NCBI GenBank assembly: GCA_018608245.1
Contig: JABAZY010000044.1
Coordinates: 22,086-67,880 of the forward strand
DNA length: 45,795 nucleotides
DNA from: Alphaproteobacteria bacterium
GTDB taxonomy: Bacteria > Pseudomonadota > Alphaproteobacteria > Micavibrionales > Micavibrionaceae
Direction of reading: 5' to 3'
This document shows positions 1 through 45,795 of this stretch, one piece after another (position 1 is the first letter of the stretch; every line of letters starts with the position of its first letter). The notes beneath the pieces were generated by a model that was not told the DNA's origin, did no database searches, and was given only the letters and a program-made list of their open reading frames with translations. Position numbers and translations under genes: made by a program.

Positions 1-351
1 CTTTTTATGTGCGGAAATATCTGTCGCCCATAAAATAAAGCAATCTTGGTTGTCGTAAGTGGCTTCCTGAACCGAAATAAGCGCCCAACGCTTCGGTTCC
101 CCCTCAATAGATTGGTAACTTAAGGTTTCATTTTTGGGTGGGTTAGGGCCTTTTAGCTCTTTGGCGAAGGCTAGGGCATATTTACTAGCCCATATGGCTT
201 CAAAGTCTTTTCCGACGACTTCTGTGCGGTCGTTATAGCCAATGGACTTAATGAGCGTGTTATTTGCATATAACACCTGCAGATGTGCTCGATCACGTTT
301 AATGACGCAAACACCAACAGGAATATCGTTATAAAGGGAAAAATCAGGCAT
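1..351 (-). CDS. PAS-domain protein, N-terminal part (runs off the left edge)
   Basis: An open frame of 117 codons starts with ATG at 349-351 on the minus strand and continues through position 1 without a stop. The translation begins MPDFSLYNDIPVGVCVIKRD and goes on with LYANNTLIKSIGY, VVGKDFEAIW and, near the edge, FILWATDISAHKK. An 'I-P-V-G-V' opening, a 'YANN' strand, a 'vvGkdf' helix and a 'wattDIS-hK' ending are typical of a PAS sensory domain. What follows the PAS domain (histidine kinase, diguanylate cyclase or other) lies outside the window, so the output function is unknown. No signal peptide or membrane segment is seen in this part. It is divergent from asd, with 87 bp between the starts. 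Confidence 0.6.
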   Translation of the reverse strand, partial: MPDFSLYNDIPVGVCVIKRDRAHLQVLYANNTLIKSIGYNDRTEVVGKDFEAIWASKYALAFAKELKGPNPPKNETLSYQSIEGEPKRWALISVQEATYDNQDCFILWATDISAHKK

Positions 352-388
352 AAGAGTGAATAAAAAGGTTGTTTTTTAACGTGGTTTT

Positions 389-405
389 ATCATATCACAT
401 ATGAT
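389..405. promoter_or_regulatory. Short dyad between the divergent PAS gene and asd
   Basis: ATCATA (389-394) and TATGAT (400-405) form a perfect 6-bp inverted repeat with a 5-bp spacer in the 87-bp divergent intergenic region. It could be an operator or part of a promoter. In such AT-rich DNA a dyad this short can also occur by chance. Confidence 0.2.
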
Positions 406-438
406 TAGATTAAATAGAGCCAAATTAAGGATTATATT

Positions 439-1452
439 ATGAGCTATAAGATTGCAGTTGTAGGCGCTACAGGGAATGTTGGGCATGAAATGTTGAATAT
501 TTTACATGAGCGTGGTTTCCCTGTAAGCGAAGTTGTCGCGTTGGCATCTCACCGTTCAGTAGGGCGTGAAGTGTCTTTCGGTGATAACGACCTGAAAGTA
601 CAAGATCTTGATAAGTATGATTTTAAGGGCACAGATATTGTTCTGTCCTCACCTGGTGGTAAGGTTTCTGCCCAGTTTGCGCCTATCGCTGCCGAAGCGG
701 GCGCGGTTGTCATTGATAACACCAGCCATTTCAGAATGGATGAGGATGTGCCGCTCGTTGTACCTGAGGTAAATCCAGAAGATTTAGCATGGCATACCAA
801 AAGAAATATTATCGCAAATCCTAATTGTTCAACCATCCAAATGGTTGTGGCGTTGAAGCCTTTGCACGATGTTGCAAAGATTAAACGTGTTGTTGTATCG
901 ACATATCAATCTGTCTCAGGGGCTGGGAAATCAGCTATGGATGAGCTTTTTAACCAAAGCCGTCACTTCTTTATGCATGACAAAGTTCAGCATGAAGCTT
1001 TCCCGAAACAGATCGCCTTTAACGTCATTCCACAAATTGATACATTCATGGATGACGGTGCGACTAAAGAAGAATGGAAGATGAAGGTCGAAACCAATAA
1101 GATTCTCGATAAGAGTATCCAAGTCTGTGCAAGCTGTGTGCGTTGCCCAATCTTCATTGGTCATGCTGAAATGATTAATGTTGAGTTCGAAGAAGCAATA
1201 ACACCGAAGCAAGCCATGAAATTATGGCGTGATGCGCAAGGTGTGAGTGTTATTGACCTTGAAAGTGATATGGAATACGTGACCCCAGCAGAGATTGCCG
1301 GTGAAGATGATGTGTTCATCTCGCGCGTGCGTAAAGATGACTCAGTCGAGCACGGCCTAAATTTCTGGTGCGTAGCAGATAATTTACGTAAAGGCGCCGC
1401 GCTGAACACAGTCCAAATCGCCGAGGTTTTGGTTAAAGATTATTTGAAGTAA
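439..1452 (+). CDS. asd: Aspartate-semialdehyde dehydrogenase
   Basis: Reduces aspartyl phosphate to aspartate semialdehyde with NADPH in the cytoplasm, the branch point to lysine/meso-DAP, threonine and methionine. The 337-aa product has the N-terminal Rossmann motif VGATGNVG (residues 8-15), the active-site cysteine in NPNCSTIQ (Cys130) and the downstream catalytic histidine in GHAEMINVEF (His242). Length is normal for the family. The start is preceded by AAGGA about 9 nt upstream. The gene stands alone: about 100 bp with a candidate promoter separates it from sdhC. Its DAP product feeds MurE encoded further along the window. Confidence 0.96.
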   Translation: MSYKIAVVGATGNVGHEMLNILHERGFPVSEVVALASHRSVGREVSFGDNDLKVQDLDKYDFKGTDIVLSSPGGKVSAQFAPIAAEAGAVVIDNTSHFRMDEDVPLVVPEVNPEDLAWHTKRNIIANPNCSTIQMVVALKPLHDVAKIKRVVVSTYQSVSGAGKSAMDELFNQSRHFFMHDKVQHEAFPKQIAFNVIPQIDTFMDDGATKEEWKMKVETNKILDKSIQVCASCVRCPIFIGHAEMINVEFEEAITPKQAMKLWRDAQGVSVIDLESDMEYVTPAEIAGEDDVFISRVRKDDSVEHGLNFWCVADNLRKGAALNTVQIAEVLVKDYLK

Positions 1453-1490
1453 ATAACGCTAGAATATGGAACTTCCCCGCGCTTTTGGGG

Positions 1491-1519
1491 TTGGAAAAGC
1501 ATCTTAAACTACGTATGAT
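1491..1519 (+). promoter_or_regulatory. Candidate sigma-70 promoter for sdhCDAB
   Basis: TTGGAA (1491-1496) lies 17 bp from TATGAT (1514-1519), a good fit to -35/-10 elements, in the gap between asd and sdhC. The expected start of transcription is near 1526, about 30 nt before the sdhC ATG. Prediction from consensus only. Confidence 0.45.
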
Positions 1520-1555
1520 ACGCATGTAATTTCATCTAACTAGAACAGAGTGTTA

Positions 1556-2017
1556 ATGACTGAAAAAACCAATAAGATTGAGCGACCTCTTTCACCACAT
1601 TTGCAAGTGTATCGTTTGCCGTTAACGGCGCTATTATCTATCTCTCACCGTATTTCAGGTATCGCACTCATTTTGGGTGCTATCTTTATTTCTATCTGGT
1701 TTATCGCGGCTGTGGCGGGTGAAGAATATTACACGCTGTTGATGGATTTCTCTCAAGGGTGGATCGGTACGCTGATGATTTTTGGTTGGTCAGTGGCTTT
1801 ATTTTATCATCTTTGTAATGGTATCCGTCATCTACTTTGGGATGTTGGTGTTGGCTTAAATAAATGTGGTGCCTGTAAGGGGAATACCATTGTCATTTTA
1901 GCCACCATAATTTTAACAGCAGGTATTTGGTTTTATACGTCTGAAAATGCACCAGATCTTGTTGATGTAAACGCGATTGAAATAACGGACGATGAAAAAG
2001 AAGAGGGAGAAGAATAA
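1556..2017 (+). CDS. sdhC: Succinate dehydrogenase cytochrome b556 subunit
   Basis: Membrane anchor of complex II, contributing to haem b and ubiquinone binding. The 153-aa product begins with the conserved PLSPHLQVYRLPLTALLSISHRISG region and has three membrane segments (about 27-53, 68-90, 109-128). The haem-ligand motif HLCNGIRHLLWD supplies His85. A GTG two codons upstream (1550) is possible, but the ATG at 1556 gives the usual MT..RPLSPH start. Two things are odd: a Cys-Gly-Ala-Cys pair (104, 107) in the loop after TM2, and an acidic C-terminal tail (DDEKEEGEE). The next gene, sdhD, starts 1 bp after the stop. Confidence 0.92.
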   Translation: MTEKTNKIERPLSPHLQVYRLPLTALLSISHRISGIALILGAIFISIWFIAAVAGEEYYTLLMDFSQGWIGTLMIFGWSVALFYHLCNGIRHLLWDVGVGLNKCGACKGNTIVILATIILTAGIWFYTSENAPDLVDVNAIEITDDEKEEGEE

Positions 2018-2018
2018 A

Positions 2019-2414
2019 ATGGCTGATGATCAAGATTTTCGTTCTCCCCTTAAAAAAGCTAAAGGTTTAGGCGCGGCACATGCTGGTGTTCATCATTGGA
2101 TGGCGCAGCGTATTACGGCCTTAGCACTTATCCCGCTTGTGGTCTGGCTTGTATACTCAATTGTTGACCTTAAAGGTGCAAGTTACGCTGAGTTTATGGC
2201 TTGGACGGCATCACCGATTAATGCGGTGCTGATGATATTTTTTGTTATTGCTAGTTTTTATCACGGTGTCTTGGGCGCGCAAGTTGTTGTTGAAGATTAC
2301 ATTAAATGTAAATGCTTAAAGATGACGAAGTTAATAGCGCATAAATTATTTTTTACAGCGCTGGCTATAGCAACAATCTTTTCAATTTTAAAAATTGCCT
2401 TTACGGCTGGATAA
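2019..2414 (+). CDS. sdhD: Succinate dehydrogenase hydrophobic membrane anchor subunit
   Basis: Second small membrane subunit of complex II. The 131-aa product contains HHWMAQRITALALIPL (25-40) and YHGVLGAQVVVEDYI (81-95), the SdhD hallmarks; His82 is the likely haem/quinone-side histidine. There are three membrane segments. The ATG at 2019 was chosen over an in-frame ATG at 1992 inside sdhC because it follows a GGGAG Shine-Dalgarno at the right distance and begins MADDQDFRSPLKKAKGLG. A second cysteine pair (C97, C99) sits in the loop after TM2, mirroring the pair in SdhC. Confidence 0.92.
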   Translation: MADDQDFRSPLKKAKGLGAAHAGVHHWMAQRITALALIPLVVWLVYSIVDLKGASYAEFMAWTASPINAVLMIFFVIASFYHGVLGAQVVVEDYIKCKCLKMTKLIAHKLFFTALAIATIFSILKIAFTAG

Positions 2415-2444
2415 TAAAAATACTGAAGTAGGAATTAGAGTAAC

Positions 2445-4244
2445 ATGAGCGATCAAGTCGGAAATTACGAAATTATTGACCATGAGTATGATGTGGTTGT
2501 CGTTGGTGCAGGTGGTGCAGGTTTACGCGCTGGCTTTGGCTGTGCTGAAAAAGGTTTAAAGACTGCGCTTATCTCAAAAGTTTTTCCAACACGTTCGCAC
2601 ACTGTGGCGGCGCAAGGTGGAATTTCTGCGGCGCTGGGTAACATGGGTGAAGATGATTGGCGCTTTCACATGTATGACACGATTAAAGGGTCAGATTGGT
2701 TAGGCGATCAAGACGCGATTGAGTATATGTGCCGCGAAGCGATTCCTGCGATTATTGAGCTTGAACATTATGGTGTGCCATTTTCTCGTACGCCAGAGGG
2801 CAAAATTTACCAACGTGCCTTCGGTGGTATGACAACCCATTACGGTAAAGGTACGGCGCAACGTACTTGTGCTGCGGCTGACCGTACAGGCCACGCTATG
2901 TTGCACACGCTTTACCAACAATCATTGAAACATAAGGCAGAATTCTTCATCGAATATTTCGCCCTTGATCTAATCATGGATGATAACGGTACATGTGTTG
3001 GTGTGATGTGTTGGAATTTGGATGATGGAACAATTCACCGCTTCCGCGCTCATCAAGTTATTTTGGCAACGGGTGGTTACGGCCGTGCTTACTTCTCATG
3101 TACTTCTGCGCACACTTGTACTGGTGATGGCGGCGGTATGGTTCTTCGTGCTGGCTTGCCACTACAAGACATGGAGTTCACGCAATTCCACCCTACAGGT
3201 ATTTACGGCGCAGGTTGTTTGATTACCGAAGGTGTTCGCGGTGAAGGTGGCTACCTCACAAACTCAGAAGGGGAGCGCTTTATGGAGCGTTACGCGCCTT
3301 CTGCTAAAGACTTGGCGTCACGTGATGTTGTGTCTCGTTCGATGACGATTGAAATTCGTGAGGGGCGCGGTGTTGGTGATAAGAAAGATCATATCCATTT
3401 GAACTTAATGCATCTTGATCCAGAAATTATTAATGCGCGTCTGCCGGGTATTGCCGAAAGTGCGAAAATTTTTGCGGGCGTTGATGTGACCAAAGAACCT
3501 ATTCCTGTTCTTCCGACTGTTCATTATAACATGGGAGGTATACCAACTAATTTCCGTACAGAAGTTGTAAACCCGACTGCCAAAGATCCACATGCTGTTG
3601 TGCCAGGATTAATGGCAATTGGTGAGGCGGCTTGCGTGTCTGTTCATGGGGCAAATCGTTTGGGATCTAATTCATTGCTTGATCTTGTTGTCTTCGGTCG
3701 TGCGGCGGCTATCCGTTGTGCAGAAACGGTTACACCTAATTCTCCTCATATGCCTTTAGGGGCAGATGACGGCTCGCGCGCGTTGGATAGGTTAGATTAC
3801 TATCGCCATGCAGACGGTGACATGAAACCATCCGAACTGCGCGGTGAAATGCAACATACGATGCAAGATCACGCGGCTGTGTTTAGAATAGGTGAGACAT
3901 TGGAAGAAGGTCACAAGAAAATTGTAGAGACTTTTAATAAACGTGATCAACTTGGTCTTAATGACCGTTCTATGATCTTCAATACTGATTTGGTTGAGAC
4001 ATTAGAGCTTGATAATTTGCTGTATCAATCTGTGGCGTCACTTTCTAGCGCGGTGAACCGTGAGGAATCTCGTGGCGCGCATGCGCGTGAGGATTTCCCA
4101 GATCGTAATGATGATAAATGGATGAAACACACAATTTCACATGTTGATGATAAGGGGGCGACGGCGTTAAGCTATCGTCCTGTTATTTTGCATACACTAA
4201 CAGACGAAGTTGAAGCAGTTCCACCAAAAGCACGGGTATATTAA
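2445..4244 (+). CDS. sdhA: Succinate dehydrogenase flavoprotein subunit
   Basis: Catalytic subunit that oxidises succinate to fumarate with covalently bound FAD, on the cytoplasmic face. The 599-aa product has the dinucleotide motif [13 protein letters not shown] (19-30) and [11 protein letters not shown] (49-59), where His52 is the expected FAD-linked residue. Later motifs are [10 protein letters not shown], the FAD/substrate segment RGEGG and [13 protein letters not shown] near the end of the FAD domain. The C-terminal helical domain contains [15 protein letters not shown]. Length is standard for the family. It is the third gene of sdhCDAB, 30 bp after sdhD. Confidence 0.97.
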
Positions 4245-4257
4245 GGGTATAAATAAA

Positions 4258-5055
4258 ATGGCTAAATTTACACTTCCAAAAGGATCAAAAGTAAAAAAAG
4301 GGAAACGCGTTGACGCGACTCATAAGGATTCTACGAATACCAAAAGCTTTAAGGTATACCGTTGGGACCCTGAAGATGAAACAAACCCACGCCTAGATGA
4401 GTACGTGCTCGATCTTGATGATTGCGGGCCGATGGTGTTGGATGCGCTTATTCATATCAAGGATAACGTTGATAGCTCGCTTACTTTCCGCCGTTCATGT
4501 CGTGAAGGTATTTGTGGTTCTTGTGCCATGAATATTGATGGGCGTAATACGCTCGCATGTTTAAAGCCGATTAATGAAGTTAAAAGCGATGTTAAAATTA
4601 CACCGCTACCGCATATGCCGGTTGTTAAAGATTTAGTGCCTGACTTGAGCCACGCTTATGCTCAATATGAATCAATTGAGCCATGGATGAAAACCGATAG
4701 CCCTGCGCCAACGCGTGAGCGTTTGCAGTCTCAAACAGATGCGCAAATGTTAAATGGTAATGATGGTAAAGGCCCTGCGGCTTGTATTTTGTGTTTTTGC
4801 TGTACAACCTCTTGCCCAAGTTACTGGTGGAACCCTGAGAAATTTATGGGCCCTGCAGTACTTCTTAATGCTTGGCGTTGGATTACTGATACGCGTGATG
4901 AGGCGACGGATGAGCGTTTGGATCAATTAGAAGACCCGTTCAAACTTTACCGTTGTCACACGATTATGAACTGCACAAACTCATGTCCAAAAGATTTGAA
5001 TCCTGCGCAGTCGATTTCTGAGATCAAAAAATTGATGGCTGAGCGCCACAGTTGA
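4258..5055 (+). CDS. sdhB: Succinate dehydrogenase iron-sulfur subunit
   Basis: Passes electrons from SdhA to quinone through three Fe-S clusters. The 265-aa product has the 2Fe-2S motif CREGICGSC (Cys81, 86, 89) plus Cys101, then the ferredoxin-like 4Fe-4S/3Fe-4S motifs [12 protein letters not shown] and [17 protein letters not shown]. The ATG at 4258 was chosen because AAGGG at 4243-4247 precedes it; an in-frame ATG at 4210 inside sdhA would add an unconserved 16-residue leader. This is the last gene of the operon. It converges on the 175-aa minus-strand gene with only 11 bp between stops and no clear terminator. Confidence 0.96.
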
Positions 5056-5066
5056 TTTTTACTGAT

Positions 5067-5594
5067 CTACCCTAATTTTGAAGGCTTGTAAGTTGGTGTA
5101 ATCGCAACTGCGATAGGTGTTGCTGGTTTTATTGCCGCTGAAATTTTTTCTGTTAGACCATTTCCTGCATCGGTAGCCATTTGACCTACCTTGTCAAAGC
5201 TATGTGAAATTTCATCTCTGACGGCTGGATTACAAATAACAGCTGCCCCACAAAGGACTGCCGCGCCAGCTAGGGCGGCAGGAGATTTTGCGAATTGTGA
5301 TATGAGGGGAGCTACCCTGTGTGCATTATCGGATAAAACTTCTACGCCTGCTTTGACTAAATCTGTTTCGTTGGGGCTGGGCGAAAATCCTATTACGCCA
5401 CTCAGGACAAAATCATGAGCGCTATGGATAGTGGTGTTCACAAAGTCCACAATGTTACTGCGGACAGGGCCAGTATTTTCGGCTTTAAGTGTTGTTGGGT
5501 TTGGTGTTACGGCTTTGTCTGCGTAACGATAATAATTTGTTTCTAGTGTGTCTATGGCGTCGCTAAACCGCCTTCGCAAAGAAAGTGCTTTCAT
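5067..5594 (-). CDS. Hypothetical protein, 175 aa
   Basis: I do not recognise a family. The frame starts at ATG 5594 behind a strong Shine-Dalgarno (GGGAGAA, about 3 nt upstream of the start), which supports a real gene. The N-terminus is basic (LRRRF). The middle is rich in Asn, Val and Ser, and about residues 101-122 form an Ala-rich hydrophobic stretch (SPAALAGAAVLCGAAVICNP) that could be one membrane segment. The C-terminal third looks amphipathic and ends in a Pro/Thr/Lys tail. No signal peptide is obvious. It lies alone between sdhB (convergent) and the msrA-nadA-nadC unit, and may be lineage-specific. Confidence 0.6.
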   Translation of the reverse strand: MKALSLRRRFSDAIDTLETNYYRYADKAVTPNPTTLKAENTGPVRSNIVDFVNTTIHSAHDFVLSGVIGFSPSPNETDLVKAGVEVLSDNAHRVAPLISQFAKSPAALAGAAVLCGAAVICNPAVRDEISHSFDKVGQMATDAGNGLTEKISAAIKPATPIAVAITPTYKPSKLG

Positions 5595-5687
5595 TGTTCT
5601 CCCATGTGTTTAGATTTTTTTATTGTTGATTTAAAATAACAGATATATGCGTTATTGTCAATGGTAGAATTGCGTTTATAGCGTACC

Positions 5688-5769
5688 TAAATCCATTAGT
5701 TCGTTCCCCAACTCACCCTGTGAAAATTATTAATGCGTTGAAAAAAATGAATAAATCCATTAGTTCGTT
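5688..5769. repeat. Pair of 18-bp direct repeats
   Basis: The 18-mer TAAATCCATTAGTTCGTT occurs at 5688-5705 and again, identical, at 5752-5769, 64 bp apart. It lies in the 273-bp gap between the 175-aa gene and nadC, upstream of the 175-aa gene. It could be a duplicated operator, a footprint of excision, or a local duplication. No mobile element is seen between the copies. Confidence 0.6.
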
Positions 5770-5792
5770 TTTTGATCCTCTAAAGCAAACAT

Positions 5793-5814
5793 AAAAAAAC
5801 CTGCAAAATGCAGG
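5793..5814 (-). terminator. Rho-independent terminator after nadC
   Basis: Read on the minus strand, CCTGC-attttGCAGG (plus 5800-5814) is a 5-bp stem followed directly by seven T (plus 5793-5799). It lies about 54 bp beyond the nadC stop and so would end msrA-nadA-nadC transcripts before the 175-aa gene. Confidence 0.65.
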
Positions 5815-5867
5815 CGTGAGTAATTTGTTTGTACAATTATTATAGCATAGGAGGGGTAGAATTTCTA

Positions 5868-6710
5868 CTATTCAATATCTAGCCCGATATCCAAAACCTT
5901 AACAGTATGTGTTAATGCGCCAATGGAGATTAGATCGACACCGCTTTCGGCGATACCGCGGACAGTGTCCATGTTGACGCCGCCTGATGCTTCGCTAATC
6001 ATCTTACCTTGGATACGTTTAACGGCTTCTTTTAAATCAGTAGGGGGCATGTTGTCTAATAAGACGATGTCTGCGCCACCATGTGCGATGACTTCATCTA
6101 GTTGGTCGAGCGTGTCGACTTCGATTTCAATTTTGACCATGTGACCAGCATCTTTGGCGCGGTCAAGGACGGGGGTGATACCACCCGCTGCGGCAATGTG
6201 ATTGTCTTTGATTAAAATAGCGTCATCCAAACCAAAGCGATGATTTTTACCACCACCCATACGCACAGCATGTTTTTGAAGGGTACGTAAGCCCGGTAGT
6301 GTCTTACGGGTACAAACGATAGCGGCGTTCGTGCCTTCAACGGCTTTCACGTATTCAGCTGTTTTTGTAGCAATCGCACTTAGGTGTGAGACGTAATTTA
6401 AGCCAATACGCTCGGCTGAGAGGATTAATTTTGCTTCCCCTGTGATGGTTAGAATTTTATCGTCAGCTTTAAGCGCGTCGCCATCATTCTTATGACGGGT
6501 TAGTTTTAATGTATTGTCGGACACCAAGTTATAGGCAATCTCGGCAAGTTCAATACCAGCCAAGATACCATCTTCGCGTGCGTTCATGACGCAAGTAACG
6601 TTTGTGCCATCATCCAGTAAAAATTCTGAGGTGATATCACGCCCATGACCTAAATCTTCTTTCAATGCGGCCTTAACGGCATCGGTGTGGACAAGGGAGA
6701 ATATGCTCAT
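5868..6710 (-). CDS. nadC: Nicotinate-nucleotide pyrophosphorylase (carboxylating); quinolinate phosphoribosyltransferase
   Basis: Converts quinolinate and PRPP to nicotinate mononucleotide, CO2 and PPi in de novo NAD synthesis. The 280-aa product starts with ALKEDLGHGRDITS and has the PRPP/quinolinate motifs TRKTLPGLR (134-142) and GGGKNHRFGLDDAILIKDNH (152-171), then IEIEVDTLDQ and EASGGVN. Length is typical. AAGGAAA precedes the start. It is the last gene of a minus-strand unit, 24 bp after nadA, which makes its substrate. The first pathway enzyme (NadB or an aspartate dehydrogenase) is not in the window. Confidence 0.95.
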   Translation of the reverse strand: MSIFSLVHTDAVKAALKEDLGHGRDITSEFLLDDGTNVTCVMNAREDGILAGIELAEIAYNLVSDNTLKLTRHKNDGDALKADDKILTITGEAKLILSAERIGLNYVSHLSAIATKTAEYVKAVEGTNAAIVCTRKTLPGLRTLQKHAVRMGGGKNHRFGLDDAILIKDNHIAAAGGITPVLDRAKDAGHMVKIEIEVDTLDQLDEVIAHGGADIVLLDNMPPTDLKEAVKRIQGKMISEASGGVNMDTVRGIAESGVDLISIGALTHTVKVLDIGLDIE

Positions 6711-6734
6711 GATGATTTCCTTTTTAGCTTTGGC

Positions 6735-7742
6735 TTAACTAGCGTCCAGCATTTTTTGGATAGGGATGCGTGAGGCTTCTGCGATTTCAGGGTCGAGAAT
6801 AACTTCTGGTGATTCATTTTTAAGCGCTTCTAAAATCTTTGGCAGTGTGATGCGTTTCATGTGTGGGCACATTTGGCACGGGCGCACTAGTTCCATTTCT
6901 GGATGGGCGGCGGCGATGTTATCGCTCATGGAACATTCAGTGATTAGAACAACGCGATCTGGCTTTTCACCTTCAACGTAATTAATCATATCTTGTGTAG
7001 AACCTGTGTAGTCGGCCTCTGCTAATACTTCTGGTGGGCATTCTGGGTGGGCAAGAACAACAACGCCTTCGTATTTAGCGCGGAATTTTAAGATGTCTTC
7101 AGGGGTAAAGCGCTCGTGAACTTCACAGCTTCCTTCCCATGTTAGAACTTTTTTATCTGTGTGACCTTGGGTGTATTGTGCCAAGTATTTGTCAGGGATC
7201 ATGAGAACCGTATCGCTCTCCATTGAGTTGACGATTTTGACAGCGTTACCTGATGTACAGCAGATATCGCTTTCTGCTTTTACTTCAGCGCTTGTGTTCA
7301 CGTAAGTGATGATGGGCACGCCCGGGTATTTCTCGCGGAGTAGGCGTACATCTTTTGCAGTGATTGATTCAGCCAATGAGCAACCTGCCTTCATGTCAGG
7401 GATGATAACTTTTTTATCCATGCATAATGCTTTGGAGGTTTCAGCCATGAAATGGACACCACATTGAACGATGATATCCGCGTCTGATTTTGCAGCGGAG
7501 CGGGCAAGGGCCAAAGAGTCACCAACAATGTCGGCGATGCCGTGGAAAATATCTGGCGTCATATAATTATGTGCCAAGATAACTGCATTTTTTTCGCGTT
7601 TGAGCTTATTGATCTCGTGAATATACGGCGCGATGGTTTCCCAATAGGACAGCGCATATTGATCTTTGAGGATGTCATAGATGGGCGCTGTGGCTTTCGC
7701 GACCTCGTCCGTATAGGCAAGTTCTTGTGATATATTACTCAT
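6735..7742 (-). CDS. nadA: Quinolinate synthase
   Basis: Condenses iminoaspartate with dihydroxyacetone phosphate to give quinolinate, using an oxygen-sensitive 4Fe-4S cluster. The 335-aa product carries ILAHNYMTPDIFHGIADIVGDS near the N-terminus. The expected cluster cysteines are in QCGVHFMAE (Cys94), HPECP (Cys235) and CQMCPHM (Cys289/Cys292). Other family motifs are ITYVNTSAEVKAESDICCTSGNA and TWEGSCEVH. It lies between msrA upstream and nadC downstream on the same strand. No strong Shine-Dalgarno is seen, but the start position matches the family. Confidence 0.95.
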   Translation of the reverse strand: MSNISQELAYTDEVAKATAPIYDILKDQYALSYWETIAPYIHEINKLKREKNAVILAHNYMTPDIFHGIADIVGDSLALARSAAKSDADIIVQCGVHFMAETSKALCMDKKVIIPDMKAGCSLAESITAKDVRLLREKYPGVPIITYVNTSAEVKAESDICCTSGNAVKIVNSMESDTVLMIPDKYLAQYTQGHTDKKVLTWEGSCEVHERFTPEDILKFRAKYEGVVVLAHPECPPEVLAEADYTGSTQDMINYVEGEKPDRVVLITECSMSDNIAAAHPEMELVRPCQMCPHMKRITLPKILEALKNESPEVILDPEIAEASRIPIQKMLDAS

Positions 7743-7771
7743 GGGCGTAGTTTTACCGAAAAAGAGCGGGC

Positions 7772-8416
7772 TTATAAAGCTTTTTTCTTCTGTTTATATA
7801 ATACTCTTATATGGGGGCGACCGTTTTCTGCTTCGTATTTTTCGTAATATTGTTGGTGGTACTCCTCGGCAGGCCAGAATTTCTGGGCAGGCTCTAGGGT
7901 GGTCACAATAGGTTTCTTCCATGCTTTTGAGGCGTTTACCTCGGCTATGATGGTTTCCACCAGCTCTTTTTGCTCGGTATCTTCATAGAATACGGCTGAG
8001 CGGTATTGGGTGCCTTTATCAACGCCTTGGCGGTTTAGTTGGGTTGGATCATGGGCGATTTTGAAGAAATACTCCAATATTTCACGTGCTGAGATGATTG
8101 TGGGGTCGAAATAGATCTCAGTGGCTTCGGCGTGCCCTGTTTTGCCTGTGGTGATGTCACCGTAGGTTGGGTTGTCCGTTTTTCCGCCTGTATAGCCCGA
8201 AATTGTGTAAACAACGCCATTTTTAGCGCGAAATTCGCTCTCTAGGCACCAAAAACAGCCACCTGCGAGGGTTAGAAGTTCTGCGTTTTCGGGTAATTCT
8301 GTCTGTATCGTATCGGCCACGTCCATACCTTTGCTGGTTGAGGGGAAAGAAAATAAGCTTACCACGAGAATAAGTCCTAAAATTGATAGCGTAAAAACGG
8401 GTAAAACAAATCGCAT
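7772..8416 (-). CDS. msrA: Peptide methionine sulfoxide reductase A with N-terminal export signal
   Basis: Reduces methionine-S-sulfoxide in proteins. The 214-aa product has the active-site motif GGCFWCLESEF (nucleophile Cys54), GYTGGKTDNPTYGDI, HAEATEIYFDP and the C-terminal YHQQYYEKY. Residues 5-24 form a hydrophobic helix after a short MRF start, so the enzyme is probably sent to the periplasm or anchored in the inner membrane. Most MsrA proteins are cytoplasmic, so this is a notable variant. No resolving-cysteine motif is obvious near the C-terminus, and no MsrB domain is fused. It is the first gene before nadA (29 bp apart) and divergent from the MFS gene. Confidence 0.92.
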   Translation of the reverse strand: MRFVLPVFTLSILGLILVVSLFSFPSTSKGMDVADTIQTELPENAELLTLAGGCFWCLESEFRAKNGVVYTISGYTGGKTDNPTYGDITTGKTGHAEATEIYFDPTIISAREILEYFFKIAHDPTQLNRQGVDKGTQYRSAVFYEDTEQKELVETIIAEVNASKAWKKPIVTTLEPAQKFWPAEEYHQQYYEKYEAENGRPHIRVLYKQKKKAL

Positions 8417-8486
8417 TTTATAATCTTTCTGTTATTTTAAACCTATTCGCGAATTAACGCTGAATAGTTACATATATAAGAGTGCA

Positions 8487-9764
8487 ATGAATAATCAGTA
8501 TAACACAAAGAAGTCGGTTTTTTCATGGTGCTTTTATGATTGGGCGAACACGGCGTTTAGTACCGTGATTATCACGTTTGTTTTTGGCGTTTATTTTATG
8601 CGTGAAATTGTGGGTGATGAAATTAGCGGAGCTGCGCAGTGGGGATTTGCAATTTCTATCTCTGGGTTTTTTATTGCTATTTTGGGCCCTTTGTTGGGGG
8701 CAATTGCGGATAATTCTGGGGATCGAAAAAACTGGATATTCTGGTTATCGATGATGTGTATTGTTCCAACGGCTATGCTGTGGTGGGCAGTGCCAGATAA
8801 TAGTGCGGCGCATATTATATTTGTTTTATTTTTAGTGGCTGTTGCCAATGTTGGGTTGGAGTTGTCACAAGTCTTTTATAACTCAATGTTGCCACATGTC
8901 GCGCCCGAAGGGAAGTTAGGGCGGGTGTCTGGCTGGGCTTGGGGGCTTGGGTATGCAGGTGGTTTGACCGCATTGGTTGTGGCTTTGTTTGGTTTTATTG
9001 GGTTGGGTGATATAGAGCCAATCATTCAGTTACCGACAGAAAATTTTGAGCATATTCGAATTGTGGGCCCGTTAGTCGCCGTTTGGTTTTTTGTGTTTAT
9101 GATGCCATTATTTATTTTCACGAAGGATGTCGAGAAAGAAAAGAAACCAGTTTTGGAAAGCTTATCATTAGGGCTTAATCAATTAGCCGATAGCGTGCGT
9201 CACATTAAAGATCACAAAAATTTATTATTGTTCTTGGTCTCTAGCGCGATTTATCGTGATGGGCTGGTGACGCTTTTTGCTGTTGGCGGGGTCTATGCTG
9301 CGGGGCAATATGACATGAACTTTACGGAGATTTTGATCTTCGCGATTGGGTTGAATGTGACGGCAGGGTTGGGTGCTTTTGGTTTTGCGTACTTAGATGA
9401 TTATTTGGGGTCAAAGCCGACGATTATTATATCGCTCATTGGGCTTATTATCATTGGTGGCGTTATTTTAATGACAACTGATAAGATCGTATTTTTAGGG
9501 CTGTCATTGGGGTTAGGGATTTTTATGGGTCCTGTACAGGCGGCGAGTAGGACGATGGTGAGTAAGTTGACCGCGCCCGAGATGATGACGCAAGTCTTTG
9601 GGCTTTATGCCTTTACGGGTAAATCAATTTCTTTCTTGGGGCCGTTAGCGTTTGGGGTGGCAACAGAAGTTTTTGATACACAACAAGCAGGTATGGCGAG
9701 TATTATTTTATTCTGGGTTGTGGGATTGGTGATGATCCTTAAAGTGAAAGAGGTAAAACAATGA
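8487..9764 (+). CDS. MFS transporter, UMF1 / Atg22-like family
   Basis: A 425-aa inner-membrane protein with about 12 hydrophobic segments. The N-terminal FSWCFYDWANTAFSTVIITFVFGVYF is the signature of the UMF1 (Atg22-like) branch of the major facilitator superfamily, followed by ADNSGDRK in the loop after TM2. Atg22 in yeast exports amino acids from the vacuole; the substrate of bacterial members is not established, so none is assigned. AAGAG lies about 5 nt before ATG 8487. Its last 4 bp overlap the amidase start (ATGA), so the two are co-translated. A link to recycling of wall fragments is only suggested by that pairing. Confidence 0.85.
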   Translation: MNNQYNTKKSVFSWCFYDWANTAFSTVIITFVFGVYFMREIVGDEISGAAQWGFAISISGFFIAILGPLLGAIADNSGDRKNWIFWLSMMCIVPTAMLWWAVPDNSAAHIIFVLFLVAVANVGLELSQVFYNSMLPHVAPEGKLGRVSGWAWGLGYAGGLTALVVALFGFIGLGDIEPIIQLPTENFEHIRIVGPLVAVWFFVFMMPLFIFTKDVEKEKKPVLESLSLGLNQLADSVRHIKDHKNLLLFLVSSAIYRDGLVTLFAVGGVYAAGQYDMNFTEILIFAIGLNVTAGLGAFGFAYLDDYLGSKPTIIISLIGLIIIGGVILMTTDKIVFLGLSLGLGIFMGPVQAASRTMVSKLTAPEMMTQVFGLYAFTGKSISFLGPLAFGVATEVFDTQQAGMASIILFWVVGLVMILKVKEVKQ

Positions 9765-10471
9765 AGATAGAACAATTACCCTCACCGAGTTTTGATGACC
9801 GTAAAGGCCATAGACCAACATTGATCATTTTGCATTATACAGGCATGGAAACCGCACAAGCGGCGTTGGATCGGTTAACGAATAAATTTAGTAAAGTGAG
9901 TGCCCACTATACGGTTGATGAGAATGGAAAAATTTATCAACATGTTGCAGAGGAAGATCGTGCATGGTGCGTAGGCAAATCCTTTTGGCAAGAAATGCGT
10001 GATATTAATGCACGCTCAATCAATATTGAAATGGTGAATAAAGGTCATGAGTTTGGGTATCATAAATTCGCTGACAAACAGATTGAAGCGGTTAAAAAAC
10101 TTTGTCATGAGATTATGACGCGTCATGAGATTAAGCAAGTTTTGGGGCATTCTGATGTCTCGCCAGAGCGCAAAGAAGATCCTGGTCATTTGTTTCCTTG
10201 GACAGAGCTTGCTGAAGATAAGATTGGTGTTTGGCCAGAGATTTCTGATGAAGATATGGTACTGGGCAATGTGCTGAACATAACCCAAGGTTTGGTTGAT
10301 TTGGGGTATAATGTGGAAGAATTCCCTGATGAATCATTGATCGCGTTTCAACGGCATTACGTCCCTGAAGTGTTTGAACAGGATAGAATAGGTGAGGTGA
10401 CGGGATTAACGAAGGCACGGCTTTATGCGCTTTTATCACGTTACAGCAATGAAACATTGCTCGATGACTAA
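9761..10471 (+). CDS. N-acetylmuramoyl-L-alanine amidase, AmpD/AmiD type (Amidase_2)
   Basis: Cleaves the bond between muramic acid (or anhydro-muramic acid) and the stem peptide. The 236-aa product has LIILHYTGMETAQAALDRL, SAHYTVDENGKIYQHV, RAWCVGKS, INIEMVNKG and VLGHSDVSPERKEDPGHLFPW. The predicted zinc ligands are His25, His130 and Asp140. The C-terminal part (about 165-236) resembles a small peptidoglycan-binding helical domain (LVDLGY...AFQRHY). There is no signal peptide, so a cytoplasmic AmpD-like recycling role is likelier than a periplasmic one. It overlaps the MFS gene by 4 bp and is followed by rnpB, a common alphaproteobacterial order. Confidence 0.9.
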   Translation: MKIEQLPSPSFDDRKGHRPTLIILHYTGMETAQAALDRLTNKFSKVSAHYTVDENGKIYQHVAEEDRAWCVGKSFWQEMRDINARSINIEMVNKGHEFGYHKFADKQIEAVKKLCHEIMTRHEIKQVLGHSDVSPERKEDPGHLFPWTELAEDKIGVWPEISDEDMVLGNVLNITQGLVDLGYNVEEFPDESLIAFQRHYVPEVFEQDRIGEVTGLTKARLYALLSRYSNETLLDD

Positions 10472-10493
10472 GTTTTATGATACATCATGGCTT

Positions 10494-10878
10494 GTTAGAA
10501 AGCTGGATAACCGCGTTTGTAATTTATTATGACCGAGGAAAGTCCGGGCTTCGTGAAAACATAGTGCCGGGTAACGCCCGGGTGGCGTGAGCCAACGGAA
10601 AGTGCAGCAGAGAGTAGACCGCCCGTGATTTTTTAAGCAAGTCTTTTAAGATCGCAGGTAAGGGTGAAAGGGTGTGGTAAGAGCGCACCGCGTGTTTGGT
10701 AACAAATATGGCAATGTAAACCCCACTAGAAGCAAAACCAAATAGGAATGGCGTATAGGTGTGTTTTCCACCTGTTGTTCGGGTAGGTTGCTTGAGGTAT
10801 TTAGCAATAAATATCCTAGATGAATGGTTATCGCTCTATTTCGATAGGGTACAAAACCCGGCTTATAGGCTTTCTAAC
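10494..10878 (+). ncRNA. rnpB: RNase P RNA, bacterial type A
   Basis: Catalytic RNA that trims tRNA 5' leaders. The outer helix P1 is visible as GTTAGAAAGC (10494-10503) pairing with GCTTTCTAAC (10869-10878). Conserved blocks appear in order: GAGGAAAGTCCGGGC, AGAGTAGACCG, GGTAAGGGTGAAAGGGTG, AGAGCGCACCG, AAACCCCA, AGAAGCAAAACCAAATAGG, TAGATGAATGGTTATC and ACAAAACCCGGCTTATAGG. The order and spacing match the class A core. The ends are set by P1 and could be off by a few bases. A strong terminator follows at 10910. Confidence 0.96.
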
Positions 10879-10909
10879 TTATTAATTTAGTGAAGCAATT
10901 CATAAAAAA

Positions 10910-10950
10910 ACCGCCCATCCTATTTTTAGGTATGGGCGGTTCTTTTTATT
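10910..10950 (+). terminator. Rho-independent terminator after rnpB (likely bidirectional)
   Basis: ACCGCCCAT (10910-10918) pairs with ATGGGCGGT (10932-10940); an inner CCT/AGG extends the stem, and the T-rich TCTTTTTATT follows. Seven A precede the stem (10904-10910), so it can also stop minus-strand transcripts, such as one from the 32-aa ORF at 10974-11072. Confidence 0.9.
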
Positions 10951-10973
10951 AGTTTAATTTAGTTTTGTAAGTT

Positions 10974-11072
10974 TTAAAGCATTGCTGATGATTTATAGGC
11001 AGAATATAAAATTGCTACCAAGAACATCCCGCCATTGACGGATAATGCTGATAATAATAATAAGCTTAACAT
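10974..11072 (-). CDS. Possible small membrane peptide, 32 aa
   Basis: On the minus strand ATG (11070-11072) opens a 32-codon frame ending TAA at 10974. The peptide starts MLSLLLLSALSVNGGMFLVA and ends ILYSAYKSSAML, almost wholly hydrophobic, enough for one membrane helix. AAGGGG lies upstream with an 11-nt gap to the start, somewhat long. The bidirectional terminator at 10904-10940 lies just beyond the stop. A weak promoter (TTGACT at plus 11181-11186 and an AT-rich -10) and a dyad (11147-11177) lie upstream. The set of signals looks like a small independent gene, but the ORF is short enough to arise by chance. No family recognised. Confidence 0.35.
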   Translation of the reverse strand: MLSLLLLSALSVNGGMFLVAILYSAYKSSAML

Positions 11073-11146
11073 AATGTGTTTTTCCCCTTACACAGATTTA
11101 AGTTTGTACTTAATCGTCCTCCAGTAATTTTTGGTTCTTTCTGATT

Positions 11147-11177
11147 AAGTAAGATGGTTTTACCATAATGATTACTT
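11147..11177. promoter_or_regulatory. Imperfect nested palindrome upstream of the 32-aa ORF
   Basis: ATGGT (11154-11158) and ACCAT (11162-11166) form an inner dyad with a 3-bp centre. AAGTAA (11147-11152) and TTACTT (11172-11177) form an outer dyad, off-centre by 4 bp. On the minus strand it would overlap the -10 area of a promoter whose -35 is TTGACT (plus 11181-11186). Operator function is inferred only from this geometry. Confidence 0.3.
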
Positions 11178-11425
11178 GAAAGTCAAGTTTTTTGTTTAAA
11201 ATCAATAGCTTAGTTAAAATATTCCTTTCAAAGGATATTTTTTCATTATGAAAATTCAATAATGGCGGAAAATCAAGGGTTTATAAAAAACCATGTAACC
11301 ACGATTTTGTGAAACATTATTACAATAATTTTCAAAAAGGACAAAATACCCTTTATTCATAATAATTTTATTTAAAAATAAATAATTGTGAATGGATAGG
11401 GCGGCAAGACAATGTCGAATTGACC

Positions 11426-11460
11426 TTCCACGCTATCCCATGTTATCCCATATATATCCA
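11426..11460 (-). promoter_or_regulatory. MraZ-type operator: four repeats with a 10-bp period
   Basis: On the minus strand the sequence reads TGGAT-N5-TGGGA-N5-TGGGA-N5-TGGAA (plus 11456-11460, 11446-11450, 11436-11440, 11426-11430). The central two match the TGGGN repeats with 5-bp spacers reported for MraZ autoregulation; the outer two have one mismatch. The array lies about 100 bp before mraZ. TTGACC (11420-11425) adjoins it and may be a -35 element, so bound MraZ could block transcription of the whole dcw cluster. Confidence 0.6.
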
Positions 11461-11565
11461 TGAATTTCTTTTTATAAGAGATTTTTGGTTTCGTTTTGTG
11501 ATTTTGCTTCTTTAGCCAGTTGTAATTCACTTTCTTGATTTTTAAGGAAGGCTTGGTTGTTCTGT

Positions 11566-12027
11566 ATGACGTTGTTTTTGTCTACATTCACAAATAAAGT
11601 TGATAAGAAGGGGCGCGTTTCTGTGCCGGCTTCTTTTCGTGCTGAGTTGACGGATCAAAGTTTTCAGGGAATAGTTTTGTTCCGCTCGAATGTTCATGCA
11701 TGCCTTGAGGGGTTTGCTTATTCTTACATGCAGGAAATTGGAGCACGGTTAGATGACTTTGATTTATTCTCCGCAGAACAAGATGATTTAGCAACGGCGA
11801 TTTTTGGTGATGCAGTTCAGCTTCCGTGGGATGGTGATGGTCGTGTGATGTTGCCGACGGAGTTAGTGGAATTTTCTGAGTTAAATGAAAAAGCCACTTT
11901 TGTTGGGATGGGGCGCAAGTTTCAAATTTGGAGTCCGAGTGTTTTTGAAGCGCGTCGCGAAAGCGCGCGCCAATCGGTTAAGTCAAAAAATATGACGATC
12001 CCTAAAGGCAGTGGAGGCGACAAATAA
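11566..12027 (+). CDS. mraZ: Transcriptional regulator MraZ
   Basis: DNA-binding protein of the AbrB/SpoVT fold that represses the dcw cluster in other bacteria. The 153-aa product has two copies of the fold: LSTFTNKVDKKGRVSVPASFR near the N-terminus and AVQLPWDGDGRVMLPTELVEF in the middle. The ATG at 11566 gives the usual alphaproteobacterial start MTLFLSTF. The Shine-Dalgarno-like AAGGAAGG (11544-11551) is 14 nt away, so a TTG at 11557, three codons upstream, is possible. The stop overlaps the rsmH start by 1 bp (TAATG). The array of TGGGA repeats upstream is its expected binding site. Confidence 0.93.
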   Translation: MTLFLSTFTNKVDKKGRVSVPASFRAELTDQSFQGIVLFRSNVHACLEGFAYSYMQEIGARLDDFDLFSAEQDDLATAIFGDAVQLPWDGDGRVMLPTELVEFSELNEKATFVGMGRKFQIWSPSVFEARRESARQSVKSKNMTIPKGSGGDK

Positions 12028-12974
12028 TGAGTGCGCATTACCCTGTCATGTTGAATGAAGTGTTGGAAAATTTGGCACCTGTCGATGGTGGCGTTTATGT
12101 CGATGGTACATTTGGTGCGGGTGGGTACTCGCAAGCTATATTGGACTCTGCTGATTGTGTTGTGGTGGCGATTGATCGTGATGCATCGGTGATGCCACGC
12201 GTGGAAGAGCTTAAGGCGCTATATGGCGATCGCTTTGTGTTTGTTAGTGGGTGCTTTGGTAATGCGCTCGAGTTGGTGCGTAATGCTGGCTATGAATTTA
12301 TTGACGGTTTCGTGATTGATATTGGCGTGTCTTCTATGCAGATAGATCAGGCGGATCGTGGGTTTTCTTTCCGCTTTGATGGACCGTTAGATATGCGTAT
12401 GAATAAAAGCGCTGGCGCGACGGCGGCGGATATTGTGAATACGTACGAAGAAGAAGATTTAGCGAATGTGATTTATCGTTATGGTGAAGAGCGTTTATCG
12501 CGCCGTATTGCCAAGAAAATTGTTGAACGTCGCGTTGAGGAAAAGTTTGAAACCACAATTGATCTAGCGGATATTGTGCGTAGCTGTGTACCGCGTTCAC
12601 CGAAGGATAAAATTGACCCCGCGACGAGAACGTTTCAAGCGTTACGCATTGCCGTCAATGATGAGCTGGGTGAATTAGAACGTGGACTAGAAGGTGCGGA
12701 AGATTTATTGCGTGATGGCGGTCGTTTGGTTGTGGTCGCATTCCATTCGTTGGAAGATGGTATCGTGAAGGCGTTTACTTATGAGCGCTCTGGTCGTATA
12801 TCAGGTGGATCACGTCATATGCCTGTGGCACCTCAAGACGTTCCTGTGCCAACGTTTAAATTAGAAAAACGTAAAGCAATTATACCGACAGACGTTGAGA
12901 CAAAAGAGAATGCACGCTCACGTTCTGCAAAATTACGCGTGGCTGTGCGTGTTAAAGAAGGGGAGGACGTATAA
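12027..12974 (+). CDS. rsmH: 16S rRNA (cytosine(1402)-N(4))-methyltransferase RsmH
   Basis: SAM-dependent enzyme (MraW) that methylates C1402 in the ribosomal P site. The 315-aa product starts SAHYPVMLNEVLENL and has the SAM motif VDGTFGAGGYS (25-35), DIGVSSMQIDQADRGFSFR, GPLDMRMN, ATRTFQALRIAVNDEL and FHSLEDGIVK. Length is normal. Both ends are translationally coupled, with 1-bp TAATG overlaps to mraZ and ftsL. Confidence 0.96.
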   Translation: MSAHYPVMLNEVLENLAPVDGGVYVDGTFGAGGYSQAILDSADCVVVAIDRDASVMPRVEELKALYGDRFVFVSGCFGNALELVRNAGYEFIDGFVIDIGVSSMQIDQADRGFSFRFDGPLDMRMNKSAGATAADIVNTYEEEDLANVIYRYGEERLSRRIAKKIVERRVEEKFETTIDLADIVRSCVPRSPKDKIDPATRTFQALRIAVNDELGELERGLEGAEDLLRDGGRLVVVAFHSLEDGIVKAFTYERSGRISGGSRHMPVAPQDVPVPTFKLEKRKAIIPTDVETKENARSRSAKLRVAVRVKEGEDV

Positions 12975-13336
12975 TGTTTCGTATCTCTGGACTTCTCATG
13001 ATGGCATTTGCCGTTTTCTTAAGTGGGTTATTGTTTTGGACGAGCCAATCTGTACAACGCGCTGAAGAAGAGTTGGCGAAGATTAATCAGACGCTTACGG
13101 CAGAGGAGGATTCTCTGCGTGTGTTAACAACGGAGTGGTCATATCTGAATCGTCCTGATCGTTTGGAAAAACTGGCGCAAGAAACGCTGGAAATAGAAAC
13201 AGATAATCCAAAAGATGCGCCGTTTATTATTGAAGGCATGGAAGAAATTCCTGAGCCTATGGTACCTGCTATCCCTCAGGCAAAGCCTGTGCGTTATGAT
13301 GTTCCCGTTGAAAATGAGGGGGCTAAAGATGAGTAA
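12974..13336 (+). CDS. ftsL: Cell division protein FtsL
   Basis: Small bitopic inner-membrane protein that links the FtsQ/B complex to FtsW-FtsI. The 120-aa product has one membrane helix at about 5-24 and a heptad-like periplasmic helix (RAEEELAKINQTLTAEEDSLRVL), then WSYLNRPDRLEKLAQETL, a conserved alphaproteobacterial FtsL segment. Sequence conservation is low in this family, so the position between rsmH and ftsI is an important part of the call. It overlaps ftsI by 8 bp (ATGAGTAA). Confidence 0.88.
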   Translation: MFRISGLLMMAFAVFLSGLLFWTSQSVQRAEEELAKINQTLTAEEDSLRVLTTEWSYLNRPDRLEKLAQETLEIETDNPKDAPFIIEGMEEIPEPMVPAIPQAKPVRYDVPVENEGAKDE

Positions 13337-15068
13337 GTTGAGCCGTCGTCGTTTTCATTTGGTTGGCCAAAAAGGTGGTGCTTTAGAACAAGCGCGTGGG
13401 CGTTTGGTGCTGGTTAGTGCATTCTTTGTTTTTTGTTACATTATTGTTGTGGCGCGTGCGGCTGATGTTTCAATTATTCAAGGGGCGTTGGAACAATCGG
13501 GTGATGGTAGTGCTGTTTATAGCACATCACCGAAACAAGAAGAAAAAATTTCACGCGCCGATATTATTGACCGTAATGGCGTTGTCTTGGCACGCTCGTT
13601 AAAAACGGCGTCCTTGTTCGTTGACCCTGCACTGATTAGAGAACCAAAAAAAGTAGCGAGTGATTTAACGAAAATTTTTCCTGATATGTCTTATGGGGAT
13701 ACGTTACAAAAATTACAAAGTAAAAAGCGTTTTGTTTGGTTGAAAAGAAATATTACACCCGATGAACATGCGAAAATTTTGTATCTTGGCTATCCAGGGT
13801 TAAATTTTGAAGAAGAGGAACGTCGTATTTATCCGCAAGGCGCGTTGGCTGTTCATATGGTCGGGGCTTCTGGTGTTGATGGGCAAGGTCTGTCTGGTAT
13901 TGAGCGTAGCTTTGATGAATTGTTGGCTAAAGGCGGTGAGCCGCTTAAGTTATCATTAGATGTGCGCTTGCAACATGTTTTGCGTCGTGAAATTTCACAT
14001 GTGATGAAAGACCATAAAGCCAAAGGTGGTGCAGGTATTATCATGGATATTGAAAATGGTGAAGTGATGGCGTCTGTGTCGCTTCCTGATTTTGATCCAC
14101 ATAATTATGGTCGCGCAAAGGACAAACAAAAATTCAATCGCGTTAGCCAAGGTGTTTATGAGTTGGGGTCATCGTTTAAATTATTCTCAACGGCGGCCTT
14201 AATTGATAAAGAAAAAGCGGGCATGAACGATAAGTTTGATGTGCGTGAACCCATTAAATATGGTCGTTTTAAAATTCGTGATTACCACGCCGAAAAACGC
14301 ATCATGACGTTACCAGAAGTATTTATTTATTCATCAAATATTGGCTCTGCCATGATGGGGCAACGTGTTGGTAATAAAGGACTGCAAGATTTTTATAGAG
14401 ATATTGGTTTGTTAAGCGCGCCTGAGTTTGAATTGGCCGAAGTGGGTAAACCAATTGTGCCTAGCCCTTGGGGTGATATTAATACAATGACAGCAGCGTT
14501 TGGTCATGGGATCGCGGTGTCACCATTGCAGTTAACGCGTGCTGCATCTTCTATTGTGAATGGTGGTGTATTGGTACAACCAACATTGGTCATTAATCCA
14601 AATTCAATACAAGATAAAAAACGCAAAAGTGCTGTGCGTGTTGTTGAGGCAGAAACATCACATCGCATGAGACAGCTTTTACGATTAACTGTCACAAAAG
14701 GCACAGGTGGTAAAGCCGATGTTGAAGGTTATCTTGTTGGCGGTAAAACAGGCACGGCAGAAAAACCAAGTGCTGGCGGTTACTCCAGAAAAAAATTAAT
14801 TTCATCGTTCTTGGGTTTCTTCCCAATGGATGAACCACGCTACGCAGTTTTTGTCATGGTTGACGAACCGCAAGGCACAAAAGAATCTTACGGCTACGCC
14901 ACAGGCGGCTGGGTTGGTGCGCCAACGGTTGGTAAGGTTGTTTCCTCTATGGCCTCAATTCTAGGCATCCCTCCAAACTCAGACAATAAACAATTCGAAG
15001 CGAGCTTAGTTCGCTATCTCAAAACTAAAGAACAAATAAAGAAGGAGAGGGCCGTTGCGACTCACTGA
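13329..15068 (+). CDS. ftsI: Peptidoglycan D,D-transpeptidase FtsI (PBP3, class B)
   Basis: Cross-links septal peptidoglycan in the periplasm. The 579-aa product has a basic cytoplasmic start, one membrane helix (about 25-43), a pedestal domain, and the transpeptidase domain with SSFK (nucleophile Ser281, Lys284), SSN (335-337) and KTGT (473-476). The ATG at 13329 was chosen because it gives MSKLSRRRFHLVG and overlaps the ftsL end; an in-frame ATG at 13215 lies deep in ftsL. Its last 14 bp contain the TTG start and, before it, the ribosome site of murE. Confidence 0.96.
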   Translation: MSKLSRRRFHLVGQKGGALEQARGRLVLVSAFFVFCYIIVVARAADVSIIQGALEQSGDGSAVYSTSPKQEEKISRADIIDRNGVVLARSLKTASLFVDPALIREPKKVASDLTKIFPDMSYGDTLQKLQSKKRFVWLKRNITPDEHAKILYLGYPGLNFEEEERRIYPQGALAVHMVGASGVDGQGLSGIERSFDELLAKGGEPLKLSLDVRLQHVLRREISHVMKDHKAKGGAGIIMDIENGEVMASVSLPDFDPHNYGRAKDKQKFNRVSQGVYELGSSFKLFSTAALIDKEKAGMNDKFDVREPIKYGRFKIRDYHAEKRIMTLPEVFIYSSNIGSAMMGQRVGNKGLQDFYRDIGLLSAPEFELAEVGKPIVPSPWGDINTMTAAFGHGIAVSPLQLTRAASSIVNGGVLVQPTLVINPNSIQDKKRKSAVRVVEAETSHRMRQLLRLTVTKGTGGKADVEGYLVGGKTGTAEKPSAGGYSRKKLISSFLGFFPMDEPRYAVFVMVDEPQGTKESYGYATGGWVGAPTVGKVVSSMASILGIPPNSDNKQFEASLVRYLKTKEQIKKERAVATH

Positions 15069-16500
15069 TTTAATCGACACTGAAAAAAATATTGAAATAA
15101 CAAGTGTAACATCCGATAGCCGTCAGGCGAAAAAAGGATCTCTTTTTGCTGCGTTCCCAGGGAATAAAGTTAAGGGTAGTGATTTTATTTCGGATGCCAT
15201 TATGCATGGGGCGTCAGCTATTCTTTTTGAAGCGGGTACAAAAATATCGGATAATATTGATGTCGAAAATATTGCTTTAATAGAAACAAAAAACACACGT
15301 AAAGATTTTGCGCAAATTGTGTCTAAATTTTATAGGTTACAGCCTGATCATATTGTAGCGGTAACAGGGACGAGTGGTAAAACTTCAACCGTTTCTTTTG
15401 TGCAACAATTATGGATGTTAGCGGGCATTGAGAAATGTGCATCGCTTGGGACTTTGGGACTACGTGCGCCAGGGATTAGACGTTATGCGAGTTTGACAAC
15501 GCCTGGGACACAGGCACTCCATGCGGATTTAGCGGACTTGGCCTCTGGTGGGATTACGCATTTGGCGATGGAAGCTTCTAGTCATGGTTTGGATCAATAT
15601 AGATTAGACGGCGTGAAAGTATCTGTTGCGGCCTATACCAATTTATCGCGTGATCATCTGGATTATCACAAGGATATGGATGAATATTTTATGGCGAAGG
15701 CGCGCTTATTTTCTGATCTTTTGGAAGAAGGTGGGCTTTCTATCATTAATGCTGATGATGAGTATGCGGATAAGTTAAAAAATATTTGTGAGAAGACAGG
15801 GCATAAAGTTTTTTCTTACGGTTATGCAGGTGAAGATATTAAAATACTTACACGCACACCAAAACCTCATGGGCAAGATATTAGCTTTGAAGTTCAAGGT
15901 AAGAAATTTGATATCATGTTACCACTTGTTGGTGAATTTCAGGTGATGAATGCACTTTGTGCGTTGGGGCTTGTAATTGCTGATGGGAGTGATGTTGAGA
16001 AATTTGTGCCTTTATTAGAGAAGCTAGAAGGTGTTTCTGGACGTTTGCAATTAGTGCCTGGGCACAGGGAAGCCGCTGTATACGTGGATTATGCGCATAA
16101 GCCTGCTGCGCTTGAAGCTGTACTAAGTACGCTACGCCCTCACACTGAAGGTAAATTATATTGTGTCTTCGGGTGTGGTGGTAACCGCGACCCAGGTAAG
16201 CGCGCGATGATGGGAAAAATCGCAAATGATTTGGCTGATATTGTTGTCGTGACGGATGATAATCCACGATACGAAGATCCTGATGTTATTCGTGCAGAAA
16301 TTTTAGAAGCATGTCCTAGTGCAAAAGAAATTGGTGATCGTGCAGAGGCTATTGAATGGGCAGTCGCGCAATTACAAAAAGGTGATGTTTTGGTTGTGGC
16401 AGGTAAAGGGCATGAGCAAGGACAGATTGTCAAAGACACAGTGCTTATTTTTGATGACGTTGAAGAAGTGAAAAAATCTATTAAGAAAGTTAATGCATAA
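15055..16500 (+). CDS. murE: UDP-MurNAc-L-Ala-D-Glu:meso-diaminopimelate ligase
   Basis: Adds meso-DAP to UDP-MurNAc-dipeptide with ATP in the cytoplasm. The 481-aa product has the ATP-binding motif VTGTSGKTS (103-111), EASSHGLDQYR, YTNLSRDHLDYH, YAHKP and DDNPRYEDP (DNPR at 402-405), the last specific for DAP over lysine. The start is TTG at 15055, supported by a near-perfect AAGGAGAGG (15042-15050) and by the lack of a nearby ATG. It starts inside the end of ftsI and its stop overlaps murF by 1 bp. The DNPR motif fits a Gram-negative DAP wall. Confidence 0.96.
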   Translation: MRLTDLIDTEKNIEITSVTSDSRQAKKGSLFAAFPGNKVKGSDFISDAIMHGASAILFEAGTKISDNIDVENIALIETKNTRKDFAQIVSKFYRLQPDHIVAVTGTSGKTSTVSFVQQLWMLAGIEKCASLGTLGLRAPGIRRYASLTTPGTQALHADLADLASGGITHLAMEASSHGLDQYRLDGVKVSVAAYTNLSRDHLDYHKDMDEYFMAKARLFSDLLEEGGLSIINADDEYADKLKNICEKTGHKVFSYGYAGEDIKILTRTPKPHGQDISFEVQGKKFDIMLPLVGEFQVMNALCALGLVIADGSDVEKFVPLLEKLEGVSGRLQLVPGHREAAVYVDYAHKPAALEAVLSTLRPHTEGKLYCVFGCGGNRDPGKRAMMGKIANDLADIVVVTDDNPRYEDPDVIRAEILEACPSAKEIGDRAEAIEWAVAQLQKGDVLVVAGKGHEQGQIVKDTVLIFDDVEEVKKSIKKVNA

Positions 16501-17933
16501 TGACGAGATCATCCAATACCATATGGACGGCTAAAGAAGCGGCGCAAGCAACGAACGGAAGCGTTGCAGGAGAGTGGCAGGCGCAAGCAATTTCGATTGA
16601 TAGTCGTAGCGTTGAAAAAGGTGATCTATTTGTCGCGCTCATAGGTGATAATGGTGATGGTCATGATTACGTGAAAATGGCTTTGGATCAGGGTGCTGTG
16701 GCGGCGCTTGTGTCTCGTGAAGTTGAGGGTGTGCCAGCAGAAAGATTATTGATTGTTGAAGATACTTTGAGAGGTATGCAGGATTTAGCAAAGGCTTCAC
16801 GTGCGCGTGTTAGTGCTAAGGTGATTGGTATTACGGGTAGTGTTGGTAAGACGGGTACGAAGGAGATGCTGGCAACAGCATTTGCATCACAGGGGCAAAC
16901 ACATGCCAGTATTAAAAGTTATAATAATCATTGGGGTGTGCCGTTTACATTATCGAACATGCATCCAGGCACAGATTATGGCGTTTTTGAAATGGGTATG
17001 AACCATGCGAATGAAATTACACCGCTTAGTCAGATGGTGAAACCTGATATTTCTATTGTTACAACAATTGCGCCAGTTCATATCGGGAATTTTGAGCATG
17101 GTATTGATGGTATTGTGTCTGCTAAGGCAGAAATTTTTGATGGGATGAAGGCTGGATCTGTAGCGATTTTAAATGCTGATATTGAGCCGTTCGAAACGTT
17201 GAAACAACGTGCAGAAGATAAAGGAATTATTGTCCATAGCTTTGGTGAGACTAAGGACGCAGACGCAACTATTCTAGATTGCCTAGAGGCCGCAAATGGA
17301 ACGCGTGTGACGGCAGAAATTTTGGGTGAGAAAGTATCATTTACCCTTCAAATTCCAGGGCGCCATATTGTTTGCAACGCGCTGGCGGTATTATTAGCTG
17401 TTAAGGTAGCGGGCGCAGATATTCAAAAAGCAGCAAAATCGTTGGCGCAACAAGAAGCAATTATTGGTCGTGGTAAGCGCGAATATATTGATAGTGGCGT
17501 GGCAGATAATCCAATTACATTAATTGATGAAAGCTATAATGCCTCACCAGCCGCGATGAATGCGGCGTTTAAGGTTTTGGCGCTTATTGATCCAGGTCGT
17601 GGCGGGCGCCGTATTGCTATATTGGGGGATATGTTGGAGCTTGGTGATGGTAGTGCGGATATGCATAGTGATCTGGCGCTGCCGTTAAAAGCTGCAAATG
17701 TTGATTTGGTCTATACTTGTGGTAAATATATGAAGAAACTACATGAAATTTTACCTGCTAACCAGCGGGGTGAGCATAGAGATACAAGTAAAGAGCTTGC
17801 GCAAATTGTTCCAGATGTTTTAATTCCTGGGGATGTTGTGATGGTCAAAGGATCATTGGGCAGTAAAATGGGATTAGTGGTTGAGGCGTTACGGTCATTG
17901 CCACAGATATTGAAAAAAGAAAAACAAGACTAA
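16500..17933 (+). CDS. murF: UDP-MurNAc-tripeptide:D-Ala-D-Ala ligase
   Basis: Adds D-alanyl-D-alanine to UDP-MurNAc-tripeptide, the last cytoplasmic step before transfer to lipid. The 477-aa product has the P-loop GITGSVGKTGTKEM (110-123), SYNNHWGVPFTLSNM, EMGMNHANEI, HIGNFEHG, DESYNASPAAMNAAF and AILGDMLELG. Length and motif order are standard. It starts on the last base of murE (TAATGA) and ends 23 bp before mraY, which has the AAAGGTA ribosome site. Confidence 0.96.
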   Translation: MTRSSNTIWTAKEAAQATNGSVAGEWQAQAISIDSRSVEKGDLFVALIGDNGDGHDYVKMALDQGAVAALVSREVEGVPAERLLIVEDTLRGMQDLAKASRARVSAKVIGITGSVGKTGTKEMLATAFASQGQTHASIKSYNNHWGVPFTLSNMHPGTDYGVFEMGMNHANEITPLSQMVKPDISIVTTIAPVHIGNFEHGIDGIVSAKAEIFDGMKAGSVAILNADIEPFETLKQRAEDKGIIVHSFGETKDADATILDCLEAANGTRVTAEILGEKVSFTLQIPGRHIVCNALAVLLAVKVAGADIQKAAKSLAQQEAIIGRGKREYIDSGVADNPITLIDESYNASPAAMNAAFKVLALIDPGRGGRRIAILGDMLELGDGSADMHSDLALPLKAANVDLVYTCGKYMKKLHEILPANQRGEHRDTSKELAQIVPDVLIPGDVVMVKGSLGSKMGLVVEALRSLPQILKKEKQD

Positions 17934-17956
17934 CTAAGAAAAAGGTACTTTTATAA

Positions 17957-19042
17957 ATGCTGTATTATTTGCTTTATCCACTCGCTGAGGATTATCAGTT
18001 TTTTAATTTATTCCGTTACTTAACGTTCCGTAGTGGTGGCGCAGTGATGACAGCATTAATTATTTGTTTTTTAATTGGCCCGCCGATTATTAGATGGCTT
18101 AAGAAAAAGCAAAAAGAAGGTCAGCCTATTCGTTCTGATGGGCCAGAAACTCATTTTAAAAAAGCAGGTACGCCAACGATGGGCGGGCTGATGATTTTGA
18201 TATCAGCGGGGATTTCCGTGTTTCTTTGGTCTGATTTAACCAATCCTTATGTTTGGATTGTCAGTGGCGTTATTATTTCTTTTGGGTTGATTGGGCTGGC
18301 TGACGACTACGCAAAGCTAACTAAGCGTTCGCATGAGGGGATATCGGGGAAGATAAGATTAGTGTTTGAGTTTTCGATTGCAGCACTTGCTGTTATGGCT
18401 TACGTGCATTTCACGAGCGATGATATTGCGACGGGGCTGTCTATTCCGTTTATGAAAGATTATTTATTGCCGTTGGGTTTTATATTTATTCCTTTTGCCA
18501 TGTTGGTGATTGTGGGTGCTTCTAATGCGGTTAATTTAACAGATGGGCTTGATGGCTTGGCAATTGTTCCTGTGATGATTGCGGCGGCATGTTTTGGGTT
18601 AATCAGTTATTTGGTGGGTAACGCTATTTTCTCTGATTATTTAGCTATTCAATTTGTACCAGGAACGGGTGAACTTTCGATTATTTGCGCGGCATTAATT
18701 GGCGGTGGTATGGGCTTCCTTTGGTTTAATGCACCGCCTGCGATGGTGTTTATGGGTGATACAGGATCATTATCTATGGGTGCTGGGCTGGGTGCGATTG
18801 CGGTTATTGTGAAGCATGAATTGGTGCTGGGGATTATTGGTGGCTTGTTCGTGCTGGAAACTGTTTCAGTGATTGTGCAGGTGGCGTCCTATAAATTGAC
18901 GGGTAAGCGCGTCTTTAGAATGGCGCCTATTCATCATCACTTTGAGAAAAAGGGCTGGTCAGAGCCGACCGTGGTTATTCGCTTCTGGATTATTGCTATG
19001 ATCTTGGCGATGATTGGATTATCCACTCTAAAACTAAGATAA
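17957..19042 (+). CDS. mraY: Phospho-MurNAc-pentapeptide transferase
   Basis: Inner-membrane enzyme that moves phospho-MurNAc-pentapeptide to undecaprenyl phosphate, making lipid I. The 361-aa product has about ten membrane segments and the signatures [56 protein letters not shown] and [14 protein letters not shown] (the HHH loop). Length is typical. It is 6 bp before murD. Confidence 0.97.
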
Positions 19043-19048
19043 AAATAA

Positions 19049-20431
19049 ATGACAGATTTATCAAATTTTGCAAAAACCATTGATGGAAAACCAGTCGCGG
19101 TATTTGGCTTGGGCATTTCTGGCTTGTCGGTTATTCGTGCGTTAATTGATGCAGGTATTATTGTTGTTGCGTGGGATGATAAGGAAGAAAATCAACAAAA
19201 AGCAAAAGAACTAGGGGCACAGATAGATGATTTAACCACAAGTACTTTATCAAATTTTGCATGTTTGGTTTTAGCACCTGGTGTGCCTTATACTTTTGAC
19301 CCGCATCCAGTTGTTATTAATGCGCAGAAACATAATGTAGAAATTATTGGTGATTTAGAACTATTAAACCGTGCAGATCATGGCGTGAAAACCATTGGTA
19401 TTACTGGGACGAATGGGAAATCAACCACAACGGCGCTTATGACGCATGTGTTGAATGAGTGCGGTATGTCCGCTGTGATGGGGGGGAATATTGGTAAGTC
19501 AGTATTTGATTTAGATTTATCAAATGGGTATGAGGTTTTGGTGCTAGAAATTTCGTCATATCAAATGGATTTATGTCCTGAATTTCGTCCTGATATTTCT
19601 GTTTTGTTGAACATTACGCCAGATCATTTAGACCGCCATGGATCAATGGAAGAATATATTAAGGCCAAGGCGCGTATTTTAGAAGGTGAAGGTACAGCGA
19701 TTATTGCTGTTGATGATGACTTTACGCAAACGCTTTTTGATCAGACATTTTGTAGTGGATCACGCAAAGTTTGTCCTGTGTCTTTCAGTACGTCTTTGAT
19801 TGAAGGGTTATATACGCGCAAAGGTTTTTTGTATGAGAATACGCGCGGAGAAGATATTCAAATTGCGGATTTGAATGGGTTGGAAACGTTAAAGGGTGCG
19901 CATAATCATCAAAATATTTTATGTGTTTATCGTGCTTGCTTAGAGCTGGATATTGAACCTGCAAAGATTTTGGAAGCGTTCAAAAGCTATGGTGGATTGG
20001 CGCATCGGCAATATTTGGTGACTAAAATTGATGAAGTTACTTATATTAATGATAGTAAAGCCACCAATGCGGAAGCGGCGGCGAAGGCGTTATCCAGTTA
20101 TAATAATGTTTTTTGGATTATTGGCGGACGTTCAAAAGAGGGTGGCCTTCGGGGCTTAAGTGAATTTAAATCTAAAATCATAAAAACTTACCTGATTGGT
20201 GAAGCGTCGGATGAATTTGCGGAGTGGTTGGATAAGCATAATATGATTTATGAGCGATGTGGAGAATTAGATAAAGCCACAGAACAAGCGCATATAGATG
20301 CACAAGATTTGGATGCGCCTGCGACTGTTTTATTGTCACCTGCTTGCGCGTCGTGGGATCAATTCTCTTCGTTTGAAAAACGGGGCGATGCGTTCATGAA
20401 TAAGGTCAAAGAATTGGAACAGAATAGCTAA
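19049..20431 (+). CDS. murD: UDP-MurNAc-L-alanine:D-glutamate ligase
   Basis: Adds D-glutamate to UDP-MurNAc-L-Ala in the cytoplasm. The 460-aa product has an N-terminal nucleotide-sugar fold (VAVFGLGISGLSV), the P-loop GITGTNGKSTTTAL (117-130), LEISSYQMDL, NITPDHLDRH, LAHRQYLV, YINDSKATNAEA and LSPACASWDQF near the C-terminus. It overlaps ftsW by 1 bp (TAATG), keeping wall synthesis and septal polymerase production coupled. Confidence 0.96.
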   Translation: MTDLSNFAKTIDGKPVAVFGLGISGLSVIRALIDAGIIVVAWDDKEENQQKAKELGAQIDDLTTSTLSNFACLVLAPGVPYTFDPHPVVINAQKHNVEIIGDLELLNRADHGVKTIGITGTNGKSTTTALMTHVLNECGMSAVMGGNIGKSVFDLDLSNGYEVLVLEISSYQMDLCPEFRPDISVLLNITPDHLDRHGSMEEYIKAKARILEGEGTAIIAVDDDFTQTLFDQTFCSGSRKVCPVSFSTSLIEGLYTRKGFLYENTRGEDIQIADLNGLETLKGAHNHQNILCVYRACLELDIEPAKILEAFKSYGGLAHRQYLVTKIDEVTYINDSKATNAEAAAKALSSYNNVFWIIGGRSKEGGLRGLSEFKSKIIKTYLIGEASDEFAEWLDKHNMIYERCGELDKATEQAHIDAQDLDAPATVLLSPACASWDQFSSFEKRGDAFMNKVKELEQNS

Positions 20432-21609
20432 TGAGTATTCTGCCTAAAAATTTATTTTCAAGAACTAGTAAGTCTATTTTGGGGCGCTGGTGGTGGACGA
20501 TTGATCGTGGATTCTTAGGGTTATTGTTATTATTAATTGTTATTGGTGTGACGTTAGTGGTCTCCGCTAGCCCGCCTGTAGCAATGCGTATCGGGTTGGG
20601 GCAATATCATTTTCTTATCCGTCATTTAATTGTTTTGGTGCCGTCGATCGCTATTATGATTGGTATTTCACTTTTGGATATTCGGCAAATTTGGCGTATC
20701 TCCTCCATTGGTTTACTAGGCAGTATTATCTGCATGATTTATGTCCTTGGTTTTGGGATGGAGATTAAGGGCGCGCAAAGATGGATTCATCTACCTGGTT
20801 TTTCCTTACAACCAAGTGAGTTTGCTAAGCCATTTTTTATTGTGGTGGCGTCATGGTTGATTGCACGTCAAAAAGATACTGAAAAATTTCATGGTATGCG
20901 TTATGCGAGTATTTTATTTGCGGTTGTTGTTGGGTTGTTAGTTCTTCAACCTGATATTGGTATGACTTTTGTCTTAACGTGCTGTTTTTTGGTTCTGGTG
21001 TTTTTGGCAGGGATTCCGTTTCGGATAATTTTCTTGTTAGCAGGCGGCGGAATTGGAGCGTTGTTTGCGGCTTATTTTTCACTGCCACATTTTAGAAGCA
21101 GGTTAGATCGATTTTTGAATCCTGAGAGTGGCGATACTTATCAGATTGAGAAGTCGCTTGATGCCTTTAAAAATGGCGGTATTTTTGGCACTGGCCCTGG
21201 TCAGGGGACGGTCAAGCTGTCAATTCCCGATTCGCATGCAGACTTTATATTCTCTGTGGCGGGGGAGGAATTTGGGCTATTTTTCATTGTTATCCTCATT
21301 GCGCTCTATGGATATATCATTGTGAGGGGGTTTAATCGCATTATGGACAGTAATAATCTATTTGTGGTCTTGGCAGTGGGCGGATTATTGACTATGTTTG
21401 GACTACAGGCACTTGTTCATATGGGCTCGGCGCTCCATTTGTTACCAACAAAGGGAATGACGCTTCCATTGGTTAGTTACGGTGGTTCCTCGCTATTGTC
21501 GATGTGTATGGCAATGGGGATGGTTTTAGCGTTAACGCGTAGGCAAGTGCGCTCTGGGATTGCACAGCAAGGATTGTCAATCAGGCCAGTGGGCAGTGAA
21601 ACATTATAG
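20431..21609 (+). CDS. ftsW: Septal peptidoglycan polymerase FtsW (SEDS family)
   Basis: SEDS glycosyltransferase that polymerises lipid II at the septum together with FtsI. The 392-aa product has about ten membrane segments. Family motifs are GFGMEIKGAQRWI, LQPSEFAKPFFIVVASWL, LLVLQPDIGMTFVL, GIFGTGPGQGTVK, DSHADFIFSVAGEEFG and the C-terminal LPTKGMTLPLVSYGGSSLL. The acidic residue of the LQPDIG segment matches the SEDS catalytic Asp region. Position between murD and murG favours FtsW over RodA. Confidence 0.95.
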   Translation: MSILPKNLFSRTSKSILGRWWWTIDRGFLGLLLLLIVIGVTLVVSASPPVAMRIGLGQYHFLIRHLIVLVPSIAIMIGISLLDIRQIWRISSIGLLGSIICMIYVLGFGMEIKGAQRWIHLPGFSLQPSEFAKPFFIVVASWLIARQKDTEKFHGMRYASILFAVVVGLLVLQPDIGMTFVLTCCFLVLVFLAGIPFRIIFLLAGGGIGALFAAYFSLPHFRSRLDRFLNPESGDTYQIEKSLDAFKNGGIFGTGPGQGTVKLSIPDSHADFIFSVAGEEFGLFFIVILIALYGYIIVRGFNRIMDSNNLFVVLAVGGLLTMFGLQALVHMGSALHLLPTKGMTLPLVSYGGSSLLSMCMAMGMVLALTRRQVRSGIAQQGLSIRPVGSETL

Positions 21610-21633
21610 TTTATAGATTAGGTCAAAAAAACA

Positions 21634-22779
21634 ATGAACGGTGAAGCAAAACATATTTTAATTACAGCTGGCGGTACAGGCGGACACATGTTCCCTGCGG
21701 AGGCGCTGGCTGAAGATTTGCTAGATCGTGGATTTAAAGTTTCACTGGCGACTGATGCACGTGGAAAGAAATATAAATTTGCCGATGGGGTGCCGACTTA
21801 TGTGTTGAAATCTGGCGCGATGAAATCTGGTTTTTTGAGCAAGATAAAAACTGCGGGTGCTTTGTTTTTTGGTTTTATGCAGGCAAAGAAATTAGTCGAT
21901 AAAATTAAGCCTTCTGTTGTGGTGGGCTTTGGTGGTTATCCATCTTTCCCTGCTATGTATGCAGGTCAGAAAAAAAATATTCCAACTATTTTGCATGAAC
22001 AAAATGCTGTGCTGGGTAAGGCGAATTCTTACCTTGCGCCAAAGACAGACCGTATTGCACTTTCATGGAATGATGTGAGCGGTATGGATGATAGCGATTC
22101 TGTGCGTAGTGTGATTACGGGTAACCCAGTGCGTCCAGATATTGCGGCGCTTTATAACAAAGCTTATCCGTCATTGGAGCAAGATGGGCCGTTAAGAATT
22201 TTTGTGATGGGTGGCTCATTGGGCGCGCATGTGTTTAGTGAAGTTTTGCCGGTTGCATTAAGTAGTTTATCTGCTGATCATCGTGCGCGTTTAGAAATTG
22301 TTCAGCAATGTCGTGAAGAAGATATTGAAGATGTTCGCAAGGCGTACGAAGCTAGTGATATTGATGCCGAACTTAAAGTATTTTTTGATGATGTGGCGGA
22401 TCAATTAGAATCTTGCCATTTAGTGATTGCACGCTCTGGTGCGGGAACAGTGGCGGAAGTAACAACCGCTGGTCGCCCTGCGATTTTTGTGCCTTATCCG
22501 CATCATGCAGATCAACAGCAAAAGCGTAATGCAGATGCCGTGGCGGATGCTGGTGGTGCGTGGGTAATGACGCAGAATGGTTTTACAACGGAAGCAGTGT
22601 TGGCACGTGTTGAGACATTTTTGCAAAACCCAGAGACGTTATTTAGAGCGGCTGAAAATGCCCGTAGTTGTGGTCGTCCAGATGCCGCACGTAAGCTAGG
22701 TAATTTGGTGACGGCGTTGGCAAGTGGTTGGGACAAGGCTGATCAAAAGCCATTTGACCTGACACAGGGCAGAATTTAA
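21634..22779 (+). CDS. murG: UDP-GlcNAc:undecaprenyl-PP-MurNAc-pentapeptide GlcNAc transferase
   Basis: Makes lipid II by adding GlcNAc to lipid I on the inner face of the cytoplasmic membrane. The 381-aa product has the N-terminal glycine-rich loop AGGTGGHMFPAEALAEDL, VVGFGGYPSFPA, LHEQNAVLGKAN, VITGNPVRPDI, VMGGSLGAHVFSEV, IARSGAGTVAEVTTAGRPAIFVPYPHHADQQQ. It is GT-B fold, family GT28. About 20 residues at the C-terminus (WDKADQKPFDL) go beyond the usual end and look unstructured. Confidence 0.96.
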   Translation: MNGEAKHILITAGGTGGHMFPAEALAEDLLDRGFKVSLATDARGKKYKFADGVPTYVLKSGAMKSGFLSKIKTAGALFFGFMQAKKLVDKIKPSVVVGFGGYPSFPAMYAGQKKNIPTILHEQNAVLGKANSYLAPKTDRIALSWNDVSGMDDSDSVRSVITGNPVRPDIAALYNKAYPSLEQDGPLRIFVMGGSLGAHVFSEVLPVALSSLSADHRARLEIVQQCREEDIEDVRKAYEASDIDAELKVFFDDVADQLESCHLVIARSGAGTVAEVTTAGRPAIFVPYPHHADQQQKRNADAVADAGGAWVMTQNGFTTEAVLARVETFLQNPETLFRAAENARSCGRPDAARKLGNLVTALASGWDKADQKPFDLTQGRI

Positions 22780-22810
22780 ATAAAACGATAATAAAGTAGA
22801 GGAAAACGCC

Positions 22811-24253
22811 ATGAGAGCGATGCCCCAAACTATTGGTAAAATTCATTTCGTCGGTATCGGCGGAATCGGTATGAGCGGAATTGCAGAAGTGCTTCATGCG
22901 CTGGGCTATGAAGTTCAAGGGTCAGACATGTCTGATGGTGCCAATGTTGAGCGTTTGCGCAAAGAAGGCATCAAGGTTTTTATTGGGCATAAGGCTGAGA
23001 ATATTGATGAAGCGGCGATTGTTGTCGTCTCGACGGCGATCAAGGAAGAAAACCCAGAGTTAAAAGCGGCACATGAGAGCCGTAAAACAATTGTCCGCCG
23101 TGCCGAAATGCTGGCGGAAATTATGCGCATGAAATGGTCAATTGCCATTGCGGGTACGCATGGTAAGACAACTACAACCACGATGGTTGGAACAATGCTG
23201 GAAGAGGCGGGGTTTGACCCAACTGTGATTAATGGCGGTATTGTTAACCGTTACGGTACAAATACGCGCGTTGGTGAGAGTGACTGGATTGTGGCGGAAG
23301 CTGATGAGAGTGATGGAACATTTACCAAACTCCCTGCGACTGTGGCAGTTGTCACCAATATTGATCCTGAGCATTTAGATCATTATGGCTCATATGATAA
23401 TATTAAGGCAGCGTTTAGACGTTTCATCGATAATTTACCGTTCTATGGCTTTGCGGTTTTATGTTCCGATCATCCTGCTGTTCAGGCGTTAATTCCGAAC
23501 ATATCAAATCGTCGCATCATAACGTATGGGTTCAATCCGCAGGCAGATATTCGTGCAATTAACATTCGTCCAGCACCAGAAGGTACACATTTTGATGTAG
23601 AGCTGGCGGGTTGGATTACAGGACAGGAAGGCGAGACTATTCGCGATATATTCTTGCCAATGTTAGGCGATCATAATGTTTCTAATTCGCTTGCGTCATT
23701 GGCGATAGCACATGAAATGGGCGTTCCGATTGCGACCATGAAAACCGCGATGAAGAATTTTAGTGGTGTTAAAAGGCGCTTTACCAAGACGGGCGAAAGC
23801 AACGGTATTAGCGTAATTGATGATTATGCGCATCACCCTGTTGAGATTAAGGCTGTGTTGAAAGCCGCGCGTCAGGCCGTTGATTCCACGGGTAAGAAGG
23901 TGATTGCTGTTATGCAACCGCACCGTTATACCCGTTTGAGGGATCTATTCGAAGATTTTAGTGCTTGTTTCAATGATGCTGATCAAGTGTTTGTTGGGGA
24001 TGTTTACGAGGCAGGGGAATTGCCGATTGAAGGCGCCACAAAAGAAGCATTGGTCGAGCGTCTAAAAGAGCTAGGGCATAAGGATGCGCAAGTCTTGAGC
24101 GATGTTAATAAGCTTGGTGAGACACTCGCTGAAACAGCAGAAGAAGGAGATTATGTGATTTTCCTCGGTGCTGGTGATATCACCAAATGGGCCTATGCCT
24201 TGCCGAAACAGCTAGATGATGCCTTCGCCAAGAAGCAAAAACAAAGAGCTTAA
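22811..24253 (+). CDS. murC: UDP-MurNAc:L-alanine ligase
   Basis: Adds the first amino acid, L-alanine, to UDP-MurNAc. The 480-aa product has [16 protein letters not shown] (13-28), the P-loop [10 protein letters not shown] (114-123), [43 protein letters not shown] and [10 protein letters not shown]. The ATG at 22811 follows GAGG by 8 nt and was preferred to an ATG three codons later. The 3' end overlaps murB by up to 38 bp. Confidence 0.96.
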
Positions 24254-25205
24254 ATTGAGTGAGGCCGCACAATCAATATTAACTGGGCTACCCGAAGTGC
24301 GCGGGCGGTATAAGGAGAATGCACCGCTGGGCGCTATTGGCTGGTTTCGGTGTGGGGGAACTGCTGAGGTGCAGTTTAAGCCTGCTGATATTGAAGACTT
24401 ACAACATTTTTTGAAAGATTGTCCTGAGGGTGTGCCGATTAATATATTTGGCGCGCTGTCGAATAGTATTATTCGTGATGGGGGATTAGAGGGGGTTACG
24501 ATACGCTTAGGTCGAGAATTCTCTGCTATTGATATTGAGGGTGATGAAGTGACCGCAGGGGCGCTGGCGCTTGATGCCAATGTTGCGAGTGTGTCTGCCG
24601 ATGCAGGACGGGGCGGATTGGAATTCCTAAGTGGTATTCCAGGTTCTATCGGGGGTGCATTAAGGATGAACGCTGGGTGTTACGGTACTGAAATAAAAGA
24701 TGTTTTAATTTCTTGTCAGGCGTTGGATAAAAAAGGCGCGCTCCACAGCTTCACGCCAGAAGATTTGGGCATGAGTTATCGCCATATTGATCTTTCAACG
24801 GATTATATATTTATAAACGCTACGTTTCGATCTAAAAAAGAAACGCCAGAAATAGTGCTAGCGCGTATGGCTGATATTAAGAAAAGCCGTGAGGATGCTC
24901 AGCCTATTCGTGAGAAAACGGGCGGATCAACTTTTGCCAATCCAAGCACGCAAGATTTAGAAAAAGCGGGACTACCGTTAGACACTAAAGTCTGGAAAAT
25001 TATTGATAGTGTCGGCGGGCGAGGCCTAACCATTGGTGGCGCGATGATGTCGGAGAAGCATTGTAATTTTATGATTAATAACGGCATGGCCACCGCACAA
25101 GATCTAGAAGATTTAGGCGAGGAAATTCGTGCCCGCGTTTTGGAAAAGCACGGAATCACCCTACGCTGGGAAATTAGACGTATAGGGAAGAAATTGGGAG
25201 AATAA
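24216..25205 (+). CDS. murB: UDP-N-acetylenolpyruvoylglucosamine reductase
   Basis: FAD enzyme that reduces UDP-GlcNAc-enolpyruvate to UDP-MurNAc with NADPH. The 329-aa product has [59 protein letters not shown] and [19 protein letters not shown]. It is the shorter type lacking the E. coli-type C-terminal insertion. The start is uncertain: ATG at 24216 or 24219 within the murC end, or TTG at 24255, 2 bp after the murC stop. murA is not in the window. Confidence 0.95.
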
Positions 25206-25206
25206 G

Positions 25207-26244
25207 ATGGCGAAGAAAGTAGTTTTACTTGTTGGTGGTTGGAATGCAGAGCGGGAAGTTTCTGTGACCAAGGGGAAATACGTTGAAGCTGCGCTTATTG
25301 AGGGGGGCTATGATCTTAAGGTTGTGGATTTAACACAAGATATTCCCAAGCTCTTAAAAGACTTAACGCCTAAACCTGATGCGGTGTTTAATAATCTGCA
25401 TGGGCGTATAGGTGAGGATGGGGTTATTCAGGGATTATTGACCTTGCTTGATATACCTTATACGCATTCTGGCGTTATGGCTTCTGCCATTGCTATGGAT
25501 AAAGTTTTGTCAAAAAGTATTGCGCAATCGGTGGGCGTGCCTGTGGCTAAAGGCGGGTTGGCGACAAAAGAGGAAGTTATGGCAGAATCAGTTGTACCGC
25601 GCCCTTATGTTGTAAAACCCTATGATGGTGGCTCTAGCGTGGATATTTACATCGTTAAAGAAAACGACAATCACTTAGAAAATATTGGCGAAAACTGGAA
25701 TTATGGCGCACATGCGCTGGTGGAGGAATATATTCCAGGTCGTGAGTTAACTGTGGCGGTGCTAGATGGCAAGGCGCAAGCTGTGGGTGAGGTGGAAACA
25801 CATACGGGCGGTTTCTTTGATTATGAGGCTAAATATGCTGGTGTCATGTCTGATGATCCTTCAGACGATAAAACTGAAGTGATACTGCCTGCAAAAATTC
25901 CGCAAAATGTTTACGATGCCGCTTTAGATTATGCCGAACGTGTGTATAATGTTATTGGATGCAATGGGTTAGCGCGTTGTGATTTCAGATTTGATGAAGA
26001 AAAAGGGCTGGATGGTCTTTGCTTCTTAGAAATTAATACGCAACCTGGAATGACAGCTGATTCTATTGGTCCTTCTCAATGTGTCTATAACGGCATGTCT
26101 TTTGTTCAATTATGTTCTCATCTGGTGGAAACCGCAAAATGTCACGGAAATATAACAAACGCCCAAAATCAAAAGGGACAAGATCTCAAGGAACAAGACG
26201 GAGCTCAATCCTCAAAAAGCGGCCCGCATCAGCAGAGCGCATAA
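25207..26244 (+). CDS. ddl: D-alanine--D-alanine ligase with C-terminal extension over ftsQ
   Basis: Joins two D-alanines for MurF. The 345-aa product has VLLVGGWNAEREVSVTKG, FNNLHGRIGEDGVIQGLL, TLLDIPYTHSGVMASAIAMDK, PYVVKPYDGGSSVDI, EEYIPGRELTVAVL, LARCDFRFDE and FLEINTQPGMT. The ATP-grasp fold ends near residue 311 (FVQLCSHLVETAKC). The last 34 residues (NAQNQKGQDLKEQDG and so on) are hydrophilic, unlike the family, and coincide with the 5' end of ftsQ in another frame. This looks like a read-on after loss of the original stop. Confidence 0.95.
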   Translation: MAKKVVLLVGGWNAEREVSVTKGKYVEAALIEGGYDLKVVDLTQDIPKLLKDLTPKPDAVFNNLHGRIGEDGVIQGLLTLLDIPYTHSGVMASAIAMDKVLSKSIAQSVGVPVAKGGLATKEEVMAESVVPRPYVVKPYDGGSSVDIYIVKENDNHLENIGENWNYGAHALVEEYIPGRELTVAVLDGKAQAVGEVETHTGGFFDYEAKYAGVMSDDPSDDKTEVILPAKIPQNVYDAALDYAERVYNVIGCNGLARCDFRFDEEKGLDGLCFLEINTQPGMTADSIGPSQCVYNGMSFVQLCSHLVETAKCHGNITNAQNQKGQDLKEQDGAQSSKSGPHQQSA

Positions 26245-27047
26245 TTTTTTGGACAAAGCGCTTTGGCGTTTTGGCGGCGAGCTTAATCTTTATCGGTTGG
26301 TTGGGTGCTTGGTTCTTTATGTCGGGCGCATCGCAAAAGTTTGGGCACTGGACGCAAGACAAAATATATATGGCGAGCGCGAATGCGGGCTATAGCGTCG
26401 AAAATATTTTGGTCGAGGGGCGTCACTTTACAGATGGTGAAACTTTAAAGGCAATTATGGGGATTGAAAAACATGATCCTTTATTCGCTTATGACTTGGC
26501 GGATATTCAAATAAAAATCGAAAAATTATCATGGGTGAAAACCGCGCGTGTTGAGCGTCGTTTGCCAGATACAATTTATGTGCATTTGGAAGAGCGTGTG
26601 CCAATGGCGCTGTGGCAACGTAATAAACGCCTGAGCCTGATTGATACAGAAGGTAAGGTCGTGACCGATCATAAGCTAGAACGGTTCAAAGATTTAGTGA
26701 TTGTCGTTGGCGAAAAAGCGCCAGAGGAAGCGACGAAGTTTCTACAAATTTTGGATGCTGAGCCAGAGGTATTAAACCGTGTAGAAGCAATAACTTATGT
26801 GTCTAACCGTCGTTGGAACTTGAAATTAAAAAACGGCGTGACGGTAAAATTGCCTGAAGACGAGATGTCGTTGGCGTTGCGTAGGTTATCAGTGACGCAA
26901 GATAAAGAAAATATCATGGATAAAGATATAGAAGTTATTGATGTTCGCGAGCATGACCGTATTATCGTCCAAACAAAACCTGGTGCGGTTCAGGAATATC
27001 AAGATAGTTACAGTCAGGTAAATGCTACATCAGGCGGACAAATTTAA
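26139..27047 (+). CDS. ftsQ: Cell division protein FtsQ
   Basis: Bitopic inner-membrane protein that ties the early division ring to FtsL, FtsW and FtsI. The 302-aa product has a very basic cytoplasmic tail (residues 1-37), one membrane helix (about 38-59), a POTRA domain (VENILVEGRHFTDGETL to TARVERRLPDTIYVHLEERVP) and the FtsQ domain (LIDTEGKVV, WNLKLKNGVTVKLPE). The ATG at 26139 follows GGTGGAAA by about 8 nt. An ATG at 26112 would add nine residues. The whole basic tail is encoded inside the end of ddl. Confidence 0.93.
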   Translation: MSRKYNKRPKSKGTRSQGTRRSSILKKRPASAERIIFWTKRFGVLAASLIFIGWLGAWFFMSGASQKFGHWTQDKIYMASANAGYSVENILVEGRHFTDGETLKAIMGIEKHDPLFAYDLADIQIKIEKLSWVKTARVERRLPDTIYVHLEERVPMALWQRNKRLSLIDTEGKVVTDHKLERFKDLVIVVGEKAPEEATKFLQILDAEPEVLNRVEAITYVSNRRWNLKLKNGVTVKLPEDEMSLALRRLSVTQDKENIMDKDIEVIDVREHDRIIVQTKPGAVQEYQDSYSQVNATSGGQI

Positions 27048-27065
27048 TATAGAGACGTTGAGCGT

Positions 27066-28334
27066 ATGAAACATAAATCAAAACCACGTGGGTCGCTTGT
27101 TGCCGCCCTTGATATTGGAACACATAAAATTGCGTGTTTCATTGGGCGCGTGTGTGATGATGAAGGCGGGGTCGAGATTTTGGGCGTGGGCTACCATGCC
27201 TCCCAAGGCATAAAAGGCGGCGCGGTTGTTGATATGGAAGCTGCCGATAACGCTATTCGTCAAACCGTTCATACGGCTGAGAACATGGCGGCGGAAGCGA
27301 TGAAGGGTTATCCTTTGCGAGATGTGATTGTGAATGTGCCAGGGATGCAAATTGATACTTATGATGTGTCGGCGAATATTCAAATTGCAGGACAGGTGAT
27401 TACCGATAACGATATGCGCCGTGCGCTGGCGAAGGCACAAGATCAAATTATTAGCGCGAATTATGAACTGATCCATACTATTCCTGTCCATTGCTCCATT
27501 GATGGGCAAGAGGGGATACGTGAGCCACGCGGGATGACGGGGCAAACGTTGGAAGTGGGTATTCACATGGTCACAGGTGATTTATCACCGCTTCAAAATA
27601 TGGCGAGTTGCGTTGAGCGGAGTCATTTGGATATTGAGGCTTTATGTGCCGCGCCTTATGCGTCGGGACTGGCGTCATTGGTTGAAGATGAAATGGATTT
27701 GGGCTGTACCGTTATTGATATGGGTGCGGGCATTACGTCGATTGCTGTTTTTCAGGCGGGTGTCATGGTGTTTATGGAGTCTATTCCTGTTGGTGGTTGG
27801 CATGTGACAAATGATATTGCGCGCGGGTTAACCTGTAGCCACGCCGATGCTGAACGCCTCAAGACATTATATGGTAGCGCGATGATGACCAATAGTGATG
27901 AGAGCGAATTGATTGATGTGCAACCGCTGGGTGAGACAGATCAACTTGATTCAAACCAAGTGCCACGCTCATTATTAATCGGAATTATTCAACCACGCTT
28001 GGAAGAGATTTTGGAAATGGTGCGTGCGAGGCTCGATGATAGTGGGCTGGGCAGTGCGATGGGACGCCGCGTTGTGTTAACAGGTGGCGCAAGTCAGTTA
28101 CCGGGTTTACGTGATTTGGCGCAAATGATTTTGGATAAACAGGTGCGCCTTGGTAAGCCTATCCGCCTTGTTGGCCTGCCAGATGCTGCAAGCGGTGCAG
28201 CATTTTCAACCGTCGCTGGGTTGCTTACTTATATGACAGCCCGAAGCCACGAAATGCCTGCCGAAATAATGGCCAGCGTTGACCCTGGATCATTGTGGGA
28301 ACGCTTCAAATTCTGGTGGAAAGAGAATTGGTAG
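27066..28334 (+). CDS. ftsA: Cell division protein FtsA
   Basis: Actin-like ATPase that anchors FtsZ filaments to the membrane. The 422-aa product has LVAALDIGTHKIACFIGR (phosphate 1), a 1C-type domain with GMTGQTLEVGIHMVTG, TVIDMGAGITSIAVFQ (phosphate 2), GGWHVTNDIARGL and RRVVLTGGASQLPGL (adenosine motif). The C-terminus SLWERFKFWWKENW is an amphipathic membrane-targeting helix. Length is usual. It is followed by a small unknown gene before ftsZ. Confidence 0.96.
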   Translation: MKHKSKPRGSLVAALDIGTHKIACFIGRVCDDEGGVEILGVGYHASQGIKGGAVVDMEAADNAIRQTVHTAENMAAEAMKGYPLRDVIVNVPGMQIDTYDVSANIQIAGQVITDNDMRRALAKAQDQIISANYELIHTIPVHCSIDGQEGIREPRGMTGQTLEVGIHMVTGDLSPLQNMASCVERSHLDIEALCAAPYASGLASLVEDEMDLGCTVIDMGAGITSIAVFQAGVMVFMESIPVGGWHVTNDIARGLTCSHADAERLKTLYGSAMMTNSDESELIDVQPLGETDQLDSNQVPRSLLIGIIQPRLEEILEMVRARLDDSGLGSAMGRRVVLTGGASQLPGLRDLAQMILDKQVRLGKPIRLVGLPDAASGAAFSTVAGLLTYMTARSHEMPAEIMASVDPGSLWERFKFWWKENW

Positions 28335-28369
28335 TCTTCTTGTGCCTTTGAGCATATACTGGAAATACA

Positions 28370-28603
28370 ATGAATAAAAAGAAACTAATCGTCAGTTTGA
28401 TTATAAGTATTACCATTCTTATCACTGGGCTGGGTTACTTTGTTTTGGCTAATAAAGAATTAGATTATAAAAAAGAATATACTCAAGAAGAATGGGATAA
28501 ATTTTCTAAAGCTCAGCAGAAAGAAATGCGTGAAAAAAGGCTTTGTGACCCTGATAGTTTTTTAAGGAGCACAGGGGTAGATTGTAGCAAATACAAATTG
28601 TAA
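28370..28603 (+). CDS. Small predicted membrane-anchored protein between ftsA and ftsZ, 77 aa
   Basis: I do not recognise a family. The product has a lysine-rich start (MNKKK), one hydrophobic helix (about 6-27: LIVSLIISITILITGLGYFVLA), and a charged segment with many Lys/Glu (YKKEYTQEEWDKFSKAQQKEMREKR). A C-terminal piece follows with two cysteines (LCDPDSFLRSTGVDCSKYKL) that could form a disulfide if it is periplasmic. The TGGAAA about 8 nt before the ATG is a weak ribosome site. It is in the same direction as ftsA, 35 bp after its stop. Most dcw clusters have ftsZ next to ftsA, so this is an insertion. A division role is only suggested by place. Confidence 0.6.
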   Translation: MNKKKLIVSLIISITILITGLGYFVLANKELDYKKEYTQEEWDKFSKAQQKEMREKRLCDPDSFLRSTGVDCSKYKL

Positions 28604-28932
28604 AGTTTTGATGATTTGTTCTTGGGGCGGATAAAAATCCTCATCAAATAGTTATTTTTAATTATTCAGTGGATATCCCGTACTTATCCACAGCTATATA
28701 CGCAAGGACTCTTGGCGGGATTCACCGCTTGTGACACAATCTAATTTATCGATTCATTTGAGTCGGTTAGCCATTTTTTCTTAAGCATCTTCTGGGGAGG
28801 ATTTAAGCGGAAATAATTAAAAAAAAGCACTTTTTCTAATCTCTCGGCATTTTCAGGATTCCGTTTTAGAAAAAATAAACATAGAATCTAGTTACACCAC
28901 GCGTAACACACCGTCATGGAGGTCACCACATT
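28604..28932 (+). promoter_or_regulatory. ftsZ upstream region with DnaA box and GANTC cluster
   Basis: This 329-bp leader lies between the 77-aa gene and ftsZ. It starts with a long hairpin (TTTGATGA 28607-28614 with TCATCAAA 28641-28648). A perfect DnaA box TTATCCACA is at 28684-28692, facing a weaker inverted copy at 28668-28676. Six GANTC sites lie at 28707, 28719, 28751, 28760, 28857 and 28884. A GTTAC-N7-GTAAC dyad (28891-28907) precedes the GGAGGT ribosome site (28918-28923). No clear -35/-10 pair is seen. The features suggest ftsZ has its own cell-cycle-controlled promoter. Confidence 0.5.
28684..28692 (+). promoter_or_regulatory. Perfect DnaA box upstream of ftsZ
   Basis: TTATCCACA matches the strong DnaA-box consensus exactly. 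The segment 28668-28676, read on the other strand, is ATATCCACT (two mismatches), so GTGGATA (28669-28675) and TATCCAC (28685-28691) form an inverted pair. DnaA is known to act on ftsZ transcription in Caulobacter; action here is inferred. Confidence 0.5.
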
Positions 28933-30840
28933 ATGATAAACGTAAGAATACAAGCACCAGAGGTTCAAAAATTGTCACCAAAAATTACAGTCGTCGGAGT
29001 CGGCGGAGCAGGCGGTAACGCCGTCAATAACATGATTTCATCAGCACTAGAGGGATGTGAATTCCTTGTCTGTAATACAGACGCTCAGGCGCTAGAGGGA
29101 TCTTTATGTGATAACAAAATTCAATTAGGGGCGCACGTGACAGGCGGTCTTGGTGCTGGTGCGAAACCAGAAATTGGTGAAAAAGCAGCCCATGAGAGCT
29201 TGGACGAAGTGATGCAATTCCTTGAAGGCTCAAACATGGCCTTCATTACCGCTGGTATGGGTGGTGGAACGGGAACGGGTGCCGCTCCTGTGATTGCGAA
29301 AGCTTGTCGTGATGCAGGTATCTTGACCGTTGGTGTTGTGACGAAGCCTTTCCATTTTGAAGGAACGCACCGCATGAACATGGCGGATGCTGGTATTAAT
29401 GAAATGCAAGATTTTGTTGATACGCTGATCGTTATTCCTAACCAAAACTTATTCCGTATCGCAAACGAGAAAACAACTTTCGCGGAAGCCTTCAAAATGG
29501 CTGATGGTGTGTTGCAATCTGGTGTGCGTGGCGTGACTGATTTGATGGTGATGCCTGGTCTGATTAACTTAGACTTCGCTGATATTCGTAGTGCGATGCT
29601 TGAAATGGGTAAAGCGATGATGGGTACTGGTGAAGCTGAAGGTGAGCGCCGTGCAACGGAAGCTGCTGAATCTGCAATCAACAACCCACTTCTAGATGAT
29701 GTTTCAATGAAGGGTGCTAGAGGCGTTATTATTAACGTGACTGGTGGCGCTGACATGACATTGTTCGAAGTTGATGAAGCGTGTAATCGCATTCGTGATG
29801 AAGTTGATCCAAATGCGAATATTATCTTTGGTTCGACCTTTGATGAAAAACTTGATGGTCAAATGCGTGTGTCGGTTGTGGCAACGGGCATTGATTCTCA
29901 GGAAGCGGCGCGTACAATTCCGGGTACAGGAGGCCTTCGCGTTAACGCAGTGGGAAAGTCTGATACGTCTGGTACAGTAGGTGCTGGGGCGACAACGACT
30001 GTGAAAACAGGTATGGAACGTGCTATTCCACAAACGGAAGTTGCTCGTGCGATGACGATGAGTGCCAGACAGTCTATTCCGGCGTCTGCGCCAGTTCAGC
30101 CTGTAGCTTCTGCACCTGTTAAAGCATCTGTGCCAACAGAAGCAGATATGTTTGAACAAAGTGAGTTTCAAGCGGTTATTGAAGAAAAGCCAATGGTAAC
30201 ACCCGCAACAACATCAATGCGTGGTAGCGTGCAAGGTGGAAAATTCATTCCACCAAGCCCGATGGTGCCAGAGCCACAGGATACTGTTTCTTATGCAGCG
30301 CCTGTTGTTCAGCCTGTTGTTCAGCAACAACCTCAAACACAGCAGCAGCCCCAACAACAACCAACATCGAATTTCTCTGCGGCGCGTAGCGCAGCGACAA
30401 CATCGACAGTCGGTAGTAGCATGGCAGAGCGTATGAATCGTGAAGAGCAACAATCAACATTGAATGCTCAACGTTATACTGGTCAAAATGAACAAGCTTA
30501 TCAAGAAGTTGCGGCAAGTAGTGGCCTAAACTTACGCCCACCAGTACCGGGTGCGAGCACAGCTGAAAAGCGTAAGTCTCCTAGCTTGTTTGAACGTATT
30601 ACCAATGTGTATAAAGGCGATCATGGCGCTCAACAAACTGAGCAAGGTGAAGGTGATCAGGCTCAAGGATCAGCTGGTGGTAACGCCTCTGGCGGTTTCC
30701 ACGGTGGATTACGTGCTGAGCGTGCGCCTGTCGATCCTTCTCAAGGTAAGTTAAATATTGATTCTCCTGCAGCGGCTCCTAAAGCCAAGGTGGAAGACGA
30801 TTTAGACATCCCTGCGTTCTTGAGACGTCAAGCGAACTAG
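28933..30840 (+). CDS. ftsZ: Cell division protein FtsZ
   Basis: Tubulin-like GTPase that forms the division ring. The 635-aa product has [15 protein letters not shown] (20-34), NTDAQAL, the tubulin signature [11 protein letters not shown] (110-120), [20 protein letters not shown] and [11 protein letters not shown]. The conserved core ends near residue 320. A very long linker follows (about 290 residues) with a Gln-rich stretch ([14 protein letters not shown]), ending in the partner-binding peptide [14 protein letters not shown]. Long linkers are common in alphaproteobacterial FtsZ; this one is at the long end. GGAGGT precedes the start. A terminator follows. Confidence 0.97.
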
Positions 30841-30887
30841 TATTAGTATTTTAAGTAATTTTCTGGTGTCCTCCAGATTATATACCT

Positions 30888-30917
30888 AAGGGAGCTTTCA
30901 TTAGCTCCCTTTTTTTA
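30888..30917 (+). terminator. Rho-independent terminator after ftsZ
   Basis: AAGGGAGCT (30888-30896) pairs with AGCTCCCTT (30903-30911), followed by a run of T to 30917. It is 48 bp after the ftsZ stop and marks the end of the dcw transcripts before lpxC. Confidence 0.9.
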
Positions 30918-30923
30918 TAGCAG

Positions 30924-30948
30924 GCGTAGCGCGTTTACGCGCCTGAGC
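30924..30948 (+). repeat. REP-like palindrome, copy 1
   Basis: Reads GCGTAG-CGCG-TTTA-CGCG-CCTGAGC: a GTAG foot, a 4-bp GC stem (5 bp if the A is skipped) with TTTA loop, and a CCTGAGC tail. It lies 7 bp after the ftsZ terminator. Copies 2 and 3 (31044, 32046) share the frame, with paired changes in the stem. Confidence 0.7.
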
Positions 30949-31043
30949 TCTTTCTTACTACAGACATGTAACATTCCGATACAAACTGTGATTTTTTATT
31001 TTGTGCCTGCTTCTGTATATTGAGAGCATAAAGAAAGTATAAA

Positions 31044-31068
31044 GCGTAGCGGGTTTACCCGCCTGAGC
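31044..31068 (+). repeat. REP-like palindrome, copy 2, just upstream of lpxC
   Basis: Reads GCGTAG-CGGG-TTTA-CCCG-CCTGAGC. The stem keeps pairing although the two inner bases differ from copy 1 (CG/CG becomes GG/CC). It ends 21 bp before the lpxC ATG, in the expected 5' untranslated region, same orientation as copies 1 and 3. Confidence 0.75.
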
Positions 31069-31089
31069 CACGAAAAAAAACGGAATATT

Positions 31090-32019
31090 ATGCAAAAAAC
31101 AGTGAAAAACACTATCTCAATCGAAGGAATCGGCCTGCATTCGGGCGTTACGGTTCATATGAGCATTCACCCAGCCTCACCAGATCATGGTGTGACATTT
31201 AAGCGTGTGGATATCACTGATGGTAGAGATAACGTGATTTTGGCACGTTGGGACAAGGTTGTTGATGCCCGTTTATGTACGGTTATTGGTAATGATGCAG
31301 GTGTAACTGTTGGCACAATTGAACATGTAATGGCGGCTCTTCGTGGCTGTGGCGTTGATAATGCGATTATCGAAGTGGATGCACCAGAACTACCAATTAT
31401 GGATGGTAGCTCAAAAGAATTTGTTGAAAAAATTGAAGAAATTGGCACACGTGTTCAAAGTGAGCCAAGACGCGCTATTCGTATTTTGAAAGAGATTAAC
31501 TATCAAGAAGGCGATAAAACAGTGACATTGTCACCATCTGCTTTGCCAATTTATAGTGGTACTATTCAATTTGATAACCAAGCGATTGGTACGCAAAGCT
31601 ATGAAATGAAGTTTGTGAACGGTAATTTCAAGCATGATATGGCTGATTGCCGTACATTCTGCATGTTGCAAGATGTTGAAATGATGCGTGCAAATGGCCT
31701 TGCGCTAGGTGGTTCATTGGATAACGCGATCGTTGTTGATGATACAGGCGTGATGAACGAAGAAGGCACACGTTGCCAAGATGAATTTATCCGTCACAAA
31801 TTACTGGATGCGATTGGTGATATTTCACTATGTGGTGGTTTGTTTATCGGACGCTATGACTCATTCAAGGGTGGTCATGACATGAATAATAAGGCGTTAC
31901 GTGCTTTATTTGCCGATGATAGTGCATGGGAAATCGTTGATATGTATTTGGAAGTAGATGAAGCTGAAGGCTTTATGTATGACGAAAAACCACGCATTTC
32001 GGCTGTTTCAGCAGCCTAA
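31090..32019 (+). CDS. lpxC: UDP-3-O-acyl-N-acetylglucosamine deacetylase
   Basis: Zinc enzyme for the committed step of lipid A synthesis. The 309-aa product starts QKTVKNTISIEGIGLHSG and has GTIEHVMAALRGCGVDNA (zinc ligand His79), MDGSSKEFV, DCRTFCMLQDVEMMRANGLALGGSLDNA, RHKLLDAIGDISLCG (His236, Asp240) and SFKGGHDMNNKALRAL (catalytic His263). Length is normal. The ribosome site is weak (GGA 5 nt upstream), and a REP-like hairpin lies in the leader. As usual in the lineage it follows ftsZ. Confidence 0.97.
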   Translation: MQKTVKNTISIEGIGLHSGVTVHMSIHPASPDHGVTFKRVDITDGRDNVILARWDKVVDARLCTVIGNDAGVTVGTIEHVMAALRGCGVDNAIIEVDAPELPIMDGSSKEFVEKIEEIGTRVQSEPRRAIRILKEINYQEGDKTVTLSPSALPIYSGTIQFDNQAIGTQSYEMKFVNGNFKHDMADCRTFCMLQDVEMMRANGLALGGSLDNAIVVDDTGVMNEEGTRCQDEFIRHKLLDAIGDISLCGGLFIGRYDSFKGGHDMNNKALRALFADDSAWEIVDMYLEVDEAEGFMYDEKPRISAVSAA

Positions 32020-32045
32020 ACTAACCTCATTTTTTATTATTAGCA

Positions 32046-32070
32046 GCGTAGCGGGCTTGCCCGCCTGAGC
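32046..32070 (+). repeat. REP-like palindrome, copy 3, after lpxC
   Basis: Reads GCGTAG-CGGG-CTTG-CCCG-CCTGAGC. Compared with copy 2 only the loop-closing T-A becomes C-G, keeping the pair. It is 27 bp after the lpxC stop and next to the perfect hairpin at 32072-32097. Confidence 0.75.
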
Positions 32071-32071
32071 C

Positions 32072-32097
32072 GCTATTTAATCGACAGATTAAATAGC
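32072..32097. repeat. Perfect 11-bp hairpin upstream of bamD
   Basis: GCTATTTAATC (32072-32082), a GACA loop and GATTAAATAGC (32087-32097) form a perfect inverted repeat starting 1 bp after REP-like copy 3. No T-run follows (ATAATTAACG), so it is not a standard terminator. It may be an operator or an RNA element in the bamD leader, about 54 bp before the bamD ATG. Confidence 0.6.
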
Positions 32098-32150
32098 ATA
32101 ATTAACGCTAAATGCTTTTAATTTGGCGCTTATCGCGCTATTAATAGTCC

Positions 32151-32984
32151 ATGCAAAAAAATAATCTATTACTGATTTTAGTGGTTTTAGGCCTAGCTCT
32201 AGTTGGCTGTTCGTCTAAAGATAAGAAAGAAGCAGAAGTTGAGGTTAAGCCTCAAACATCTGTGGAAGAGCTATATAACCGTGCGGCGAAAGAGCTGGAT
32301 GATGAAAATTACGTGAGGGCTATTCCATTATTCGAAGAAGTTGAGCGTGAGTTCCCTTATTCTCAGTGGGCGACTAAGGCACAATTAATGGCGGCGTTTT
32401 CGGCGTATAAAGCAGACCGTTATGACGAAGCTATTTTGTCCATTGATCGCTTTATTGATTTGCATCCAGGTAATGAAGATATCGACTATGCTTATTATCT
32501 TCGGGCACTCGCTTTCTATGAGCAAATTTCTGATGTAGCGCGTGATCAAAGTATTACGGATGAAGCGCTAAGATCATTAGATAGTTTGATCGTTCGTTTC
32601 CCGAACAGCCAATATACGCGTGATGCTAAATTAAAACGTGATCTGACGCTTGATCATTTGGCAGGGAAAGAAATGGAAATTGGTCGTTACTATTTAAACC
32701 GTAATCAAATGAATGCAGCGATTAACCGCTTTAATGAAGTTATTAAAGATTATCAAACAACAACCCACGTGCCAGAGGCTCTCCATAGATTAGTGGAAGC
32801 TTATCTGACCATTGGGTTGCGTGATGAAGCATTTAAGATGGCGGCTATTTTAGGCCATAATTATCCAGGATCTAAATGGTATCAAGACACTTATAAGTTA
32901 ATGGATGATCAGTCGCGCGCAAAATTAATTAAAGATCGTTCTTTCGTCGATAAGACAGTCGATTCTTTGTTCAAGCCTAATTAA
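32151..32984 (+). CDS. bamD: Outer membrane assembly lipoprotein BamD
   Basis: Part of the BAM complex that inserts beta-barrels into the outer membrane. The 277-aa product has a lipoprotein signal ending in LALVGC (lipidated Cys20), then tetratricopeptide-type repeats: SVEELYNRAAKELDDENY, AIPLFEEVEREFPYSQWA, IDRFIDLHPGNEDIDYAYYL and RFPNSQYTRDA. The residue after Cys is Ser, so outer-membrane sorting is expected. Length is a little above E. coli BamD (245). It lies between lpxC and recN, the common alphaproteobacterial order. Confidence 0.94.
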   Translation: MQKNNLLLILVVLGLALVGCSSKDKKEAEVEVKPQTSVEELYNRAAKELDDENYVRAIPLFEEVEREFPYSQWATKAQLMAAFSAYKADRYDEAILSIDRFIDLHPGNEDIDYAYYLRALAFYEQISDVARDQSITDEALRSLDSLIVRFPNSQYTRDAKLKRDLTLDHLAGKEMEIGRYYLNRNQMNAAINRFNEVIKDYQTTTHVPEALHRLVEAYLTIGLRDEAFKMAAILGHNYPGSKWYQDTYKLMDDQSRAKLIKDRSFVDKTVDSLFKPN

Positions 32985-32999
32985 AGTGAGGCGGGAAAC

Positions 33000-37679
<4,680 letters not shown>

Positions 37680-37682
37680 AAT

Positions 37683-39065
37683 CTATTCCATCGCTTTCAC
37701 AATATTTTCAGTCATCTTTTTCGCATCATCCAATAACATGTAAGTGTTATCTTCGTAGAAAAGTGGGTTATCAATGCCTGCATAACCCGAACCCAATGAA
37801 CGTTTTATAAATAAAACAGTTTTTGCATTCTCAACATTTAAAACAGGCATACCGTAAATAGGGGAGGTAGGATCATTCTTAGCGGCTGGGTTTGTAATAT
37901 CATTTGCGCCAATCACGTAAGCTACATCAGCTTGTGCAAAGTCACGGTTGATGTCTTCTAGTTCGAATACTTCATCGTAAGGCACGTTGGCCTCAGCGAG
38001 TAGTACGTTCATGTGACCCGGCATACGACCCGCGACTGGATGAATAGCATAAACAACATCTACGCCTTCTTTTTTCAGTGTATCAGCAAGCTCGCGCACA
38101 ACATGTTGAGCCTGTGCCACCGCCATACCGTAACCCGGCACGATGATAACTTTAGAGGCATTTTTCATGATGAAAGCGGCATCTTCGGCAGAGCCAATTT
38201 TGGCATTACGGTCGCCATAATCATGCGCTTCGCCTGATGCTTCTGCGCCGAAGCCACCCAAGATCACGCTTAGGAATGAGCGGTTCATCGCTTTACACAT
38301 GATGTAGGATAGAATGGCACCAGACGCACCAACAAGTGCTCCTGTGATAATCAAAAGATTATTTTGGAGCGTGAAACCAATACCTGCGGCAGCCCAACCT
38401 GAATAGGAATTCAGCATGGATACAATCACAGGCATGTCTGCGCCACCGATTGGGATGATGATTAAGATACCTAATAAGAAGGACACCAAAATTAGAGTCC
38501 AAAGGATAGTCGTGCTTTGGGTTATACAAAGAAGCACGATTAATAATACTAATCCACCTGCGATGGTCGCGTTGATTAAATGCTGGCTAGGGAAGCTTAC
38601 GGGTTTTCCTGTCACGATGCCTTGTAATTTACCAAAAGCAATTAGGGAACCAGTAAAGGTAATCGCCCCAATAACTAAGCCGATCGACATCTCAACCAAG
38701 CTAGAGGTGTGGATGTCACCAATAGTGCCGATGTTATAGGCTTCTGGGCTGAAGAAGGCGGCGATGGCTACAAATACGGCGGCTAAACCAACGAGTGAAT
38801 GGAAGGCGGCGACCAATTGTGGTAGCGCGGTCATTTGAATTTTTAGGGCAATGAAACTACCTATTGAGCCACCAATAACTAAACCTAGGGCAATCATAGT
38901 CCATGAGTGGGTGGCAAAGAATAAGGTTGTTAGGATTGCAATCGCCATCCCTGTCATTCCAAAGATTAATCCTCTTCGGGCGGTCTCTGGTCCTGATAGG
39001 CCACGAAGTGCCATGATGAAACATATGGCAGAGATGAGATAAGCTAAGGCTGAAATTGATTCCAT
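37683..39065 (-). CDS. pntB: NAD(P) transhydrogenase subunit beta
   Basis: NADPH-binding and membrane half of the proton-translocating transhydrogenase, which reduces NADP with NADH using the proton gradient. The 460-aa product has about nine membrane segments in residues 1-260 (ALRGLSGPETARRGLIFGM, IPIGGADMPVIVSMLNSYSGWAAAG) and a soluble dIII domain with VIIVPGYGMAVAQAQH, VYAIHPVAGRMPGHMNVLLAEANVPYD, VIGANDITNPAA and SLGSGYAGIDNPLFY. AGGAC precedes the start. It follows pntAB. Confidence 0.97.
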   Translation of the reverse strand: MESISALAYLISAICFIMALRGLSGPETARRGLIFGMTGMAIAILTTLFFATHSWTMIALGLVIGGSIGSFIALKIQMTALPQLVAAFHSLVGLAAVFVAIAAFFSPEAYNIGTIGDIHTSSLVEMSIGLVIGAITFTGSLIAFGKLQGIVTGKPVSFPSQHLINATIAGGLVLLIVLLCITQSTTILWTLILVSFLLGILIIIPIGGADMPVIVSMLNSYSGWAAAGIGFTLQNNLLIITGALVGASGAILSYIMCKAMNRSFLSVILGGFGAEASGEAHDYGDRNAKIGSAEDAAFIMKNASKVIIVPGYGMAVAQAQHVVRELADTLKKEGVDVVYAIHPVAGRMPGHMNVLLAEANVPYDEVFELEDINRDFAQADVAYVIGANDITNPAAKNDPTSPIYGMPVLNVENAKTVLFIKRSLGSGYAGIDNPLFYEDNTYMLLDDAKKMTENIVKAME

Positions 39066-39119
39066 TATATTGTCCTAATTAATCGTCTAAATTCTATTCT
39101 TAAATTTTTGTGTGTTGTC

Positions 39120-39545
39120 TTAAGTTTTCTTTTTGTTAAACATGTGCAACATACGGCGCGTCACAATGAAGCCACCGAAGATGTTAATGGCGGCTAAGAT
39201 TACGGCAAAGAAGCCCATCATTTTTGAAAAGCTCATATCAATTGGGCCAGCCGCGATTAAGGCGCCAACAATAATTACACTTGAGATAGCGTTGGTGATA
39301 CCCATTAATGGTGAGTGAAGGGCAGGGGTTACGCGCCATACAACGTAGTAGCCAATAAAGCAGGCTAATATAAATACGGTCAGTCCCGTAATGAAAAACC
39401 CACCATGATCTGCGTTCATTGCTGCCTTTGAGCTTTCGCCCGCTTGAATGGCTAGAAAGGCCGCTTGGTCACCAAGGTCTTTTAGTTGGTTCGCTAGATT
39501 AGCGGCATTTTCGGTTAGGTCTTGCTTTTGTGTGTCGTCGGCCAT
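39120..39545 (-). CDS. pntAB: NAD(P) transhydrogenase subunit alpha, membrane part
   Basis: Separate membrane-domain (dIIa) subunit of the three-gene transhydrogenase type. The 141-aa product has four membrane segments; the block TPALHSPLMGITNAISSVIIVGAL is the family signature, and GFFAVILAAINIFGGFIVTRRML follows. An N-terminal soluble stretch of about 45 residues is Ala/Gln-rich (ANLANQLKDLGDQAAFLA). AGGAA precedes the start. In E. coli this part is fused to PntA; a split is usual in alphaproteobacteria. Confidence 0.95.
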   Translation of the reverse strand: MADDTQKQDLTENAANLANQLKDLGDQAAFLAIQAGESSKAAMNADHGGFFITGLTVFILACFIGYYVVWRVTPALHSPLMGITNAISSVIIVGALIAAGPIDMSFSKMMGFFAVILAAINIFGGFIVTRRMLHMFNKKKT

Positions 39546-39565
39546 TTTCTAATTCCTATAGTTTC

Positions 39566-40810
39566 TTATTTTGTGCCTGTTTTCTTGGTTGTCGTTTTTT
39601 TGCTTGCAGTTTTTTTACTGCTTGTTTTCTTTGCAGGTGTTTTCGCGCTTGCTGTTGTGACTGTTGGTGAAATATCACTAAAGGCAGGGTGAATAATTAC
39701 ACCCTCTTTTGTTAAGGCGATGCCTTTGACAATTTCATCTTCCCAATCAACTGCAAGTTCAGCTTTTTTATCTTCGCTCTTGATGATTAGATTTAAAAGA
39801 TTAAGAAGGTTTTTGGCATATAGCGCAGATGCATCCGTTGAAAGACGGCTGGCAATGTTCATGTGACCAACTATCTGTACGCCATTAACGTCAACAACTT
39901 CGTTCGGTTTTGCTAATGCGCAATTTCCGCCAGCTTCAACGGCCATATCAACAATAACAGAACCTGTTTTCATTGATTTAACCATTTTCTCTGTGATTAA
40001 TACGGGCGCTGGACGGCCAGGGATAAGGGCAGTTGTGATCACAATGTCTTGTTTTTGAAGAGTTTCTTCGATTAAAGCTGCTTGTTTCTTTTTATACTCA
40101 GCGGACATTTCTTTGGCATAACCACCCGCATTTTCAGCTTCTTTGAATTCGTCATCTTCAACGGCGATAAAGTTGGCACCTAGTGATTGAACTTGTTCTT
40201 TCGCCGCTGGACGGACGTCAGTGGCTGAGACAACAGCGCCTAAACGGCGGGCTGTGGCAATGGCTTGAAGGCCAGCAACACCAGCTCCCATAACAAAAAC
40301 TTTAGCAGGGGCGATTGTGCCCGCGGCGGTCATCATCATAGGAAAGGCACGGTTATAAACGGCTGTAGCGTCTAATACGGCCTTGTAACCAGCTAAGTTA
40401 GATTGGGATGATAAGACATCCATTGATTGCGCCCGTGAAATACGGGGGACCATTTCCATAGAAAATAGATTAACACCTTGTTTCTTGGCCGTATCAATTA
40501 AATTTTTGTTTTGATGTGGGTTCACAAGACCAACTAATAATGCACCTTTATCAACGTTCTTGATATCTGCATCAGTTGTTACTTGAACGCGTAAGACAAT
40601 GTCAGCGCCTTTTGTCGTGGTAGCGATGTCTTTAGTAAGTGTCGCGCCAGCATTCTTATAAGTATCATTAGTGTAGTTCGCGGTTAAGCCAGAATCCTGT
40701 TCAATGTTAACTTTACAGCCCATAGCGACTAATTTTTTAATAGTATCAGGTGTGGCCGCCACACGCTTTTCAAAATCGGCTGTTTCTTTGACAATAGCAA
40801 TTTTTAACAC
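39566..40810 (-). CDS. pntAA: NAD(P) transhydrogenase subunit alpha, NAD-binding part
   Basis: Soluble dI subunit that binds NADH. The 414-aa product starts KIAIVKETADFEKRVAATPDTIKKL and has FSMEMVPRISRAQSMDVLSSQ, VFVMGAGVAGLQAIATARRLGAVVSATDVR, ITTALIPGRPAPVLI, VDMAVEAGGNCALA and GHMNIASRLSTDAS. The start is GTG at 40810 with AGGA 7 nt upstream. The last 30 residues are a Lys/Thr/Ala tail with repeated KKT units (PAKKTSSKKTASKKTTTKKT), resembling histone-H1-like tails and not part of the usual fold. First gene of the pnt operon, divergent from tolC. Confidence 0.95.
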   Translation of the reverse strand: MLKIAIVKETADFEKRVAATPDTIKKLVAMGCKVNIEQDSGLTANYTNDTYKNAGATLTKDIATTTKGADIVLRVQVTTDADIKNVDKGALLVGLVNPHQNKNLIDTAKKQGVNLFSMEMVPRISRAQSMDVLSSQSNLAGYKAVLDATAVYNRAFPMMMTAAGTIAPAKVFVMGAGVAGLQAIATARRLGAVVSATDVRPAAKEQVQSLGANFIAVEDDEFKEAENAGGYAKEMSAEYKKKQAALIEETLQKQDIVITTALIPGRPAPVLITEKMVKSMKTGSVIVDMAVEAGGNCALAKPNEVVDVNGVQIVGHMNIASRLSTDASALYAKNLLNLLNLIIKSEDKKAELAVDWEDEIVKGIALTKEGVIIHPAFSDISPTVTTASAKTPAKKTSSKKTASKKTTTKKTGTK

Positions 40811-40968
40811 GAGAAATTCCTGTATTTAATTATATTTTTATGCAGAACCGGAGTGTGCCTTATTCTTATTCGTTTGTGAAGGGAGGTAAAAGCATAAATT
40901 CGCAATTATTAGCGTTTTTTTGCCCCAAATACTTGCAGATTAAGGCAAATCACCGTACATTTATATTT

Positions 40969-40989
40969 CATCAGAATTTCTTTCTGATG
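40969..40989. promoter_or_regulatory. 8-bp dyad in the tolC leader
   Basis: CATCAGAA (40969-40976), TTTCT, TTCTGATG (40982-40989): a perfect 8-bp inverted repeat with 5-bp spacer, ending 36 bp before the tolC ATG in the 215-bp divergent gap to pntAA. It may be an operator or an RNA hairpin; no T-run follows. Confidence 0.4.
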
Positions 40990-41025
40990 TTTCTGGGTGT
41001 TCTGCCCGTTTATGGGAACTGTACT

Positions 41026-42330
41026 ATGAATAAGATTCTAAAGTTGATCTGCGTTTGTTCTATCGGGTCATTTAGCACGCAAGTTTCTGCTGAAACGCTT
41101 AGAGATAGTGTGTCTTCTGCGCTTAAAACGCACCCAAGCGTTGAAGCGGCATTTGCTACTAGTGAAGCCAATAGCGAAAGCGTCAAAGAAGAGCGTTCTG
41201 CTTATTTACCAAGTATTAGTCTTGGCGCAACCGCTGGTCGTGGTTATTTAGATAACAGCACCAGCCGTGGTTTAACGACCTCTAGAGGGGCTGCTTATTC
41301 ATGGATATGGGAAGGTAATGCCTCTGTTACGCAATCAATTTATAATGCGGGTGAGGTTAATAACCGTGTGATGGCGGCGCAGGCGCGCACAGATGCATCG
41401 CAATTAACCGTGATTGATACACAAGAGAATTTAGCGCTACAGGCAACGCAAAGTTATATTGGCGTGCTACGGGCAAGTGATGTTTTGAGAACAGCCTTGG
41501 TTCATAAGCAAGAAGTGACGGATTATTTAGGACGTATTCAGGTTATGGTTGATGAAGGTGTCGCCGATGAATCTGAAATTGCGCAAGCCAAAAGTTTAGA
41601 ATTACAGTTACAAAATATTATTATTGATTTTGAGGGGCAACGTGAAGCGGCGCTGGCTCAATATTTACAAATAGTTGGACGATTACCGCAAGGGTTAATG
41701 GAGCGTCCAGTAGCTGTAGCTGATTTAATGGACAGTTCTGTTGATGCAGCAGCGGCAAGGGCGAAACAAAATCATCCTTTAATTCTTGCGTCTTTAAAAG
41801 AAATGCGTGCAGCAGATTATAGTTTGGATGCGGAAAAAAGCGGCGCTTATCCGACAGTCGATGGTGAGTTATCTCACCTGCAACGTGATCAACGTGAAGA
41901 GGTTGGTGGTGAGTTACGTGACACGCGTGCAGTGTTACGCATGAACTGGGGGTTTGAAACTGGTGGTGCGCAAAAGGCGCGTGAGAACAGGGCACGCGCA
42001 GAGTATAAAGAAATTATGGCACGCCAAAAAGAAACCGCACGCCAAATTGAAGGGGATATTCGTCGTGCTTATTCGGAGTATGAAACATCCAAAAAGCAAT
42101 TAGCTGTCTTAAAAGAACGTGAAGAAATTGCACAAGATTTAATGGAAGCTTATGAAGCGCAATTTGAAGGTGCTCGTGTTCGCTTGCTTCAATTGATGCA
42201 AACCAAAAATCAATTATTTAGTGCGAAGCTTGAAACATTAAATGCAGAGTATCGATATTTAGCAGCTCAATATGCAACTCTTGCTAGTACCGGTAAGTTG
42301 CACAGGTCTTTTTCTCTAGCGTCAAAATAA
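41026..42330 (+). CDS. tolC: TolC-family outer membrane factor for type I secretion
   Basis: Forms the trimeric outer-membrane channel of a tripartite secretion system. The 434-aa product has a signal peptide (MNKILKLICVCSIGSFSTQVSA, cut before ETL), then two outer-membrane-factor repeats with long helices: TLRDSVSSALKTHPSVEAA, SLGATAGRGYLDN, VTQSIYNAGEVNNRV, LRASDVLRTALVHKQEV and the second repeat AAAARAKQNHPLILASLKEMRAADYSLDAEKSGAYP. The ATG at 41026 gives the signal peptide and has GGGAA upstream; the in-frame ATG at 40840 would add 62 unlikely residues. It is first of three secretion genes, LapE-like in context. Confidence 0.9.
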   Translation: MNKILKLICVCSIGSFSTQVSAETLRDSVSSALKTHPSVEAAFATSEANSESVKEERSAYLPSISLGATAGRGYLDNSTSRGLTTSRGAAYSWIWEGNASVTQSIYNAGEVNNRVMAAQARTDASQLTVIDTQENLALQATQSYIGVLRASDVLRTALVHKQEVTDYLGRIQVMVDEGVADESEIAQAKSLELQLQNIIIDFEGQREAALAQYLQIVGRLPQGLMERPVAVADLMDSSVDAAAARAKQNHPLILASLKEMRAADYSLDAEKSGAYPTVDGELSHLQRDQREEVGGELRDTRAVLRMNWGFETGGAQKARENRARAEYKEIMARQKETARQIEGDIRRAYSEYETSKKQLAVLKEREEIAQDLMEAYEAQFEGARVRLLQLMQTKNQLFSAKLETLNAEYRYLAAQYATLASTGKLHRSFSLASK

Positions 42331-42335
42331 TTTCT

Positions 42336-42353
42336 GCGCTTTTATATAAGCGC
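42336..42353 (+). other. Intercistronic hairpin before the ABC exporter gene
   Basis: GCGCTT-TTATAT-AAGCGC is a perfect 6-bp stem in the 38-bp gap between the tolC stop and the ABC gene ATG, directly before its ribosome site (GAAGGTAG). It could tune translation or protect the upstream mRNA. No terminator T-run. Confidence 0.4.
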
Positions 42354-42368
42354 GAAGGTAGAACATAA

Positions 42369-44561
42369 ATGTCATCCCCAGACGATAAACAAGCTAATAA
42401 AAAAGATGAAATAAAAGAAGACGTTAAAGATGGTGGCGTGAATGCTAACAAAATTGACCCTCTTTTAAATTGTTTGGTTTTTTTGACAGCGCATTATGGG
42501 CGAGCTAAATCAGCGTCAGCCTTAGTTGCAGGGCTTCCTTATGATGAAAATAATATGGGCCCTGATCTATTTTGTGAAGCGGCAGAGCAAAATGACTTAA
42601 CTACAAAAATTGTTCATCGTCAAAAAATAAAGAAAATTTTACAACCTGTTTTGCCTGCTGTTTTGATTTTAAAAAATGGTCAGGCGTGCGTTTTATTAAA
42701 AGTTAGTAAGAATGAACATAGCGCAAAAATCTGGTCGCCAGAAACATCTTCTGAACGTTCTGTTAAATTAACGGAACTTAAAAAAGTTTATTCAGGCTAT
42801 GCAATTTATTTACACCCTAAGGCAGAATTTGAAAAAGATGATGACTCAAAAGCAGAAGCCAAAGGGCATTGGTTTTGGGGGTTGATCTTAGCCAATAAAT
42901 GGATTTATGGACGGGTCGCGATTGCGGCTGTTTTGGTTAATTTATTTGGACTCACCAGTCCGATTTTTATCATGAATATCTATAACCGTGTTATTCCCAA
43001 TAATGCCATAGAAACGGGATGGGTGTTGGGTATTGGAGCGTTAACAATATTTGTATTCGACTTTTTAATGCGGACGTTGCGTGGGTATTTTATTGATCTC
43101 GCTGGCCGCCGTATTGATGTGATTGCAGGTAAAAGAATTTATGATCAGCTTTTAAATATGAAGTTATCAGAACGCCCGCAATCGAGTGGATCATTTGCAA
43201 ATATGCTTCGTGATTTTGACTCAGTACGTGATTTTATTACGTCGGCTACTATGACGGCTGTTATTGATTTACCGTTTACGTTTTTCTATCTATTCGTGAT
43301 TTATTTATTAGGCGGACCTATTGCGCTCGTTTTGTTTGTGTTGGTTATGTTTGTTTTCTTAGCAGGAATGTTATTACAAATTCCGCTTAAATCTTATGTA
43401 CGAAAATCAACAAAATCCGCTGAGGCAAAACACGGACTTTTGATTGAAACTATTCATGGATTGGAAACGATCAAAGCGGCAGGTGCGGATGGTAGAATGC
43501 GTGCACGTTATGGACGCTACATTGCTGAGAACGCAAAGTATTCCCAAAGCTCTCGCTTTATTTCCTCTTTAGGGGTGAATGTATCAAGTTGGATACAACA
43601 AACGGCGTCTATCTTCGTTGTGCTTGCTGGTATGTATTTGGTTAAAGATTCCCAAATGAGTGTTGGCGCGTTGATCGCTTGTGTGCTTTTAGGTGGGCGT
43701 GCTATTGCGCCAATTGGTCAAATGGCAAATTTAATGAGCCGTTATCACGGTGCGCGCACAGCGCTTAAAACATTAAATGGTATTATGAGTAAACAAGTTG
43801 AGCGCTCAGCTAATTCAAAGTTTCTACACCGTCCAGATTTAAACGGTAAAGTTATGTTTAGAAAAGTTTCTTTTGTTTATCCGCATACGGATCGTAAAGT
43901 TTTAGATAATGTTAGTTTCACCATTGAACAAGGTGAAAAAGTAGCGATTATTGGGCGTATCGGTTCTGGCAAGAGCACGTTAGCGCGATTAACAATGGGG
44001 CTTTACGAACCATCAGAGGGAACCGTTTTATTTGATGATACTGATTATCGCCAAATAGACCCTGCTGATTTACGCCGTAACGTGGCGTACCTTGCGCAAG
44101 ATGTCATGCTGTTTAACGGTACTGTGCGTGATAACATCACTGCAAGCGTACCTCATGCGTTAGAAAATGAAATATTGGGTGTTGCGAAAGCAGCGGGTGT
44201 GCATGAGTTTATCTCCCGTCATCCAATGGGTTATGACGCACCAGTTGGTGAGCGTGGTGATAACTTAAGTGGTGGCCAACGTCAAACAGTGGCGCTTGCC
44301 CGTGCCATGCTATTAAAGCCGAATATATTTGTATGTGATGAGCCAACTAACTCTATGGATGTTCAAGCAGAGATGGCCTTTGTTAAGTTGCTTGAAGAAC
44401 AGAGTAGTGAAAATACGTTATTACTGATTACGCATCGCCATCATTTATTACCGCTTGTTGATCGTATTATTTTAATGGATCAGGGACGCATTATTTTGGA
44501 TGGCCCACGTGATGAAGTTTTAGAACAAATTGCGACAGGCAATATACAGGTGAAAGCATGA
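42369..44561 (+). CDS. Type I secretion ABC exporter with C39-like domain (LapB/RtxB type)
   Basis: Inner-membrane ATPase/permease that drives export of an unfolded substrate, often an RTX protein. The 730-aa product has an N-terminal C39-like domain (about 28-155: DPLLNCLVFLTAHYGRAKSASALVAGLP), where the catalytic-Cys position of true C39 peptidases seems absent. A six-helix membrane domain (about 165-470, FGLTSPIFIMNIYNRVIPNNA) and an ATPase domain follow: GRIGSGKST (about 529), NLSGGQRQTVALARAM (about 631), FVCDEPTNSMD and LLITHRHH. LapB-like exporters have this layout. The stop overlaps the next start (ATGA). Confidence 0.93.
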   Translation: MSSPDDKQANKKDEIKEDVKDGGVNANKIDPLLNCLVFLTAHYGRAKSASALVAGLPYDENNMGPDLFCEAAEQNDLTTKIVHRQKIKKILQPVLPAVLILKNGQACVLLKVSKNEHSAKIWSPETSSERSVKLTELKKVYSGYAIYLHPKAEFEKDDDSKAEAKGHWFWGLILANKWIYGRVAIAAVLVNLFGLTSPIFIMNIYNRVIPNNAIETGWVLGIGALTIFVFDFLMRTLRGYFIDLAGRRIDVIAGKRIYDQLLNMKLSERPQSSGSFANMLRDFDSVRDFITSATMTAVIDLPFTFFYLFVIYLLGGPIALVLFVLVMFVFLAGMLLQIPLKSYVRKSTKSAEAKHGLLIETIHGLETIKAAGADGRMRARYGRYIAENAKYSQSSRFISSLGVNVSSWIQQTASIFVVLAGMYLVKDSQMSVGALIACVLLGGRAIAPIGQMANLMSRYHGARTALKTLNGIMSKQVERSANSKFLHRPDLNGKVMFRKVSFVYPHTDRKVLDNVSFTIEQGEKVAIIGRIGSGKSTLARLTMGLYEPSEGTVLFDDTDYRQIDPADLRRNVAYLAQDVMLFNGTVRDNITASVPHALENEILGVAKAAGVHEFISRHPMGYDAPVGERGDNLSGGQRQTVALARAMLLKPNIFVCDEPTNSMDVQAEMAFVKLLEEQSSENTLLLITHRHHLLPLVDRIILMDQGRIILDGPRDEVLEQIATGNIQVKA

Positions 44562-45795
44562 GAAAAGATTTAGATTTCATGGATGAATTATCTGCTGCCA
44601 CGCGGATTAAACCTTCTTTTGCATCAAACATAATGTTACTTTCTGTGACGGCATTGATTGTAGCATTGGTTGTGTGGGCGAATTATTTTAAGATTGAAGA
44701 AATTTCACATGGAACGGGAAAGGTTGTACCAACACAAGCAGTGCAAGTTGCGCAAAGCCTTGAGGGTGGGGTGTTAGAAGAGCTTTTGATTAAAGAAGGC
44801 GACCGTGTTGAAAAATCGCAAATCATCATGAAAATTAGCGATGTTGCGTTTGTGTCTGAAGAAAAAGGCGCAGAAATAAAATCAATGGCATTGAAAGCCA
44901 AGAAGATTAGGTTAACGGCAGAAGCGCAAGGATCAGAATTTAAACCTGATCAAGAAATAATTTCTAAATACCCTGATATCGCGCGTAATGAAGAGTCTCT
45001 TTATGTATCACGTCAGCAAGAATTAATGAATGCAAAATCTATTTTGGATAGTAAAATTAGTAGTGCTAATTCAAGTATCGGTGAAGTGAATGCAAAAATA
45101 AATCGTCTGTCGCAAAGTAAAAAATCTGTTGCGCAAGAATTAGAAATAACACGCGAGATGGTACGTAAACGTGCTGTACCAAAATTAGAGGAAATAAGAT
45201 TAACGCGCGAATTAAATGATATCTCAGGAAAAATTCGTGAAGCATCGCAAGAGCGCGCAGGGCTTAACGCCGATTTAAGTAGTGCAAAAAAAGAACGCCA
45301 AGATAAAGAGGATCAATTTAAAAGTAAGGTTTTGGGCGAGCTTAATGAAATAGAAGCGCAAATTGCACAACTTGATCAAAGTTTAACAGCCATTGGTGAC
45401 CGTGTATTTCGGACGGATATTCGAGCACCTGTTACTGGAATTGTAAATAAAATTATGCTTAAAACTATTGGTGGTGTTATTGAACCAGCTATGCCGTTGG
45501 TAGAGATTGTGCCAGGTGATGACGCGTTAAAAATTACAGCTAAGGTAGCACCGCAAGAAATTGCATTTTTAAAAAAAGGGCAACCAGTTAACATTAAAAT
45601 TTCTGCTTATGACCCGCAACGTTATGGATCATTATCTGGAAAACTATCCCGTATCGGTGTGAATAGTGTGTCGGATAATGATGGGAATGTTTTCTTTGAA
45701 GTTGAGGTTCTAGCGGATAAAACATATTTAGGGACGGAAGCTAATCCTTTGCCTGTAACCTCAGGGATGCTGGCTGATATTGAAGTGATTACAGG
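44558..45795 (+). CDS. HlyD-family membrane fusion protein, cut by the right edge
   Basis: Periplasmic adaptor that bridges the ABC exporter and TolC. The visible 412 residues start MRKDLDFMDELSAATRIKPS, with one membrane helix (about 25-43), the half-lipoyl motif ISHGTGKVVPT..VQVAQSLEGGVLEELLIKEGDRV, a long coiled coil (about 100-280), the second half-motif VFRTDIRAPVTGIVNKIMLKTIGGVIEPAMPLVEIVP, and a beta-barrel part (DALKITAKVAPQEIAFLKKGQPVNIKISAYDPQRYG). No stop is reached; few residues are probably missing. It overlaps the ABC gene by 4 bp. LapC-like. Confidence 0.92.
   Translation, partial: MRKDLDFMDELSAATRIKPSFASNIMLLSVTALIVALVVWANYFKIEEISHGTGKVVPTQAVQVAQSLEGGVLEELLIKEGDRVEKSQIIMKISDVAFVSEEKGAEIKSMALKAKKIRLTAEAQGSEFKPDQEIISKYPDIARNEESLYVSRQQELMNAKSILDSKISSANSSIGEVNAKINRLSQSKKSVAQELEITREMVRKRAVPKLEEIRLTRELNDISGKIREASQERAGLNADLSSAKKERQDKEDQFKSKVLGELNEIEAQIAQLDQSLTAIGDRVFRTDIRAPVTGIVNKIMLKTIGGVIEPAMPLVEIVPGDDALKITAKVAPQEIAFLKKGQPVNIKISAYDPQRYGSLSGKLSRIGVNSVSDNDGNVFFEVEVLADKTYLGTEANPLPVTSGMLADIEVIT

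Follow-up and report, generated by a model that had tools for sequence, protein, structure and literature searches.

A covarying family of short palindromic repeats around lpxC and at dispersed sites in an alphaproteobacterial genus

The three palindromes that surround lpxC in the window (the whole stretch of 45,795 nucleotides that was analysed, C54:22086-67880 in a genome of 2.02 Mb and 72 contigs) are members of a genuine repeat family, similar in its workings to repetitive extragenic palindromes (REPs) and Rickettsia palindromic elements (RPE). The family lacks two usual marks of RAYT-driven REPs, namely a flanked RAYT gene and inverted dimers. With a probability of about two thirds, we consider it to be a REP/RPE-type DNA repeat, short, palindromic and non-autonomous, formerly spread and now mainly persisting. 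The observations behind this reading are the occurrence in both orientations, the strong covariation, the lineage-restricted copy number, the head-to-tail pairs, the in-frame residence in genes and the sites shared between species.

Palindromes around lpxC and their copies in the source genome

The three copies match the pattern GCGTAG-N12-CCTGAGC exactly, all on the forward strand, and the first-pass annotation, which had described three palindromes of one orientation sharing GCGTAG..CCTGAGC, was accurate in this respect. The features of the region are as follows.

28933 to 30840, + strand, ftsZ, context (TIGR00065)
30924 to 30948, + strand, palindrome copy 1, stem CGCG/CGCG, loop TTTA (pattern match)
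31044 to 31068, + strand, palindrome copy 2, stem CGGG/CCCG, loop TTTA (pattern match)
31090 to 32019, + strand, lpxC, context (TIGR00325)
32046 to 32070, + strand, palindrome copy 3, stem CGGG/CCCG, loop CTTG (pattern match)
32151 to 32984, + strand, bamD, context (TIGR03302)

Copy 1 begins 83 nt past the ftsZ stop, directly beyond a terminator-like hairpin (30888-30911); 21 nt separate the end of copy 2 from the lpxC start codon, and 26 nt lie between the lpxC stop and copy 3. When up to three mismatches were allowed, the window had 13 matches vs 5.5 expected, and the ten besides the three copies all carry three mismatches.

The search of the source genome with the spacing proposed in the annotation gave 15 exact matches and none to the reversed control pattern, which rules out a chance origin of the palindrome family. 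A longer pattern with up to three mismatches found 32 matches vs 2 for the control, including a second group, CCGTAG..CTGAGG, in which the outer pair is swapped. The core CGTAGCGNGNNNNCNCGCCTGAG occurs 29 times with at most one mismatch, and a covariance model at E 0.001 or better recovered 40 copies in the search of family genomes and 19 when the source genome was part of a larger set with fewer candidates scored. The proposal that the three local copies belong to a dispersed repeat family is borne out, at about 30-40 copies in the genome.

Structure and covariation of the hairpin

The repeat unit is a hairpin in which one to three covarying outer pairs enclose CGTAG-CGNG-YYTR-CNCG-CCTGAG, usually followed by an A-rich tail; positions of about 27-36, downstream of the element, are A-rich in all three copy sets. 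Its structure was studied in 152 copies with flanks from eight genomes: 31 from the source genome, 61 from others and 60 from G007, the last being 42 listed of 76 core matches together with others in the same stretches. The first outer pair (0/24) is Watson-Crick in 143 of the 152 copies vs 69 expected, with a shuffle maximum of 101 (G-C 78, C-G 60, T-A 3, A-T 2), and the second (-1/25) in 107, with a shuffle maximum of 73. Stem pair 8/15 is Watson-Crick in 141 copies vs 48 expected (shuffle maximum 75; C-G 61, G-C 41, T-A 33, A-T 6), and the loop-closing pair in 143 vs 76 expected (shuffle maximum 96; T-A 78, C-G 65). None of 500 within-genome shuffles, which ignore kinship among copies, reached the observed pairing. 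Six of seven off-register controls were not above the shuffles, and one, -2/25, was (52 vs 34 expected). Among 61 distinct copies, 99 cells were changed on both sides vs 40 in shuffles, slid registers being all far lower; the number of pairs with change on both sides, four, was no higher than in shuffles. The pairwise change of stem and loop-closing bases noticed earlier in the three window copies, whose loops end in T..A (copies 1 and 2) or C..G (copy 3), is confirmed in them and exceeds shuffles in the larger set.

The loops are mostly TTTA (71 copies), CTTG (37) or CCTG (28), with TCTA in three, and a Y-Y-T-R loop with a closed pair is found in 139 of the 152 copies. TTTA and CCTG are compact type II DNA tetraloops by NMR (excerpts of PMC8037738 and PMC5661647); no comparable paper on a CTTG loop was found in the literature. 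Given that almost every loop is Y-Y-T-R closed by a Watson-Crick pair, and that two of the loop types are known compact DNA tetraloops, the form that is selected or copied may be a single-stranded DNA hairpin. Short TY loops are usual in GTAG REPs (excerpts of PMC3733652), so the loop alone does not distinguish this family.

GTAG is intact in 134 of the 152 copies. It is not clearly a free terminal tag, because base pairs outside it covary. Folding as DNA gives a stem of five pairs with GTA and CTGAG unpaired, and for the three window copies the gain over shuffles is modest at most (z -0.75 to -1.88); the same strand folded as RNA is stable, with a longer stem.

Nineteen close pairs (at most 80 nt apart) were found in the fetched stretches, 13 of them in G007. 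All except one are head-to-tail at 32-49 nt, mostly 36-42. Inverted dimers (BIME/REPIN) are typical, though not universal, in GTAG REPs; here they are nearly absent, and with one inverted pair in 19 we ruled out an organization in REPIN-type inverted pairs.

Some copies directly adjoin a second palindrome, GATTGCTTCGCTACGC..GCAATGACG (L001, about 1460-1495; also L140, L144, L153 and L154), whose opposite strand starts with CGTC and which resembles CGTC repeats. There was no CGTC-type match within the window itself.

Distribution among genomes and phages

A search for the core in 95 genomes gave a match in ten. In the genus these are the source genome (29), G002 (15), G003 (7), G004 (20), G005 (7), G006 (7) and G007 (76), with no match in G001, G008 (77 percent complete) or G009. 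Outside the genus G034 has five, and G044 and G054 have single matches with imperfect arms, which were left out of the copy counts. The covariance model found matches in nine of 104 family genomes and none in the other 95: G001, G008 and G009 have 2 (both weak), 0 and 0 matches, and the remaining other members of the genus 8 to 73. The repeat family was found in seven or eight of ten genus members, and copy number in the genus ranges from 0 to about 100 per genome. In the class sample seven of 385 genomes matched, all except the source genome with one weak match each (six matches, E 1.5e-4 to 5.8e-4).

Exact matches to one pattern were found in 72 stretches of named genomes. By their record labels these are uncultured Alphaproteobacteria MAGs, Micavibrio sp. 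UBA2638 and MAGs of high GC content under the names Devosia and Bradyrhizobiaceae, together with single matches in Robiginitomaculum, Prevotellaceae and Woeseiaceae MAGs. With a threshold of E 0.01, the covariance model gave six matches in G519 (three below 1e-4), 13 in G523 (ten below 1e-4), one each in G520 and G522, and 104 in G528, which has contig places in common with G007. It gave none in the Prevotellaceae and Woeseiaceae records, whose single matches have imperfect arms and were counted as chance. The five places in G034 are identical to those in the UBA2638 record, which indicates that the bacterial family to which the window belongs includes that Micavibrio MAG. Micavibrio is a predator. 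The present data add a compact, strongly covarying repeat family to this poorly studied alphaproteobacterial lineage; we found no publication on such a palindrome family in Micavibrio or Micavibrionales in the literature on repetitive extragenic palindromes or on palindromes there.

In G034 (Micavibrio sp. UBA2638, 96 percent complete) lpxC had no match at E 0.001, which may point to a lipid A pathway that is modified or missing, or to a gap.

Four viral stretches in IMG/VR match the pattern, and two of them have clear copies by the model; G527 has a weak model match only (E 2.1e-4), and the pattern match in L269 has imperfect arms. Copies at L267:6536-6557 and 7851-7872 are in a high-G+C tail fragment of a Mu-like phage, in the short gaps between genes for the tape measure and two successive baseplate hub proteins. 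A second phage fragment has one copy (L268:4463-4484) with the same flanks as the L267 copy at 7851-7872.

Position relative to genes

According to simple longest-ORF calls, 125 of 153 copies are not within any called ORF. The 78 copies in codirectional gaps are antisense in 44 cases and sense in 34, and the lack of a clear strand bias to genes indicates that the family is a repeat at the DNA level rather than an RNA element of lpxC; a strand-specific RNA element was ruled out on these counts. Only one of 13 lpxC loci of relatives, that of G007, has a copy, reversed, with two mismatches and on the ftsZ side, which rules out an element specific to lpxC.

We consider it very improbable that the palindrome is an RNA element in a broader sense, a hairpin between cistrons that adjusts mRNA stability or termination. 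Its RNA hairpin is stable on folding, and 24 of the 78 copies are found 5-32 nt past a stop codon vs 15.6 expected (p 0.009, in a range picked after viewing the data). Start codons at 5-35 nt, a range chosen in the same way, show no such excess (19 of 78 vs 16.8 expected, p 0.28), there is no clear strand bias, and the same site can hold opposite orientations in sister species. The palindrome has no match in Rfam, so a known Rfam family was rejected as its identity, and among the window copies only copy 3 was called terminator-like, by means of a different stem.

Copies in reading frames

Of the 28 copies in called ORFs, 15 were judged to be inside real genes. There are two in dxs of the source genome, one in truB of each of G003, G004 and G006, and one each in aroC, dapF, an ispB-like gene, a 5-formyltetrahydrofolate cyclo-ligase gene and a hydrolase gene. 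A methyltransferase gene has two tandem copies in G004 and one at the same residue in G007, and the start of a dusA-like gene in G007 has two; the methyltransferase, dusA-like and hydrolase names were read from sequence.

Comparison with solved homologues, made for five genes (the alignment of the cyclo-ligase fell short of the copy site), revealed extra residues at the copies: a net of about 33 at the two copies in dxs, about 24 in aroC, about 15 in dapF, 12 in truB and about 11 in the ispB-like protein. Typical encoded peptides are RSAPARLS (sense) and PQAGKPATA (antisense). Such in-frame residence in conserved protein genes (aroC, dapF, ispB-like, dxs and truB) is a trait of Rickettsia palindromic elements. 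Intragenic REPs are already known (excerpts of PMC3733652); the present copies are further, well-supported examples in which a very short palindrome encodes an in-frame peptide, and the enzymes concerned are open to assay.

Sites shared between species

Between species of the genus, 57 of 159 copies fall into 17 groups of orthologous sites, each connected through a single orthologous neighbour at most 350 nt away and some joining adjoining gaps. They include rpsJ/rplC, groES/groEL, rpsB, rplU/rpmA, rplM, rplA/rplJ, tig, purH, truB and ftsZ/lpxC, gene names that, except for lpxC and ftsZ, were read from sequence. The two copies have the same orientation in 34 of the 54 shared-site pairs and the opposite one in 20. 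In within-genome permutations, agreement at shared sites was above expectation for the first outer pair (0.63 vs 0.38, p 0.002) and the second (0.48 vs 0.22, p 0.0005), in weak excess for the loop pair (p 0.02) and not above expectation for the inner pair 8/15 (p 0.14). The flanks of same-orientation pairs had a similarity of 0.34 vs 0.32 for random ones (p 0.02).

Old shared sites whose inner hairpin drifts, turns round or is exchanged would give this pattern, and so would repeated insertions into preferred targets. The search for an empty site by way of the phage relatives returned only the query contig, and since no empty site was found, insertion itself was not witnessed. The earlier suggestion of an active family is not borne out, as several sites are common to distant species and no empty site is available for comparison.

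The shared sites, together with the near-invariant CGTAGCG/CGCCTGAG, are equally compatible with a host function under selection, and selection, instead of copying, could have produced the compensation in both arms. Both points count against the REP/RPE reading, as do the lack of an empty site, the stable RNA fold, the modest DNA folding scores, the off-register pair -2/25 and the four doubly changed pairs, no more than in shuffles that ignore kinship. A DNA site kept by the host, that is, a hairpin or duplex bound at particular operons by a nucleoid, gyrase-like or regulatory protein, would account for the near-invariant arms and the 17 groups of common sites, at several of which orientation differs. 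We nevertheless regard it as unlikely, considering that 95 of 104 family genomes have no model match, that G001, G008 and G009 have at most two whereas copy number is 8 to 73 in other genus members, and that copies sit inside the reading frames of unrelated enzymes; conserved operons, in addition, make shared sites easier to detect. Decidedly unlikely, in our judgement, is a further reading in which the family is a replaceable plug in stable sockets: orthologous sites would retain the outer base pairs, and a single-stranded DNA hairpin would be repeatedly excised, inverted or replaced there by an enzyme new to REPs, with the degenerate RAYT described below possibly kept as a binding protein. 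Under the REP/RPE reading that we prefer, the copies would now persist chiefly because they are inherited, duplicated locally in tandem and corrected from one arm to the other.

The RAYT-like gene

The source genome has one match to Y1_Tnp (26.6 bits), in the gene C70:6187-6870 (L016:1423-2109), which scores 41 bits against NF047646, the REP-associated tyrosine transposase, below the cut-off of 80. Orthologues are present as a single copy in eight of the nine other genus members, and none was found in G008. The convergent downstream neighbour is argS-like, as read from sequence; it adjoins the RAYT-like gene in the majority of the genus loci, and also in G017, G039, G047 and G053, and lies about 1.2 kb further away in G001 and G005.

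With the residue register verified in an alignment of a canonical relative with E. coli TnpA_REP (4er8), all nine genus proteins were found to have Gln in place of the first HUH His and to have lost the Asn of YxxxN, four residues after the Tyr; the Tyr itself is Phe in six, His in one and kept in two. The motif of TnpA_REP class 2 is Y---NP, and its Asn has a metal-binding role (excerpts of PMC6006769). A genus protein gave no match in PDB.

The first-pass annotation had proposed GTAG REPs mobilised by a RAYT. The dispersed GTAG palindromes and a RAYT-like gene are indeed there, but an element-flanked or catalytically intact RAYT was not found: in none of 14 loci, seven of them from element-bearing genomes, does the palindrome come within 1.5 kb of it. 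As alternative partners of the gene, other GT[AG]G hairpins were considered and rejected: five occur in 13 loci, two of them at the same place, but none is common to the loci and their density, like that of the window, is not above background.

Current mobilisation by the genome's own RAYT is accordingly a highly unlikely explanation, notwithstanding the usually intact GTAG and a gene resembling Y1_Tnp and REP_Tyr_transpos in the source genome and in eight of nine other genus members. The catalytic residues are lost (His and Asn in nine of nine, Tyr in seven of nine), no element or partner hairpin accompanies the gene, and among genomes G001 and G009 have the gene with two weak or no palindrome copies, while G034 (five copies) and G519 (six model matches, three below E 1e-4) have copies and no Y1 match. 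It is conceivable that an earlier RAYT dispersed the copies and was then lost. Under the preferred REP/RPE reading, past spread would have been by a TnpA_REP-type single-stranded DNA transposase, or by another agent no longer seen in these genomes.

The degenerate gene (L016, L063-L074) is single copy in nine genus members and in four genomes of three other genera, and looks domesticated.

Comparison with known repeats

Like GTAG REPs, the family consists of imperfect palindromes of 20-40 nt with GTAG near the 5' foot, a short TY-type loop and complementary stem changes, mostly extragenic and sometimes intragenic (excerpts of PMC3733652). It is multi-copy and mostly between genes, with 29-40 copies in the source genome. 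Unlike in GTAG REPs, pairs outside GTAG covary, so that a free end at the tag is not evident.

The likeness to RPE and CGTC repeats is that these are palindromes, mostly alphaproteobacterial, which can sit in frame in protein genes; CGTC repeats, too, are apparently without a dedicated transposase (excerpts of PMC3733652). In this comparison by description, the tag is another one, and a unit here adds about 8-14 residues vs 20-30 for dimers and groups in the same source. CGTC-1 repeats are reported for Micavibrio aeruginosavorus (excerpts of PMC3733652). The genus gene resembles RAYT (TnpA_REP class 2) in its matches to Y1_Tnp and, below cut-off, to NF047646, and differs from it in lacking the first HUH His and the YxxxNP residues and in its fixed argS-like neighbourhood.

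The family adds to the REP-like repeats for which no working RAYT is visible, and what sustains such repeats becomes testable within a single genus whose copy number runs from 0 to about 100 per genome.

The window also contains, at 10495-10881 on the + strand, a Bacterial RNase P RNA class A.
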